Shown: in pieces, positions 1-64,000 of the stretch
How positions within the stretch are numbered: position 1 is the stretch's first letter
Layout of the letters: every line of letters begins with the position of its first letter
Assembly (NCBI RefSeq): GCF_002105535.1
Contig: NZ_CP015848.1
Coordinates: 1,884,856 to 1,948,855 of the forward strand
DNA from: Magnetospirillum sp. ME-1
Lineage (GTDB): Bacteria; Pseudomonadota; Alphaproteobacteria; Rhodospirillales; Magnetospirillaceae
Direction of reading: 5' to 3'
Length of the DNA stretch: 64,000 bases
Program-made: the position numbers and the translations under genes
The notes under the pieces: generated by a model
What the model was told of the DNA's origin: nothing
What the model saw: only the letters and a program-made list of their open reading frames with translations
The model's database searches: none

Positions 1-315
1 CCACCACCACAAAGCGCCGTCAGCGCCATCAAGACGGTGGGCGCCGCCATCTCACGGGTGGACGAGGTGGTCTCCTCCATCGCCGCCGCGGTGGAAGAAC
101 AGAATGCCGCCACCCAGGAGATCGTGCGCAACGTCCAGGAAGCCGCCAACGGCAATCACGAGGTGACCAGCAACATCACCGAGGTGTCGTCGGCCGCCCA
201 CATGACCGGCGAGATGGCGTCGAACATGTACAAGGTGGCCGAAGTGCTGGAGGAATCCGGCACCAGCCTGGGCAAGCACGTGGAGACCTTCCTCTCCAGC
301 GTCAAGGCGGTGTGA
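1..315 (+). CDS. Methyl-accepting chemotaxis protein, C-terminal fragment
   Basis: The reading frame is open from the first base and ends at TGA 313-315, so only the last 104 residues of a chemoreceptor are present. The text has the heptad-rich, Ala/Ser/Glu/Gln-rich character of the cytoplasmic coiled coil, including an AAAVEEQNAATQEI stretch typical of the second methylation helix. It would send ligand signals to CheA/CheW. The sensor and signalling tip lie outside the window. A run of ten G follows the stop codon. It is convergent with the arsC-like gene. Confidence 0.9.
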   Translation, partial: PPPQSAVSAIKTVGAAISRVDEVVSSIAAAVEEQNAATQEIVRNVQEAANGNHEVTSNITEVSSAAHMTGEMASNMYKVAEVLEESGTSLGKHVETFLSSVKAV

Positions 316-341
316 CCGGGGGGGGGGCGGAGAACCCCGCC

Positions 342-764
342 CTACCGCCCGGGGACCGAGCAGACTCCGTCGCTGCGCGGGCAGGTCTCCGGGATGGGCT
401 CGAAGGCCGGGGCCAGCCCGATCCAGCCGGCCACCGCCGCCTCGTCGAAGCCGGCCATGCGCCGGCCGCCGCTTTCCATCAGGGGGCGGCGGATCAGCAG
501 CGGGTCCAGGCACATTTCGGCCAGCGCGTCCTCTTCCCCCATGGCTTCCGGCACCACCGCCCCCGACTTGACCCGAGGGGCCGCGCGGTTGAACCATTGC
601 GCCACCGGCAAGCCCGCGAAGAACGGCCGCAGCGCTTGCGGCGTCCAGCCCTGGGCGCGGATATCCAACGCCACCACGTCGTGTCCCGAACGCGACAGCA
701 GCTGCTTTTGCCGGGTGTTGTTGCTGCAGCCCGGCTTTTCGTAGAAGACGACCAGCGCCATCAT
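342..764 (-). CDS. ArsC-family nitrogenase-associated protein
   Basis: This is a 140-residue protein of the arsenate-reductase-like thioredoxin fold, of the type recorded in nif clusters as 'nitrogenase-associated protein'. The N-terminus has a beta strand followed by EKPGCSNNTRQ, placing one cysteine at the ArsC catalytic-loop position. An FNRAAP segment resembles the ArsC 'N-x-x-x-P' region. I chose the MM start at 764 because GGGAG precedes it; a longer upstream frame lacks this support. The start lies 12 bases beyond the draG stop, so it is probably the third gene of a draT-draG operon. True arsenate reduction is unlikely from context; its role in nitrogen fixation is not established. Confidence 0.8.
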   Translation of the reverse strand: MMALVVFYEKPGCSNNTRQKQLLSRSGHDVVALDIRAQGWTPQALRPFFAGLPVAQWFNRAAPRVKSGAVVPEAMGEEDALAEMCLDPLLIRRPLMESGGRRMAGFDEAAVAGWIGLAPAFEPIPETCPRSDGVCSVPGR

Positions 765-775
765 CCGTTTCTCCC

Positions 776-1702
776 TTACGCCTTGTTCTTGAACGTGTCC
801 GCCACCGCCAGCAGGGCCGGCACCTGGGTGCGGATCTCGTCGGCCACCGCCTTGTCCAGCTTGCTCAGCCATGCCGACGGAATCTCCCGCACGCCATAGG
901 TGGCCCCGGCCAGCATGCCGGCGATGGCCCCGGTGGTGTCGGCGTCACCGCCCTGGTTGACCACCTCGATCAGGCAGTTGCGGAAGGAATCGGTCAGGAA
1001 ATAGAAGTGCAGCACCGTCTGCATGGTATCGACGATATAGGCGGTGGACTGGCCGCGGAAGGTCTCGAACCGGAAGCATTTATGCTTCTCGACCAGGGCG
1101 TTGGCCTCGTCGCGCGCCGCCTTCATGCCCAGACCGGCCACCAGCGCCTGGGTCATGCGCCCCAGCGCCAGGGTGGCGTCGTCGGACAGGGGGTGGTGGT
1201 GGGTGACGTGGCTCTGGGTGACGGTCCAGTCCTCGAACAGGGCCGGGTTGCCCAGGGTGGCCAGGGCGATGGGAAGGTTGCGCATGGCCGCGCCGTTACC
1301 GGCGTCGCCCTCGCAATAGCCGCCATCCAGGGTGCCATGGGTCATGAAGCGGCGGATACCGCGCCGGCAGGTGTTGCCCACGTCCACCGGCCCGCCCTTC
1401 AGCCACAGGGCGAATTCGTCGCACACATCCTTGAGGTCCAGGTCCTGTTTGCGGACCAGCGAGCGGCCCAGGCACAGGCTCATCTCGGTGTCGTCGGTGA
1501 CCTGGCCCGGAGCCAGGTGCAGCCAGCCGCCGCCGATCATCTTGCGGTGCAGGCCGTACTTCTCGCGGATTTCCCCCTTGGTCAGGAACTCGACGGTGGC
1601 CCCCAGGGCGTCGCCGACGGCAAAGCCCAGATAGGCGCCGAGCGCGCGTTCCTCCAGGCTTGGGCCGGATGAGGATGATCGGTCGAGGAAGGGCAATCGC
1701 AT
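776..1702 (-). CDS. draG: ADP-ribosyl-[dinitrogen reductase] hydrolase DraG
   Basis: The 308-residue enzyme removes ADP-ribose from the nitrogenase Fe protein and restores activity when ammonium is exhausted or light/energy returns. The di-manganese ADP-ribosylhydrolase signature is visible: GDALGA near residue 30, TDDTEM at 69-74 and GGDADTTG at 251-258, whose Asp/Thr residues bind the metals. Start ATG at 1702 gives the family length; the frame continues upstream only as a shadow of draT. It starts 11 bases after the draT stop and is followed closely by the ArsC-like gene. Confidence 0.96.
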   Translation of the reverse strand: MRLPFLDRSSSSGPSLEERALGAYLGFAVGDALGATVEFLTKGEIREKYGLHRKMIGGGWLHLAPGQVTDDTEMSLCLGRSLVRKQDLDLKDVCDEFALWLKGGPVDVGNTCRRGIRRFMTHGTLDGGYCEGDAGNGAAMRNLPIALATLGNPALFEDWTVTQSHVTHHHPLSDDATLALGRMTQALVAGLGMKAARDEANALVEKHKCFRFETFRGQSTAYIVDTMQTVLHFYFLTDSFRNCLIEVVNQGGDADTTGAIAGMLAGATYGVREIPSAWLSKLDKAVADEIRTQVPALLAVADTFKNKA

Positions 1703-1713
1703 GGGAAATCCAA

Positions 1714-2529
1714 TCAGAAATAGGCCGCGGCGACCTGGTAATCGCCACCGATCACCAGATACTCGCCCTCGCCCTTCAGGGGATGGACGGGCAGCAGAGT
1801 GTTGAAGAACAGGATCTTCACCGTCGGCACCCGGGCGGTGAGGATGGTGTCGCCGAAGCAATCGGCGACCGTGCGGTCCGACGAAAACGACGCCAGGTTG
1901 TTGAGGCGCATCACCACGGTCTTGCGGTCCAGGCGCTCGACCACCTGGTGCTCGTCGAAGGAATTGATGCCCCGATACAAGGTGACATGGGTCTGCCCCG
2001 GCGCGGCGAAGCGGGCCAGCGCCCACTGGCAGAACTCGTAGAGCATGTCGAGCTGGCAGTAGATGGAGTTGTTGTGAAAGCGGCTCGACATCTTCTCGTC
2101 CACATAGGTGGCCCAGCCCTGGGTCGAGAAGCGGGTGATCATCTCCTTGTGAAAGGTGGGAAACAGCCCGAAGCGGCTTTCCACCCAGCCTTTCAGCACG
2201 GCGCCCTCGGGGCCGTTGGAATCGTAGCCCCAGCCCTTCAGCAGCCGCAGGAAGCTGGAACGGTAGCGCCGGCGCGCACCCTTCAGTTCCTCCTGCTGCT
2301 CGGGATCGATGCCGAACATGGCCATCATGTATTTATAGAAGGCGTCGCCGGCATCCATCAGGCCGTCCGACCGGCCCAGCATCTCGAACAACTGCCCGTT
2401 CATCTCGCGCACGCCGGAAATGTGCAGCTCGCGCGGGTCCTCGTTGAAGGCCGCCGATCCCAGAAGGCTGGTGGACAGGCCCATCAGGTTGGTGCTGTGG
2501 CCGATGCTGTGCGCCCGCGCGTCGTTCAT
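1714..2529 (-). CDS. draT: NAD(+)--dinitrogen-reductase ADP-D-ribosyltransferase DraT
   Basis: The 271-residue enzyme transfers ADP-ribose from NAD+ to the conserved Arg of NifH and switches nitrogenase off. The sequence is full length for the family, with LYRGINSFDEHQ and the later Phe/Ser-rich LASFSSDRTVADCFGD segment typical of DraT. Its target, Arg100 of NifH, is encoded just across the divergent control region. It heads a draT-draG-arsC-like unit. A sigma-54-like site at 2686-2700 points at it. Its predicted leader of about 145 bases contains a REP-like inverted repeat. Confidence 0.96.
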   Translation of the reverse strand: MNDARAHSIGHSTNLMGLSTSLLGSAAFNEDPRELHISGVREMNGQLFEMLGRSDGLMDAGDAFYKYMMAMFGIDPEQQEELKGARRRYRSSFLRLLKGWGYDSNGPEGAVLKGWVESRFGLFPTFHKEMITRFSTQGWATYVDEKMSSRFHNNSIYCQLDMLYEFCQWALARFAAPGQTHVTLYRGINSFDEHQVVERLDRKTVVMRLNNLASFSSDRTVADCFGDTILTARVPTVKILFFNTLLPVHPLKGEGEYLVIGGDYQVAAAYF

Positions 2530-2585
2530 GTGTCAGCCGGAGCCCCTCTATAGTCGGACACGCCATCCTGACGACCAACGGGAGA

Positions 2586-2665
2586 AAGGATCTCATCCTG
2601 GTCCGGCATGTCCGGGACGGAACCGCCATTCCAAACGGAGATCCCTCGCCGCGCTCGGGATGACC
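2586..2665. repeat. REP-like inverted repeat, family A copy 1
   Basis: An imperfect inverted repeat begins with AGGATCTCATCC and ends with GAGATCCCTCGC...CGGGATGACC. Copies with the same outer GTCATCC/GGATGAC and inner (A)GGGATCT arms occur at 12745-12834 and 27532-27629. It would form a long hairpin in the leader of draT. No open frame in it is credible. Confidence 0.7.
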
Positions 2666-2685
2666 TTACTTAACGGCCACCTCAT

Positions 2686-2700
2686 GCAAGCTCCGTACCT
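2686..2700 (-). promoter_or_regulatory. Sigma-54-like promoter for draT
   Basis: Read on the minus strand the site is AGGTACG-GAGC-TTGCA, with the essential GG (2699-2698) and GC (2687-2686) in the required GG-N10-GC spacing. It differs from TGGCACG-N4-TTGC at two positions. The two NifA-type sites of the nifH promoter lie about 42 and 72 bases upstream of it, so they could serve both directions. Predicted RNA start is near 2675. Confidence 0.6.
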
Positions 2701-2741
2701 TTTGGCACAAGCCGATGGGGCGGGGTGAAAACCCCCGGTCC

Positions 2742-2757
2742 TGTTGGGGTTGCAACA
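2742..2757. promoter_or_regulatory. NifA-type upstream activator site 1
   Basis: The sequence matches TGT-N10-ACA exactly. It lies about 121 bases upstream of the nifH -24 element and 30 bases (centre to centre) from the second site. It is placed between the divergent nifH and draT promoters. Confidence 0.8.
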
Positions 2758-2771
2758 CACGGACGGCGCTT

Positions 2772-2787
2772 TGTCGGATTCCGCACA
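2772..2787. promoter_or_regulatory. NifA-type upstream activator site 2
   Basis: A second exact TGT-N10-ACA match lies 91 bases upstream of the nifH -24 element. A 13-base core, TTGTCGGATTCCG, recurs at 13446-13458 beside the iscA activator site. Confidence 0.8.
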
Positions 2788-2877
2788 GACGCACAAAAAG
2801 CGGGCACATGCCCGACACACACCATCATCACATTGTTTTTATTGAGTAAATTATTTTCGCTGCGCCGCACACAAACT

Positions 2878-2892
2878 TGGCACGCCCGTTGC
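2878..2892 (+). promoter_or_regulatory. Sigma-54 promoter of nifHDK
   Basis: TGGCACG-CCCG-TTGC is a perfect match to the sigma-54 -24/-12 consensus, with GG at 2879-2880 and GC at 2891-2892. It sits about 70 bases before the nifH start and downstream of two NifA-type sites. Confidence 0.95.
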
Positions 2893-2940
2893 GATGAGGA
2901 GACCGTGGCGGTGGCCGTGTCCTCGCCGAGCAAATTTTAG

Positions 2941-3852
<912 letters not shown>

Positions 3853-3868
3853 TCCACAGGTAAACGGC

Positions 3869-3894
3869 GGGCCCTCCTAAAGGGTGGAGGGCCC
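3869..3894 (+). promoter_or_regulatory. Hairpin between nifH and nifD
   Basis: GGGCCCTCC and GGAGGGCCC form a perfect 9-base stem with an 8-base loop. It has no T run, so it is more likely an RNA stabiliser or processing element favouring nifH messenger, or a partial attenuator, than a full terminator. Such hairpins are known at this place in other diazotrophs. Confidence 0.65.
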
Positions 3895-3918
3895 ACTCAA
3901 ACACTGAAGGAGAGGGCC

Positions 3919-5382
3919 ATGAGCCTCGATTACACCAACGATACCGCCGCCGCCGAGGCGCTGATCAAGGACGTCCTTGAAGCGTACCCGGAAAAGGCCG
4001 CCAAGCGCCGTTCCAAGCACCTCGCCGTCGCCAAGCCGGCCGAGGAGGAAGGCACCACCTCTTGCGGCGTCAAGTCCAACATCAAGTCCATCCCCGGCGT
4101 CATGACCATCCGTGGCTGTGCCTACGCCGGCTCCAAGGGCGTGGTGTGGGGCCCCGTCAAGGACATGGTCCACATCTCCCACGGTCCCGTCGGCTGCGGC
4201 CAGTATTCCTGGTCCCAGCGCCGCAACTACTTCAACGGCACCGTCGGCGTGGACTCCTTCGTCACCATGCAGGTGACCTCCGACTTCCAGGAACGCGACA
4301 TCGTGTTCGGCGGCGACAAGAACCTGGACGCCATGATCGACGAGCTGGACACCATGTTCCCGCTGAACAAGGGCATCTCCATCCAGTCCGAGTGCCCCAT
4401 CGGCCTGATCGGTGACGACATCGAGGCCGTGGCCAAGAAGAAGCACAAGGAAACCGGCAAGACCATCGTTCCGGTGCGGTGCGAAGGCTTCCGCGGCGTG
4501 TCCCAGTCGCTGGGCCACCACATCGCCAACGACGCCATCCGCGACTGGGTCTTCGACAAGCCCTCGCCCGAGGAAGCCTTCGTCCCCGGCCCCTACGACG
4601 TCAACCTGATCGCCGACTACAACATCGGCGGCGACGCCTGGCCCAGCCGCAAGCTGCTGGAAGAGATGGGCCTCAGGGTCATCGGCATGTGGTCCGGCGA
4701 CGCCACCCTGTCCGAGATGGCGCGCGCGCCCAAGGCCAAGCTGAACCTCATCCACTGCTACCGGTCGATGAACTACATCTGCCGCCACATGGAAGAGAAG
4801 TACGGCATCAAGTGGGTGGAGTACAATTTCTTCGGCCCGAGCCAGATCGCCGCGTCTTTGCGCAAGATCGCCGCTCAGTTCGACGAGACCATCCAGAAGA
4901 AGGCCGAGGAGGTCATCGCCAGGTACCAGCCGCTGGTCGACGAGGTGGTCGCCAAGTACAAGGCCCGCCTGGAAGGCAAGACCGTGATGCTGTACGTGGG
5001 CGGCCTGCGTCCCCGTCACGTCGCCAACGCCTATGAAGACCTGGGCATGAAGATCGTCGGCACCGGCTATGAATTCGCCCACAACGACGACTATCAGCGC
5101 ACCGGCCACTACGTGAAGGAAGGCACGCTGATCTACGACGACGTCACCGGCTACGAGCTGGAGAAGTTCATCGAGCAGATCCGCCCCGACCTGGTCGGCT
5201 CGGGCATCAAGGAAAAGTACGCCACCCAGAAGATGGGCGTGCCCTTCCGCCAGATGCACTCGTGGGACTATTCCGGCCCCTATCACGGCTATGACGGCTT
5301 CGCCATCTTCGCCCGCGATATGGACATGGCCATCAACAGCCCGGTCTGGAGCAAGTTCAAGGCCCCCTGGAAGGCCGCCTGA
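3919..5382 (+). CDS. nifD: Nitrogenase molybdenum-iron protein alpha chain NifD
   Basis: The 487-residue alpha subunit of dinitrogenase carries the FeMo-cofactor. P-cluster ligands are Cys67, Cys93 and Cys159 ([11 protein letters not shown]). The cofactor ligand is Cys280 in [10 protein letters not shown], and the second ligand is the His in [13 protein letters not shown]. Length and ends are typical. GGAGAGGGCC precedes the ATG. It forms the alpha2beta2 tetramer with NifK. Confidence 0.99.
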
Positions 5383-5420
5383 CGCTCCGCATCAGACCTG
5401 TAACGCGTTGTTTTGCTTTA

Positions 5421-5464
5421 ACTCCTCCCCGCGCATCGCCCAACAACCGGGGGCGCGGGGAGTT
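5421..5464 (+). promoter_or_regulatory. Hairpin between nifD and nifK
   Basis: ACTCctCCCCGCGC pairs with GCGCGGGGAGT across an 18-base loop, ending just before the nifK ribosome-binding site. There is no T run. It may tune relative nifD/nifK translation or protect the upstream RNA; this is inference from structure only. Confidence 0.5.
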
Positions 5465-5480
5465 GAGAAGGAGAGAAGTC

Positions 5481-7013
5481 ATGCCTCAGAGCGCCGAAAA
5501 GACCAAGGACCACGTCTCCCTGTTCCAGGAGCCCGAATACACGGAGATGTTCGCGGCCAAGAAGGCCCAGTTCGAATGCCGCCCCACCGACGAGGCGGTC
5601 GCCGCCCAGGCCGAGTACACCAAGACCTGGGAATACCGGGAAAAGAACTTCGCCCGTGAAAAGGCCGTCATCAACCCGGCCAAGGCCTGTCAGCCTCTGG
5701 GCGCGGTGTTCGCCGCCCAGGGCTTCGAGGAGACCATGCCCTATGTGCACGGCTCCCAGGGCTGCGTCGCCTACTTCCGCTCGCACCTCGCCCGCCACTT
5801 CAAGGAAGCCGTGCCCTGCGTGTCCGACTCCATGACCGAGGACGCGGCGGTGTTCGGTGGCCTGACCAACATCGTCGACGGCCTGCAGAACTCCTACACC
5901 CTGTACAAGCCCAAGATGATCGCCGTCTCCACCACCTGCATGGCGGAAGTCATCGGCGACGATCTGTCGGCCTTCATCGCCACCGCCAAGGAGAAGGAAT
6001 CGGTTCCGGCCGACTTCGCCGTCCCCTTCGCCCACACCCCGTCCTTCGTCGGCAGCCACACCACCGGCTACGACAACATGATCAAGGGCGTGCTGAGCTA
6101 CTTCTGGGACCGCGAGTCCGAAAAGACCCGCGGCAAGGTGACCGAGAAGATCAACATCATCCCGGGCTTCGATGGCTATGCGGTCGCCAACAACCGCGAA
6201 CTGAAGCGCTACCTGGACACCATGGGGGTCGAGTACACCTTCATCTCCGACGTGTCGGACATCTACGACACCCCCTCGGACGGCACCTACCGCATGTATG
6301 ACGGCGGTACCAAGCTGGACGACGTCCGCACCGCCATCGACGCCAAGGCCACCATCGCGCTGCAGCACGATTGCTCGGCCAAGTCGCTGGAATACATCGA
6401 GACCAAGGGCCAGCCCACCGCCAACTTCCGCTATCCCATGGGCGTGTCGGGCACCGACGCCCTGCTGATGAAGATCTCGGAACTGTCGGGCAAGCCGATC
6501 CCCGAGAGCATCGAGAAGGAGCGCGGCCGTCTGGTCGACGCCATGACCGACAGCCAGGCCTACCTGCACGGCAAGAAGGTCGCCGTGTTCGGTGATCCCG
6601 ACTTCGTCTACGGCATGGTCTCCTTCCTGCTGGAAATGGGCTGCGAGCCGCTGCACTGCCTGTCCACCAACGGCGGCAAGGAATGGGTCGCGGCCATGGA
6701 AGCCCTGCTGGCCTCGTCGCCCTTCGGCGCCGGCTGCAAGGTCTACGCCGGCAAGGACCTGTGGCACATGCGGTCCCTGCTGTTCACCGAGCCCACCGAT
6801 CTCTTGATCGGCAGCTCCTACGGCAAGTACCTGGAGAAGGACACCGGCATCCCCCTGATCCGCCTGACCTTCCCCATCTTCGACCGTCACCACCACCACC
6901 GCTTCCCCACCCTGGGCTACCAGGGCGCGCTGCGGGTCCTGGTGGAGATCCTGGACCGTATCTTCGAGGTCACCGACGCCTCGAGCGATATCTCCTACGA
7001 CCTCACGCGCTGA
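5481..7013 (+). CDS. nifK: Nitrogenase molybdenum-iron protein beta chain NifK
   Basis: The 510-residue beta subunit of dinitrogenase supplies the other P-cluster ligands: the Cys in NPAKACQPLGA, the Cys in HGSQGCVAYF and the Cys in TTCMAEVIGDD are all visible. I chose ATG 5481, preceded by GAGAAGGAGAG. An in-frame TTG at 5463 would overlap the ribosome-binding site. It ends the nifHDK unit and is followed by a terminator rather than by nifT. Confidence 0.98.
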   Translation: MPQSAEKTKDHVSLFQEPEYTEMFAAKKAQFECRPTDEAVAAQAEYTKTWEYREKNFAREKAVINPAKACQPLGAVFAAQGFEETMPYVHGSQGCVAYFRSHLARHFKEAVPCVSDSMTEDAAVFGGLTNIVDGLQNSYTLYKPKMIAVSTTCMAEVIGDDLSAFIATAKEKESVPADFAVPFAHTPSFVGSHTTGYDNMIKGVLSYFWDRESEKTRGKVTEKINIIPGFDGYAVANNRELKRYLDTMGVEYTFISDVSDIYDTPSDGTYRMYDGGTKLDDVRTAIDAKATIALQHDCSAKSLEYIETKGQPTANFRYPMGVSGTDALLMKISELSGKPIPESIEKERGRLVDAMTDSQAYLHGKKVAVFGDPDFVYGMVSFLLEMGCEPLHCLSTNGGKEWVAAMEALLASSPFGAGCKVYAGKDLWHMRSLLFTEPTDLLIGSSYGKYLEKDTGIPLIRLTFPIFDRHHHHRFPTLGYQGALRVLVEILDRIFEVTDASSDISYDLTR

Positions 7014-7046
7014 TCTCCCAGCCCTTCCGAAAAGCACGTGAGGACC

Positions 7047-7086
7047 GCCCCGGAGAGGAACCCGCCCTCTCCGGGGCTCTTCTTTT
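7047..7086 (+). terminator. Rho-independent terminator after nifK
   Basis: GCCCCGGAGAGG pairs perfectly with CCTCTCCGGGGC and is followed by TCTTCTTTT. This closes the nifHDK transcript and means nifE needs its own promoter. Confidence 0.9.
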
Positions 7087-7215
7087 CGGATGACGAAGAG
7101 TAACGATACATATCATTTGTTGTTATTTATCTTAACATAACATCTATTTTGTTGACTGCCAACACTCATAAAGAGCGAAACTTGGCTTAAAAATTCCCAT
7201 GAGGGAGGCTTTGCC

Positions 7216-8559
7216 ATGAATATCAAATTCACGCTTGCAGCAATGACCTGTGCCGTCGCCATTTCAGGATGCGCCAGTCCGGCCGCTGTTCCGCCGCAAT
7301 TCCCGGCCAAAGGGGCGAATCGCGCCGACCTGTCCCCCGACCCCACCAACTACATTCATCTCCATCTCAACAAGGAATGCATGCTGACCGACGAGACCCA
7401 GTGGGTCGGAACAAAGCAGATAAAAACCTGTGCGGCCGAAAAATTCAGGCCCCAGGCCGGCTATTACGCGCGCGTTGTCGGCTGGTGGACTCCCAATTCC
7501 CTGACAAATGATGGAAAACTGCAGCAAGTTGGAATCGGGGCTCCCGATTACGACAAAGAGCGTCGCACTTGGTTGGAGAGATTGCTCTGGGGCGAGAACA
7601 CGACATTCTCGCTTGTCGCCAACATCGAGGTGCATTCACGGCTAAACTACAGAGCTCCAATTCCGCTGTACTCGGTAAGCCACAGCAGCGGCAAGGAGGG
7701 AGAAGGGTTTGACGTCAACCTCAAGGACATTTGGTACAGCCCCCTGATCCGTGTCACCGCCGATACCCGTCTGACCACCGAGGTTGTCGCCCACTACAAG
7801 AAAGAGATTAAGACCGGGGCCGTGTCTGCGGCCCTGCGGGTAGCCGAGGTGGCCGCCGGCCAATTGGCGCCGGGCGGCTCGCTTCTGACCAGCCTCAACA
7901 TTGATCAGGTGCGGAAGGAGGCAAAGGTCTGGGATACGGCAATCAGCCAAATGTCCAGCAGCGACACCAATGAGACCAGAGGCGGAACCTCTCTGGCAAA
8001 GACCTGGGACGCCAACAAGACAGTCGTTGTCAGCCTGCTGGCTCCTGGCTCATCCGGCGCCATGATGCCGGAACGGCTGATTGGTTCCTGGTCGTTCACC
8101 ATGGAAAAGCCACGCATGTCGCTGTTCAGCGCCAACAATTGTCTACTCCAGGCAAACATCAAGGAAGGGTGTGCAAAAGAGGTGATCGAGGCCATCACTC
8201 CCCCGCTGGTCCTCAACGAAATGGTTGGCCCCGACACGACTTTGATCGGCGCATTGCGGAAGAAGGATTGGTATGGCCAGGCACTGATCGCCATGAACGC
8301 CAAGAATGGCAATCCCAGCCAGTTCTGCCAGCAAGTCATCCAGGCAGCCGATGATTTTGGACTCAATGCCGTCGATGCCAAGCTTCTGTTGTGGGCCCTT
8401 CAATCGGGTGAGCCTCTGGGCGACACCATGCGCGACCTCTTATTCAAGGACAAATTCTGCCAGAAGCAACTGAAGCCCTTCGTCTTCGGCGCGTCCGAGA
8501 GCATTGCAGTGGAGGAGATTTCCCCCTATACGCCCCAATCCGTCACTCCTGGGCAATAA
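7216..8559 (+). CDS. Putative lipoprotein of unknown function inside the nif cluster
   Basis: I do not recognise the family of this 447-residue protein. It has a signal peptide with a lipobox (AISGCA), so Cys19 would be lipidated and the protein anchored in a cell-envelope membrane. The mature part contains scattered cysteines (near residues 56, 73, 312, 321, 376, 415) and no obvious transmembrane segment. A strong GAGGGAGG site precedes the ATG. Base composition is visibly less GC-rich than nifK or nifE, and the 128 bases upstream are AT-rich. It stands between the nifK terminator and the nifE activator site, with no known nif role, so late insertion is likely. An unrecognised envelope function is the alternative. 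Confidence 0.8.
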   Translation: MNIKFTLAAMTCAVAISGCASPAAVPPQFPAKGANRADLSPDPTNYIHLHLNKECMLTDETQWVGTKQIKTCAAEKFRPQAGYYARVVGWWTPNSLTNDGKLQQVGIGAPDYDKERRTWLERLLWGENTTFSLVANIEVHSRLNYRAPIPLYSVSHSSGKEGEGFDVNLKDIWYSPLIRVTADTRLTTEVVAHYKKEIKTGAVSAALRVAEVAAGQLAPGGSLLTSLNIDQVRKEAKVWDTAISQMSSSDTNETRGGTSLAKTWDANKTVVVSLLAPGSSGAMMPERLIGSWSFTMEKPRMSLFSANNCLLQANIKEGCAKEVIEAITPPLVLNEMVGPDTTLIGALRKKDWYGQALIAMNAKNGNPSQFCQQVIQAADDFGLNAVDAKLLLWALQSGEPLGDTMRDLLFKDKFCQKQLKPFVFGASESIAVEEISPYTPQSVTPGQ

Positions 8560-8613
8560 TCCTCCCCTTAACCCGATATTGCGGCCATCATTCCTTTTTC
8601 CGACACCGGCCAT

Positions 8614-8629
8614 TGTCGCACTTGCGACA
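8614..8629. promoter_or_regulatory. NifA-type activator site of nifE
   Basis: TGT-CGCACTTGCG-ACA is an exact TGT-N10-ACA site. It is the core of a perfect 14-base-arm palindrome (8606-8637, 4-base loop). It ends 52 bases before the nifE -24 element. No T run follows the palindrome, so a terminator role for the lipoprotein gene is possible but less supported. Confidence 0.8.
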
Positions 8630-8680
8630 ATGGCCGGCTGGCGTTTAAGCGCAATCCAGCATTTTCGCCATTTTTCATGA

Positions 8681-8695
8681 TGGCACGGCCCTTGC
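8681..8695 (+). promoter_or_regulatory. Sigma-54 promoter of nifE operon
   Basis: TGGCACG-GCCC-TTGC is a perfect -24/-12 match, 36 bases before the nifE ATG. Confidence 0.95.
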
Positions 8696-8731
8696 GAGAC
8701 GGAGTTCGAACCGTTTCAAGCGAGGCCCACC

Positions 8732-10111
8732 ATGCTGAAGGCCAAGATCGCCGAACTGATGAACGAGCCCGGCTGCGCCAAGAATCAGGCCAAGTCCGAG
8801 GGTGAGCGCAAGAAGGGCTGCGGCAAGTCCCTCGTCCCCGGAGCCGCTGCGGGGGGATGCGCCTTCGACGGCGCCAAGATCGCGCTGCAGCCCATCACCG
8901 ACGTGGTCCATCTGGTCCACGGCCCCATCGCCTGCGAGGGCAATTCCTGGGACGGCCGCAATTCGTGGAGCACCGGTTCGGATCTCTACCGCCGGGGCTT
9001 CACCACTGACCTCACCAACCTGGACATCATCGCCGGCGGCGAGAAGAAGCTCTACAAGGCCATCAAACAGGCCATCGCGCGGCACAACCCGCCCGCGGTG
9101 TTCGTCTACCAGACCTGTGTCGGCTCGCTGATCGGCGACGACGTGGACGCCGTCTGCCGCGCCGCCACCCAGCGCCTTGGCACCCCGGTCATTCCCATCA
9201 ATTCGCCCGGCTTCGTCGGCTCGAAGAACCTCGGCAACCGCTTAGGGGGAGACGCCCTGTTCGAGCATGTGATCGGCACGCTGCAGCCCGACGATGCCGG
9301 GCCTTGCGACATCAACATCCTGGGCGAGTACAACGTGGCGGGCGAGTTGGACCAGTTCCGCCCCCTGCTGGCCAAACTCGGCATCCGGCTGCGCGCCTCC
9401 ATCACCGGCGACGCCCGCTACCGCGAGGTGGCGGCGGCCCACACCGCCAGGGCCAACATGGTGCTGTGCTCCCAGGCGCTGGTGACCCTGGCGCGCAAGA
9501 TGAAGGAGACGTGGGGCATCCCCTACTTCGAAGGTTCGTTCTACGGCATCTCCGACACCTCGGACGCCCTTCGCAACATCGCCCGCATGCTGGTCGAGCA
9601 GGGCGCCGACCCGACGCTCACCGCCCGCACCGAAGCGCTGATCGCCGAGGAGGAGGCCAAGGCCTGGGCGCGGCTCGAGCCCTACAAGGCCCGCCTTTCG
9701 GGGCGCAAGGTGCTGCTCTACACCGGCGGCGTCAAAAGCTGGTCGGTGATCCAGGCCCTGCAGGAAGTGGGCATGGAGGTGGTGGGCTCCTCGGTGCGCA
9801 AGGCCACCGAGGCCGACAAGTCCAAGGCGCTGGAGCGCCTGGGCGGCGACGAGGACAAGCTGGCCGACGCCATCACGCCCAGGGACATGTACGCCATGTT
9901 CAAGGAGGGCCGGGCCGACATGATGCTGTCGGGCGGACGCTCGCAGTTCGTGGCCTTGAAGGCCCGCACGCCGTGGATCGACATCAATCAGGAACGCCAC
10001 CACGGCTACGCCGCCTATGACGGCATGGTCGCCCTGGTGCGCGCCATCGATCTTTCCATCAACAGCCCCATCTGGGCGCAGGTCCGCGCCCCCGCCCCCT
10101 GGGAGGCCTGA
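8732..10111 (+). CDS. nifE: Nitrogenase FeMo-cofactor scaffold protein NifE
   Basis: The 459-residue NifD homologue forms the NifEN scaffold, on which the NifB product is matured to FeMo-cofactor with Mo and homocitrate. It keeps NifD-like features: HGPIACEGNSWD, YQTCVGSLIGDDVDA and a C-terminal RHHGYAAYDGMV block. The N-terminal GCAFDGAKIAL is NifE-like rather than NifD-like. It is the first gene after a sigma-54 promoter. nifN starts 5 bases after it. Confidence 0.97.
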   Translation: MLKAKIAELMNEPGCAKNQAKSEGERKKGCGKSLVPGAAAGGCAFDGAKIALQPITDVVHLVHGPIACEGNSWDGRNSWSTGSDLYRRGFTTDLTNLDIIAGGEKKLYKAIKQAIARHNPPAVFVYQTCVGSLIGDDVDAVCRAATQRLGTPVIPINSPGFVGSKNLGNRLGGDALFEHVIGTLQPDDAGPCDINILGEYNVAGELDQFRPLLAKLGIRLRASITGDARYREVAAAHTARANMVLCSQALVTLARKMKETWGIPYFEGSFYGISDTSDALRNIARMLVEQGADPTLTARTEALIAEEEAKAWARLEPYKARLSGRKVLLYTGGVKSWSVIQALQEVGMEVVGSSVRKATEADKSKALERLGGDEDKLADAITPRDMYAMFKEGRADMMLSGGRSQFVALKARTPWIDINQERHHGYAAYDGMVALVRAIDLSINSPIWAQVRAPAPWEA

Positions 10112-10115
10112 GACC

Positions 10116-11474
10116 ATGGCCCTGATCATCGACCACAACAAGGCGCTTTCCACCAGCCCTCTCAAGGTCAGCGCGCCCCTGGGCGCCGCGCTGGCCTTCA
10201 TGGGGATGAAGGGCTGCCTGCCCATGTTCCACGGCTCCCAGGGCTGCACCGCCTTCGCCCTGGTGATGATGGTCCGCCACTTCCGCGAGGCCATCCCGCT
10301 GCAGACCACCGCCATGAACGAGATCAGCACCATCCTGGGCGGCATGGATCAGGTGGAGGAAGGGCTGCTGAACATCGCCAAGCGCGCCAAACCGGAAATC
10401 ATCGGCCTGATCTCCACCGCGCTGACCGAGACCCGGGGCGAGGACATGGCCGGCGACGTCAAGGTCATCCGGGCGCGCAACAAGGAGTTGTCCGACATCG
10501 CCGTGGTCGACGTCTCGGCCCCCGACTTCTCGGGCTCGCTGGAGACCGGCTGGGGCAAGGCGGTGACCGCCATCATCAAGTCCCTGGCCCGCCCCTCGGG
10601 CAACCATGCCAGGCTCGACCGGGTCAACCTGCTGCCCGGCGCCCACCTCACCCCCGGCGATGTCGAGGCCTTGAAGGACATCATCGCCGATTTCGGCCTG
10701 GAAGCCATGGTGCTGCCCGATCTGTCGGACTCGCTCGACGGCCACGTCCCCGATGCCTACACCCCCACCACCCTGGGCGGCACCCCCATCGCCGGCGTGC
10801 GCGAGATGGGCCGGGCGCGCCTCACCATCGCCATCGGCGAGCACATGCGCATTGCCGCCAAGACCGCCGAATCCATTACCGGCGTGCCCTCCATCGTGCT
10901 CGACCGGGTCACCGGCCTGGACGCCGTGGACCGCCTGATGGTCTGCCTGTCCACGGTGGCGGGCATTCCCGTTCCCGCCCGCCAGCGCCGCGCCCGCTCG
11001 CAGCTGGTCGACGCCATGCTGGACGGCCACTTCTATTTCGGCGGCCGCTCCGTCGCCATCGCCGCCGAACCCGCGCTTCTTTGGAGCATGGGCCGGCTTG
11101 CCACCGACATGGGCGCGACGATCGCGGCGGCCGTCACCACCCAGCCGGTCCCCATGCTGGCCGAACTGGCGGCCGAGCGGGTGATCGTCGGCGATTTCGA
11201 GGATCTGGAGGACCAGATCCTGGAAGCCGGCGGCGCCGACCTGATCATCGCCAATTCCAACGGCCGCCAGGTGGCGGCCCATCACGGCATTGCGCTGTTC
11301 CGCGCCGGCTTTCCGGTGTTCGACCGATTGGGCGCCGCCCATCTGACCACGGCCGGATACCGGGGGACGCGCGACCTGATCACCCAATTGGGCAACATCC
11401 TGATGGAACGGCCCGGACATGCACACGAGCCCTCGGAGCACGCCCATGGCCACCAGAGTGCTGCGGCTGGTTGA
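10116..11474 (+). CDS. nifN: Nitrogenase FeMo-cofactor biosynthesis protein NifN
   Basis: The 452-residue NifK homologue is the partner of NifE in the scaffold tetramer. FHGSQGCTAFA and the STALTETRGEDM segment match NifN. I chose ATG 10116 because it directly follows the nifE stop; an in-frame upstream extension would lie inside nifE. Its short C-terminal tail is His-rich (GHAHEPSEHAHGH), a plausible metal-binding tail I do not regard as standard. Confidence 0.96.
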   Translation: MALIIDHNKALSTSPLKVSAPLGAALAFMGMKGCLPMFHGSQGCTAFALVMMVRHFREAIPLQTTAMNEISTILGGMDQVEEGLLNIAKRAKPEIIGLISTALTETRGEDMAGDVKVIRARNKELSDIAVVDVSAPDFSGSLETGWGKAVTAIIKSLARPSGNHARLDRVNLLPGAHLTPGDVEALKDIIADFGLEAMVLPDLSDSLDGHVPDAYTPTTLGGTPIAGVREMGRARLTIAIGEHMRIAAKTAESITGVPSIVLDRVTGLDAVDRLMVCLSTVAGIPVPARQRRARSQLVDAMLDGHFYFGGRSVAIAAEPALLWSMGRLATDMGATIAAAVTTQPVPMLAELAAERVIVGDFEDLEDQILEAGGADLIIANSNGRQVAAHHGIALFRAGFPVFDRLGAAHLTTAGYRGTRDLITQLGNILMERPGHAHEPSEHAHGHQSAAAG

Positions 11475-11526
11475 TCCCGCCGCCTCCCCTCACCAGGGAT
11501 CGAGACCGAAGATCAAAGGAGGTCAC

Positions 11527-11946
11527 ATGAGAATCGCCGTCGCCACCCAGGACCGCCAGCGCGTGGACGCCCACTTCGCCAGCGCCAAGACCTTCATGTT
11601 CTACGACATCGGCCCCGAGGGGCACACCTTCCTGGAAGCCGTGCAGTTCGACAATGTCTCGGCCGAGGACGGCAACCACAAGGAAGACGGCGAGGACCGC
11701 CTGGCCGCCAAGATCAGCGCGCTGGAAGGCGCATCGCTGCTGTTCTGCCGCGCCATCGGCGGCCCGGCGGCGGCCCGTGTGGTCCGCGCCCGCGTCCACC
11801 CCATCAAGCTGCCCGCCGACGAGGCCATCTCCGACGTCATCGACCGGGTGCGGACCATGCTGAAGGGCAACCCGCCGCCCTGGCTGAGAAAGGCCATGCG
11901 CGACGGCGAGGCCGGCGACGAACGTTTCATCGACGACGACGAATAG
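11527..11946 (+). CDS. nifX: Nitrogenase cofactor carrier NifX
   Basis: The 139-residue protein is of the NifX/NifY/NafY fold. NifX binds the NifB cofactor and the NifEN-bound VK-cluster and moves them between assembly sites. MRIAVATQDRQRVDAHFASAK is the usual N-terminus. AAGG AGGT precedes ATG 11527, which excludes the longer frame overlapping nifN. It lies between nifN and the DUF269 gene, as in other proteobacteria. Confidence 0.94.
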   Translation: MRIAVATQDRQRVDAHFASAKTFMFYDIGPEGHTFLEAVQFDNVSAEDGNHKEDGEDRLAAKISALEGASLLFCRAIGGPAAARVVRARVHPIKLPADEAISDVIDRVRTMLKGNPPPWLRKAMRDGEAGDERFIDDDE

Positions 11947-11964
11947 ACATCAGGAGTCTCCGCC

Positions 11965-12411
11965 ATGACCGCCACCGCCACCCAGGACCCCTTCATCAAG
12001 ACCCTGCTGATGTTCATCCGCGCCCACGACCAGTCGGGGGCCTGGGACAACGAATCCGACGAGGACGTGCTGGCGCCCTACATCCTGTCCAAGGAGCAGC
12101 GCCGCGAGATCCCCCTGTTCGGCGATCCCGACCCGGACATCCTGTGGCGGGTGGAGCAGTACTTCAACGCCATCGCCATGGCCATCGAGACCGAGAGCGG
12201 CCACGCCGTCGCCCCCATCATGAAGATCCATCACGAAGGCTGGGGCCGGGTGATCCTCACCGCCGGCAAGCTGGTGGCGGTCAACGCCTATATGCGCGAG
12301 TTGCACCGCTTCGGCTTCGATTCGGCCGAGGAGATGAGTGCCAAGGCCGGCAAGCTCATCGCCGAGGGTGTGGCCACCATCGCCAGGTTCCCCGAAGTCG
12401 CCGCCGCCTGA
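11965..12411 (+). CDS. NifX-associated nitrogen fixation protein (DUF269)
   Basis: The 148-residue protein matches the small NifX-associated family always found next to nifX: FIKTLLMFIRAHDQSGAWD near the start and a LHRFGF segment near the end. Its biochemical role is not settled. It lies 18 bases after nifX and 27 bases before fdxB, and so is very likely cotranscribed. Confidence 0.93.
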   Translation: MTATATQDPFIKTLLMFIRAHDQSGAWDNESDEDVLAPYILSKEQRREIPLFGDPDPDILWRVEQYFNAIAMAIETESGHAVAPIMKIHHEGWGRVILTAGKLVAVNAYMRELHRFGFDSAEEMSAKAGKLIAEGVATIARFPEVAAA

Positions 12412-12438
12412 AATCCTCGCAAGCAAAGGAACAACGCC

Positions 12439-12735
12439 ATGTCGCTGCGCACCTTCTCCACCCGCGACGGCACCCCGTGGGTGCCGAAGTATCTCACCGC
12501 CATCTCCGACGAGCTGTGCATCGGCTGCGGCCGCTGCTTCAAGGTCTGTACCCAGGCCGTCATGAAGCTGATGGGCATCAACGAGGACGACGAGATGTGC
12601 GACCCCTTCGACGATTCGGAAGAGATCGTGCGCAAGGTCATGACCATGGACAAGGCCGGCAGCTGCATCGGCTGCGGCTCGTGCAACGCGGTGTGCGGCA
12701 CCAACGCCCAGACCCACGAGGCGGTGCCGGCGTAA
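12439..12735 (+). CDS. fdxB: Nif-specific ferredoxin III
   Basis: The 98-residue ferredoxin has two cysteine sets for two [4Fe-4S] clusters: Cys27, 30, 33, 37 and Cys76, 79, 82, 86. A long insertion between the sets (VMKLMGINEDDEMCDPFDD) marks the nif-specific FdxB type. It probably donates electrons to nitrogenase or cofactor assembly enzymes. AAAGGA precedes the ATG. Confidence 0.94.
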   Translation: MSLRTFSTRDGTPWVPKYLTAISDELCIGCGRCFKVCTQAVMKLMGINEDDEMCDPFDDSEEIVRKVMTMDKAGSCIGCGSCNAVCGTNAQTHEAVPA

Positions 12736-12744
12736 GGGACCACG

Positions 12745-12834
12745 TGTCATCCCGAGCCCTGGCGAGGGATCTTTCAGGCAAGACCGGCAACCGTCTGATG
12801 CTGAAAGATCCTTCGGCTTCGCCTCAGGATGACA
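12745..12834. repeat. REP-like inverted repeat, family A copy 2
   Basis: The element runs from GTCATCCCGAG to CTCAGGATGAC. Its inner arms GGGATCTTTCAG and CTGAAAGATCC are also inverted, which would give a strong RNA hairpin between fdxB and nifQ. It ends 23 bases before the nifQ ATG. Confidence 0.8.
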
Positions 12835-12857
12835 ATTCCGGACAGGAGGACAGCACA

Positions 12858-13478
12858 ATGGCCAAGGAAACCTATTCCCGCCTGATGTCCGGCCCGGGAA
12901 GCGGCGATCCCTTCGACCGCCACCTGTTCGCCTGCGCCATCGCCATGGCCCTGTCCAGCCCGGGCGAGAGCCTGACCGTCGGACTGGGGCTTTCCGAGGA
13001 AGGACTGGCCGCCCTGGTGGGCCGTCACTTCCCCCATGCGCCGGGCCTGCTGTCCGGCCTGTCGCTGTCGGGCCACGGCGACAAGCCCCTGACCATCGAG
13101 GAGCCGGACCTGCGCGCCCTGCTGCTCGAGCACCGGACCCGCGGCCTGATCGAAGAGGAATGGCTGGCCCATATCGTGGCGCGGCGCTGCCTGGGCTCCA
13201 ACCATCTGTGGCAGGATCTGGGGCTGACCAGCCGCGCCGACCTGTCGGGGCTGATGCGCCGCCATTTCCTCGGGCTGGCCGAGCTGAACAGCCGCGACAT
13301 GAAGTGGAAGAAGTTCTTCTACCGCGAACTGTGCCAGCGCGAAGGCGTGCTGATCTGCAAATCCCCCAATTGCGAGGTCTGCACCGATTACGCCCATTGC
13401 TTCGGGGCCGAGGACGGGGTGGCGCTGCTTGTCGCAAAGCCGACATTGTCGGATTCCGTCCCGGCCACTATCGTTTAA
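12858..13478 (+). CDS. nifQ: Molybdenum donor protein NifQ
   Basis: The 206-residue protein carries an Fe-S-Mo cluster and passes molybdenum to NifEN/NifH for FeMo-cofactor synthesis. The diagnostic C-x4-C-x2-C-x5-C pattern is present at Cys167, 172, 175 and 181. The start at ATG 12858 follows AGGAGGA; the longer open frame overlaps the fdxB and DUF269 genes and is rejected. Its last 50 bases contain the activator site for the next promoter. Confidence 0.94.
   Translation: MAKETYSRLMSGPGSGDPFDRHLFACAIAMALSSPGESLTVGLGLSEEGLAALVGRHFPHAPGLLSGLSLSGHGDKPLTIEEPDLRALLLEHRTRGLIEEEWLAHIVARRCLGSNHLWQDLGLTSRADLSGLMRRHFLGLAELNSRDMKWKKFFYRELCQREGVLICKSPNCEVCTDYAHCFGAEDGVALLVAKPTLSDSVPATIV
13430..13445. 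promoter_or_regulatory. NifA-type activator site inside the 3' end of nifQ
   Basis: An exact TGT-N10-ACA lies within nifQ coding sequence. It ends 52 bases before the -24 element at 13497, the same spacing as at nifE. A degenerate second copy, sharing 13 bases with nifH site 2, follows at 13446-13458. Confidence 0.7.
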
Positions 13479-13496
13479 TTTCAACCGATTAACACT

Positions 13497-13511
13497 TGGC
13501 ACCCTTCTTGC
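13497..13511 (+). promoter_or_regulatory. Sigma-54 promoter of iscA-nifV-nifW
   Basis: TGGCACC-CTTC-TTGC has correct GG-N10-GC spacing with one difference from the consensus. It lies 46 bases before the iscA ATG and 19 after the nifQ stop. Confidence 0.85.
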
Positions 13512-13556
13512 TGATCCAGGATCACAGACAATCCATCCGGCAAGGAGGACACAGTC

Positions 13557-13895
13557 ATGATGAACCTGACCGACAAGGCCATCGACGTCATCCGCGAGGT
13601 CTGCAACGGCGAGTTCCAGGGTCTTCGGATCATGGTCAACAAGGGCTGTTCGGGCTTTTCCTACAACATGGGCCTGGAGGAAGCCGCCGCCGAGGGGGAT
13701 CAGGTGCTGGAATTCTCCGACGTCAAGGTGTTCCTCGACCCCGGCTCGGCCCTGTGGCTGACGGGCGCCACCATGGATTACGTGGACAATTCCTCCATGG
13801 GCTCGGGCTTCGTGTTCGACAATCCCAACCAGCCCCCCGCCCCCACCGCCACCTCGGGCGGCGGCTGTTCCTGCGGCATCAAGACCTGCGGCTGA
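13557..13895 (+). CDS. Nif-associated IscA/HesB-type Fe-S carrier
   Basis: The 112-residue A-type carrier delivers iron or Fe-S clusters, here probably to nitrogenase or NifB-type proteins. The invariant cysteines are Cys31 in NKGCSGFSY and the Cys104/Cys106 pair, with an added Cys111 in the C-terminal [10 protein letters not shown] proline-rich stretch precedes the C-terminus. ATG 13557 and the next ATG 13560 are both possible; AAGGAGG fits either. It heads its own sigma-54 unit with nifV and nifW. Confidence 0.92.
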
Positions 13896-13906
13896 GGAGA
13901 ACGGCC

Positions 13907-15070
13907 ATGACGGAGGCCGCCACCATCGTCATGCCCCCCTTCGTGGTGATGAACGATACGACCTTGCGCGACGGCGAGCAGACCGCCGGCGTCGCCTTCA
14001 GCCTGGACGAGAAGCTGGACATCGCCAGGGCGCTGGACATCGCCGGCGTGCCCGAGATCGAGGTGGGCATTCCCGCCATGGGGCCGGAAGAACAGGCCGC
14101 CATCGCCAAGGTGGCCGGTCTGGGGCTCAAGGCCCGCCTGATCGCCTGGTGCCGCATGCGGGACGACGACCTGGAAGCGGCAACCCGTTGCAATGTCGCC
14201 ACCGTCAACCTGTCCATCCCGGTCTCCGACCTGCAGCTGGCCGCCAAGCTGGGCCGCGACCGCGCCTGGGCGCTGGGCCATATCCGCGTCATGGTGGCCA
14301 AGGCCCGCGCCATGGGCTTCGACGTGCTGGTGGGCGGCGAGGACAGCTCGCGCGCCGATCCCGCCTTCCTGGCCGAGGTGGTGCGGGCCTGCGAGGCGGC
14401 CGGGGCCCAGCGCTTCCGCTTCGCCGACACGCTGGGCATCATGGACCCCTTCGCCGTGCATGATTCCTTCAAGGCCCTGCGCGCCGCCTGTTCCATCGAG
14501 CTGGAAATCCACGCCCACGACGATCTGGGGCTGGCCACCGCCAATTCCCTGGCCGCCGTCCGGGGCGGCGCCACCCATGTCAGCACCACGGTCAACGGCC
14601 TGGGCGAGCGGGCCGGCAACGCGCCGCTGGAGGAAGTGGTGGTGGCGCTGGGCCACCTCTACGGCCTTGAGACCGGCATCGACAAGCGCCAGTTGGGCCG
14701 CGTGTCGCGGCTGGTGGCCGACGCCTCGGGCCGCCCGGTGCCGGTGGACAAGAGCATCGTCGGCGAGAACATCTTCACCCACGAATCCGGCATCCATGTC
14801 AGCGGCCTGCTGCGCGACCCGCGCACCTACCAGGCCCTCGACCCCGCCGAATTGGGCCGCGGCCACCGGCTGGTGCTGGGCAAGCATTCGGGGCTGACCT
14901 CGGTGCTGCACGCCTGCCGCGAGATCGGCCTGGAGGTGGATGCGGCGAAGGCCCGCACCATGCTGGCCCAGGTGCGCCGCCACGCCTCGACCACCAAGAC
15001 CGTTCCCACCGCCGACGATCTGCGCCGTTTCGCCGGCACCGCCACCGCCCTCATGGGAGCCCCGTCATGA
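13907..15070 (+). CDS. nifV: Homocitrate synthase NifV
   Basis: The 387-residue enzyme condenses acetyl-CoA with 2-oxoglutarate to (R)-homocitrate, the organic ligand of FeMo-cofactor. It has the DRE-TIM motif TTLRDGEQ near the start, the HAHDDLG metal-binding histidines and the [13 protein letters not shown] block. ATG 13907 follows GAGGAGAAC; the longer frame overlaps iscA. The stop overlaps nifW (ATGA). Confidence 0.96.
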
Positions 15071-15375
15071 TCCTCGACACCCTTGCCACCCTGTCGTCCG
15101 CCGAGCAGTTCTTCGAGACCCTGCGGGTCCCCTTCGAGCAATCGGTGGTCAATGTCAGCCGCCTGCACATCCTGAAGCGCTTTCGCGAAGTGCTCGGCAG
15201 CACCGATCTGGACGGCCTGGCCGAATACGAGGTGGAGGCGGTATGCCGCGCCGCCCTGATCGAGGCCTACGAGGATTTCGCCGAAGGGCGCGGCGTCAAG
15301 ACCTTCAAGGTCTTCAAGGACGCCCATCCCGGTTTCGTCGCCTTGAGCGATATCCGCCCCATGGCGGCGCGGTAG
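15067..15375 (+). CDS. nifW: Nitrogenase-stabilising protein NifW
   Basis: The 102-residue protein is a full-length Nif[22 protein letters not shown] at the N-terminus and a FKDAHPGFV motif. NifW helps keep the MoFe protein intact under oxygen and interacts with NifDK during maturation. It overlaps nifV by four bases, implying coupled translation, and ends the nif transcript. Confidence 0.94.
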
Positions 15376-15401
15376 GCCCTCAACGCCCCCTAAAAAGGCG
15401 A

Positions 15402-15429
15402 TCGGGCCGCCGCTTTCGCGACGGCCCGA
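15402..15429 (+). terminator. Terminator-like hairpin after nifW
   Basis: TCGGGCCG and CGGCCCGA form an 8-base stem across a 12-base loop, followed by non-T sequence. An A5 run upstream would be a T run for the opposite strand. The rest of the 205-base gap to clpB shows no gene. Confidence 0.55.
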
Positions 15430-15580
15430 CCAGACCGGTACTCCCGGGGGGGATGGGGGGGAGAGGAGCACCGGCAAGACTTAAGAAGTCGGCTTCTAGC
15501 ACGACCGGGAAAAGCTGCGCCACAAATTCAGCTACCGCATACCGGAATAGCAGCTATGTCCTTCCGTGCAGGTGGGACAT

Positions 15581-18172
15581 TCACACCTCATCGCCTGTAA
15601 TTCTTCCGTTCAGGAGCAGCCCGCCTTCGGCCGCCGTGACCGCCACGGTATCGCCATCCTTGACCGTGCCTTCCAGAATCTGCCCGGCCAGGGGATTCTG
15701 CAGGGCGCGCTGGATCACCCGCTTCAAGGGCCGCGCCCCGTAGACCGGGTCGTAGCCCTTTTCCGCCAGCCATTCCATGGCGTTATCGTCCAGTGTCAGC
15801 GTGATCTTGCGGTCGGCCAGCAAGGCGCGCAGGCGCTTGAGCTGGATATCGACGATACCCGACATGTCGCCGCGTCCCAGGCGGTGGAACAGCAGGATCT
15901 CGTCCAGGCGGTTGAGGAATTCGGGGCGGAAGTTGGCGCGCACCACCTCCATGACCTCGGCACGCACCTCGGCCGAATCGTGCCCCTCCTCCTGATTGGC
16001 CAAGATGTCCGACCCCAGGTTGGAGGTCAGCACGATCAGGGTGTTGCGGAAATCCACCGTCCTGCCCTGGCCGTCGGTCAGCCGCCCGTCGTCGAGCACC
16101 TGCAGCAGCACGTTGAAGACGTCGGGGTGGGCCTTCTCCACCTCGTCGAACAGAATCACCTGATAGGGGCGCCGCCGCACCGCCTCGGTCAGGGCGCCAC
16201 CCTCCTCGTAGCCCACATAGCCGGGCGGCGCGCCGATCAGGCGGGCCACCGAGTGCTTTTCCATGTACTCGCTCATGTCCATGCGGACCATGGCGGTCTC
16301 GTCGTCGAACAGGAACTCGGCCAGGGCCTTGGTCAGTTCCGTCTTGCCCACGCCGGTGGGGCCTAAGAACAGGAACGAGCCGATGGGGCGGTTGGGGTCC
16401 TGCAGACCGGCGCGGGCCCGGCGCACGGCGTTGGACACCGCCACCAGCGCCTCGTTCTGGCCCACCACCCGGGTCTTGAGACGGGATTCCATGCCCAGAA
16501 GCTTGTCACGCTCGCCCTGCAGCATCTTCTCCACCGGAATGCCGGTCCAGCGCGACACGACGGAAGCGATGTGCTCCTCGGTCACCGATTCGGTCAGCAT
16601 GCGTTGGCCCGAGGCGCCGCCCCCCTCGATGCGCTTTTCCAGATCGGGAATGACGCCGAATTTCAGCTCGCCCGCCCTGGCCCAATTGGAAGCGCGCTCG
16701 GCGTTGGCCAGTTCGATGCGGGCTTCCTCCAGCTGTTCCTTGACCTTGGTGGAATCGGCCAGCTGGTTCTTTTCCGCCCGCCAGCGCTCGGACATGTCGA
16801 AGGATTCGCGCTCGAGCTGGGTCAGTTCCACCTCCAGCTTGCCCAGGCGGTCCTTGGATCCGGCGTCGCTTTCCTTCTTCAACGCCTCGCGCTCGATCTT
16901 CAGCTGGACGATGCGGCGGTCCAGCTCGTCCAGGGCCTCGGGCTTGGAATCGATCTGCATGCGCAGCCGGGACGCCGCCTCGTCCACCAGATCGATGGCC
17001 TTGTCGGGCAGGAAGCGATCGGTGATGTAGCGGTTGGACAGCGTTGCCGCCGAGACCAATGCGCCGTCGGCGATGCGCACCCCGTGGTGCAGTTCGTACT
17101 TCTCCTTCAGGCCGCGCAGGATGGAGACGGTATCCTCCACCCCCGGCTCGGAGACGAAGACCGGCTGGAAGCGCCGCGCCAGGGCGGCGTCCTTTTCCAC
17201 ATGCTTCCGGTACTCGTTCAGCGTGGTGGCGCCGATGCAGTGCAGTTCGCCCCTGGCCAAGGCGGGCTTCAGCAGGTTGGAGGCGTCCATGGAGCCTTCC
17301 GCCGCCCCCGCCCCGATCAGGGTGTGCATCTCGTCGATGAACAGGATGACCTCGCCATTGGCCGCCGTCACCTCGGTCAGCACCGCCTTCAGGCGCTCCT
17401 CGAACTCACCGCGGAACTTGGCCCCGGCCACCAGGGCGCCGAGGTCGAGGACCATCAGGCGCTTGTTCTTCAGGGTCTCGGGCACGTCGCCGTTAACGAT
17501 GCGGCTGGCCAGCCCCTCCACGATGGCGGTCTTGCCCACGCCGGGCTCGCCGATCAGCACCGGATTGTTCTTGGTGCGGCGCGACAGCACCTGGATGGTG
17601 CGCCGGATCTCCTCGTCGCGGCCGATGACCGGGTCGAGCTTGCCGTCACGCGCCGCCTGGGTCAGGTCGCGGGCGTATTTCTTCAGGGCGTCGTAGCTGT
17701 CCTCGGCGGAAGCCGAATTGGCCTTGCGGCCTTTCCTCACCTCCTCGATGGCGTGGTTCAGTCCCTGGGGCGTCAGCCCGGCATCGGCCAGCGCCCTGGC
17801 CGCCGGCGTGCCGGTGGCGAGCGCGAGCGCCAGCAGCAGGCGTTCGGCGGTGACGAAGGAATCGCCCGCCTTGTCGGCCAGTTGCACCGCCTGATCCAGC
17901 AGGCGGGCCAGTTCCGGGGTGAGGTGGACGCCGCCGGCGCCGGGGCCTTCCACCTTGGGGATCTTGGCCAGCTCGGCCTCGACGCCCTTCAGCGCCCGGA
18001 CGGGATCGCCGCCGGCGGCACGGATCAGGTTGGCGGCCAGGCCCTCCTTGTCGGCCAGCAGGACCTGGGCCAGGTGTTCCGGGGTCAGGCGCTGGTGGCC
18101 GCTGCGCAGCGCCAGGGTCTGAGCCGATTGAATGAAGCCCTTGCAGCGTTCGGTAAACTTCTCGAAATCCAT
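15581..18172 (-). CDS. clpB: ATP-dependent disaggregase ClpB
   Basis: The 863-residue AAA+ chaperone extracts proteins from aggregates with DnaK. It has the N-terminal Clp repeat domain (1-140), the first AAA domain with Walker [14 protein letters not shown], a long coiled-coil middle domain rich in E/K/L, and the second AAA domain with Walker [15 protein letters not shown]. The middle domain distinguishes ClpB from ClpA/ClpC. I chose [10 protein letters not shown] at 18172; upstream residues in the frame look non-coding. Confidence 0.97.
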
Positions 18173-18253
18173 CTTTGCCCTCTTCGTTCGAGCGGCGGCT
18201 GGATCGTCCCTTAAGACAGGCAACGATCCAGGCGGTTGTCTTGGCTCCGATTG

Positions 18254-18281
18254 ATATGGAGCATTTCGGGGATGCCGCAAG
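18254..18281 (-). promoter_or_regulatory. Candidate sigma-32 promoter of clpB
   Basis: On the minus strand CTTGCG is followed after 16 bases by CCATAT, resembling CTTGAA-N13..17-CCCCAT. It starts about 80 bases before the clpB start. ClpB is a classic heat-shock gene, which supports the assignment. The match is partial. Confidence 0.35.
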
Positions 18282-18535
18282 CGCGTCTTAGGGGGGCGAC
18301 CACGAATTCGTCAAATCCCTTAGGGAGAATATGGTTGAAGGCCACTTCCCCAGCTTCCAGAATGCAGACGGCAAGGGGTTCGAGGTCACGATTCCATCCA
18401 GAATTATTAAAATTCATCACAAAATGTAATCCCGCCGTAATCTTGGACAGGTGGCGACGTTGCCCATTTTTTGCACTGCGATAGAGTAGGTCGTCCGTAT
18501 AGTTTTAGAACTATTCCTTATCGAATATTTTTTTC

Positions 18536-18549
18536 TTGATTTGAATCGC
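18536..18549 (+). promoter_or_regulatory. Candidate FNR box, one good half
   Basis: TTGAT-TTGA-ATCGC matches TTGAT-N4-ATCAA at eight of ten positions. It lies 50 bases before the FNR-type gene, whose recognition helix fits TTGAT half-sites, so autoregulation is plausible. Confidence 0.35.
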
Positions 18550-18598
18550 CAATCATCCTGACATCTGCCGTGCTATATTCCTGGTGAGGGAGAGCCGA

Positions 18599-19330
18599 AT
18601 GGGCGCGTCAAAGACTTGCAGCGGATGTGAGGCGTGGTCCTCGCCTCGACGCGAGCCGATGCGCGACGTGCTGGGCAAGCGCTGCCCCTTCCCCACCCTG
18701 TCGTCCCGCTTTTCCGTCGCCAAGGGCAAGAACCTCTACCACCAGGGCGATCTGGTGGGGGGCGCCTATTCCCTGGCCACCGGCATGGTGGCTTTGGAGC
18801 GGGTGGACGAGGAAGGCGAGCTGGTCATCCTCAAGATCCTCCACCCCGGCGCCTTCTTTCCCTGCGCCAACATGCTGGGCGGCGGCATCCATGAAAGCTC
18901 GGCCCGCGCGCTGACCGAGATTACCGGCTGCTTCGTGCCGGCCGAGCGCCTCAACACCGCGTTGCAGGAGGACCCGTCGGTGGGGCTGGCGCTGCTGCGG
19001 CTCAGCTCGGCGGAAATCCGCGAGAACGAGGACGCCATCTTCCGCCTGTGCAGCGCCGACCTGCCCGACCGGGTGCTGTCCACCCTGGCCACCCTGGCCA
19101 CCGAGACCGGGGGACGCGACGCCAACGGCGACCTGTCGCTCACCCTGCCCATCTCGTGGCGGGATCTGGCCGCCATGGTGGGAACCGGCCCCGAGGTGAT
19201 CTCGCGCCTGCTGCGCCGTCTGGCCGATGCCGGCCGCCTCAGCTTCCACGGCCGCCACGTCACCCTGCACGCCGAGCCGTCCCGCCACATCCCCCTGTCC
19301 GGCCACGGCGGCCCCCTCTCCTATTCCTGA
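18599..19330 (+). CDS. FNR/CRP-family transcriptional regulator with N-terminal cysteines
   Basis: The 243-residue protein has a cyclic-nucleotide-binding-type beta domain and a C-terminal winged helix. The recognition helix GPEVISRLLRRL keeps the E-x2-SR pattern of FNR, which reads TTGAT. Cys7, Cys10, Cys29 and Cys111 occupy positions comparable to the [4Fe-4S] ligands of FNR, but the C-x2-C-x18-C spacing is longer than the usual one; Cys89 is extra. Oxygen or NO sensing is therefore likely but not certain. ATG 18599 follows GAGGGAG; an upstream GTG at 18584 is less likely. It stands alone, between clpB and a chemoreceptor. Confidence 0.87.
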   Translation: MGASKTCSGCEAWSSPRREPMRDVLGKRCPFPTLSSRFSVAKGKNLYHQGDLVGGAYSLATGMVALERVDEEGELVILKILHPGAFFPCANMLGGGIHESSARALTEITGCFVPAERLNTALQEDPSVGLALLRLSSAEIRENEDAIFRLCSADLPDRVLSTLATLATETGGRDANGDLSLTLPISWRDLAAMVGTGPEVISRLLRRLADAGRLSFHGRHVTLHAEPSRHIPLSGHGGPLSYS

Positions 19331-19351
19331 GCAACGATATTTCCTTGCCGA

Positions 19352-19374
19352 ACCGCCCGCGGCGAGCGGGCGGT
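19352..19374. terminator. Hairpin after the FNR-type gene
   Basis: ACCGCCCGC-GGCGA-GCGGGCGGT is a perfect 9-base stem 21 bases after the stop. No T run follows, so termination is likely weak or Rho-assisted. Confidence 0.5.
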
Positions 19375-19505
19375 AATAGGATATTGCATTCTCATGACGG
19401 CTTGGTTAGTTTATTTGACCATTCCGCCAGACAAGGTCTCTATCCTGAACCAGGCGGCATTCCGCATGATGGAGTCCCCATGCGCACCACCGGCCGCCCC
19501 TTGCC

Positions 19506-21236
19506 ATGACCATCGAATTCGATACCCGCTTCGGCCAGGAACTGTGCGAGGTCTTCTCGGCCGAGCTCGGCCTGGTGTGCAGCTTCATGGGCGAGGAAGG
19601 CCGCATCGTCGCCTCCAGCGTCAAGGAACGCATCGGCACCACCCACGCCATCGCGGCGCGCATCATGCGCGGCGAGATGGACGAGTACGGGGTCACCAGG
19701 GAAGAGGCCGCCAAGTCTTCGGGCATGCGCGAAGGCGTCAACATGGGCGTCGATTTCGAAGGAAGCCGGCTGATCAATTTCGGCATCGCCGGGCCCTTAG
19801 AGACCGTGCGCCCCCTGGCCCGCATCGTGCGGTTCTGCGTCACCTCGCTCCTTCGCATCCGCCAGGAGGAAACCACCATCGTCGCCGCCTTCGCCCGCGA
19901 GACCGGCGGCATCGGCAAGCAGATGATCGAGATCGCCGAGGACATCGACGAGGTGGCGACCAGGGTCGCCGACCAGCACACCCTGCTGGCCGAGTTGCAG
20001 CAGGGCATCCGCGCCCTGTCGGAAGCCAACGAACGCATCGTCGCCGCCATGGACGAAACCCTGTCGGGCGCCACCGCCGCCTCGGCCGAGGCAGAAACCT
20101 CCCAGCAGCGGGTCAGGGGCTCGCTGGGCGGCATCGACGACGTGGTGCGCATGGTCACCGACGGGCGCGGCCTGCTCTTGGAATTGCAGGACGCCATGAG
20201 CAGCGTGGTGGGCGTGGCCCAGGGCATCGGCCACATCGCCCGCCAGACCAACCTGCTGGCCTTGAACGCCACCATCGAGGCGGCCCGGGCGGGGGAACAC
20301 GGCAAGGGCTTCGCCGTGGTGGCCGGCGAGGTCAAGGAACTGTCGCGCCGGGCCGGATCGGCCAGCGCCGAGATCCGAAAGACCCTGGAGGGGCTGACCG
20401 GCACCGCCGGCAAGCTGGTGGAGCAAGGCGACCAGAGCGCCACCAAGGCCAGCGGCCTGACCGCCGAGACCGCCGCCATCGCCGACGCCATGGACCACAT
20501 CCGCGCCTCGCTGGCCGAGATGGCCGGGCGGGTGGAGAACGTGGCCGGCGACGCCACCTCCATCCACGACCGCTCGTCGGAACTGTCGGCCGAGATCGAC
20601 CAGGCCGCCGCCGGGCTGGCCGAGTTCAAGACCCGCCTGGATGACGCCCGCAACCGCCTGCAGGACCTGCTGGGCGCCGGCGAGCGGCTGGTGGTGCTGA
20701 CCGCCCAGGCCGGCATCGAGACGCCGGAAACCCCCTTCGTCGCCCTGGCGCGCGAAAAGGCCAGGGACATCGGTGCCCTGTTCGAGCAGGAACTGGCCAA
20801 GGGAACCCTCTCGGCCGCCGATCTGTTCGACGAGGATTACCGGGCGGTGGCGGGGAGCAACCCCACCCAGTACGCCACCCGCTTTTCCGACTTCACCGAC
20901 CGGGTGCTGCCCGCCATTCAGGACGGGGTAAAGGCGGGCAACGACCGCATCGTGTTCTGCGCCGCCGTGGACCGCAACGGCTACCTGCCCACCCACAACG
21001 CCGAGTTCTCGAAGCCCCAGGGGGCGGACCCGGCCTGGAACGCCGCACACTGCCGCAACCGCCGCAAGTTCGACGATGCCGTGGGCCTCAAGGCGGCGCG
21101 GGCCACCGATCCCTTCACCGTGCAGAGCTATCGCCGCGACATGGGCAACGGCCGCCAGGCCCTGATGCTGGACGTCTCCGCCCCCATCATGGTGAACGGC
21201 CGCCACTGGGGCGCGCTCAGGCTGGGCTACGTGTAG
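19506..21236 (+). CDS. Soluble chemoreceptor with diacid-recognition-like N-terminal domain
   Basis: The 576-residue protein has no transmembrane segment. Residues 1-115 resemble the putative sugar-diacid recognition domain of CdaR-type regulators ([17 protein letters not shown], then [14 protein letters not shown]). Residues about 130-390 are a chemoreceptor signalling domain with the conserved tip region [19 protein letters not shown]. The last 120 residues ([34 protein letters not shown]) match a domain often at the C-terminus of alphaproteobacterial cytoplasmic receptors. It probably senses an intracellular metabolite and signals to a CheA array. The start is ATG 19506; no strong ribosome-binding site is visible. 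Confidence 0.88.
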
Positions 21237-21271
21237 GCGAGATGCGGGCGTCGTGACGCTCGCATCTCGCC
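21236..21271. terminator. Bidirectional hairpin between chemoreceptor and pyk
   Basis: GGCGAGATGCG pairs perfectly with CGCATCTCGCC across 14 bases. It fills the whole gap between two convergent stop codons. Neither side has a clear T run. Confidence 0.7.
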
Positions 21272-21272
21272 A

Positions 21273-22733
21273 TCAATCCGAATTGTGCCTGTGGTGGTTG
21301 CCGTGATCTTCCACCTCGGCCACCCGCAGGATGTTGGTGGTGCCCGAATGGCCGAAGGGCACGCCGGCGGTGATCACCACCCGGTCGCCGACGCGGGCGA
21401 AGCCCTCGCTTTGGGCGAAGTTCACCGCCTTGCTCACCATTTCGGTGAAGCTGCGCACGTCCTTGGCCATGATGGAATGAGCCCCCCACACCAGGGCCAT
21501 CTGGCGCGCCACCTCGATGTCGGCGGTCACCGACAGGATCGGCTGCTCGGGCCGTTCGCGGGCGGCGCGCAGCGTGGTCGAGCCCGACGAGGTAAAGGTG
21601 ACGATGGCCGCCGCCCCCAGGGTATGGGCCACCTGGCGGGCCGCGGCGCTGATGGCGTCCCGCGTGGTGTGCTCGGGGTCCAGCCGCGACGCGTCGGTGA
21701 TGATCTGGTAGTTCTTGTCGTGCTCCACCTGCCCGATGATGCGGTCCATCATGGTCACCGCCTCCACCGGATATTCGCCCGAGGCGGTTTCCGCCGACAG
21801 CATCACCGCATCCGAACCGTCATAGACGGCGGTGGCCACGTCCGAGGCCTCGGCCCGGGTGGGCGACGGCGCATGGACCATGGAATCCAGCATCTGGGTG
21901 GCGACCACCACCGGCTTGCCCGCCCGGCGGCAGGCCTTGATGATGCGCTTTTGCAGGATCGGCACCGTCTCGGGCGGGCATTCCACGCCCAGATCGCCGC
22001 GGGCTACCATCACCGCGTCCGACCATTCGATGATCGAGGCCAGGTGCTCGATGGCCGAGGGCTTTTCCAGCTTGGACAGGATGCGCACCCGCGACCCCAC
22101 ATAGGAGCCGATCAGGCGCCGCGCCTCCTGCACGTCCGAGGGGCGCTGCACGAAGGACAGCGCGATCCAGTCGGCCCCCATCTCCACGGCGAATTCCAGG
22201 TCGCGGCGGTCCTTCTCGGTGAGCGGCGAGATGGGCAGCATGACGCCCGGCACGTTGACGCCCTTGTGGTTGGAGATCTCGCCGCCCACCGTCACGCGGG
22301 TCTCGGCGAAGTCGGGACCACAGGATTCCACGGTCAGGCGCAGCTTGCCATCGTCGATCAGAAGGTCGCTGCCGGGCTTCAGGGCCGCGAACACCTCGGG
22401 ATGATGAAGGGGGGCGCGGACGGCGGTGCCCAGGGCGTCGTCCATGTCCAGGCGGAAGGCGGCGCCGGTTTCCAGCCGGGCGCGGCCGCCCTCGAAATCG
22501 CCGACGCGGAGCTTGGGCCCCTGCAGGTCGGCCAGGATGGCGATGGGCCGCTTCACCTTCTTTTCCAGCTCGCGGATGGTGAAGATGCGCTTCTTGTGGT
22601 CGTCGTGGCTGCCGTGGCTGAAATTCAGGCGGAAGACGTCGGCCCCGGCCAGGAACAGGGCCTCGATGGCCTCGGACGTCGAGGAGGCCGGGCCCAGAGT
22701 GGCGATGATCTTCGCATTGCGTGCGCGTCGCAT
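21273..22733 (-). CDS. pyk: Pyruvate kinase
   Basis: The 486-residue enzyme makes pyruvate and ATP from phosphoenolpyruvate and ADP, the last step of glycolysis. RLNFSHGSHDDH near the start, the KLEKPSAIEHL catalytic lysine block and MVARGDLGVECPPE are characteristic, followed by the SAETASGEYPVEAV segment. ATG 22733 after GGGGA gives normal length. It is convergent with the chemoreceptor and transcribed alone. Confidence 0.97.
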   Translation of the reverse strand: MRRARNAKIIATLGPASSTSEAIEALFLAGADVFRLNFSHGSHDDHKKRIFTIRELEKKVKRPIAILADLQGPKLRVGDFEGGRARLETGAAFRLDMDDALGTAVRAPLHHPEVFAALKPGSDLLIDDGKLRLTVESCGPDFAETRVTVGGEISNHKGVNVPGVMLPISPLTEKDRRDLEFAVEMGADWIALSFVQRPSDVQEARRLIGSYVGSRVRILSKLEKPSAIEHLASIIEWSDAVMVARGDLGVECPPETVPILQKRIIKACRRAGKPVVVATQMLDSMVHAPSPTRAEASDVATAVYDGSDAVMLSAETASGEYPVEAVTMMDRIIGQVEHDKNYQIITDASRLDPEHTTRDAISAAARQVAHTLGAAAIVTFTSSGSTTLRAARERPEQPILSVTADIEVARQMALVWGAHSIMAKDVRSFTEMVSKAVNFAQSEGFARVGDRVVITAGVPFGHSGTTNILRVAEVEDHGNHHRHNSD

Positions 22734-22829
22734 ATGATTCCCCAATGGTACTTCCCGCCGCCCAGCATAGCAGAGGCGCCATGGGCGGCAACCACGCCTA
22801 TGTCTCAACGTCGTGACGGAATTCCGATA

Positions 22830-23540
22830 TTACAACGCCTGTCGGCCGTAGCGGGTCAGCACGAAGCCCAGATGGGAGCGCATGGCGGCTTCCGCCGCCA
22901 CCGGGTCCCTGGCCTTCACCGCCTCGAAGATGGCACGGTGCTGGCCTAAGATCACCCGATCATCCTCGCGCGATGGGAACAGTTCGTAGCGGTGATAGTC
23001 CACCATCTGGTGCAGGATGCCCCTGATCACCGCCATGATGTGGAGGTAGATTCCCGATCCCGACGCCTTGGCGATGGCCAGGTGGAAGCAGACGTCGTTC
23101 TCGCTCTTGTGCGCCCCGCCGGCCATGTCGGCCTCGGTGGCCGCCATGATGCGGGCCAATTCGGCCAGATCCTCGTCCGAGCGGTTGAGCGCGGCGCGCC
23201 CCACCGCCCAGGCCTCGAGAATGGCCCGGATCTCCGCCAGGTCATGCAGATTGTCGCGGTTGACGCGGACCAGTTCCAGCATGCCGGGGTCCATGGCCGC
23301 CGAACTGGCGATCACCCGGGTGCCGCCGCCCTGGACGGCGTCCAGCAGTCCCTGGGTCTTCAGGGATTGCAGCGCGGCGCGGATGGAGACGCGGCTGACC
23401 CCCATCTCTTCCGCCAATTGCCGCTCGCCGGGCAGACGGTGGCCCGGTCCCCATTCGCCCGACGCGATGCGGGCGAGAATCCGGTCGGTGACCTGATCCG
23501 ATATGCGCGTGCCGTTCCCGGCCTTGGGCTTGGAGTTCAT
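22830..23540 (-). CDS. GntR-family regulator, FadR subfamily
   Basis: The 236-residue repressor-type protein has an N-terminal winged helix (LPGERQLAEEMGVSRVSIRAALQSL) and a C-terminal all-helical FCD effector domain. That domain keeps the metal-binding pattern D-x3-H (NDVCFHLAIA), then QHRAI and SHLGF. It diverges from the binding-protein/CoA-ligase genes. The 6+6 inverted repeat between them is its probable operator and recurs before the thioesterase-thiolase-PaaK genes. The effector may be an aromatic acid or its CoA ester; this is inference from context. Confidence 0.9.
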   Translation of the reverse strand: MNSKPKAGNGTRISDQVTDRILARIASGEWGPGHRLPGERQLAEEMGVSRVSIRAALQSLKTQGLLDAVQGGGTRVIASSAAMDPGMLELVRVNRDNLHDLAEIRAILEAWAVGRAALNRSDEDLAELARIMAATEADMAGGAHKSENDVCFHLAIAKASGSGIYLHIMAVIRGILHQMVDYHRYELFPSREDDRVILGQHRAIFEAVKARDPVAAEAAMRSHLGFVLTRYGRQAL

Positions 23541-23643
23541 GATCCACGCCCCCCACTTCTTCGTTATGCTTTAGATGGTGCGCCCACCCCGAGGCGGCGT
23601 CAAGCCGTGGCGAGCGCACTTTCGGACTTCGCTTTTACGTAAT

Positions 23644-23661
23644 TCGGTACTACAATACCGA
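23644..23661. promoter_or_regulatory. Probable operator of the FadR-type regulator, copy 1
   Basis: TCGGTA-CTACAA-TACCGA is a perfect inverted repeat with 6-base arms and a 6-base spacer. It lies between the divergent regulator and binding-protein genes. A nearly identical site is at 55749-55766. Confidence 0.7.
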
Positions 23662-23714
23662 CAAAAATAAGAAGTGATTAGCCTGGATAAATCATACGAA
23701 GTGGGAGGAACTTC

Positions 23715-24869
23715 ATGAATTGGAAGCGTACGGCCGGGGCTGCCCTGGCGGTGATGACGGGCGTTTGCGCGGCGACTGCCGCACTCGCCGCCGAGCCCAT
23801 CAAGATCGGCATGTTTCTGTCGGTCACCGGGCAGATGTCGCCCATGGGCGACCCGCAGAAGCGCACCTTCGACTACATGATCGACAAGGTCAACGCCCAG
23901 GGCGGCGTGCTGGGGCGCAAGATCGAAGCCATCATCTATGACGACGGGTCCGAGCCGGAAAAGGCCGCCACCTTCGTCAAGCGCCTGATCGACAACGACA
24001 AGGTGGACATCATCATCGGCGGGTCGGGCACGCCCACCTCCATGGCGGTTCTCGGCCTGATCGAGCGCGCCGAGATTCCCTACATGTCGCTGGGCGGCGG
24101 CACCGCCATCGGCGACCCGGTGCGCAAGTGGACCTTCAAGTTCCCGCAATCCGACCGGCTGGCCGCCGAGAAGGTGCTGGCCGACCTGAAGAAGCGCGGC
24201 CTGACCAAGATCGCCCTGCTGTCGGAAAACGTCGGCTTCGGCAAGTCCGGCCATGACCAGACCGTCAAGCTGGCGCCCCAGTACGGCGTCGAGATCCTGA
24301 TCGACGAGGTCTATTCGCCCAAGGACCCGGACGTCACCCCGCAGCTGACCAAGATCCGCGGCACGGCCGGCGTGCAGGCCCTGTTCATCTTCGGCACCGG
24401 CACCGGCCCCGCCGTCGCCACCAAGAACCTGAAGCAGCTGGGTCTGACCCTTCCGGTCTACCAGTCCCACGGCGTGGCCTCGAAGGAGTTCCTGCGTCTG
24501 GTCGGCACCGCCGCCGACGGCACCCGCCTGCCGGCCGGCGCCCAGGCGGTGGCCGAGCAGCTGCCCGCCACGGACCGCCAGAAGAAGGTGGTCATGGACT
24601 TCAAGAAGGAATACGAGGAGCGCAACAAGCCGCTGGAAGTCAGCCCGCTGCCCGGTCACGGCCTCGACGCCCTGATGATGGCCGTGGACGCCTTCAAGCG
24701 TGCCGGCACCACCGACAAGGCCAAGGTCCGCGACGCCATCGAGCAGACCAAGGACTTCGTCGCCACCACCGGCATCTACACCTACTCGCCCACCGACCAC
24801 ATGGGTCTGGGTCTCGAATCCTTCAAAATGGTCGAGATCAAGAACGGTGACTGGGTCCTGGTGGAATAG
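23715..24869 (+). CDS. ABC transporter periplasmic binding protein, Leu/Ile/Val type
   Basis: The 384-residue protein has a signal peptide cleaved near residue 25 (AALA-AEPIK) and the two-lobed type I periplasmic fold (IKIGMFLSVTGQMSPMGD; NAQGGVLGRKIE). Relatives bind branched-chain amino acids or aromatic acids. The next gene is an aroyl-CoA-ligase-like enzyme, so an aromatic acid is my preferred ligand. No permease or ATPase genes lie nearby, so it must share a transporter encoded elsewhere. GTGGGAGGAA precedes the ATG. Confidence 0.92.
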   Translation: MNWKRTAGAALAVMTGVCAATAALAAEPIKIGMFLSVTGQMSPMGDPQKRTFDYMIDKVNAQGGVLGRKIEAIIYDDGSEPEKAATFVKRLIDNDKVDIIIGGSGTPTSMAVLGLIERAEIPYMSLGGGTAIGDPVRKWTFKFPQSDRLAAEKVLADLKKRGLTKIALLSENVGFGKSGHDQTVKLAPQYGVEILIDEVYSPKDPDVTPQLTKIRGTAGVQALFIFGTGTGPAVATKNLKQLGLTLPVYQSHGVASKEFLRLVGTAADGTRLPAGAQAVAEQLPATDRQKKVVMDFKKEYEERNKPLEVSPLPGHGLDALMMAVDAFKRAGTTDKAKVRDAIEQTKDFVATTGIYTYSPTDHMGLGLESFKMVEIKNGDWVLVE

Positions 24870-24884
24870 CCGGACGTCGATAAA

Positions 24885-24917
24885 GGCGAGCCGCGTCATG
24901 CGGCTCGCCACCCTTTT
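24885..24917 (+). terminator. Terminator or attenuator between binding protein and CoA ligase
   Basis: GGCGAGCCGC-GTCAT-GCGGCTCGCC is a perfect 10-base stem followed by ACCCTTTT. It ends only 12 bases before the ligase ATG, so it probably lowers read-through and lets the binding protein be made in excess. Confidence 0.8.
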
Positions 24918-24929
24918 CGGGGTGAATTC

Positions 24930-26432
24930 ATGAACGCAGCCGACGAAATTCTCGGCCCCAGCCTCGGCTCGGGTCGCGGGGAGAGCCTTGCCATCATCTG
25001 CGGCGGGCAGACCCTGACCTATGATCAGCTGAACCGGTTGGCCTGCCGCTTCGGCAACGCCATGCTGGCCGCCGGCGTCAAGCGCCAGCAGCCGGTCCTG
25101 CTGCTGCTCGACGATGGCCCCGAGCTGGTGGCGGCCTATCTGGGCGCCATGAAGGCCGGGCTGGTGGCGGTGGCGCTCAACACCCGCCTGGCGGCCAAGG
25201 ACCTGTCCCATGCCCTGGGCGACAGCGGCTCGCCGCTGCTGCTGGCCGAAAGCGCGCTGAAGGATCTGGCCGCCGAATCCCTGGCCATGGCCCGCGCCTC
25301 GGCCCGCATGGTGACCACCGACGATTTCGCCGGTTTCCTGGCGGGCGCCTCCGACCAATTGTCCTCGGCCGACATGTCGCCCGAGGATATGGCCCTGTGG
25401 ATGTACACCTCGGGCACCACCGGCCAGCCCAAGGGCGCCGTGCATGTCCACGGCTCGATCCCTTTGGGCGAGCGCCATGTGCGCGAGAATCTGGGCGTCC
25501 TGCCCGGCGACCGCATCTTCTCGACGTCAAAGCTGTTCTTCGCCTATCCCCTGGGCCATTGCCTGATCGGCGCGCTGCGCTGTGGCGCAACCCTGGTGCT
25601 GCATCGCGGCTGGCCCGACGCGGCGGCCGCCGCCGAGGTCATCGAGCGTACCCGGCCCAAGGTGGTGCTGTCCGTCCCCTCGCTCTACCGCATCATGCTG
25701 AAGGACAGCGTGGCGTCTTCCGAGGCGTTCAGGACCGTGCGCACCTGGGTCTCGGCGGGCGAGAACCTGCCGGCCGAGCTGTGCCGCCGCTGGATGGAGG
25801 AGACCGGCGGGCTGATGCTGGAAGGCATCGGCGCCACCGAAGCACTGTTCCTGTTCATCGCCAGCACGCCCACGGCCATGAAGCCCGGCGCCTGCGGCCG
25901 GCCGCTGCCCTGGGCCGAGGCCCAGTTGCGCACGCCGTCGGGCGAGATCATCACCACGCCCGACACCCCCGGCGATCTGTGGGTGCGCATGGACTCGCTG
26001 TTCCGCCGCTACCACAACCGCCCCGACGTCACCCAACGGGTGCTCAAAGACGGCTGGTGGAAGACCGGCGACGTGTTCAGCATGGATGCCGAGGGCTGGT
26101 GGAGCCCCCAGGGGCGCTCCGACGACATGATCAAGGTATCGGGCCAGTGGGTCAGCCCCGCCGAGGTGGAAGAGGCCGCCCTGATGGTGCCGGGCGTCGC
26201 CGACGCCGTGGCGGTGGGCATTCCCAACGAGGATGGGCTGGTCCGCCTGGTGCTCTATGCCGTGCCGGAACCGGGCGAGCGCGAGCCGGTGCTGGAAACC
26301 CGCATCGTCGATACCCTGCGCTCGAAGCTGGCCATCTACAAATGCCCGCGTACCGTCCGCTTCCTCGAGGTGATTCCCCGCACCGCCACCGGCAAGGTGC
26401 AGCGGTTCAAGCTGCGCGAGGCGGGGGGCTGA
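24930..26432 (+). CDS. Benzoate-CoA-ligase-like AMP-forming acyl-CoA synthetase
   Basis: The 500-residue ANL-superfamily enzyme activates a carboxylic acid with ATP and CoA. It has the P-loop YTSGTTGQPKGAVH, the GWWKTGDVF adenylation motif and the catalytic lysine in RTATGKVQRFKLRE. The LSVPSLYRIML and KLFFAYPLGH stretches resemble benzoate- and hydroxybenzoate-CoA ligases. It follows an ABC binding protein and probably belongs to anaerobic or microaerobic aromatic acid use. The exact substrate cannot be fixed from sequence reading. Confidence 0.88.
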   Translation: MNAADEILGPSLGSGRGESLAIICGGQTLTYDQLNRLACRFGNAMLAAGVKRQQPVLLLLDDGPELVAAYLGAMKAGLVAVALNTRLAAKDLSHALGDSGSPLLLAESALKDLAAESLAMARASARMVTTDDFAGFLAGASDQLSSADMSPEDMALWMYTSGTTGQPKGAVHVHGSIPLGERHVRENLGVLPGDRIFSTSKLFFAYPLGHCLIGALRCGATLVLHRGWPDAAAAAEVIERTRPKVVLSVPSLYRIMLKDSVASSEAFRTVRTWVSAGENLPAELCRRWMEETGGLMLEGIGATEALFLFIASTPTAMKPGACGRPLPWAEAQLRTPSGEIITTPDTPGDLWVRMDSLFRRYHNRPDVTQRVLKDGWWKTGDVFSMDAEGWWSPQGRSDDMIKVSGQWVSPAEVEEAALMVPGVADAVAVGIPNEDGLVRLVLYAVPEPGEREPVLETRIVDTLRSKLAIYKCPRTVRFLEVIPRTATGKVQRFKLREAGG

Positions 26433-26446
26433 GGCGATAACGGGGC

Positions 26447-26565
26447 TCCCGCCCCGGCCCCGGCTGGAGGCGATGCCCCCAGACCTCCCTTTGGTTTATA
26501 AGTGAAATGGGGTCCGGGGCTTGGCCCCGGATGGGTTCGGGCGATAGCCCGACTGCACGGAGCGC
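26447..26565. repeat. GC-rich inverted-repeat element between the ligase and oxidoreductase genes
   Basis: The stretch contains nested palindromes: GGGTCCGGGGCTTGGCCCCGGA and TTCGGGCGATAGCCCGA, plus a left part with CCGCCCCGGCCCCGG. It looks like a non-coding dispersed repeat. It ends just before the next start codon. I saw no second copy in the window. Confidence 0.5.
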
Positions 26566-26570
26566 TCGCC

Positions 26571-27521
26571 ATGAAAGCCATAATCTGCGACCGGTTCGGC
26601 GGCCCCGAGGTGATGCGCCTGGACGAGATCGAGACGCCGACGCCCGGTCCCGGCGAGGTGCTGATCCGCGTCCATGCCGCCGGAGTCAATCCGGTGGACT
26701 GGAAGATCAGGGAAGGCGGACTGGCGCGGCTGTTTCCCTGCAAGTTCCCGCTGATCCCAGGCTGGGACGCCGCCGGCACCATCGCGGCGCTGGGGGACGG
26801 CGTAACCGGCCTGTCCTTGGGCGAGCGGGTGTGGTCGTTCTGCCGCAAGCCCGACATCCAGTGGGGCACCTACGCCGAATACGTGGTGATGAGCGCCGAC
26901 GGCGTGGCGCCCATGCCGGCCAATTACACCTTCGCCCAGGCCTCGACCGTGCCGCTGGCGGCGCTGACCGCATGGCAATCCCTGCTGGAGGTGGCCCAAT
27001 TGCGCCCCGGCCAGAGCGTGCTGATCCATGCGGGGGCGGGCGGCGTCGGCGGCTTCGCCGTTCCCATGGCCAAGTGGGTGGGGGCAAGGGTGATCGCCAC
27101 CGCCCAGGCCGCCAACCACGAGTATGTCCGCGCCCTGGGGGCCGACCACGTCATCGACTACGCGGCCGAGGATTTCGTCGCCGCCACCCGCGCCCTGGCG
27201 CCTGAAGGCGTCGACATGGCTTTCGGTACGGTGGGCGGCGAGGTGCTGACCCGATCCTACGAAACGGTGAGGGCGGGCGGGCTGCTGGTCTCCATCACCG
27301 ACAAGACCGACAAGGATCTGGCCGAGCGCCTCGGCATCCGCTGCAAGTACGTCTTCGTCAAACCCGATTCCGGCCATCTGCGCCGCCTGGCCTCGCTGGC
27401 GGAACAGGGCGTGCTGCGGGTTCCCGACATCGTCGAGATGCCGCTGGCGCGTGCGGCGCAAGCCCTGGACCTGTCCAGCACCGGGCATGTGCGCGGCAAG
27501 ATCGTGTTGACCATCGGCTGA
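26571..27521 (+). CDS. NADP-dependent medium-chain oxidoreductase (quinone reductase type)
   Basis: The 316-residue protein is a zinc-free medium-chain dehydrogenase/reductase. It has MKAIICDRFGGPEVM at the start, an AGVNPVDWKIREG segment, and the Rossmann motif HAGAGGVGGFAVPMAKW near residue 170. Family members reduce quinones or enones with NADPH; the physiological substrate is unknown. ATG 26571 is chosen by homology to the usual N-terminus; the ribosome-binding site is weak. Confidence 0.88.
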   Translation: MKAIICDRFGGPEVMRLDEIETPTPGPGEVLIRVHAAGVNPVDWKIREGGLARLFPCKFPLIPGWDAAGTIAALGDGVTGLSLGERVWSFCRKPDIQWGTYAEYVVMSADGVAPMPANYTFAQASTVPLAALTAWQSLLEVAQLRPGQSVLIHAGAGGVGGFAVPMAKWVGARVIATAQAANHEYVRALGADHVIDYAAEDFVAATRALAPEGVDMAFGTVGGEVLTRSYETVRAGGLLVSITDKTDKDLAERLGIRCKYVFVKPDSGHLRRLASLAEQGVLRVPDIVEMPLARAAQALDLSSTGHVRGKIVLTIG

Positions 27522-27531
27522 AACGCCTCAC

Positions 27532-27629
27532 GTCATCCCGAGCATGTGCGAGGGATCTCCGCCTGGACCATTGGGACCGGTTCGGAATGGCCGCGCCAGG
27601 ACGAGATCCCTCACTGCGTTCGGGATGAC
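27532..27629. repeat. REP-like inverted repeat, family A copy 3
   Basis: The element begins GTCATCCCGAGCATGTGCGAGGGATCTC and ends GAGATCCCTCACTGCGTTCGGGATGAC on the same strand, so the two ends are inverted. It lies between two convergent genes and may also act as a terminator for both. Confidence 0.85.
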
Positions 27630-27646
27630 AGGGCAAGTCTGCGGTA

Positions 27647-28051
27647 TCACTCGCCCTTGAAATAGGTGCGGTACAGCATGTCCTCGCCCAGGATGTGCTC
27701 CAGCAGCCAGGCCTTGAGGAAGGCGGTCATCTCGGTGGTCAGGGCGTCCGGGGTTTCGCCGGCCAGATGGCGGTCGCGAAAGGCCATCACCGACTCCTTG
27801 AGCCGCTGGTGGTCGTCCTGCTGTTTCTCCAGGCGCGGATAGTCGCGGGACTTCAGCGCCATTTCCTCGGCGGCGAAATGGGTGTCGGCATAGGCCAGCA
27901 ATTCGTCGAACAGCCAACCCAGCTCGGCGATGCTCTCACCGCCATGCCAGGCGTCGTACAGACGGTTGAGCAGGCTGATAAGTTTCTGGTGGTCGGCATC
28001 CATGCGGGCCGAACCGACACTGAACGACGGATCCCACTCGATCAGAGACAT
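27647..28051 (-). CDS. Bacteriohemerythrin lacking one canonical iron-ligand histidine
   Basis: The 134-residue single-domain hemerythrin would bind O2 at a di-iron site. Visible ligands are His21, His58, Glu62 (HFAAEE), His81, His119 and Asp124 (HILGED). At the position of the fourth histidine, four residues before His81, there is Gln77. The second hemerythrin at 59728-60129 has His there. The change could alter iron affinity or O2 chemistry. The gene stands alone. Confidence 0.92.
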   Translation of the reverse strand: MSLIEWDPSFSVGSARMDADHQKLISLLNRLYDAWHGGESIAELGWLFDELLAYADTHFAAEEMALKSRDYPRLEKQQDDHQRLKESVMAFRDRHLAGETPDALTTEMTAFLKAWLLEHILGEDMLYRTYFKGE

Positions 28052-28208
28052 CAGCCCACCTTGCTCCAGGTCGAAATCCCATAGACCTCGAGTCTTAGGT
28101 CAAGTCTCGTCCATGGGCAAGCGTCTCGCTCAGCATATGTTTAATGGTTGCTAAACGGCGCCGCGCCCACCATGATCCGCCGCCAAGGCAATTCCGAACG
28201 GATCCACC

Positions 28209-29003
28209 ATGCTCGCCATGATCGAAGCCCTTCTCCTCGGCATCGTCGAGGGGCTTACCGAATTTCTGCCCGTCTCCAGCACCGCCCATCTCATGCTTGT
28301 CGGCGACCTTCTGGGGTTCCAGGGATCGTCGGGCAAGACCTTCGAGATCGTCATTCAGCTGGGCGCCATTCTGGCGGTGTGCTGGGTGTTTCGGGAACGG
28401 CTGTGGGACGTGGCCGTCACCTTGAACCAGCCCCGCTCCTTCGCCTTCGTGCGCAACGTTCTGCTGGCCTTCCTGCCGTCGGCGGTCGTGGGCGCCCTGG
28501 CCTATAAGTACATCAAGCAGATGCTCAATTCGCCGCTGGTGGCCGCCTCGGCCCTGGTGGTGGGCGGGTTCGCCATCCTGGCCGTGGAACGCCTGGCCAA
28601 GCGCGCCCGCGTTCATGACATCGAGGACATGTCGCCGGCCCTGTCGCTCGGGGTCGGTGCCTGCCAGCTGCTGTCCATGGTCCCCGGCGTGTCGCGGGCC
28701 GGGGCCACCATTCTCGGCGCCATGCTGCTGGGCCTGGACCGTCGCGCGGCGGCCGAGTTCTCGTTTTTCCTGGCCATTCCCACCATGTGCGGCGCTTCGG
28801 CCTATTCCCTGTACAAGAACTGGTCCGAGATCTCCTTCGACGGCGCCGGCCTGATCGCCATCGGCTTCGTGGCGGCGTTCTTCTCGGCCCTGGTGGTGGT
28901 CCGGGGCTTCATCGGCTTTGTCGGACGGCACGGCTTTACTCCCTTCGCCTGGTACCGCATCGCCTTCGGCTCGGTGATGATCGCCCTGATCCTCAGCCGC
29001 TGA
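28209..29003 (+). CDS. uppP: Undecaprenyl-diphosphatase UppP/BacA
   Basis: The 264-residue integral membrane enzyme dephosphorylates undecaprenyl diphosphate so that the lipid carrier of peptidoglycan synthesis can be reused. The catalytic motifs EGLTEFLPVSSTAH near the N-terminus and PGVSRAGATI near residue 160 are present, with about eight hydrophobic helices. Length is usual. It stands alone. Confidence 0.96.
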   Translation: MLAMIEALLLGIVEGLTEFLPVSSTAHLMLVGDLLGFQGSSGKTFEIVIQLGAILAVCWVFRERLWDVAVTLNQPRSFAFVRNVLLAFLPSAVVGALAYKYIKQMLNSPLVAASALVVGGFAILAVERLAKRARVHDIEDMSPALSLGVGACQLLSMVPGVSRAGATILGAMLLGLDRRAAAEFSFFLAIPTMCGASAYSLYKNWSEISFDGAGLIAIGFVAAFFSALVVVRGFIGFVGRHGFTPFAWYRIAFGSVMIALILSR

Positions 29004-29056
29004 AGTAATCGGCCGGGACTTTTCCCGCCCGCGCGCAGACGCGGAAGAGGCGGATG

Positions 29057-29178
29057 AACCACCAAGACACCAAGGACACCAAGAGGGCGGGGCAGGAAAC
29101 CCCGCCCCGCCTCGCCGTCATGGGCGGGCGTGGGCCACCGGGGTAAGCCCGGTGGAGAGAGAACGTCGTCTTGGTGGT
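29057..29178. repeat. Inverted repeat with ACCACCAAGAC arms
   Basis: AACCACCAAGAC at the left and GTCTTGGTGGT at the right are complementary. The interior has GC-rich palindromes (GGGGCAGGAAACCCCGCCCC). Short CACCAAGGACACCAAG direct repeats follow the left arm. This resembles dispersed intergenic elements of many proteobacteria. Confidence 0.65.
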
Positions 29179-29335
29179 GAAAAAGCCTATTCCCTGATAT
29201 CGGGGGAAACCTGAGCCGGACAGCCATCGGCTTGACCTGGGGCCCAGGGGGCGGCTCCGATGTAACTGGGCTGTATCGACGCTTTAGGGAATTCGGCTGA
29301 TTTCGGGCCGGAATGCCTTCCCGAGAGAAATTTCA

Positions 29336-29423
29336 GCCACAGATGCACACAGATAAACACAGATGAATGAGGAGCATTCCTTATCTGTGTCCCGCGTAGC
29401 GGGAATCTGTGTTCATCTGTGGC
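29336..29423. repeat. Inverted repeat with GCCACAGATG arms
   Basis: GCCACAGATG...ACACAGAT... on the left pairs with ATCTGTGTTCATCTGTGGC on the right. An internal CCCGCGTAGCGGG hairpin is present. The ACACAGAT unit is repeated three times. It is intergenic and probably mobile or RNA-structural. Confidence 0.65.
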
Positions 29424-29496
29424 CCATTTTCAGGTCTATCCGCCTGAATGTCGATTGGCCTTTAGTATCTTCGCCTTCTCGCAGCCTTTTCGGGCA

Positions 29497-29528
29497 AAAG
29501 AAAAGGGCCGCCGGAAAACCGGCGGCCC
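29497..29528 (-). terminator. Terminator of the acetate-symporter operon
   Basis: GGGCCGCCGG-AAAA-CCGGCGGCCC forms a perfect 10-base stem. On the minus strand it is followed by TTTTCTTTT. It lies 31 bases past the symporter stop. Confidence 0.9.
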
Positions 29529-29559
29529 AGTGAGTAAGTCTGTTGCCAGTGCTTAAGCC

Positions 29560-31245
29560 TTAGTGGCTGGCGGCGCCTTCGGCACCCAGGCCGGTCTCGG
29601 ACCGGATGGACTGGGCTTCGTAGGCGGCGCGTTCGGCCTGGGCCTGCGGGCTGTTGTCCATGATGGAGAACAGCCACGAGAAGAAGAAGGCCGCCGGCAC
29701 CGAGAACAGGGCCGGATAGGCGAACGGGAACAGGGCCTCCTTGAAGCCGAAGCTCTGCACCCACACGGCCTTGGACAGGACCACCATGATCACGGACATC
29801 AAGAGACCGATCATGCCGCCGAGAACGGCGCCACGGGTGGTCAGGCCGCCCCAGAACATGGACAGGATCAGCACCGGGAAGTTGGCCGAGGCCGCGACCG
29901 AGAAGGTGAGCGCCACGATGAACGCCACGTTCTGCTTCTCGAAGATCAGGCCCAGCAGCACGGCGACGATGCCGAGAGCGATGGACGAGATCTTGGAGAC
30001 GGTCACTTCCTTACCTTCGGTGGCCTGGCCGTGCATGATGACGCTGGCGTACAGGTCGTGCGAAATCGCCGACGCGCCCGCCAGGGTCAGGCCCGACACC
30101 ACCGCCAGGATGGTGGCGAAGGCCACGGCCGAGATGAAGCCGAGGAACAGGTTGCCGCCGATGGCGTGGGCCAGCCACACCGCGGCCATGTTGTTGCCGC
30201 CCTTCAGGTCCAGGGAGCCGAGGCCCTTGGCCAGGTATTCGGGATTGGTGGCCACCAGGGTGATGGCGCCGAACCCGATGATGAAGGTCAGGATGTAGAA
30301 GTAGCCGATGAAACCGGTGGCGTAGAACACCGACTTCCTCGCCTCGCGCGCATCGGGAACGGTGAAGAAGCGCATGAGGATGTGCGGCAGGCCGGCGGTG
30401 CCGAACATCAGGGCCATGCCCAGCGAGATGGCGTCCACCGGGTTGGTGACCAGGGCGCCGGGCGCCATGATCGCCACCTTCTTGGGATGAACCTCGATGG
30501 CCTTGACGAACAGCTTCTCGAACGAGAAACCGAAGTTGTACATCACGCCGAGAGCGATGAAGGTAGCGCCGCCCAGCAGCAGGCAGGCCTTGATGATCTG
30601 CACCCAGGTGGTGGCGACCATGCCGCCGAAGGTGACGTAGATCATCATCAGCGCGCCGACGACGATAACCGCGTACAGATAGTCCATGCCGAACAGCAGC
30701 TTGATCAGCTGGCCGGCGCCGACCATCTGGCCGATCAGGTAGAAGATCACCACGATCAGCGAGCCGGTGGCCGCGAAGGTGCGGATGGGCGTACGGGCAA
30801 GGCGATAGCCGCACACGTCGGCGAAGGTGTACTTGCCCAGGTTGCGCAGGCGCTCGGCGATCAGGAACAGGATGATCGGCCAACCGACCAGCCAACCCAC
30901 CGAGAAGATCAGGCCGTCATAGCCCGAACCGTACACCAGGGCGGAAATACCCAGGAACGAGGCGGCCGACATGTAGTCGCCCGCGATGGCCAGGCCGTTC
31001 TGGAAGCCGGTGATGCCGCCGCCGGCGGCGTAGAAGTCGGCGGCGGTCTTGGTGCGGCCGGCCGCCCAGTAGGTGATTCCGAGGGTCGCGCCCACGAAGA
31101 TCACGAACATGATGATGGCGTGCCAGTTGGTTTCCTGCTTCTGGGCATTGCCCATGTCGGCGCCGGCCGCCAGGGCGGCGGTGGCCAGGAGCGCCATGCC
31201 GCCGAAGGCGAGCGTGGACGCGATTGCGGTCTTGGTCATCTTCAT
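29560..31245 (-). CDS. actP: Cation/acetate symporter ActP-type, sodium:solute symporter family
   Basis: The 561-residue membrane protein has a signal-like first helix and about thirteen further hydrophobic helices. Segments such as [29 protein letters not shown] and [21 protein letters not shown] are typical of ActP (acetate, glycolate, pyruvate uptake). The start at 31245, after GAGGAAT, overlaps the DUF485 stop (TGATG). The DUF485-ActP pair is the usual acetate uptake arrangement, although substrate range cannot be read from sequence. Confidence 0.93.
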
Positions 31246-31580
31246 CAGCGGGATTCCTCGATGATCTGGCGGTTCATTTCGTCGAACTCGCCATTGGCGC
31301 GATAGACGTAGATACCGGTCAGCGCGATGGCCGACAGGATGACGCCCACGCCGATGGGGAAGCCGATGGTGGTGACGCCGGCGCTCGACAGCAGGGTGCC
31401 CAGCCACGCCTTGTTGAAGGCGATGATGAGGATGAAGCCGAAATAGATGGCGAGCATGATCACCGACAGCGTCCACGCGAAGGCGTTACGCTTGGCGACC
31501 AGCTCCTTGAACTTCGGATTGTTCCGAATGTGCTCGGCGCTCGCGAGATTCGCGGCCGATGGCTTGCCATGTGAACTCAT
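31245..31580 (-). CDS. yjcH: DUF485 membrane protein, ActP partner
   Basis: The 111-residue protein has two hydrophobic helices (residues about 35-58 and 70-92) and the [16 protein letters not shown] motif of the YjcH/DUF485 family. These small proteins are encoded next to acetate symporters and may assist or regulate them. It overlaps actP. A GC-rich palindrome at 31641-31669 lies upstream of it. Confidence 0.92.
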
Positions 31581-31640
31581 TAATGCTCCTCCCCTGACGT
31601 TGCATGGGTTACCGCCGAGATTACGGTCGGCATTGTTGGA

Positions 31641-31669
31641 CGCCCCGTCCCCGTCGAACGGACGGGGCG
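31641..31669. terminator. Hairpin between feoC and the DUF485 gene
   Basis: CGCCCCGTCC and GGACGGGGCG form a perfect 10-base stem with a 9-base loop. It lies downstream of feoABC on the minus strand. There is no T run, so its strength is uncertain. Confidence 0.55.
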
Positions 31670-31752
31670 AAACTCTTCAACGACAACGTACAGGAGGAAG
31701 ATTGCGCCGAGATGACGGCAGGATTAACTCGGGCAGGGCAAAGGGTAGGAGA

Positions 31753-31968
31753 TCACCCCACCCACTCGTATATTTCGTCCTGGCGGATATGACAGTGGCA
31801 GCCGGAAGCGCAGGAGCCCGAATCCACCCGCCGGACGCGGCCCTTGGCGATCCAGTGGCCCAGCACTTGCCGGACGGTATCGGGCGAGGTGTCGAAATGG
31901 GTGGCGATCTCGCTCAAGCCCGCGCGATGACGCTCCACCAGATAGGCCTTCGCCTCCACCAGGGTCAT
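31753..31968 (-). CDS. feoC: FeoC-like Fe-S/winged-helix protein
   Basis: The 71-residue protein has a small winged-helix fold (LSEIATHFDTSPDTVRQVLGHW) followed by a cysteine loop CASGCHCH suited to an Fe-S cluster. FeoC-type proteins sense oxygen or iron and affect FeoB stability. It overlaps the feoB stop by four bases. I chose the start ATG 31968; the longer frame overlaps feoB. Confidence 0.85.
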   Translation of the reverse strand: MTLVEAKAYLVERHRAGLSEIATHFDTSPDTVRQVLGHWIAKGRVRRVDSGSCASGCHCHIRQDEIYEWVG

Positions 31969-34289
31969 GTACGCGCTCCCGAAACGGTGGTCAGCCGCCG
32001 CTCGCGACCACGCGCCACCAGCCACATCAGCCCGGCCGCCGACAGCGGCGCCAGGATGCAGGCGGACAGCCAGCCCAGCGACCGGGCCGGATGGGCGGCG
32101 AAGGTGGCGGCCTGATAGGTGGCCACCGAGGCCGAATAGCCCAGCAGCGACGTCCAGCCGACGGCAAAGGCCGTCCAGCCGCCGCCCGCTTCCTGGCGGA
32201 TGGCGCCCAGCGACGCCACGCACGGCGTGTAGAGCAGGATCAGCACCATATAGGCCAGCGCCCCGGCCATGCCGTCGAAGCGGGCGACCATGGCGCCGAA
32301 TACGCTGTCCTTGACCTTCAGCTCGGCGGCGGCCTCGGCGGACGAGCCGGTGAAGGACAGGTCGAGGCCCAGGGGATCACCCAGGGACTGGGCCAACTTG
32401 GACAGCCTGGCGGGAACGCTTGCCGCCGCCGCCGCCAGCTTGTCGCCGATGCCGGCCTTGGCCTCTTCCGGCGCCGCGCCGCCATCCTCGGCGCCCACCT
32501 GGGAGTAGAGCGCGTTCAGCGTGCCCACCACCGCCTCCTTGGCGAAAACCCCGGTGAACAACCCCACCGCCGCCGGCCAGTTGTCGTCGGAAAGGCCCAT
32601 GGGCCGGAAGATGGGGGTGATGGCGCGGCTGACGGCGGCCAGCACGGACTCGCGGCTGTTTTCCTTGCCGAAGCTGAGATCGGTGCCCAGCGCGTTCAAG
32701 ACGCTCAGCACGGTGACCAGCGGCACGATGAACTGCCCGGCGCGGAAGATGAATTCCGACAGACGCTGCCAGGCCTGCAGCATGACGGTGCGCGCCGTGG
32801 GCAGATGGTACGGCGGCAGCTCCAGCACGAAGGGCGAGGCCTCGCCCCGCAGCAGGGTGGCTTTGAGCACCAGGCCGGTGCCCACCGCGAAAACGATGCC
32901 CACCAGATAGAGGGAGAACACCACGTTCTGGCCGTTCTCGGCGAAGAAGGCGGCGGCGAACAGGGCGTAGACCGGCAGCCGCGCCCCGCAGGACATGAAG
33001 GGCGCCATCATGATGGTCAGCACCCGGTCGCGGCGGCTTTCCAGGGTGCGGGTGGCCATGATGGCCGGCACGTTACAGCCGAAGCCGACGATGAGCGGCA
33101 CGAAGGACTTGCCGGGCAGGCCGATAGCCCGCATGGCGCGATCCATGACGAAGGCGGCCCGCGCCATGTAGCCCGAATCCTCCAGGAACGACAGGAACAG
33201 CGAGCCGATGATGGGCACGAAGGTGGCCACCGTCTTGATTCCGCCGCCGATACCGCCCGACACCACGGCGACCAGCCATTCGGGCGCGCCGAGGGCGCCC
33301 AGGACCAGGGTGCTCCCGTCGATGACCAGGGCCTCGGCGGCCATGCCGAAGACATCGATGAAGGCGCCCCCCACCTTGATGGTGAACAGGAACATCAGGT
33401 ACATGGCGGCCAGGAACACCGGCACGCCGAGGAAGCGGTTGAGAACCACCTTGTCGATGCGCCGGGTCATGGCCAGCGACACCTTGTGGGTCTGCTGCAC
33501 GCACGCCTGCATCACCGTGCCGATGAAGGTGTAGCGCCCATCGGCGATGATGATGTCCGCCTCCTCGCCGCATCGGGCTTCGATCTCGGTGCGGTGCGCC
33601 TCGACCTCGGCGTCCATCCGCCCCTGGGCCAGGGACTCGGCGAAGCTGTCGCCCTCGATCAGTTTCAGCGCCACCCAGGCGGATTCCACCCTGGAGCGGG
33701 CGGCCGCCTCGGCCAGACGGGGGGCCAGGGCGTCGCGCGCGGCAGCCACCGCTTCGGCGTGATCGGGCTGAACGCCCGGCACCCGGCGGGCCCGGCAGGC
33801 GGCGGCGATGGCCGCCTTCAGCTCGTCCACCCCCTTACGTCGGCTGGCCACCAGCGGCACCACGGGGCAGTCCAGGGCACGGGACAAAGCTTCCACGTCG
33901 ATATGGATGCCGCTCTTCTCCGCCAGGTCCATCATGTTGACGGCCACCACCAGCGGCACCCGCATTTCCAGGAGCTGGGCGGTGAGGTAAAGGTTCCGTT
34001 CCAGGTTGTAGGCATCGACGATGTTGACCACCACCTCCGGCTCGCCGGACAGAATGTAGTCGCGCGACACCCTCTCGTCCTCGGAGCCCTTGGAGATGCC
34101 GCCGATCATGTAGATGCCGGGCAGATCGACCAGATCATAATCCTGGCCATCGCGGCGGTAGGTCCCGACCTTCTTCTCGACGGTAACGCCGGGCCAGTTG
34201 CCCACTTGCTGGGTCGAGCCGGTCAGGATGTTGAACAGCGTCGTCTTGCCGCAATTGGGATTGCCGACGACGGCGACCACATGGGCCAT
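31965..34289 (-). CDS. feoB: Ferrous iron transporter FeoB
   Basis: The 774-residue protein has an N-terminal G domain (G1 GNPNCGKTT at 8-16, DLPGIY, NMMDLAEKS) and a C-terminal membrane domain with two Gate motifs (ARAAFVMDRAM; GCNVPAIMATR). It imports Fe2+ under low-oxygen conditions, which suits a nitrogen fixer with high iron demand and, if this is Magnetospirillum, magnetite formation. It follows feoA by two bases. Confidence 0.97.
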   Translation of the reverse strand: MAHVVAVVGNPNCGKTTLFNILTGSTQQVGNWPGVTVEKKVGTYRRDGQDYDLVDLPGIYMIGGISKGSEDERVSRDYILSGEPEVVVNIVDAYNLERNLYLTAQLLEMRVPLVVAVNMMDLAEKSGIHIDVEALSRALDCPVVPLVASRRKGVDELKAAIAAACRARRVPGVQPDHAEAVAAARDALAPRLAEAAARSRVESAWVALKLIEGDSFAESLAQGRMDAEVEAHRTEIEARCGEEADIIIADGRYTFIGTVMQACVQQTHKVSLAMTRRIDKVVLNRFLGVPVFLAAMYLMFLFTIKVGGAFIDVFGMAAEALVIDGSTLVLGALGAPEWLVAVVSGGIGGGIKTVATFVPIIGSLFLSFLEDSGYMARAAFVMDRAMRAIGLPGKSFVPLIVGFGCNVPAIMATRTLESRRDRVLTIMMAPFMSCGARLPVYALFAAAFFAENGQNVVFSLYLVGIVFAVGTGLVLKATLLRGEASPFVLELPPYHLPTARTVMLQAWQRLSEFIFRAGQFIVPLVTVLSVLNALGTDLSFGKENSRESVLAAVSRAITPIFRPMGLSDDNWPAAVGLFTGVFAKEAVVGTLNALYSQVGAEDGGAAPEEAKAGIGDKLAAAAASVPARLSKLAQSLGDPLGLDLSFTGSSAEAAAELKVKDSVFGAMVARFDGMAGALAYMVLILLYTPCVASLGAIRQEAGGGWTAFAVGWTSLLGYSASVATYQAATFAAHPARSLGWLSACILAPLSAAGLMWLVARGRERRLTTVSGART

Positions 34290-34291
34290 GG

Positions 34292-34525
34292 TCAGGCCCT
34301 GACCGCCTTCAGGATGGCGGCCTCGTCCTTGCGAAGGGTCAGGGTGAAGTTGCGCACGGAAATCTCCACCGGATCGCCCAGCGGCGCCACACGGGTCACC
34401 GAGAACACCGCGCCGGGAGTCAGCCCCATGGCCAGAAGCCGCTGGCGGTAATCCCGTTCGCCCTTGGCGAAGCCCACCACGCGGGCCGTGTCACCGGGCT
34501 TCATCTCCTGCAGCGAAACATCCAT
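34292..34525 (-). CDS. feoA: FeoA, SH3-like accessory protein of ferrous iron uptake
   Basis: The 77-residue protein has the FeoA SH3-like fold: MKPGDTARVVGF, then RQRLLAMGLTPGAVFSV and a C-terminal ISVRNFTLTLRKDEAAIL. It is thought to contact the FeoB G domain. ATG 34525 after GAGG is preferred over ATG 34570. It heads feoA-feoB-feoC. A stretch upstream, GAGAATGAAGAT, weakly resembles repeated Fur hexamers. Confidence 0.93.
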   Translation of the reverse strand: MDVSLQEMKPGDTARVVGFAKGERDYRQRLLAMGLTPGAVFSVTRVAPLGDPVEISVRNFTLTLRKDEAAILKAVRA

Positions 34526-34620
34526 GGCTTTTGCCTCGCAACCCCAGATGCAAGCGCATCGCATCTTCATTCTCAGGCATAGACCATTGGAAAAATATGG
34601 TCAAGACCGGAAAGAGCGGG

Positions 34621-35316
34621 TCAGCCCCGCCGCTGGGCCAGGATGGACCGGCGATGGCTGGCGTGGCCGATATTGCCGGACAGGGGCGAGGCATCGAACC
34701 CGGCCTCGTCCAGCCGCGCCACGATTTCCTCGATGGTGTAGGAGGACAGGCCCAGGGTCTTGCGCCGCTGGTGGTAGTTGGAATTGAAGGTGCGCAGCAA
34801 TCCCCTCACCGCCTCGAGGAAGAACGCCTCGCGCCAGGCGAATCTCAACAAGGCGGCGACGTCGCCGCTGACGCTGTTGGTCGGGCTGAGGATGTCGCCG
34901 ATGATCAGCCTGCCCCCCGGCTTGAGAGCCCGGTGCAATTGCCCCAGCAGGGCGGGCAGGTCTTCGCGCGGAAGGTACTGGATCACCGAAATGAGCAGCA
35001 CAATATCGCAGGCGCCGTCCAGAATGGACAGGTCGTCGGGCACCACGATACCGTCCAGGTGGGAATAACGCTGGCGCAGCCTGGGGCGCCGGCCGCCGGC
35101 GGCGTCATAGAGGAACACCCGCCCCCCCCTGGCGACGATGTCGGGCGCCATCAACGCCTCGCCGCAGCCGAAATCCAGCAACGTGAACGGGGCAGAGGGA
35201 AGCAGCGGGGAAATTCCCGCAAACAACTCCCTGTAATGGGCCTCGAGATGGCGAACCCCCGTATAAACCGAGACATCGCCATCCCAGTAATCGATCCAAC
35301 CGCTCTTGTGGTTCAT
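34621..35316 (-). CDS. Class I SAM-dependent methyltransferase
   Basis: The 231-residue protein has the SAM-binding glycine motif LLDFGCGEALMAPDIVARG, an acidic strand end (FLYDAAG), DIVLLISVIQYLPRED and LKPGGRLIIGDI. The substrate is unknown. A short acyl/lipid or small-molecule substrate is possible. It is not obviously linked to its neighbours. Confidence 0.85.
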   Translation of the reverse strand: MNHKSGWIDYWDGDVSVYTGVRHLEAHYRELFAGISPLLPSAPFTLLDFGCGEALMAPDIVARGGRVFLYDAAGGRRPRLRQRYSHLDGIVVPDDLSILDGACDIVLLISVIQYLPREDLPALLGQLHRALKPGGRLIIGDILSPTNSVSGDVAALLRFAWREAFFLEAVRGLLRTFNSNYHQRRKTLGLSSYTIEEIVARLDEAGFDASPLSGNIGHASHRRSILAQRRG

Positions 35317-35450
35317 TCATGCCCCCAACTTCCCGACGATCTTGGCGGGAAAGACCACTCCCGCGCAAGGGGAAGCTCGCAATAAAGGATGCATTTCCCA
35401 TCAGGCCTCGTACACTGATCCTGGTGAAGGATTGATCAGGAGGCCACACG

Positions 35451-36236
35451 GTGCGAGTGCTGATCGAAGCCGACCCGCAAGCCGTCGCCCTGCGCGCCGC
35501 CGCCCTGGTGGAAGGGCTGGTCCGGTCCAAGGCCGGTTGCGTCATCGGCCTGGCGGCGGGCGCGACACCGCTCGCCCTCTATGCCCAGCTGACCGACCGG
35601 CGGCGCGGCCTGGATTTCTCGCGCGCCGCGGTTTTCGGGCTGGACGAGTATCTCGGCCTGGATGGCGCCCACCCCGCCAGTTGCGCCCTGACGCTCCGCG
35701 CCCACTTCATCGACAAGGCCGGCGTATCGCCCGCCCGGACCCATCTGCTGGACGGCATGGCCCAAGGCGACCTGGCGGCCTATTGCGCCGCCTACGAGGA
35801 GCGCATCCGGGCCGCCGGCGGGCTGGACCTGCAGATCCTGGGGCTCGGCGTCAACGGCCATATCGGCTTCAACGAGCCCGGCTGCAGTCTGGCCGGGCGC
35901 ACCCGGCTGGTGGGGCTGCGCCGCAGCACGCGGGCGACCAACGCGCCGATCTTCGCCCCCGCCCCGGTGCCGGAAGCCGCCCTGACCACCGGAATCGGCA
36001 CCATCCTCGAGGCCCGGCGCATCATCTTGCTGGCCACCGGCCCGTCCAAGGCCGATGCCGTCGCCAAAATGGTCGAGGGGCCGGTCACCGCCCTGGTCCC
36101 GGCCTCGGCCCTGCAACTCCACCCGGATGCCGTGGTGGTGCTGGACGAGGCGGCGGCGGCGGGACTGGCACTGGCCGAGGACTATCGGGACGAGGCCGCG
36201 ATCTGCTTGGAAAGGGGCGGCATCGCCGCCATTTGA
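35451..36236 (+). CDS. nagB: Glucosamine-6-phosphate deaminase
   Basis: The 261-residue enzyme converts glucosamine-6-phosphate to fructose-6-phosphate and ammonia. [12 protein letters not shown] (phosphate loop), FGLDEYLGL (catalytic Asp) and [15 protein letters not shown] are characteristic. It starts with GTG 35451 after CAGGAGG at good spacing. It is followed after 30 bases by a GH4 glycosidase gene, suggesting a small sugar-use operon. Released ammonia could matter for nitrogen status, but this is speculation. Confidence 0.94.
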
Positions 36237-36266
36237 AAATCAAGAATGACCTGGGAGGGTCGAACC

Positions 36267-37544
36267 ATGAAGAACATCACCAAGATCGCCTTTCTCGGCG
36301 CCGGCAGCATGTCGTTCGGGCTTTCCACCTTCCGCGACATGTTCTCGTCGGACACCCTGGCGGGATCCACCCTGGTGCTGGTGGACCATGATCCGGACGC
36401 TCTGGCCCGCATGAAGGCCCTGGCCGAGCGCATGAACGCCGAGGGAAAGGCGGGCATGATCATCGAGGCCACCACCGACCGCCGCGCCGCCTTCGACGGC
36501 GCTTCCGTGGTGATCAACTCGGTGGCCATCGACCGCATGCGCCTGTGGAAGATGGATTTCGAAATCCCCAAGAAGCACGGCATCCGCCAGACGTTGGGAG
36601 AGAACGGCGGACCGGGCGGACTGTTCTTCACCATGCGCACCCTGCCGCTGATCTTCGAGATCACGCGGGACATGGAGGAACTGTGCCCCAACGCCCTGTT
36701 CCTCAACTTCTCCAATCCGGAAAGCCGCATCGTCCTGGCCTTGGGCAAATACAGCCCCATCAAGTCCATGGGGCTGTGCCACGGCATCTTCATGGCCCGC
36801 GGCGCGCTGTGCCACATCACCGGCCAGTCCTGGCACGACACCGAGTGCTGGGGCATCGGGCTGAACCACTTCCAATGGATGCTGGGGTTCCGCAACCGCT
36901 GGACCGGCCAGGATCTCTATCCCCTGCTGCGCGAGAAGGAGCCTTCCTTCGACCCCACCTTCCAGCCGTTCAGCCGCAAGATGTTCAACATCTACGGCCT
37001 GTGGCCCAGCTGCAGCGACGACCACATGGGCGAATACCTGGCCTTCGGCTGGGAGGGCGGCGAAGAGGGCCACGACTACGCCGGCGACGCCCGGGAACGG
37101 GTGGAACTGCAGCAGACCATCGAGGGCGTGCTGAAAGGCGGGCCACTCCCAGACGAGTGGAAGCATTCGGTGGGCGAGCGCACCAACGTGGTGGTGGACG
37201 GCATCATCAACAACCGCCACCACTACCTGGAATCGGCGGTGCTGATGAATAACGGCACCATTCCCAACCTGCCGCCCGACCTGGCGGTGGAGGTGCCGGC
37301 CATCGTCGATGCGGCGGGCGTGCATCCGGTCTCGCTGGGGCCGCTGCCCGAACCCATCCAGAAGCTGGCCCTGGTCCAGGCCGGCGTGCAGCAATTGTCG
37401 GTGGAGGCCGCCGTCCACGCCTCGAAGGAGCTGGCGCTGCAGGCCCTGCTGGCCGATCCGGTGGTCAATTCCTCGGACGCCGCCGTCAAGCTGCTGGACG
37501 AGCTGTGGGAGATCAACAAGCCCTATATCAGGAAGTGTGTGTGA
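36267..37544 (+). CDS. Glycoside hydrolase family 4 (alpha-glucosidase/galactosidase type)
   Basis: The 425-residue enzyme uses the NAD+/Mn2+ redox mechanism of GH4. The nucleotide motif [10 protein letters not shown] is at residues 9-18. The family residues Asn150 (NFSNPESR), Cys171 (GLCHGI) and His201 (GLNHF), which bind metal and substrate, are present. GH4 members act on alpha-glucosides, galactosides or phosphorylated sugars; specificity cannot be read here. GGGAGGG precedes ATG 36267. Its stop abuts the convergent sensor kinase gene. Confidence 0.9.
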
Positions 37545-39650
37545 TTACGCCTTCGGCAGGCTGACGAAGAAGGTGGAGCCCTGCTCCACCTTCGATTCGA
37601 CCCAGATGCGCCCGCCATGGTGCTCGGCGACCTTGCGGCACACCGCCAGCCCGATGCCGGTGCCCTCGTACTGGTCGCGGCTGACCATGCGCTGGAAGAT
37701 GCCGAACACCTTGTCCAGGCATTCCGGCTCGATGCCGATGCCGTTGTCCTTGACGGCGAAAACCCACTCGCGCCCGGCATCGCGGCACGAAACCTCAACC
37801 ACCGGCTTACGGTCGGGCGGGCAGTATTTCACGGCGTTGCCGATCAGGTTCTGGAACAGGCGGGTGAGTTCCGATCGGTCGCCCCGCACGGTGGGCAGCC
37901 CCTCGGCCACGGCAACCTTCGCCCCGGCGTCGCGGATGGCGATTCCGAGATTACTCAGTCCATCGGCCAGCACCAGGCCGAGGTCGATGGCTTCCATGGA
38001 GGACTGGCGGCCGATGCGGGAGAACTCGAGAAGGTCGGCGATCATGCGGTCGAGCCGCTTGGCGCCATCGGTGGCGAAGGTGAAGTATTCCGAGGCTTCG
38101 TCGTCGAAGGTCGGCTTCAGCTTCCGGCGCAGCAATTCCATGTAGGAATTGATCATGCGGAGCGGCTGGCGCAGATCGTGGGAGGCGACATAGGCGAACT
38201 GCTCCAGCTCTTCGTTGGATTGCTTGAGCTCGGCCACCAGTCCGGCCACCCGCCCCTCGATCCGCTTGCGCTCGCTGATGTCCTCCTGCTGGCCGACGAA
38301 GCCGCGCAGGCGGCCGCCCTCGTCGATGACCGGCGAGATGACCACCGAGGCCCAGTACGTGCGGCCGTCCTTGCACCGGTTGAGCAACTCGCCGCGCCAT
38401 TCGTTGCCGCCCAGGATGGTGCGCCACAGCTCCGCATAGGTTTCGGGGGGCGTTTCCGGGGTCTTCTGAATTCGCGGCGTCTGGCCGATCACCTCGTCCA
38501 GGCTGAATCCCGTGAACCGGCAATAACTTGGATTGGCATAGTCGATCACCCCGTCGGGATCGGTGGTGATGATCATGTTGGGATTCTGGTCGACGGTCTC
38601 GGACAGGCGGCGCAATCGCGCCTCGCGCTCCAGGCTGCCCAGATGGCGCAGCGAGAACAGGAACAGCATTCCGCCCAGCCCCAGGGCCGCGATGCCAAGA
38701 CCGGTGAACCAGGACAGGGTCCGGCGCCATCCGGCCAGCGCCCCTTCGCGGGTCACGGTCGCCAGGGCCAGGATGGGATAGCTGCGCCCCACATTGTAGC
38801 CGATGATACGCGACGAGCCGTCGAACGGGCTGATCTTCTCGTCATGGCCGGACCCGCTGGCGATCATGGGCCCCAAGCCGGGAAAGGCGTTCGGCCGGGT
38901 CTGGGCGAAAGCTTCGGTGAAGGGATAGCGGTAGAGCGGCGCTCCGTCCAGGCGATGGATGGCGATGGTGCCGTCCGCCGGCAGGCGCAGGCGCGCGAAC
39001 AGCTCCTCGAAACGGTTGACCCGGAGCGAAATGCCGATCACCCCCTGGAAGGACCCGTCCTCGCCGCTGATGCGCTGGGTCAGGAAGAACACCCACAGCC
39101 CGGTGATCTTGGACTGGGACACCTCGCTGATGAACAGTTCGTCGCCCGGCTTGTCGCGATGAAAGGCGAAATAGGGCCGCTGGGAGGCATCGGCCTGCCG
39201 GGTGGGATTGCTGACCGAACTGGCCGAGGCGATTCCGCTCGCATTGACGAAGAACAGGGCATGCAACGGCTTGTCGGCCGGATCGTCGCTGAACAGGTTG
39301 AGATGGGCCCTGAACATCTCGTACCAGGCGGTCTCGCTGAAGGCGTCGACCCCGCCGCGGGCGCGGATTTCACGCTGCAGCGACGTCAGGATCGCCGCCT
39401 CGGAGCGGATGGTGGCCTCCACCTGTTCGGACAGGGCAAGGGCCAGGGTCCGCATGGAGCGCCCGGTCTCATCCAGGGTGTAGCGTGGGCCCAGCCACGC
39501 CACCACCAGATAGGCAATGACCAGGAAAAGATTGGCGGAAACGAAGGCTGCGATCAGCCAGCGGCGCAAACGCCCGAAACCCGGCGCCTCGGACTCGCCC
39601 AATCCGATCCTGGCCAACCCGATCCCGGCGGTCGGCGGAACCACACCCAT
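37545..39650 (-). CDS. Membrane sensor histidine kinase with Cache-like and PAS domains
   Basis: The 701-residue protein has a first membrane helix at 31-53 and an extracytoplasmic Cache-like region of about 250 residues. A second helix (WFTGLGIAALGLGGMLFLFSL) and a PAS domain (VDQNPNMIITTDPDGVIDYANPS) with a PAC tail follow. Then come the dimerisation box with phosphoacceptor His (SHDLRQPLRM) and an ATPase domain (NLIGNAVKYCP; KDNGIGIEPE; GTGIGLAVC). It would sense an external small molecule. No response regulator is adjacent, so its partner is elsewhere. I chose ATG 39650 after GGAG; an upstream ATG at 39737 is possible. Confidence 0.9.
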   Translation of the reverse strand: MGVVPPTAGIGLARIGLGESEAPGFGRLRRWLIAAFVSANLFLVIAYLVVAWLGPRYTLDETGRSMRTLALALSEQVEATIRSEAAILTSLQREIRARGGVDAFSETAWYEMFRAHLNLFSDDPADKPLHALFFVNASGIASASSVSNPTRQADASQRPYFAFHRDKPGDELFISEVSQSKITGLWVFFLTQRISGEDGSFQGVIGISLRVNRFEELFARLRLPADGTIAIHRLDGAPLYRYPFTEAFAQTRPNAFPGLGPMIASGSGHDEKISPFDGSSRIIGYNVGRSYPILALATVTREGALAGWRRTLSWFTGLGIAALGLGGMLFLFSLRHLGSLEREARLRRLSETVDQNPNMIITTDPDGVIDYANPSYCRFTGFSLDEVIGQTPRIQKTPETPPETYAELWRTILGGNEWRGELLNRCKDGRTYWASVVISPVIDEGGRLRGFVGQQEDISERKRIEGRVAGLVAELKQSNEELEQFAYVASHDLRQPLRMINSYMELLRRKLKPTFDDEASEYFTFATDGAKRLDRMIADLLEFSRIGRQSSMEAIDLGLVLADGLSNLGIAIRDAGAKVAVAEGLPTVRGDRSELTRLFQNLIGNAVKYCPPDRKPVVEVSCRDAGREWVFAVKDNGIGIEPECLDKVFGIFQRMVSRDQYEGTGIGLAVCRKVAEHHGGRIWVESKVEQGSTFFVSLPKA

Positions 39651-39837
39651 TCTTCGCTCCACATTATCCAGCGGGTCGAATGTACAGGATCGGGGGGGAG
39701 GGGAAATCACCTTATCATTCCACAGGACCAAAGACATAATTTCCGCCCTGAGAGGGGCGTGACAGGGAAATAACGGATGATCGCCGGCGAATTTGTTGCT
39801 ACACCCCCGCCACCCACAACCCTTACCCCGAGGGGCC

Positions 39838-41298
39838 GTGATCAGAACTGACGCCTACAAGCTGAGCGTGACCGGCCTCGCCATCCTGGCGCTCGGCCTG
39901 TTCGCCTATCCCTGCCTGCGTGTCGGCACCGCCCTGGAAATCGACTACAACGAGGGCTGGAACGCCTATCAGCAGATGCGGGCCATGGCCGGGCTTTCGC
40001 TCTATTCCGCCGACACCCCGCTGTTCGTCAACAACTACCCTCCCCTTTCCTTCTATCTGGTGGGAATGCTGGGACGCCTGACCGGCGACATGGTGCTGGC
40101 CGGCCGCCTGCTGTCGCTGGCCGCCGTCGCCACCATCGCGCTGTCGGCCGCCCTGGTGGCCCGCGCCGCCGGCGCCCGGCGGATTGACGCGGTGCTGTCG
40201 GGCTCGGCGGCGCTGGGCATGCTGTCGGGCTTCGCCACCGATTACGTCGGCGTCAACGACCCGCAATTGCTGGCCCAGGGTTTTCTGTGCGCCGGCTTCG
40301 CCCTTTACGTCGGCGGACGCGGCAGTGCGGCCCGGCTGCCCCTGGTCGCCCTGCTGTTCGCCGCCGGATTGCTGTGCAAGCACAACGTCCTGGCCCTGCC
40401 GCTGGTGACCACAATCCATCTGGTCTGGCGGGGCAGCAACCGCGAACGGGCCTTGTTCCTCGGTACCGGCCTGGGACTGGCGGCCCTGGCCCTGCTGGTC
40501 ATCGAGGCCAAGTTCGGCAGCGGTTTCTTCAAGAACCTGCTGGCGTCGCGTCAATACGACCCGGCGCGCGGCGTCATCCTCAGCACCGAGATGCTCGACC
40601 TGCTTCAGGCTCCCATCGCGGTGGTGGGGCTGTTCGCCCTGCTGGGCCGCCAGGGAGGAATCGCCGCCAAGCTGGGCGCCTATCTGGCGCTCAGCCTGCT
40701 GATCGCCATCGGCTTTTCCGGCGGCGCCGGCGTCGATACCAACATCTTCTTCGACGCCATGATCGCCTGCGCCATGGCCGCCGGCCCGGCAGCCGCCTGG
40801 GTCCGCGCCCGCCCCGGCGCCGGCCCGCGCGCCTGCGCCGCCCTGGTGCTGCTGATTCACGCCGGATTACTGTTCCACATGCCCATCGCCCTGGGGCGCT
40901 TCGCCGTGGACATGGCCGGTGGCGAGTTGAAGGAGCGCGAGTCCCTGTTCCTCGAGGACGTGGCCTGGCTGAAGGCCATTCCCGGCCCGGCCATCTGCGA
41001 ATCGCTGCTGCTGTGCCTTCGGGCCGGAAAGCCCATGTGGATCGACGGCTATTCCGCCACCCAGGCGGTGATCCACGGCCGGGTGCCCGCCGATACCCTG
41101 ACCGGCCTGCTGGCCCGCCACGAAGCGTCCGCGGTGCAGATCACCAGCCGTCGGGCCCATCCGGTCGACGATCCCAAGGGTGCCCAGTCCATACCGCCCC
41201 GCTTCATCAACTTCCCCGACGACATGTTCGACGAGCTCGACCGCTCCTATGCCCTCAGCCGGACCGGCATCACCGGCCGGTTCTACCTGCCCCGGTAG
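39838..41298 (+). CDS. Multi-spanning membrane protein, glycosyltransferase-C-like
   Basis: The 486-residue protein has about ten hydrophobic helices. Its first loop contains EIDYNEGWNAY and NNYPPLSFY, resembling the acidic and Y-PP motifs of lipid-linked sugar transferases (ArnT/PMT-like GT-C). It ends with a soluble tail of about 100 residues. A role in envelope glycan or protein glycosylation is an inference. GTG 39838 after GAGG is the preferred start. Its 3' end overlaps the convergent nicotinamide gene by 16 bases. Confidence 0.75.
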   Translation: MIRTDAYKLSVTGLAILALGLFAYPCLRVGTALEIDYNEGWNAYQQMRAMAGLSLYSADTPLFVNNYPPLSFYLVGMLGRLTGDMVLAGRLLSLAAVATIALSAALVARAAGARRIDAVLSGSAALGMLSGFATDYVGVNDPQLLAQGFLCAGFALYVGGRGSAARLPLVALLFAAGLLCKHNVLALPLVTTIHLVWRGSNRERALFLGTGLGLAALALLVIEAKFGSGFFKNLLASRQYDPARGVILSTEMLDLLQAPIAVVGLFALLGRQGGIAAKLGAYLALSLLIAIGFSGGAGVDTNIFFDAMIACAMAAGPAAAWVRARPGAGPRACAALVLLIHAGLLFHMPIALGRFAVDMAGGELKERESLFLEDVAWLKAIPGPAICESLLLCLRAGKPMWIDGYSATQAVIHGRVPADTLTGLLARHEASAVQITSRRAHPVDDPKGAQSIPPRFINFPDDMFDELDRSYALSRTGITGRFYLPR

Positions 41299-42689
41299 GC
41301 CCTCTCGCGCACCTGGGCCAGACTCTCTTCGACCAACAGCTCGCCGTCGCGGAACACCGGACGCAGCAGATCGGCCCTGGCCGGGCATTCCTCCAGCCGG
41401 ACGGTCCGCATGCCGCCCGCCCCGTCGCCCACCAAAGCGAGGCGACCGCGCTTGGACCCTTTGCCGCTGTCGGTGACCGGCTCCTTGTAGACGTCGCGCC
41501 ATTGCCCCCTCACCCGGACGGCGGAGGCCTTCATGGCCCACGAGAAGGTGTCGCGGTCCACCTTCTGGAGCAGCGCGCCGCCCATGCCGAAGGCGATGTT
41601 GTCCACGGCGAAGCCGTCCTGGGTCATGCGGGCCAGAATGGCGCGGATGCTGTGGGGATTGACCCCGTCGCCCTGGATGATCCGCACCGCCGGGTGGAGG
41701 ACGTGGAAGCCCTTGGAATTGCGCGTGGTGCCGAAAGCGCCGGCGGCAAGGCGCAGCACCTCGGCCACCACCTCCACCGGATCGCCGGAATCGGGGCGGA
41801 TCACCAGGGTGCCTCCCGTCTCCAGCACCTGGGAGCGCAACTCCCGCCCCCACAGATGCTCGACGGCGTGGAAGACGTCGTAGGAATCCGAGACCACCGC
41901 CAACAGCCGCCCCGGCCCGCCGAATTGGGCCAGCATGTTGGCATAGGCCGCCACCTCGTCCGCCCGTCCCCAGCTGGTGATGGTGGAATGCTCGGCGGCC
42001 GGAATGGAGAAGCCGGCCATGGGCTCGGCGTAGTGCTCGGCGGCGGCCAGCAGGGCCTCGACCGTGTCGGTGCCCCTGAAGTTGACCAGATGGGCCAGCC
42101 CGCCCAGGGCCGCCGACTCGCCGGACGAGGCGCCGCGGGCCCCGAAATCGTGCAGCTTGAAGTCCAGGCAGTCCTCGGGCGCGTCCGAGGTCAACCGCCA
42201 GAACTCGCGCAGAATCCGCTTCACCGCCCACGAGATGGTGGCCACCGTGGATGGGTACCACAAGGCCCGCTGCAGCATGGTCTCCAGATAGGAGGTCAGC
42301 CAGTACGCCCGAGGATCGGTATTGACCACCTGGGCCACCGCGTTGGAGAACGGCACCATCGTGCCTTCGGGAACGGCCTTGATCTCCACCGGCAGCCGGC
42401 CGCCGTGGCGGCCCAGGATGTGACGCCAGCCCTCCTCGTGAAACGGCACGCCGTGGCCGCCGAACAAATGCGCCGCCTGTTCGATGTCTTTCGCCGACAC
42501 CGGATGGGCCGCCAGTTGGCACAGCAGCGGCTGCAGGCCGAACACCAGGGTGCCCGGCAGGTCGAGCCCGCTGTTGTCGGCGCGGGCCTCCACATAGGAC
42601 GAGACGTGTTCGGTCCCGGGCGGATATTGCCACTTGTGGCTGGCCTTGTAGCTGTCCACCGCCAGGATGGGGTTGAGGGCGCCCCTCAT
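41283..42689 (-). CDS. nadV: Nicotinamide phosphoribosyltransferase (NAMPT/NadV type)
   Basis: The 468-residue enzyme makes NMN from nicotinamide and phosphoribosyl diphosphate for NAD salvage. NPILAVDSYKASHKWQYPPGTE at the start, the GTDTVEALL segment, SIPAAEHSTITSWG and the conserved VIRPDSGDP motif identify the NAMPT family rather than PncB. AAAGGAG precedes ATG 42689. NAD consumption by DraT would release nicotinamide, making this salvage route relevant. Confidence 0.93.
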   Translation of the reverse strand: MRGALNPILAVDSYKASHKWQYPPGTEHVSSYVEARADNSGLDLPGTLVFGLQPLLCQLAAHPVSAKDIEQAAHLFGGHGVPFHEEGWRHILGRHGGRLPVEIKAVPEGTMVPFSNAVAQVVNTDPRAYWLTSYLETMLQRALWYPSTVATISWAVKRILREFWRLTSDAPEDCLDFKLHDFGARGASSGESAALGGLAHLVNFRGTDTVEALLAAAEHYAEPMAGFSIPAAEHSTITSWGRADEVAAYANMLAQFGGPGRLLAVVSDSYDVFHAVEHLWGRELRSQVLETGGTLVIRPDSGDPVEVVAEVLRLAAGAFGTTRNSKGFHVLHPAVRIIQGDGVNPHSIRAILARMTQDGFAVDNIAFGMGGALLQKVDRDTFSWAMKASAVRVRGQWRDVYKEPVTDSGKGSKRGRLALVGDGAGGMRTVRLEECPARADLLRPVFRDGELLVEESLAQVRERAYRGR

Positions 42690-42904
42690 GCCGCGCTCCT
42701 TTGGCCGTCCCCGGCGAAGGCGGCATGGCCCATGGCCAGATCCTCGCCCCAGAACTCCCCGTGCAAGCGCTCGGCCTTCATCCGCCCCCTCATGCATATA
42801 AAATGTGCTTTTGTCACGTTAGCCCATTATATAGGCAGCGATGGGCGGCAACAAGCGCCCGACGCCGAATTGCCGTTGCCCCCGTCATTGCGATAGGCTG
42901 GGGC

Positions 42905-43537
42905 ATGCGCCCGCTCACCTCGGACCTTCTGCTGCGCGCCTATGCCTCGGGGATATTTCCCATGGCACGGTCGCGCGACGAGAACCGCCTGTACTGGATC
43001 GATCCGGAACAGCGCGGCATCCTGCCGCTGGACGCCTTCCACATTCCCAGAAGCCTGCGCCGGACGCTCAGGAGCGGTCGCTTCGAATTTTGCTGCGACA
43101 CTGCCTTCGAAACGGTGGTGCGGGCCTGCGGCGAGCCTACCCCCGACCGTCCCGAGACCTGGATCAACGAGGAGATCGTCCGGCTGTTCGTGGAGCTGTT
43201 CGGGCTGGGCCTCGCCCATTCGGTGGAGGTCCGCCTGGACGGCGAGTTGGTGGGCGGGCTCTACGGCCTGGCCCTGGGGGGCGCATTTTTCGGGGAAAGC
43301 ATGTTTTCGCGCCGCACCGACGCTTCCAAGGCGGCGCTGGTCCATCTGGTGGCGCGGCTGCGCCATGGCGGCTTTCGCCTGCTGGACACCCAGTTCGTCA
43401 CCGACCACCTGAAGCAGTTCGGCGCGGTGGAAATCCCCCGCGCCGACTATCAGAAACGCCTGGCCGAAGCCCTGGACGAACCGGCCCGCTTCGACCGTGA
43501 CGCCATGGTGCCGTGGGAGCTGGCGCTGGACCGCTAA
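42905..43537 (+). CDS. aat: Leucyl/phenylalanyl-tRNA--protein transferase
   Basis: The 210-residue enzyme adds Leu or Phe to N-terminal Arg/Lys, marking proteins for ClpS/ClpAP. YASGIFPMARS near the N-terminus, the YWIDPEQRGILPL segment and GGLYGLALGGAFFGESMFSR are diagnostic. ATG 42905 gives the usual alphaproteobacterial length; upstream in-frame sequence looks non-coding. It overlaps the DUF2155 stop by four bases in convergent orientation. Confidence 0.96.
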   Translation: MRPLTSDLLLRAYASGIFPMARSRDENRLYWIDPEQRGILPLDAFHIPRSLRRTLRSGRFEFCCDTAFETVVRACGEPTPDRPETWINEEIVRLFVELFGLGLAHSVEVRLDGELVGGLYGLALGGAFFGESMFSRRTDASKAALVHLVARLRHGGFRLLDTQFVTDHLKQFGAVEIPRADYQKRLAEALDEPARFDRDAMVPWELALDR

Positions 43538-43959
43538 CGCGTCTTGCCCCGGCAATCGAGGACCCAGATGTCGTAGACCGGGTGCTCCATGGCCGAGAGT
43601 GCCGGGCTCGACGCGAACATCCAGCCGCGGAACAGGGCCGCGGCCGGCTGGTCCTTGCGTAATTCCCAGATGTCGAGGAAGGCGGCGCTTTCCGGCTGAT
43701 CCTCGGGACGGCGCTTCTTGCAGGCGCGCACGATGATCTCCAGCGCCCCCACATGCACCGGCGCCCCCACCGGCGCCTCCACCGTCACCACCCGGGCCGT
43801 CACCTTGTCCAGGCCCTGCAGCACCGCCGTATCGAAGGACAGGTCGGTGCCGGTCATCTGGGGCGGGGCGGCAGGCATGGACGGAGGCGCCGGCTGGGCC
43901 GCCGCCGGCACCACGGCGAGCACCGCCGGCAACAGCAGCGCGGCGAGCCGAGCCCGCAT
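43534..43959 (-). CDS. DUF2155 secreted protein
   Basis: The 141-residue protein has a signal peptide cleaved after AAAQ near residue 22, then a compact domain with RACKKRRPEDQPESAAFLDIW, LFRGWMFASSPALSAMEHPVYDIWVLDC, the DUF2155 pattern with two cysteines. The function is unknown. It lies with mlaD and NDUFA12-type genes, an order recurring in alphaproteobacteria. It overlaps the mlaD stop by one base. Confidence 0.9.
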   Translation of the reverse strand: MRARLAALLLPAVLAVVPAAAQPAPPSMPAAPPQMTGTDLSFDTAVLQGLDKVTARVVTVEAPVGAPVHVGALEIIVRACKKRRPEDQPESAAFLDIWELRKDQPAAALFRGWMFASSPALSAMEHPVYDIWVLDCRGKTR

Positions 43960-44435
43960 CAGGGCTTGGCCCCGGCCGAGGGCGGCTGGTTGTCGCTGGT
44001 GGCCAGGAAGATCAGCTGGCCGACCATCTCCTCGATGGACTTGAAGTTCTTGGACGGGCCCAGAGCGCCGCCGGCGGCGATCTTGGTGGCCGACTTGCCC
44101 GGGGTCAGCTTGACGAACTTGCCGCCCAGCAGCCCTTCCGACGACACGCTGGCCACCGTGTCGGCGGGCAGCGTGATGCCGTGGGCGATGGAGAGCTTGA
44201 CCACCGCGTCGTAGGTCACCGGATCCAGGGATTGCGAGGCGACGGTGCCCACCTTGATGCCGTTGATCTTGACGTCGGCGCCGGTATCCAGGCCGCCGAC
44301 GCTGGCGAAGGTGGCCGAGACCTCGTAGCCCTCGATCTTCTTGATGTTGGCATGGCTGTAGGCGAAGACCAGGAAGAAGCCCGCCACCGCCAGAACCACG
44401 GCCCCCATGATGGTTTCGATCAGATTCCGTCCCAT
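43959..44435 (-). CDS. mlaD: MlaD-family phospholipid transport substrate-binding protein
   Basis: The 158-residue protein has one N-terminal membrane helix (IMGAVVLAVAGFFLVFAYS) and an MCE domain (VSATFASVGGLDTGADVKINGIKVGTV). MlaD hexamers in the inner membrane pass phospholipids between the MlaFE transporter and the outer membrane. No mlaE or mlaF lies in the window. A second mlaD-like gene is directly upstream. Confidence 0.9.
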   Translation of the reverse strand: MGRNLIETIMGAVVLAVAGFFLVFAYSHANIKKIEGYEVSATFASVGGLDTGADVKINGIKVGTVASQSLDPVTYDAVVKLSIAHGITLPADTVASVSSEGLLGGKFVKLTPGKSATKIAAGGALGPSKNFKSIEEMVGQLIFLATSDNQPPSAGAKP

Positions 44436-44446
44436 GGCCTACCTGC

Positions 44447-44938
44447 TCAATTGGTGGTGGACGGCAGAGGCTTGTCGAGGTAGCCGCGCTTGGCGCGGCC
44501 CTGCTGGATGATCATGTCCAGCAGATCCTCGATGACCACCGCATCCTGGGTGTATTGGATTTCAGCGCCGGCTTTCAGCATCTGCTCGTCGCCGCCCGGC
44601 TTGAGTTCGATGAACTTGGCCCCCAGCAGGCCGTCGGTATAGATCACCGCCGCCGTGTCGCTGGTGAGCTGGATGTCCTTGCGCAGCTGCAGGGTCAGGA
44701 CGGCGCGGTAGCGCTCGTCCAGGGTCTGCTCGACCACCTTGCCGATGGGCGAGCCCGAGAGGCGCACGGTGCTACCCACATTGATGCCGTCGGCGCGGTT
44801 GAAACGGGCCTTCAGCACATAGCCATCCCCCGCCTCGGTGCTCTTGCCGCCAAGGGCGAAGGCCAGCATCAGCAGCATAGCCCCGGCCAGAACCACGGCC
44901 CCGCCCGTCACGGTATCGCGATCAACGCGGCTGACCAT
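44447..44938 (-). CDS. Second MlaD-family protein
   Basis: The 163-residue paralogue of the next gene has a single N-terminal helix (GGAVVLAGAMLLMLAFALGG) and an MCE domain (LKARFNRADGINVGSTVRLSGSPIG). The two share the layout VRL/VKI-x-G-x-x-x-G and LLGAKFIEL/LLGGKFVKL. It has its own C-terminal tail. It lies 11 bases before mlaD, so the pair may form mixed or alternative rings. Confidence 0.88.
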   Translation of the reverse strand: MVSRVDRDTVTGGAVVLAGAMLLMLAFALGGKSTEAGDGYVLKARFNRADGINVGSTVRLSGSPIGKVVEQTLDERYRAVLTLQLRKDIQLTSDTAAVIYTDGLLGAKFIELKPGGDEQMLKAGAEIQYTQDAVVIEDLLDMIIQQGRAKRGYLDKPLPSTTN

Positions 44939-44964
44939 GCCCCCATTCCCCCATCAATCGGATA

Positions 44965-45315
44965 TCAGGGCTGCCAAGCCTCGTAATCGCCGGTGGCGCG
45001 GTCGCGCTTGCCGCCGGCCAGATCGTGTCCGGGAGGCAGGTAAGCCCCGGCCGAACCGGTCTTGTTGGGCTGGTGCCGCTGCTGCCAGGCCTGGCGCGCC
45101 ACGTCGGTCAGGGGCTTGTCGGCGGTGTAGTGCAGCCAGGCATGCCATTCGGGAGCGATGCGCGACGCCTCGACCTTGCCGTTATAGATCACCCAGCGCT
45201 TGGTGCGCCGGCCCTTGGCCTCGCTGCGCTCGGTGTAATAGCGGTTGCCCTCGGCATCGGTTCCAACCAGCTTGCCCTTGGCCCAGGTGAAAAGCAGGGT
45301 GCCCAGCGTCGCCAT
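44965..45315 (-). CDS. NDUFA12-type accessory subunit of NADH:ubiquinone oxidoreductase
   Basis: The 116-residue protein has a W-A-K-G-K-L-V-G-T-D start region, NRYYTER, RRTKRWVIYNG and EWHAWLHYTADKPL, the pattern of the 17.2-kDa complex I subunit found in alphaproteobacteria and mitochondria. It is peripheral on the matrix-arm side. I chose ATG 45315; the frame upstream looks non-coding. It heads the unit with the two mlaD genes. Confidence 0.94.
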   Translation of the reverse strand: MATLGTLLFTWAKGKLVGTDAEGNRYYTERSEAKGRRTKRWVIYNGKVEASRIAPEWHAWLHYTADKPLTDVARQAWQQRHQPNKTGSAGAYLPPGHDLAGGKRDRATGDYEAWQP

Positions 45316-45465
45316 CTCGATCCTCGCGAAACAAATGTCGGGCGGACTATAGGCAAAAGGCACCCTCCCCGTCCAGAGGGGTTGCACGTTTCCCGCCCAT
45401 CCCCCTGAAAATGGCGGAATCCCGACGACGGCACCACTAGCTGTGCCAAGATTCGTCGATTTCAA

Positions 45466-45481
45466 ACACAATATGATGTGA
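45466..45481. promoter_or_regulatory. NrdR-box-like palindrome 1
   Basis: ACACAATATGATGTGA closely resembles the NrdR consensus ACAC-w-ATAT-w-GTGT. It lies about 210 bases before nrdJ, a ribonucleotide reductase gene, the normal NrdR target. Confidence 0.55.
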
Positions 45482-45549
45482 ATGCTTGGTAAAGAATCGT
45501 TGACGCCGAAGAGCGCCGTGACATAGGCTGCGTCTCTGTCGAGGGAAGA

Positions 45550-45565
45550 CCACAAGATATTGTGG
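45550..45565. promoter_or_regulatory. NrdR-box-like palindrome 2
   Basis: CCACAAGATATTGTGG is a near-perfect palindrome of NrdR type. It lies 84 bases (eight turns) from box 1, wider than the usual three turns, so looping or two separate promoters would be needed. Confidence 0.55.
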
Positions 45566-45674
45566 ACGACACGGGAGAAGGGGGGAGACGCGCCCGAATC
45601 GGGGCGCCGGCCGCCATCTTTGTGTCCGCTTTCGACAGGATCGTCCAGGGATCAAGCGGAGCAGAGGGGCCAAA

Positions 45675-48600
45675 ATGCGCGTCCAGCGTCACTACACCAA
45701 GTCCGGCGAAACCGCCTATGACGGAATCGTGTTCCGCAAGGCGACCAGCGAGATCCGCAACCCCGACGGCTCGGTGGTGTTCTCCGCCGCCGACATCGAG
45801 GTCCCCGCCGACTGGTCGCAGGTGGCCTGCGACGTTCTGGCCCAGAAGTATTTCCGCAAGGCCGGCGTGCCCGCCAAGTTGAAGCGCGTTTCCGAGAAGG
45901 GCGTGCCCGACTGGCTGTGCCGCCACGAGCCCGATACCGAAGCGCTGGCCAAGCTGCCCGAGAAAGAGCGCATCGTCGGCGAGAAGAGCGCCAAGCAGGT
46001 GTTCGACCGCCTGGCCGGCACCTGGACCTATTGGGGCTGGAAGGGCGGCTATTTCAACGCCGAGGAGGACGCCCTGGCCTTCCGCGACGAAATGGCCTGC
46101 ATGCTGGCCCGCCAGATGGGCGCCCCCAATTCCCCGCAGTGGTTCAATACCGGCCTGCACTGGGCCTACGGCATCGATGGCCCAGGCCAGGGCCATTCCT
46201 ATGTGGACTTCAAGACCGGCAAGCTGGTCCGCTCCAAGTCCGCCTACGAGCATCCCCAGCCCCACGCCTGCTTCATCCAGTCCATCGAGGACGATCTGGT
46301 CAATGAAGGCGGCATCATGGATTTGTGGGTGCGCGAGGCCCGCCTGTTCAAGTACGGCTCGGGCACCGGCACCAACTTCTCGCGGCTGCGCGGCGAGGGC
46401 GAGAAGCTGTCGGGCGGCGGCCGCTCGTCGGGCCTGATGAGCTTCCTCAAGATCGGTGACCGCGCCGCCGGCGCCATCAAGTCGGGCGGCACCACGCGCC
46501 GCGCCGCCAAGATGGTGGTGGTGGACGTGGACCATCCCGACATCGAGAAGTTCATTTCCTGGAAGGTGCGCGAAGAGCAGAAGGTGGCCGCCCTGGTGGC
46601 CGGCTCGCGCCTGGCCGCCCGCTGCCTGACCGAGGTGATGGCCGCCTGCCGCGAATGGGATGGTCAGGACGGCGAAGCCCGCTTCGACCCCAAGATCAAC
46701 AAGCGCCTGAAGAAGGCCATTCTCGAGGGCCGCAAGTGCGAGATCCCCGAGAACTACATCCAACGGGTGATCCAGTTCGCGCGCCAGGGCTATACCCAGA
46801 TCGACTTCCCCGTCCTGGACACCGACTGGGATTCCGAGGCCTACCTCACCGTTTCGGGCCAGAATTCCAACAATTCCGTGCGCGTCGACAACGGCTTCCT
46901 CAACGCCGTGCTGCACGACGCCGACTGGAACCTGAAGCACCGCAATTCCACCAAGGCCGCCAAGACGCTGAAGGCCCGCGATCTGTGGGAGCAGATCGGC
47001 GAGGCCGCCTGGGCCTGCGCCGATCCGGGCATCCAGTTCGACACCACCATCAACGAGTGGCACACCTGCCCGGAATCGGGGCGTATCAACGCCTCCAATC
47101 CCTGCTCGGAATACATGTTCCTGGACGACACCGCCTGCAATCTGGCGTCCTTGAACCTGCTGTGCTTCCGTAACGAGGACGGCTCCTTCGACGTGGAGGG
47201 CTTCCGCCACGCCTGCCGGCTGTGGACCATGGTGCTGGAAATCAGCGTGCTGATGGCCCAGTTCCCCTCGCCCAAGATCGCCGAGCTGTCCTACGAGTTC
47301 CGTACCCTGGGTCTGGGCTACGCCAATGTGGGCGGCCTGCTGATGGCGTCCGGCATTCCCTATGACAGCGAGAAGGGCCGCGCCCTGATCGGGGCCATCA
47401 CCGCCCTGATGACCGGCGAGTCCTACGCCACCTCCGCCGACATGGCCGAGGAGCTGGGGGCCTTTGAAGGCTTCGAGAAGAACCGCGCCGCCATGATGCG
47501 GGTAATCCGCAACCATCGCCGCGCCGCCCACGGCATGGGCACCGGCTATGAAGGCCTGTCGGTCACCCCGGTGCCGCTGGATGCCGCCAACTGCCCCGAC
47601 GCGCCCTTGCTGGCCGCCGCGCGCCAGGCCTGGGACGAGGCGCTGGCCAAGGGCGAGAAGCACGGCTTCCGCAATGCCCAGGCCACCGTGGTCGCCCCCA
47701 CCGGCACCATCGGCCTGGTGATGGATTGCGACACCACCGGTATCGAGCCCGACTTCGCCCTGGTGAAGTTCAAGAAGCTGGCCGGCGGCGGCTACTTCAA
47801 GATCATCAACCGCATGGTGCCCGAAGCCCTGCGCAACCTGGGCTACAACGAAGGCGACATCGCCGAGATCATCCGCTACGCGGTCGGCCACGCCTCACTT
47901 CGCGGCGCGCCGCACATCAACCACGACACCCTGAAGGCCAAGGGCTTCGACGATGCCATGCTGGACAAGATCGAGTCCCAGCTGGAAAGCGCCTTCGACA
48001 TCAAGTTCGTGTTCAACAAGTACGGCCTGGGCGAGCAGTTCTGCACCGAGACCTTAGGGATCCCCCAGGCCAAGCTGGACGACTACACCTTCGACATGCT
48101 GGCGTTCCTGGGCTTCTCGCGTGAGCAGATCGACGCCGCCAACACCTACGTCACCGGCGCCATGACGCTGGAAGGCGCGCCCTTCCTGAAGGACGAGCAT
48201 CTGGCCGTCTTCGACTGCGCGTCGCCTTGCGGCCGCATCGGCAAGCGCTTCCTGTCGGTGGACAGCCATATCCGCATGATGGCCGCCGCCCAGCCCTTCA
48301 TCTCGGGCGCCATCTCCAAGACCATCAACATGGCCAACAACGCCACGGTCGAGGATTGCAAGAACGCCTACATGCTGTCCTGGCGCTTAGGGATCAAGGC
48401 CAACGCGCTGTACCGCGACGGCTCCAAGCTGAGCCAGCCGCTGCAGGCCGCCCTGCTGGAAGACGCGGGTGAGCTGGCCGACGATCTGGCCGACGCCTCC
48501 ATGGCGGCGCGCACCGAAATCGTCGCCGAGCGCATGGTCGAGCGGGTAGTCAGCCAGATCCAGGCCCGGCGCAAGCTGCCCGACCGCCGCAAGGGTTACA

Positions 48601-49349
48601 TCCAGAAGGCCATCGTCGGCGGCCACAAGGTGTATCTCCACACCGGCGAGTACGAGGACGGCAAGCTGGGCGAGATCTTCATCGACATGCACAAGGAAGG
48701 CGCCGCCTTCCGCGCCATGATGAACAACTTCGCCATCGCCATCTCGGTGGGCCTGCAGTACGGCGTGCCCCTGGAGGAGTTCGTGGAGGCCTTCACCTTC
48801 ACCCGCTTCGAGCCCTCGGGCATGGTGGAAGGCAACGACACCATCAAGATGTCGTCGTCGATCCTGGACTACATCTTCCGCGAGCTGGCCATCTCCTATC
48901 TCGGCCGCAACGACCTGGCCCATGTGGAGCCCGCCGACCTCACCCCCGACACCGTGGGCCGGGGCGCCCAGGAGGGCCTGCCCGAGGCCACCGCCGCGGC
49001 GGCGGCCGCCGCCCAGCATCTGGCGGTGGTGGAGAAGGTGGCGTCGCGCGGCTATGTGCGCTCGTCCAATCTGCTGTTCATGAAGCGCGGCTCCGGCCCC
49101 ACCTCCATGTCGGCCGATATCTCGGGCGGCGCCATGCAGCTTGCCGCCGCCGCCCAGTCGGCGGTCAGCATCGCGGTGGACGCCGAAACCCTGATCCAGG
49201 AGTTCGACGCCCGCGCCGAACAGATCCGCGCGGCGCGCATGAAGGGCTATGAAGGCGACGCCTGCCCCGAATGCGGCAACTTCACCCTGGTGCGCAACGG
49301 CACCTGCCTGAAGTGCGACACCTGCGGCGGCACCACCGGCTGCTCGTAA
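45675..49349 (+). CDS. nrdJ: Adenosylcobalamin-dependent (class II) ribonucleotide reductase
   Basis: The 1224-residue enzyme reduces ribonucleotides for DNA synthesis with or without oxygen, using B12. It has the [21 protein letters not shown] active-site block, the [12 protein letters not shown] segment and a C-terminal zinc-ribbon-like tail CPECGN...[13 protein letters not shown] that re-reduces the active site. Length is normal for the NrdJ group. GAGGGG precedes the ATG. No cobalamin riboswitch was seen. A strong terminator follows. Confidence 0.97.
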
Positions 49350-49403
49350 ACCGACAGAACCCGGCGCGGATACGAACTTAATCTCCTCGATCCGCGCAAC
49401 GAA

Positions 49404-49440
49404 GGGCCGGCCCTCCCCCGGGGGGCCGGCCCCATTTTTT
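49404..49440 (+). terminator. Terminator of nrdJ
   Basis: GGGCCGGCCCTCC pairs with GGGGGGCCGGCCC and is followed by a T6 run. Confidence 0.92.
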
Positions 49441-49460
49441 CGAGCCCGCCGCCGGACAAA

Positions 49461-49489
49461 GAAAAACCCCAGCCCGGGCGGGTTGGGGT
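49461..49489 (-). terminator. Terminator of the 59-residue gene
   Basis: ACCCCAGCCCG and CGGGTTGGGGT form an 11-position stem with one mismatch. On the minus strand a TTTTTCTTT run follows. It supports the small gene at 49520-49699 as real. Confidence 0.85.
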
Positions 49490-49519
49490 CAATGAGAGGG
49501 AGAGAGAGTTCCCGCCGGT

Positions 49520-49699
49520 TCAGGCGGCCCGCCGAGAGTGGCGCTCGGCGATGGGAGCCAGGATGTTGGCCATTCCCGGATAAAGCGCCATCAGACGCTC
49601 CGCCTCGGCCCGGGCCAGTTCGCCTTCCACGTCCCGGCCATCGGCCTCGGCCTCGAGATGGGACAGCAGGTCACGCACATCCTTCAGATTGAATGTCAT
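49520..49699 (-). CDS. Small hypothetical protein, 59 residues
   Basis: I do not recognise this acidic, helical protein (FNLKDVRDLLSHLEAEADGRDVEGE, ending RHSRRAA). It has a strong GGGAGGGGGCC ribosome-binding site before ATG 49699 and its own terminator, so it is very likely expressed. It has no cysteine and no hydrophobic helix and is probably cytoplasmic. Confidence 0.7.
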   Translation of the reverse strand: MTFNLKDVRDLLSHLEAEADGRDVEGELARAEAERLMALYPGMANILAPIAERHSRRAA

Positions 49700-49923
49700 G
49701 GCCCCCTCCCATCGTTTTCCACTCCTCGATCCTAGCACCGGAGCGGGGAAGGACGCGCCCCACAACTCGTATCAGATTTACATGAATTATGATGAAAGTA
49801 CGCATCACCGCCACGGAGGCCCGCCACGGAGGTAGGTGATTGCACCTACTCGCCAAATTCGCTACCGTCGAATCGGTCCTTCGTCATCGTGGAGGCGAGG
49901 CGGGGCCGAGTGGGGATGGAGCG

Positions 49924-50661
49924 ATGTCCGTTCAAGCCGCCGCCAGATCAATGGCGACCCTGGCCCTGTGCATGTTCCTGGGCGGAACGGCGGCAGCGGA
50001 GCCGGTTCGTTTCGTCACCATCGACACCGCGCCTTGGGCCAGCGTGGAGCCGAAATCCGGCAAGGCCGAGGGAGTGTTTCCCGACATCGTCGCGGAACTG
50101 GTCCGGCGGACCGGCCTGGACATCCTGGTGGAACTGCAGCCCTTCGCCCGCATCCCCCGCGAGCTGGAAACCAGCCGCCAGGATTGCACCATCCTGGTGT
50201 GGAACGAGCAATGGGCGCCGTTCATGGTTCAGGGCGAAGTGGTCTCCAACCATCCGGTGGGCGTGATCGCCCGCAAGGGGCTGCGCCTGCGGTCTTATGA
50301 AAATCTGCGCGGCCTGTCGGTTTCGGTGCTGCGCGGACTGCCGCTCGGCCCCCGCTTCGATGGCGACGAATCGGTCCACAGGCAATACGACACCGATTAT
50401 CTCCAGGGCCTCAACAAACTGGCCCATGGCCGCGTCGATGCGGTGGCGGGCGCCTTGCCGACCATCGCCTACCTGGCCGAGCAGAACGGCCTGGACCGGC
50501 ATTTGGGCGACCGCCTGGAACTGAGCCAGATGCTGCTTCGCTTCCAGTGCGCCAAGGGATCGCCCCGCCTGGACGTCATGCCGGCGATCGATGCCGCCAT
50601 CCGGGCCATGCTCGCCGACGGCACCATCGAGCGCATCAAGGCCAGCCGGGACTATCATTGA
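49924..50661 (+). CDS. Family 3 periplasmic binding protein paired with a sensor kinase
   Basis: The 245-residue protein has a signal peptide (ATLALCMFLGGTAAA) and the type II periplasmic fold (VRFVTIDTAPWASVE..., GVFPDIVAELVRRTGLDI). No transporter genes are adjacent. Its stop overlaps the start of a membrane histidine kinase (TGATG), so it probably delivers a ligand to that kinase instead of a permease. The ligand is unknown; amino-acid-like compounds are usual. I chose ATG 49924 as the start of the signal peptide. Confidence 0.86.
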   Translation: MSVQAAARSMATLALCMFLGGTAAAEPVRFVTIDTAPWASVEPKSGKAEGVFPDIVAELVRRTGLDILVELQPFARIPRELETSRQDCTILVWNEQWAPFMVQGEVVSNHPVGVIARKGLRLRSYENLRGLSVSVLRGLPLGPRFDGDESVHRQYDTDYLQGLNKLAHGRVDAVAGALPTIAYLAEQNGLDRHLGDRLELSQMLLRFQCAKGSPRLDVMPAIDAAIRAMLADGTIERIKASRDYH

Positions 50662-52118
50662 TGCGAGACACCTCGGGCCTCGCCACATACGGACGCAGGA
50701 TAGGGCTGGGGGCCCGATTGCTGCTCCTGATTCTGGGCTTCAGCTCCCTGGTTACCCTGATCTCGACGGCGGCCCAGCTCTATGTGGACTACCACCGCGA
50801 CGTGGTGGCCATCGAGAGCCGGCTGAACGAAATCGAGCGCGGCAGCCTGGACAGCATCGCGGTCAGCCTGTGGAACGTGGACATCGAGTACCTGCGCCTG
50901 CAACTCGAGGGCCTGCTGCGGCTACCCGACATGCAGTCGCTGGAGGTGCGGGAAATGGGAGAAGGCCTGCGCTCGCCCATCACCCTGGTCATGGGGGACC
51001 CGGCCGCCCCCCACGTCATCAGCCGGACCATGCCCTTGACCCGGACCGACGAACGGGGAACCCGGCAGCTGGGCGTCATGGTGGCCACCGCCAGCCTGGA
51101 CGGCGTCTATTCCCGCCTGGCCGACCGGGTGGCGCTGATCCTGCTGTCGCAATTCATCAAGACGCTGATCGTCTCGGCCTTCATCTTCTATATCGTCCAT
51201 ATGGTGGTCACCCGCCACATCACCGCCATCGCCGCCCATTTCCGCACCATGGGAACGGATGCGGGCTCGCCGCCCCTCAAACTGGCCCGGCGCGAGCGGC
51301 GGGATGAATTGACCGACCTGGTGGACTCGTTCAACGCGCTGACCGTCAACCTGCACGAAAGCTACGCCCAGGTCTCGCGCAGCAATGCCGGCCTGGAGGC
51401 GGCCCAGACCCTGGCCGCCAGGCGGGCGGTCAAGCTGGAGGAGGCCAATGGCGAGCTGCGGCGCCTGGCCATGGTCACCGCCCACCATCTGCAGGAACCG
51501 CTGCGCCCCATGACCGTCAACGCCCAGCGCATACAGCGGCGCCTTGCCGACGGCGACACGGATCTGGCGGAATGGTGCGCCTCCATCACCGATGGCACCG
51601 CCCATCTCGGCGCCCTGCTGCGCGATTTCCAGCGCTACGTCGCCGCCCTGACCGAGGAGCCCAGGCCGGGCGTCTGCGACATGACCGAGATAGCCGCCCA
51701 GGCTCGCGCCAGGGCGCTGGAACGGATCGGCGGCGAGGCGCGGATCGACCTTTCGCCCCTGCCCGTCCTGACCGCCGATCAGCGGATGATCTCGCAGGTC
51801 CTCGACGAGCTGTTCGACAATGCCCTGCGCCATGCCCGGCCGGGCGTCCCGCCGTGGATCGGCGTTTCGGCCGCCCGGGGCGAAGAGTGCTGGCAATTCA
51901 CCGTAAGCGACAATGGCCCCGGCTTCGACGCCGGCATGGTCGACAAGGTCCTGGTGGTCTTCGAGGTGACCCATGGCCGGGCCCCTGACCATACCGGCCT
52001 GGGATTGCCCATGTGCCGGGCCATCCTGCGCGCCCATGGCGGGCGCATTGCCATCGAGGCATCGCCCTCGGGCGGCGTGGTGCGGTTCAGCCTTCCGGCT
52101 GATATGGCCGCTACCTGA
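50661..52118 (+). CDS. Membrane sensor histidine kinase
   Basis: The 485-residue protein has a membrane helix at about 16-38, a short periplasmic region of about 120 residues, and a second helix (ALILLSQFIKTLIVSAFIFYIV). A HAMP-like linker and coiled coil follow. The phosphoacceptor box is AHHLQEPLRPM, the N box FDNALRHARP, with G boxes DNGPGFDAG and HTGLGLPMC. It is translationally coupled to a binding protein. No response regulator lies nearby. The 3' end overlaps the convergent next gene by eight bases. Confidence 0.9.
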   Translation: MRDTSGLATYGRRIGLGARLLLLILGFSSLVTLISTAAQLYVDYHRDVVAIESRLNEIERGSLDSIAVSLWNVDIEYLRLQLEGLLRLPDMQSLEVREMGEGLRSPITLVMGDPAAPHVISRTMPLTRTDERGTRQLGVMVATASLDGVYSRLADRVALILLSQFIKTLIVSAFIFYIVHMVVTRHITAIAAHFRTMGTDAGSPPLKLARRERRDELTDLVDSFNALTVNLHESYAQVSRSNAGLEAAQTLAARRAVKLEEANGELRRLAMVTAHHLQEPLRPMTVNAQRIQRRLADGDTDLAEWCASITDGTAHLGALLRDFQRYVAALTEEPRPGVCDMTEIAAQARARALERIGGEARIDLSPLPVLTADQRMISQVLDELFDNALRHARPGVPPWIGVSAARGEECWQFTVSDNGPGFDAGMVDKVLVVFEVTHGRAPDHTGLGLPMCRAILRAHGGRIAIEASPSGGVVRFSLPADMAAT

Positions 52119-52869
52119 CTCCCCGCTCCGCCCCGGTCCGGGCGATGATCTCGGCCACCAGGCGGGAATTGCGGCCCAGCCATTCATCGAACTCGGCAAT
52201 GATCTCGGGGGCCTTGACCGAGGACAGGCGGTAGCTGTCGGCCACGTGGGGGAGGTTGGGGGCGAAGGCCAGGGTGCCCGCCAGACCGGGAATGGAATCG
52301 GCGGCGTTGAGGGCGACCGCCACATTGCCGTAGGCGCCGTCGATACGCTTGGTCTGAACCTGACGCAGCAATTGCTCGAACGAGGAGTTCTCCTTCAGCT
52401 CCACCGCGCCGGATTTCAGGCGCTCGCCCCAGGCGAAGGGCGTGAAGCCGGCGATGGTGCCCAGGCTGTGAATGGCTTCGGGTCCCTGGGATAGCCCCTG
52501 ACTGCGGACGATGGTTCCGTCGATGTAGTGGATCACCGGCTTGGAAAACGCGACGGCCCGCCCCTGGCGCAGGGCCGGCTGCCAGTCGGGGGAATCGGGA
52601 AACTTGAGGTCGATGCCGCCGTGGTTCAGTTCGGCGTAAAGCCGCTTGACCGGCAGGGCCTGGAAGGTCAGCCGATGTCCCGCCGCATTGGCGAAGGCGT
52701 CGAGAATTTCCCGCGCCGCCCCCTTGAACTGGCCATCAATGACGCCGTAGACCGGAGAATAATCGATGGCCTCGACGCCCACCACCAGATCGCGGGCCTG
52801 CGCCGGCGCTTCCACCAGGCATAGCAGGGCGATTGCGGCGACACCGCCTCTCACCGATCCGAACCACAT
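52111..52869 (-). CDS. Second family 3-type periplasmic binding protein
   Basis: The 252-residue protein has a signal peptide (VAAIALLCLVEAPAQA) and a type II binding-protein fold (LVVGVEAIDYSPVYGV; FKGAAREILDAFANAAGHRL; VALNAADSIPG). It converges on the kinase gene and lacks a transporter partner. It may be a second input to the same kinase or an independent sensor protein. GGGGAG precedes ATG 52869. Confidence 0.83.
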   Translation of the reverse strand: MWFGSVRGGVAAIALLCLVEAPAQARDLVVGVEAIDYSPVYGVIDGQFKGAAREILDAFANAAGHRLTFQALPVKRLYAELNHGGIDLKFPDSPDWQPALRQGRAVAFSKPVIHYIDGTIVRSQGLSQGPEAIHSLGTIAGFTPFAWGERLKSGAVELKENSSFEQLLRQVQTKRIDGAYGNVAVALNAADSIPGLAGTLAFAPNLPHVADSYRLSSVKAPEIIAEFDEWLGRNSRLVAEIIARTGAERGVR

Positions 52870-53021
52870 GGACGTCGTCTCCCCAACAGAGTGAGCGAAT
52901 TGAAGCACGCCGCCCCAAAGTGATCAACCGTGACGAAACGTCACGAGCTTGACCGTTGTCAACGCCGGTCCATCACGGCGACAATAGGGTCGCCCGGCAA
53001 GTAGGGGGTTACGGAGTTTCC

Positions 53022-53495
53022 ATGCTGAACCGAGTTGTCGCGATACTCCTGGTCCTGCTGTCCATGGTTGCGGCCACCGCCTCGGCCGATCCCCGCCCCT
53101 TTGTCCGTGGATCGTGGCAGACCCTGCTGCAGGCCCATGCCGGGCGGCCGCTGGCGGTGCATTTCTGGTCGCTGACCTGCGCGCCCTGCCTCGCCGAGCT
53201 GCCGCAATGGCGCGACACCGTCAAGGCCGGTGGGGTGGACGTGGTCCTGGTCACCACCGACCCGCCCGAGGACACACCCAAGGTGGAACGCACCCTGAAA
53301 CGGGCCGGTCTGGATAAGGTGGAAAGCTGGGGCTTCGCCGATTCCTTCGTCGAGAAGCTCCGCTTCGAGATCGACCGCGAATGGCGGGGCGAACTGCCCC
53401 TGACCATCCTGGTCACGGCCTCGGGCAAACGCGAGTCCCGGACCGGAACCCTCAGCCGCCAGGACATGGAATCCTGGCTGGCCGAAAGCCGCTGA
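53022..53495 (+). CDS. Secreted thioredoxin-like protein (TlpA/ResA type)
   Basis: The 157-residue protein has a signal peptide (VVAILLVLLSMVAATASA) and a thioredoxin fold with FWSLTCAPCLAELPQW, where CAPC is the redox-active pair. It would act in the periplasm, in disulfide reduction for cytochrome c or similar targets. ACGGAG precedes ATG 53022. It abuts the convergent DUF1127 gene. Confidence 0.9.
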   Translation: MLNRVVAILLVLLSMVAATASADPRPFVRGSWQTLLQAHAGRPLAVHFWSLTCAPCLAELPQWRDTVKAGGVDVVLVTTDPPEDTPKVERTLKRAGLDKVESWGFADSFVEKLRFEIDREWRGELPLTILVTASGKRESRTGTLSRQDMESWLAESR

Positions 53496-53729
53496 TCAGG
53501 CGTTGGGACGCCAGCCGGCCACGAAGCTGTCCACATCGGTGATGCCGATGTCCTTCAGCTCGCGGTGATCCAGCCCGGCCAGTTCATCGCGCAGGCGGGT
53601 CCGCTCGAAACGCAAGGCCAGGGGAGCGACGATCCGGCGGTCCAGGAAGCTGGCGGCCAGACCCAGGAGGCTGCGGCCCTCGGACCCCGAAGAGGAAGCG
53701 CAAGGCCGGATGGTGGGGGAAAGGGACAT
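53496..53729 (-). CDS. DUF1127 small protein
   Basis: The 77-residue protein ends with the DUF1127 pattern: RLRDELAGLDHRELKDIGI, arginine/leucine rich. Such proteins affect RNA turnover or phosphate and carbon regulation in some alphaproteobacteria; here the role is open. It starts at ATG 53729. Confidence 0.85.
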   Translation of the reverse strand: MSLSPTIRPCASSSGSEGRSLLGLAASFLDRRIVAPLALRFERTRLRDELAGLDHRELKDIGITDVDSFVAGWRPNA

Positions 53730-53899
53730 GGGAGCACCTGTTCTTGAATAACTTCAAGAAGCATATGGAACTATTGTGCGGCGCAACAATCCCCATGATT
53801 GCATGGCCCCATGCCGGCAACGCAGGCGTGGATGACAGCCGCGGCGCCAGGCGATAGTCTGTCTGCCTCACCGGCCACAACACCTGTCAGGAGCGGACC

Positions 53900-54367
53900 A
53901 TGAGCGGCCCCATCAGCCAACGTCTGAAGCAGCTGGGCATCGAATTGCCTACCCCGCCGGCCGCCGTGGCCAATTACGTGCCCTTCGTGCAGACCGGCAA
54001 TCTGGTGTTCATCTCCGGCCAGCTGCCGCTGGAAAACGGCAAGCTGGCGGTGACCGGCAAGCTGGGCGACAGCGTCTCCATCGAGGACGGAATCCGGGCG
54101 GCGCGGCTGTGCGCCATCAACCTGCTGGCCCAGGCCCGCGCCGCGGCCGGCGGTGATATCGAGCGTATCCGCCGCCTGGTGCGGCTGACCGCCTTCGTGG
54201 CCTGCACGCCGGCCTTCACCGACCAGCCCAAGGTGATCAACGGCGCCTCGGACCTGATGGCCGAGGTGCTGGGCGAAGCCGGCCGCCACGCCCGCGTCGC
54301 GGTGGGCGCGCCGTCCCTGCCGCTGGACGTGGCGGTGGAGATCGAGGGAATCTTCGAGCTGGGCTGA
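53900..54367 (+). CDS. RidA-family protein
   Basis: The 155-residue protein is of the YjgF/RidA trimeric family. VPFVQTGNLVFISGQLP, IEDGIRAARLCAINLLAQ and RHARVAVGAPSLPLDVAVEIEG are characteristic. The usual active-site Arg is in this last block. It hydrolyses reactive imine/enamine intermediates. AGGAG precedes the ATG. Confidence 0.93.
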   Translation: MSGPISQRLKQLGIELPTPPAAVANYVPFVQTGNLVFISGQLPLENGKLAVTGKLGDSVSIEDGIRAARLCAINLLAQARAAAGGDIERIRRLVRLTAFVACTPAFTDQPKVINGASDLMAEVLGEAGRHARVAVGAPSLPLDVAVEIEGIFELG

Positions 54368-54384
54368 CGCCGGAGGCCGGGCGG

Positions 54385-55512
54385 TCAGGCGGCGGTTTCG
54401 GCCAGCACCACGTCGCCGCAGCCGATCACCCGGTCCTTGCCCGACTGCTTGGCGGCGTACATGCGGTGGTCGGCGCGCTCGACCAGTTCGTTCCAGCTTT
54501 CGATACCGTCGGCGATGCGCTCGGCCACCCCGATGGAGGCGGTCAGCGGCCGGCCGTCGGGACGCATGCCGAGGCCGGCGGAGCGCAGGCGGGCCACGGC
54601 GATGGCGGCTCCCGCCGGATCGGTATTGGGCATCACCGCCAGGAATTCCTCGCCCCCCCAGCGGATCAGGATGTCGCCGCGGCGCAGCACCTTGCGCAGC
54701 GAGGTGGACGCGGTGCGCAGCGCGTTGTCGCCTTCCTCGTGGCCGTACTTGTCGTTGATGGACTTGAAGTTGTCCAGATCGACGAAGGCCAGGGACAGCG
54801 GAATCTTGGAGCGCATGGCGGTGACGAATTGCTGGACCAGCATCTCCTCGCCCACCCGGCGGTTATAGGCCCGGGTCAGGCCGTCGTGGGACGACTGGTC
54901 CACCAGCTGGCTCATGAAATGCAGCTGGCTCATACCCGACAGCGTCGCCACCATGGCCAGCAGCAGCAGCAGCCATTGGGCGCCCAGGTGGGACGCGAAG
55001 GGCAGCAGCTGATAGCCCAGGGTTCCGGTCAGGAAGTAGGCCACGACCATGGGCAGGCCCAGCAGGGCACCTTCCAGGGCGGTGATGGGAAACACCGACA
55101 GCCCCGCCACCATGACGAAGGGCAGGAAGGCGTAGCCGGCGGCGATCACCTGCTGCGCCGGATCGTTGATGGCGAACTGGGCCAGAAGCGGATGGCTGAT
55201 CAGGAAGAACACCGTGGGAATGGTCAGCAGCCAGACCAGCCCCCAGCGGGCCACCGACACGCTGTCCGAACCGCGATAGGACAGCGCCAGCAGCACGAAG
55301 GCGATGGACGCCATCACGCGCAGCGCCGCCAGATACATGGCCAGCGTGGTCTCGAAGATGATCAGATCGACCGGTATCCACAGCGGCGTCAGCACCGCGA
55401 AGGTCGCCGCCACCAGCCGGACACGCGACAGGATCAGAAGCGAACGGCGGCGCTGGACGAAGGCTGATTGGCGAGTGGGCAGGAACAGATCGAAGATCTC
55501 GGACATCGTCAT
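54385..55512 (-). CDS. Membrane diguanylate cyclase (GGDEF)
   Basis: The 375-residue protein has about six N-terminal hydrophobic helices and a C-terminal GGDEF domain. The active-site signature RWGGEEF is intact, with FVDLDNFKSINDKYGHEEGD before it, so it should make cyclic di-GMP. No obvious RxxD inhibitory site was seen five residues upstream of GGEEF. No EAL domain is attached. I chose ATG 55512; ribosome-binding sequence is weak and ATG 55566 is possible. Confidence 0.9.
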   Translation of the reverse strand: MTMSEIFDLFLPTRQSAFVQRRRSLLILSRVRLVAATFAVLTPLWIPVDLIIFETTLAMYLAALRVMASIAFVLLALSYRGSDSVSVARWGLVWLLTIPTVFFLISHPLLAQFAINDPAQQVIAAGYAFLPFVMVAGLSVFPITALEGALLGLPMVVAYFLTGTLGYQLLPFASHLGAQWLLLLLAMVATLSGMSQLHFMSQLVDQSSHDGLTRAYNRRVGEEMLVQQFVTAMRSKIPLSLAFVDLDNFKSINDKYGHEEGDNALRTASTSLRKVLRRGDILIRWGGEEFLAVMPNTDPAGAAIAVARLRSAGLGMRPDGRPLTASIGVAERIADGIESWNELVERADHRMYAAKQSGKDRVIGCGDVVLAETAA

Positions 55513-55540
55513 TCCGGAGAACACGATACCCAGAACCTTC

Positions 55541-55563
55541 TTTATAACGGCTTTTATAACAAG
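55541..55563. repeat. Short AT-rich direct repeat before the diguanylate cyclase
   Basis: TTTATAAC occurs twice, 13 bases apart, in an AT-rich stretch just upstream of the cyclase start. It could be a promoter or binding site; no regulator can be named. Confidence 0.3.
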
Positions 55564-55748
55564 CACGTCGCGCCTTCCTTATACCCTTTGCGCACATGGG
55601 CTGACGGTAATGCGGTCCTGGAATCGTTGCAAGGAAAACTACTTCCTTGGGGTATGCCCCCAGAACGAATGGGAACATGCTTTCGTTTGAAACCACACCC
55701 TATTTGTCGCCCTCGTTCCATCTCCCGATTGACGCGCCCCCGGTTAAT

Positions 55749-55766
55749 TCGGTATTACGATACCAA
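55749..55766. promoter_or_regulatory. Probable operator of the FadR-type regulator, copy 2
   Basis: TCGGTA-TTACGA-TACCAA matches copy 1 (23644-23661) with the preceding AAT at 18 of 21 positions; all differences are transitions. It lies 33 bases before the thioesterase gene, a normal repressor position. Confidence 0.7.
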
Positions 55767-55798
55767 ATTGGGCGACAGACCCGCGGGAGTGAAACACG

Positions 55799-56254
55799 AT
55801 GCCCCACAGGGCAACCGAGGACAGCCAGCGCCAGGCCCTGGCCGAGCGCGTCGCAGCGGCCATCGGCGAGAAGGCGACAGCACCGCGCGCGCTGGGAATC
55901 GAGCTGGACACCATTGGTCCGGGCCACGCCCGCATGTCCATGACGGTCACCGGCGACATGCTGAATGCCGTCGGCACCGGCCATGGCGGCATCACCTTCA
56001 CCCTGGCCGACACCGCCTTCGCCTATGCCTGCAATTCCTATGACCGGCCTGCCGTCGCGCTGTCTTGCACCATCACCTACCCGGCGGCGGCACATCCGGG
56101 CGACCGCCTGACCGCCGAGTGCCGCGAAATTCACCGCAAGGGCCGCAACGGTACCTATGACTGCACCGTCACCAACCAGACCGGCGAGGTGGTCGCCCTG
56201 TTCCGCGGCCAGTGCCGCATCCTCGAAGGCCATATCGTCGAAGGAAATCCATAG
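55799..56254 (+). CDS. paaI: PaaI-type hotdog-fold acyl-CoA thioesterase
   Basis: The 151-residue enzyme hydrolyses aromatic acyl-CoA esters such as ring-hydroxylated phenylacetyl-CoA, recovering CoA from dead-end products. The hotdog motif GHGGITFTLADTAFAYACNS, with the catalytic Asp, is present. It is followed with no gap by a thiolase gene and then paaK. Confidence 0.92.
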   Translation: MPHRATEDSQRQALAERVAAAIGEKATAPRALGIELDTIGPGHARMSMTVTGDMLNAVGTGHGGITFTLADTAFAYACNSYDRPAVALSCTITYPAAAHPGDRLTAECREIHRKGRNGTYDCTVTNQTGEVVALFRGQCRILEGHIVEGNP

Positions 56255-57457
56255 ATGACCGAAGCGCTGATCTGCGACTACACCCGCACCCCCATCGGCC
56301 GCTATGCGGGCGTGCTTTCGGGCGTGCGCACCGACGACCTGGCCGCCCACCCCATCAAGGCGCTGATGGCCCGCCATGCCGGGCTGGACTGGAACCTGCT
56401 GGATGAGGTCGCAATGGGCTGCGCCAACCAGGCGGGCGAGGACAACCGCAACGTGGCGCGCATGGCGCTGCTGCTGGCCGGCCTGCCCTATTCCATCGGC
56501 GGCACCACCTTGAACCGCCTGTGCGGGTCGGGCATGGACGCGGTGGGCTACGCGGCGCGGGCCATCATGACCGGCGAGGCCGAGCTGATGATCGCCGGCG
56601 GCGTGGAAAGCATGAGCCGCGCCCCCTTCGTCATGAACAAGGCCGACAGCGCCTTCTCGCGCGACGCCCGCATCTACGACACCACCATCGGCTGGCGCTT
56701 CGTCAATGCCCAGATGGAGAAGGCGTTTGGGACGGATTCCATGCCGGAAACCGCCGAGAACGTGGCCGAGCAGTTCAAGATTGCCCGCGACGACCAGGAT
56801 GCCTTCGCGCTTCGCTCCCAGGCCAAGGCCTCGGCGGCGCAGAAGAACGGCCGGCTGGCCCTGGAGATCTCCCCCGTCACGCTTCCCGCCCGCAAGGGCG
56901 ACCCGGTGGTGGTGAGCAATGACGAGCACCCGCGCGAGACCACCATCGAGGCCCTGGCCAAGCTGAAGGCGCCGTTCCGCGCTGGCGGCTCCATCACCGC
57001 GGGCAACGCATCCGGCGTCAACGATGGCGCGGCGGCCCTGCTGATCGCCTCGCCCGCCGCCGCCAAGGCCCACGGGCTGACCCCCATCGCCCGCATCCTG
57101 GGCATGGCTGCCGCCGGCGTCGAGCCGCGCATCATGGGCATCGGCCCGGTGCCGGCCACCAACAAGCTGCTGGCCCGCCTGGGCCTGACCCTGGCCGACA
57201 TGGACGTCATGGAGTTCAACGAGGCCTTCGCCGCCCAGGCCCTGGCCTGCACGCGGGCGCTGGGCCTCGCCGACGACGACCAGCGCGTCAATCCCAACGG
57301 CGGCGCCATCGCGCTCGGTCATCCGCTGGGCATGACCGGGGCGCGCATCGTCGGCACCGCCGCGCTGCAACTGGCCCAGACCGGCGGCAAGCGGGCTCTG
57401 GCCACCATGTGCATCGGCGTCGGCCAGGGCATCGCCATGGTCATCGAGAAAGTTTAA
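56255..57457 (+). CDS. 3-oxoadipyl-CoA-type thiolase
   Basis: The 400-residue thiolase has the nucleophilic cysteine in [14 protein letters not shown] (residue about 90), the [13 protein letters not shown] histidine motif and the [12 protein letters not shown]-terminal cysteine motif. The close match to PaaJ/PcaF-type enzymes fits cleavage of 3-oxoadipyl-CoA to succinyl-CoA and acetyl-CoA, the last step of phenylacetate use. A general acetyl-CoA acyltransferase is the alternative. It starts directly after the thioesterase stop. Confidence 0.9.
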
Positions 57458-57516
57458 TCTGTAACTGTCCTGGCGGAGACCCCGACAGAGGGTCCCGCCG
57501 CTTCGGGAGGATGTTT

Positions 57517-58845
57517 ATGTCTAAGACCGCGCATCGCCGGGTTCCGCCGGCCAAGGACCTGCTCGACCCCATCGAAATCGCCAGCCGCGACCAGATTTCC
57601 GCGCTGCAGACCGAACGCATGAAATGGTCGCTGACCCATGCCTACAACAATGTCGAGCACTACCGGAAGAAGTGCCAGGACAAGGGCGTTCATCCCGACG
57701 ACTTCAAGGAATTGAAGGATCTGGCCAAGTTCCCCTTCACCACCAAGTCGGACCTGCGCGACACCTACCCCTTCGGCATGTTCGCCGTGCCCATGGATGA
57801 CGTGGTGCGCGTCCACGCCAGTTCGGGCACCACCGGCAAGCCCACCGTGGTCGGCTATACCCAGAACGACATCAACATGTGGGCGAACGTGATGGCGCGC
57901 TCCATCCGCGCCGCCGGCGGCCGCAAACAGGACAAGTGCCACGTCTCCTACGGCTACGGCCTGTTCACCGGCGGCCTGGGCGCCCATTACGGCGCCGAGC
58001 GCCTGGGCTGCACCGTCATCCCCATGTCGGGCGGCCAGACGGAAAAGCAGATCCAGCTGATCATGGACTTCAAGCCCGAGCTGATCATGGTCACCCCCAG
58101 CTACATGCTGGCCATCGCCGACGAGATGGACCGCATGGGGATCGACACCAAGACCTGCCCGCTGCAGGTGGGCATCTTCGGCGCCGAGCCCTGGACCGGG
58201 GCCATGCGCGAGGAAATCGAGGTCCGCATGGGCATCGAGGCGGTGGACATCTACGGCCTGTCGGAAGTGATCGGCCCCGGCGTCGCCTGCGAATGCGTCG
58301 AGACCAAGGACGGCCTGCATCTGTGGGAAGACCACTTCTACCCGGAGATCATCGATCCCCATACCGGCGAAGTGCTGCCCGACGGCTCCATGGGCGAGCT
58401 GGTGTTCACCAGCCTGACCAAGGAAGCCCTGCCCATCATCCGCTACCGCACCCGCGATCTGACCCAGCTGCTGCCGGGCACGGCGCGCTCCATGCGGCGC
58501 ATGGGCAAGATCACCGGCCGGTCCGACGACATGCTGATCATCCGCGGCGTCAACGTCTTCCCGACCCAGATCGAGGAGCTGATCCTCAAGGATTACCGCC
58601 TGGCGCCCCATTACCAGCTGGAAGTCACCCGCGACGGCCACCTGGACTCGGTGACGGTCAACGTGGAAGTGCGCGCCGACCAGCCCTACGACGACAGCGC
58701 CCTGGTGGCCGCGTCCAAGGACCTGCAGCACCACATCAAGTCCTATATCGGCATCAGCACCAAGGTGAACGTGCTGGCCCCCAACTCCATCGAGCGCTCC
58801 ATGGGCAAGGCCCGCCGCGTCATCGACAAGCGGCCGAAGGCGTAA
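57517..58845 (+). CDS. paaK: Phenylacetate--CoA ligase
   Basis: The 442-residue AMP-forming enzyme activates phenylacetate. It has VHASSGTTGKPTVVGYT (P-loop), GLFTGGLGAHYGAERLGC, YGLSEVIGPGVACEC and the C-terminal IERSMGKARRVIDKR catalytic lysine. I chose ATG 57517 because GGGAGG at 57504-57509 is too close to the in-frame ATG 57511. It is the third gene of the thioesterase-thiolase-paaK unit; ring epoxidase paaABCDE genes are not in the window. Confidence 0.94.
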   Translation: MSKTAHRRVPPAKDLLDPIEIASRDQISALQTERMKWSLTHAYNNVEHYRKKCQDKGVHPDDFKELKDLAKFPFTTKSDLRDTYPFGMFAVPMDDVVRVHASSGTTGKPTVVGYTQNDINMWANVMARSIRAAGGRKQDKCHVSYGYGLFTGGLGAHYGAERLGCTVIPMSGGQTEKQIQLIMDFKPELIMVTPSYMLAIADEMDRMGIDTKTCPLQVGIFGAEPWTGAMREEIEVRMGIEAVDIYGLSEVIGPGVACECVETKDGLHLWEDHFYPEIIDPHTGEVLPDGSMGELVFTSLTKEALPIIRYRTRDLTQLLPGTARSMRRMGKITGRSDDMLIIRGVNVFPTQIEELILKDYRLAPHYQLEVTRDGHLDSVTVNVEVRADQPYDDSALVAASKDLQHHIKSYIGISTKVNVLAPNSIERSMGKARRVIDKRPKA

Positions 58846-58851
58846 GGATAA

Positions 58852-58892
58852 GGGCCCCTCCCCCATCCCCGATGGGGAGGGGCCCCCTTCCT
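58852..58892. terminator. Terminator between paaK and mgtC-like genes
   Basis: GGGCCCCTCCCC and GGGGAGGGGCCC form a perfect 12-base stem. It lies between convergent genes and could serve both; the T run is poor. Confidence 0.8.
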
Positions 58893-58900
58893 GGCTGGTC

Positions 58901-59593
58901 TCAATCGCCCGTCGGCGACACCCGGAACTCCAGCACGTCGCCCAAACCGCGCAATCCGGCCACCAGCCGTTCCACGTTGTCGCGGTCGGCGGTGCGGATC
59001 ACCATCTTGTATTCGAACACCGAGCCGCCCTCGCACAGGCGGTAGCTCATGTTGGAGATGGTGAAGCCGTGGCCTTCGATCAGGCCCTTCACCTCGGCCT
59101 CGGGCATGGCCTTGTCGCGGGCGAAACGCAGCAGGTGGTGGGCGTAGAACTGCGACGGCATACGGTATTCAACCATGCGGAACAGCGCCAGCGTGGCCAC
59201 CGTCACCACCGTCGCCGCCACCGCCGGGGAATAGAACCCGACGCCGAACAGAATTCCCAGGGCCGCCGTCATCCAGATGGAGGCGGCGGTGGTCAGGCCG
59301 CGCACCGTCAGCCCCTCCTTGAAGATTACCCCCGCCCCCAGGAAGCCGATCCCGGTCATGATGCCCTGGGCCATGCGGGTGGGGTCGGTACGCACCGTCT
59401 CCATGGGCACCACACCCAGCCATTCCCACTGATAGATGGTGACCAGCATCAAAAGGGCTGAGGCGACACAGACCAGGGCGTGGGTGCGAAAGCCGGCGGG
59501 GCGACCGTGGAAGCTGCGCTCGGCCCCCACCAGACTGCCGGCGGCCCAGGCGCTGCCCAGATGAATGGCGATTTCCAGATGCTGGGGGCTCAT
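58901..59593 (-). CDS. MgtC/SapB-family membrane protein
   Basis: The 230-residue protein has about four or five membrane helices with the MgtC signatures GAERSFHGRPAGFRTHALVC and GIGFLGAGVIFKEGLTVRGLTTAASIW. A soluble ACT-like tail follows. The family is linked to Mg2+ limitation and acid or phosphate balance; exact function is uncertain. GAGGGAGGG precedes ATG 59593. Confidence 0.92.
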   Translation of the reverse strand: MSPQHLEIAIHLGSAWAAGSLVGAERSFHGRPAGFRTHALVCVASALLMLVTIYQWEWLGVVPMETVRTDPTRMAQGIMTGIGFLGAGVIFKEGLTVRGLTTAASIWMTAALGILFGVGFYSPAVAATVVTVATLALFRMVEYRMPSQFYAHHLLRFARDKAMPEAEVKGLIEGHGFTISNMSYRLCEGGSVFEYKMVIRTADRDNVERLVAGLRGLGDVLEFRVSPTGD

Positions 59594-59727
59594 CCGTCCC
59601 TCCCTCAAACCAGAGGACGGATGAAGTGTTGCACTTCTATGACAGCAGGGGAATCAGCCTAAAGCGATATCGCTAAGACATCGCTTTCATAGCCACCCTC
59701 CAGCATCGGATTCAAAGTCAGGGAATT

Positions 59728-60129
59728 TCAGGCCGGTGCCGCCTGGGTGCTCATGAATTGCGAGAACAGCAGGTCGTGGGTACGGATATGCTCGACCAGC
59801 AGATGCCGCAGCACCTGGGATTCGGCCATCATCACGTCGGAATCGCCCAGGTCGAATCCGGCCTGGATGCGGCGCAACTGCTCCATCAGGCGGTCGTGCT
59901 CGGTTTCGTGGCCGCCGATGTCGGGATAGGCGGCAAAGCGCATCAGCACCATTTCCGACATGAAATGCACGTCGGTGAAGTCCAGTAGTTGCTCCACCAG
60001 CGCCCGGACCTCGTCGGCCGAGGCTCCGGCTTCCAGGGCGCGTTCCAGGGCCGCGATCAGCCCCACCTGGATGCGGTGCTCGCCATCCATCTCCGCCTGA
60101 CCATCCTGCATACCGGACATTGAGCTCAT
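59728..60129 (-). CDS. Bacteriohemerythrin with a complete ligand set
   Basis: The 133-residue single-domain hemerythrin has all seven expected ligands: His18, His55, Glu59, His74, His78, His114, Asp119. It should bind O2 reversibly at a di-iron centre, useful for oxygen storage or sensing in a microaerophile. GGGGAGGTG precedes ATG 60129. It lies between mgtC-like and bioB genes. Confidence 0.9.
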   Translation of the reverse strand: MSSMSGMQDGQAEMDGEHRIQVGLIAALERALEAGASADEVRALVEQLLDFTDVHFMSEMVLMRFAAYPDIGGHETEHDRLMEQLRRIQAGFDLGDSDVMMAESQVLRHLLVEHIRTHDLLFSQFMSTQAAPA

Positions 60130-60207
60130 CGACACCTCCCCGCGACGGTGGAACATGTCAGATGGCGCCGGACAAGATCGATTCCAAGGCCCCGGCATTT
60201 CCTTCAC

Positions 60208-60239
60208 AAAAAACCCCGCCGGAACGTTCCCGGCGGGGT
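60208..60239 (-). terminator. Terminator of bioB
   Basis: ACCCCGCCGG and CCGGCGGGGT form a perfect 10-base stem; on the minus strand a T6 run follows. Confidence 0.92.
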
Positions 60240-60266
60240 CTTGAGGTCACCGACGAAGAAAGCAGC

Positions 60267-61247
60267 CTACATGGGCGTCAGGCCCAGCTTGCCGAACAGG
60301 CTCTTGTCCTGGCCCGGCGCGGCGTTCTTGGCGGTCAGCAGCTTCTGGCCGCAGAACACCGAATTGGCCCCGGCCAGGAAGCACAGGGACTGCATCTCCT
60401 CGCTCATGCCTTCGCGACCGGCCGACAGGCGGACGAAGGATTTGGGCATGGTGATGCGGGCCACCGCGATGGTGCGGATGAAGTCGAAGGAATCGGGGCG
60501 CTCGGCATTGGCCAGCGGCGTGCCCTGGATGGGGATCAGCAGGTTGATCGGCACGCTGTCGGGATGCTTGGGCATGTTGGCCAGGGTCTGGATCATGCGG
60601 GCGCGGTCGGTCCGCGTCTCGCCCAGGCCGACGATGCCGCCCGAACAGATGTGCAGGCCGGCGTCCCGCACCACGTCCAGGGTGTCCAGGCGGTCCTGGA
60701 AGGTCCGGGTGGTGATCACCTCGGCGTAATGCTCGGGGCTGGTGTCGATGTTGTGGTTGTAATAGTCGAGCCCGGCGTCCTTCAGGCGCTGGGCTTGCCA
60801 CTTGTCCAGCAGGCCGAAAGTGGCGCAGGTTTCCATGCCCAGCGCCTTGACGCCCTCGATCATGGCCACCGCCACCTCGAAATCGTCGCCCTTGGGGCCG
60901 CGCCAGGCGGCGCCCATGCAGAAGCGGGACGCCCCTTCCTCCTTGGCCTTGCGGGCGGATTCGACCACCTCTTCCACCGCCAGAAGCTTTTCCTTTTCCA
61001 GCCCCGTGGCGTAGTGGGCGCTTTGGGGGCAGTAGGAGCAATCCTCGGGGCAGGACCCGGTCTTGATGGAGATCAGGCGCGACACCTGGACGCGGTTGGC
61101 GTCGAAATTGGCGCGGTGCACCGTCTGCGCCTGAAACATCAGGTCGTTGAAGGGAAGCGCGAACAGCGCCTCGATCTCGTCCGTGCTCCAGTCGTGCCGG
61201 AGTCCGTCGTCCTTCGCCACCATGTCAACTGCTGCCTGAGCCGTCAC
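60267..61247 (-). CDS. bioB: Biotin synthase
   Basis: The 326-residue radical-SAM enzyme inserts sulfur into dethiobiotin. The SAM-cluster motif C-x3-C-x2-C is in [25 protein letters not shown] and the SICSGGI-like [12 protein letters not shown] blocks follow. It diverges from bioF-bioH-bioC-bioD across a 97-base gap that must hold both promoters. A terminator follows. Confidence 0.97.
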
Positions 61248-61344
61248 CGCCGTGTCCTCTTATGATGCCTTGCGGGGGCCGCAATGTAGTCCCCCGCATG
61301 CGCCCTTTGCAACAGGAGCGAAAACCCTCTATCAAGTCGCGGTG

Positions 61345-62523
61345 ATGATGGGCCTGGACGACAGCATCGGACTCTTTCTCGACGGCCTGGAGCAGGCCGG
61401 GCGCAAGCGGGTTTTGCGTCCGGTCGATCCCCTGCCCGCTGGCCGGGTGCGCGTGGGCGGACGCGAGCTGATCAACTTTTCCTCCAACGACTATCTCGGC
61501 CTGTCGCGCCACCCGGAGGTGGTGGAACGCTCGCGGCGCTGGCTGAACGAATTCGGCGCCGGTTCGGGCGCCTCGCGCCTGGTTACCGGCCATCTCGCCG
61601 CCATGGAGGCGTTGGAGACCAAGATCGCCCGGGCCAAGCAGACCGAGGCCGCCCTGATCCTGGCCAGCGGCTGGCAGTGCAACGCCTCGGTGCTGCCCGC
61701 GCTGCTGGACAAGGCCGTGTGGGGGGCCGAGCCCCTGGTCTTCGCCGACAAGCTGATCCATGCCAGCCTGCATGCCGGGCTGGAGCTGTCGGGGGCGCGG
61801 CGCTACCGCTATCGCCACGACGATTTCGACCACCTGGAAAGCCTGCTGGCCGCCCACGCCGGCAAGCCCGGTCCGCGCTTCATCGTCACCGAGACGGTGT
61901 TCTCCATGGACGGCGACGTCACCGACATGGCGGCCCTGTCCGCCCTGGCCCGGCGCTGGGACGCCTTTCTCTACGTGGACGAGGCCCACGCCACCGGCGT
62001 GCTGGGGCCCCAGGGCTTCGGGCTGTCGCCGGGCATGGGCGCCCACATGGCCATGGGCACCTTCTCCAAGGGCATGGGCAGCTTCGGCGCCTATGTGGCC
62101 TGCTCGGCCCGCCTGCGGGACTTGCTGATCAACCGCGCCTCGGGGTTGATCTACGCCACCGGCCTGCCGCCGGCCACCCTGGGCGCCATCGACGCCGCCC
62201 TGGATCTGGTGCCGCGCCTGGAAGGCGAGCGCACCCGCCTGCAGCTGATGGCCCGGCATCTGCGCGAGGGGTTGCGGGCGGCGGGGTTGGATACCGGCCC
62301 CTCGGCCTGCCAGATCGTGCCGTTGATCCTCGGCGACGAGCAGCGCACCCTTGGCGTTGCCAAGGCGCTCGAGGCGCGCGGCCTGCTGGGCATCGCCATC
62401 CGTCCGCCCACCGTGCCGCCGGGCACCAGCCGCATCCGCTTCGCCCTGTCGGCGGTCCATTCCGATGCCGACATCGAGCGGCTGCTGGCCGCCATCGTCG
62501 AATGCGTGGAGGCGGCACGGTGA
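61345..62523 (+). CDS. bioF: 8-amino-7-oxononanoate synthase
   Basis: The 392-residue PLP enzyme joins pimeloyl-ACP and alanine. NFSSNDYLGLSRHP, YVDEAHATGVLGPQG and the PLP lysine motif GTFSKGMGSFGAY are present. Start is ATG 61345 or 61348; no clear ribosome-binding site distinguishes them, and an upstream start near 61252 would almost touch bioB. The stop overlaps the next gene (GTGA). Confidence 0.95.
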   Translation: MMGLDDSIGLFLDGLEQAGRKRVLRPVDPLPAGRVRVGGRELINFSSNDYLGLSRHPEVVERSRRWLNEFGAGSGASRLVTGHLAAMEALETKIARAKQTEAALILASGWQCNASVLPALLDKAVWGAEPLVFADKLIHASLHAGLELSGARRYRYRHDDFDHLESLLAAHAGKPGPRFIVTETVFSMDGDVTDMAALSALARRWDAFLYVDEAHATGVLGPQGFGLSPGMGAHMAMGTFSKGMGSFGAYVACSARLRDLLINRASGLIYATGLPPATLGAIDAALDLVPRLEGERTRLQLMARHLREGLRAAGLDTGPSACQIVPLILGDEQRTLGVAKALEARGLLGIAIRPPTVPPGTSRIRFALSAVHSDADIERLLAAIVECVEAAR

Positions 62524-63158
62524 GCCCGCCGCTGTTGGCCGTCCACGGCTGGGGCTTCGACGCCGGCTTCTGGATGCCGGTCTTGGAGCGCCTGCCCGAT
62601 TTCCGGGGCGATTGCGTCGATATGGGCTTTTACGGCCGCCCCAAACGCCCCAAGGTGCCGCGCCCGCTGATCCTGGCCCATTCCATGGGGCTGGCGTGGG
62701 CGCTGGCCAACATTCCCAGGCCCTGGGCCGGGGTGCTGGCGGTCAACGCCTTTCCCCGCTTCACCCGCTCGCCCAACTTCGTCGATGGGGTGCCGCCGCG
62801 TCTGGTGGAGCGCATGCTGGCCCGCTTCGACGAAGCGCCCCGGCAGGTGACCGCCGATTTCCTCGTCCGCTGCGGCATCGAGTCTCCCGACACCTCGGCC
62901 ATCGCGCCGGAACCGCTGAAAGAGACGCTGTCCTGGCTGGGCCAGTGCGACGAGCGCACCACGCTCCGCATGCTGCCCTGCCCCGTGCTGGCCCTGGCCG
63001 GCACCAATGATCCCATCGTGCCCCAGGGAATGAGTCTGGCCAGCTTCGCGGCCGAGACCCTGGTGCTGGCCGAGGGCGCGGGGCACCTGCTGCCGCTGAC
63101 CCATCCCGACTGGGTGGCGTCCCAGGTCCGCCTGTTCGCCGCGAGGCTGGAGGCATGA
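62520..63158 (+). CDS. Pimeloyl-ACP methyl ester esterase, BioH/BioG-like
   Basis: The 212-residue alpha/beta hydrolase has the oxyanion strand AVHGWGFDAGFW, a nucleophile elbow AHSMG (Ser about residue 62) and a late Asp/His pair (GTNDPIV; GAGHLLPL). By place between bioF and bioC it should remove the methyl group from pimeloyl-ACP methyl ester. It starts with GTG overlapping the bioF stop. It is shorter than E. coli BioH, with a reduced lid, and the A-x-S-x-G elbow is unusual. Confidence 0.85.
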   Translation: MSPPLLAVHGWGFDAGFWMPVLERLPDFRGDCVDMGFYGRPKRPKVPRPLILAHSMGLAWALANIPRPWAGVLAVNAFPRFTRSPNFVDGVPPRLVERMLARFDEAPRQVTADFLVRCGIESPDTSAIAPEPLKETLSWLGQCDERTTLRMLPCPVLALAGTNDPIVPQGMSLASFAAETLVLAEGAGHLLPLTHPDWVASQVRLFAARLEA

Positions 63159-63889
63159 GCCGCAAGAAGGCCATCGCCGGGGCGTTTTCCGCCGCCGCCG
63201 CCACCTATGAGTCCGCCGCCCGCGCCCAGGTCTGGGCCGCCGACGCCCTGGTGGAGCGGCTGGGGGGGCTTTCGGCCCCGATCAGCGTGCTGGAGCTGGG
63301 CTGCGGCACCGGCCTGCTCACCCGCCGCCTGGCCGCCGTCCTGCCCAAGGGCTCGCGCATTCTCGCCACCGACCTCAGCCCGGCCATGGTCGAGACGGCC
63401 CGCAACGCCCTCCCCGACCTTTCCTTCGCGGTAATGGACGCCGAGGCCCCCCATGTGGCCGGGCCGTTCGACCTGATCGTTTCCTCCCTGGCGGCCCAGT
63501 GGTTCGCCGATCTGCCCGCCACCCTGGGGCGACTGTCCGCCCTGCTGGCCCCCGGCGGGCGGCTGCTGCTCGCCACCTTAGGCGCCGGCACCTTCGCCCA
63601 GTGGAAGGACGCGCACCGGGCGCTGGGCCTGGACTCCGGCGTGCCCGACTACCCCACGGCGGACGGACCGGCCGCCTGGCTGCCCGGCGTACGGGTGGAG
63701 TCGGCTCCTTTGACCCTGGACTATGCCGACGGGCGGGATTTCCTCCAATCGCTGGAGGCGCTGGGGGCCCAGACCCCAAAACCCGGCCATCGCCCGTTGC
63801 CGCCGGGGCAACTCCGGCGCATCATCAGGGCCATGGGCAATCCCTGCAAAATCACCTGGGACATCCTGCTGCTGGACTACCGCGCATGA
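63155..63889 (+). CDS. bioC: Malonyl-ACP O-methyltransferase
   Basis: The 244-residue SAM enzyme methylates malonyl-ACP so that fatty-acid enzymes can build the pimelate chain. [15 protein letters not shown] is the SAM motif, followed by [13 protein letters not shown] and [15 protein letters not shown], a BioC-type stretch. It overlaps the genes on both sides by four bases. Confidence 0.93.
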
Positions 63890-64000
63890 GGGGCGTCTTC
63901 GTTACCGGCACCGACACCGACGTGGGCAAGACCCTGGTCTCGGCCTGGCTGGCCCAGCACTGGGCCGCCGATTACTGGAAGCCCGTCCAGACCGGCTCGA
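63886..64000 (+). CDS. bioD: Dethiobiotin synthetase, N-terminal fragment
   Basis: The first 38 codons are present and the gene runs off the window. [18 protein letters not shown] contains the BioD P-loop, and YWKPVQTG follows as in the family. The enzyme closes the ureido ring of biotin with CO2 and ATP. It overlaps bioC by four bases. Confidence 0.95.

Follow-up and report, generated by a model that had tools for sequence, protein, structure and literature searches.

Are the enzymes that switch nitrogenase off made under the same control as nitrogenase itself? The window analysed here, a stretch of 64,000 nucleotides, raises this question at its very start, where the minus strand carries a nifO/draB-like gene, draG and draT, the plus strand continues with nifH, nifD and nifK, and draT and nifH diverge from a common intergenic gap of 435 bp (2530-2964). 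DraT and DraG form a textbook system of reversible enzyme modification, and their expression has so far been viewed mainly through Rhodospirillum rubrum, in which study of the nitrogenase switch-off enzymes began. The elements that bear on the question are these:

342-764, minus strand: nifO/draB-like gene (NCBIfam TIGR01616, above cut-off), 11 bp after draG
776-1702, minus strand: draG (NCBIfam TIGR02662, above cut-off), 11 bp after draT
1714-2529, minus strand: draT, dinitrogenase reductase ADP-ribosyltransferase (Pfam PF07357 DRAT, 371.6 bits)
2564-2665, no strand assigned: dispersed palindromic repeat, about 102 bp in length and present about 40 times in the genome; falls within the predicted 5' leader of draT
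2685-2700, minus strand: draT-ward sigma-54 (-24/-12) site, AGGTACGGAGCTTGCA, 2 mismatches, GG-N10-GC spacing
2742-2757, no strand assigned: activator site 1, exact TGT-N10-ACA, TGTTGGGGTTGCAACA, a conserved footprint in the genus alignment
2772-2787, no strand assigned: activator site 2, exact TGT-N10-ACA, TGTCGGATTCCGCACA, conserved in the genus alignment
2878-2892, plus strand: nifH-ward sigma-54 (-24/-12) site, TGGCACGCCCGTTGC, 0 mismatches to TGGCACGN4TTGC, kept in relatives
2965-3852, plus strand: nifH, first gene of nifHDK (NCBIfam TIGR01287, above cut-off)

The DraT product matches its Pfam family over the full length of the model (residues 13-267 of the protein). Since draT, draG and the nifO-like gene are spaced 11 bp apart, the three are likely to form a single transcript.

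Putative promoter elements and the predicted draT leader

The sequence elements described for this gap are confirmed. A sequence-only reading of the window had described a perfect sigma-54 promoter towards nifH, a GG-N10-GC site with two differences towards draT and two exact TGT-N10-ACA sites between them, and all were recovered at the positions listed above. The draT-ward core, AGGTACGGAGCTTGC (2700-2686, minus strand), has the sigma-54 form, with GG and GC ten bases apart in a TGGCACG-N4-TTGCA-like context; the -24 box on the draT side differs from the consensus in its first base and, in many cases, in its fourth. Its exact form, RGGTAYGN4TTGCA, occurs a single time in the 4.55-Mb genome, at the draT gap. 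The looser class of sites with two mismatches is scattered across the window, so that one such site in a gap of this size is not very rare by itself and is suggestive only. Taken alone the draT-ward site is thus weak evidence, and it becomes strong through the comparison across loci described below.

From the position of this site, the draT transcript is predicted to start near 2674. Downstream of the promoter and ahead of the draT start codon lies the dispersed repeat, whose ends read TGTCATCC...GGATGACA and which lengthens the predicted leader to about 145 bases; it is predicted to fold as a hairpin in either strand, at about -42 to -44 kcal/mol. Alignment revealed that it is missing in the nearest relative (97% DraT identity) and in most other relatives, and that it is found at the same place in a relative at 94%; a same-place copy was noted in locus L003. 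An RNA switch in the draT leader was considered and dropped, because an Rfam search of 2400-3000 returned no match and the predicted folding of the leader was not clearly better than that of shuffled sequences (z -0.97).

Conservation of the draT-facing site

The comparative analysis used draT loci of the same family and order, together with a sample from the class. The test set comprised 75 distinct loci from 33 genera in which draT and nifH diverge with fewer than 900 bp between them; a draT-ward site was scored when it had three mismatches or fewer and lay within 175 bp of draT, with dinucleotide shuffles serving as the null. Such a site was present in 56 of the 75 loci, against 3.2 expected from the shuffles, and at two mismatches or fewer it was still present in 33 (0.6 from the shuffles). 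Since loci within a genus share ancestry and are not independent, the count by genus, 22 of 33, is the safer figure. Real sequence of equal length gave far fewer hits: four in the nifH-proximal segment on the same strand, one in the draT-proximal segment on the other strand and one at the start of the draT coding region.

The pattern of change within the site is that of a sigma-54 promoter, in that across loci the core bases are kept and the spacer and flanks drift. Among 49 non-redundant draT-ward sites, GGNANG is nearly invariant at its A and G, and most spacer and flank positions vary. The TT before GC is invariant in all 49, though the selection did not demand it, and a downstream T is kept in 37; part of the conservation across these sites is circular, as they were selected by mismatch count. 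On most loci the draT side matches the consensus less well than the nifH side, which would fit a weaker expression of draT. Upstream of the nifH leader, the genus alignment is conserved mainly at the draT-ward site, at both activator sites and at the nifH promoter.

Activator sites and a probable two-way control region

The activator sites are placed where NifA-type control of draT would be expected to need them. TGT-N10-ACA sites lie within about 150 bp upstream on the draT side, site 1 at 41 bp and site 2 at 71 bp from the draT -24 box, and site 2 is 90 bp upstream of the nifH-ward site. Counting the motif across the window was uninformative and was set aside as evidence, with five occurrences found and 5.24 expected; at that density the probability of two within one 435-bp gap is about 6e-4. 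Two of the remaining three occurrences (8614 and 13430) each precede a sigma-54-like site (8681 and 13497, respectively) by 51 bp, and the first of these pairs (8614-8695) precedes nifE. The draT and nifH region is similar to these pairs in having TGT-N10-ACA upstream of a -24/-12 site; the pairs are one-way, whereas the gap holds paired sites for two divergent promoters. Across most loci the distance from the draT-ward site to activator site 1 is 29-58 bp, a range that brackets the 51 bp of the two window pairs. The second pair (13430-13511) is found at the start of a long reading frame, which matches nifV only from residue 150 onwards.

The genome encodes the regulators that such a region would use, with one NifA and one RpoN above curated cut-offs. 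The sequence-only reading predicted a separate sigma-54 promoter for draT beside NifA-type sites common with nifH, and this gains support from this complement of regulators and from the conservation over 22 genera. Independent support comes from the reconstruction of the alphaproteobacterial NifA regulon by Tsoy et al. 2016, which reports candidate NifA sites ahead of draTG in both Magnetospirillum and Rhodospirillum (PMC4999443). For Magnetospirillum, the control of draTG by NifA is therefore already a published prediction. As the gap is common to draTG and nifH, activator sites alone cannot be assigned to draT, and those in the gap are explained equally well by nifH alone. In the text available, Tsoy et al. 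list activator sites only, whereas the draT-ward core promoter described here separates the two genera. What the present comparison adds is this core promoter, the breadth of its conservation over genera and its absence from R. rubrum.

A draT-ward site that is a real sigma-54 promoter could also answer chiefly to NtrC or another enhancer-binding protein, in which case draT would respond to nitrogen limitation and not to NifA specifically. The genome does encode further enhancer-binding proteins, with matches to the NifA model that fall short of its cut-off, and in three loci (L103, L105 and L136) the nearest TGT-N10-ACA is 180-400 bp from the draT-ward site. Against this, most loci carry two exact NifA-type sites 29-84 bp upstream of the draT-ward site, the usual NifA arrangement, and the genus alignment contains no other conserved block between draT and the activator sites. 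NtrC as the activator is therefore possible and less likely than NifA, and we regard this reading as an unlikely one.

Taken together, these features make it probable, from sequence comparison, that the gap is a two-way NifA/sigma-54 control region serving both nifH and draT-draG-nifO. Under this model NifA would bind the two TGT-N10-ACA sites and activate RNA polymerase-sigma-54 at a presumably strong nifH promoter, and the same bound NifA would also activate a separate, weaker promoter facing draT, from which draT, draG and nifO would be transcribed together. Through this shared activation the switch-off enzymes would be made when nitrogenase is made, and DraT and DraG would be ready to act immediately on the arrival of ammonium. 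Should NifA control draTG in the majority of relatives, nitrogenase and the enzymes that modify it would have a common on-switch, and models of switch-off would change accordingly, with no DraT before nitrogenase and no renewal of DraT once ammonium shuts NifA off.

Rhodospirillum rubrum and other natural variants

A minority of the divergent loci are without a draT-ward site, R. rubrum and its relatives among them. The draT group furthest removed, with identity of about 40% or less, likewise has none. The locus of R. rubrum ATCC 11170 (L075, second replicon a 100% match to NC_007641.1) has the same gene order and orientation as the window, the TGT-N10-ACA pair and the nifH-ward sigma-54 site, but its gap holds no draT-ward GG-N10-GC site at three mismatches or fewer. 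The same absence at this threshold was found in its relatives L081, L082 and L087. The only R. rubrum candidate, TGGCGCACATGGTGCG with four mismatches, was rejected, being part of a palindrome, 20 bp from an activator site and not conserved in the relatives. Consistent with this absence, R. rubrum DraG has been described as constitutively expressed (PMC6067124), so that the statement in the sequence-only reading of draTG expression independent of nif control in Rhodospirillum holds. Its further claim of a design unlike that of Rhodospirillum is likewise supported, as R. rubrum keeps the activator sites and has no draT-ward site; those activator sites probably serve nifH only. On balance we favour the view that NifA control through a dedicated draT promoter is usual across the order, as well as in certain related alphaproteobacteria, with the constitutive expression of R. 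rubrum as an exception that would have arisen through loss or lack of the promoter with the activator sites retained. Such a pair of lineages offers a natural comparison of the same genes and the same activator sites with and without a draT promoter.

The constitutive expression reported for R. rubrum is also one reason to ask whether draT is transcribed in the window from an ordinary sigma-70 promoter only, the GG-N10-GC match being decorative or serving something else. A second organism points the same way: in Azoarcus olearius BH72 draG1 rises 19-24 fold under nitrogen-fixing conditions, whereas draT is unresponsive and has been proposed to share a transcript with other genes (PMC8467165), an arrangement that differs from the one described here. 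The behaviour of R. rubrum has little bearing on species that carry the site, since R. rubrum itself is without one at the threshold used. Conservation of the draT-ward site far above chance, and the absence from the genus alignment of any conserved block between that site and draT, make purely constitutive transcription very improbable. A tentative further possibility, which overlaps with the two-way NifA/sigma-54 region and does not exclude it, is that the sigma-54/NifA promoter boosts draT during nitrogen fixation above a low constitutive level. Expression of dra genes outside nif control in other lineages (PMC6067124, PMC8467165) would suit such a dual arrangement, and the alignment is compatible with a sigma-70 promoter, a class that is poorly conserved; the analysis found no direct sign of a second promoter. 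The passages found in a study of transcript starts in M. gryphiswaldense (PMC9549626) contain nothing on nif or dra.

Loci in which the arrangement has been altered provide further views of the draT-ward site. In L101, L103 and L105 extra sequence splits draT from nifH and the draT-ward site remains near draT; in L138, which also carries extra sequence between the two genes, the site is closer to the activator sites than to draT. Telmatospirillum and related metagenome-assembled genomes (L048, L049 and L054) have draT not opposite nifH but downstream of nif genes on the same strand. Family models identified nifV in L049 and nifW in L048, and the order in Telmatospirillum is nifV-nifW-draT; as draT there follows nifV and nifW, nif control would persist by another route. 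Other draT loci that lack a nifH neighbour have unrelated genes nearby or lie at a contig edge, and a search of a plasmid collection returned one distant draT only.

Second copies of draT, away from nifH and without a draT-ward site, were observed in L114-L116 (genomes G042, G036 and G035), at 46-48% identity to the DraT of the window, and in R. rubrum (L094, C2:1641110), at about 65%. These copies are possibly tied to an alternative nitrogenase. In one further locus (L083, genome G004) draT is divergent from, and adjoins, nifA.
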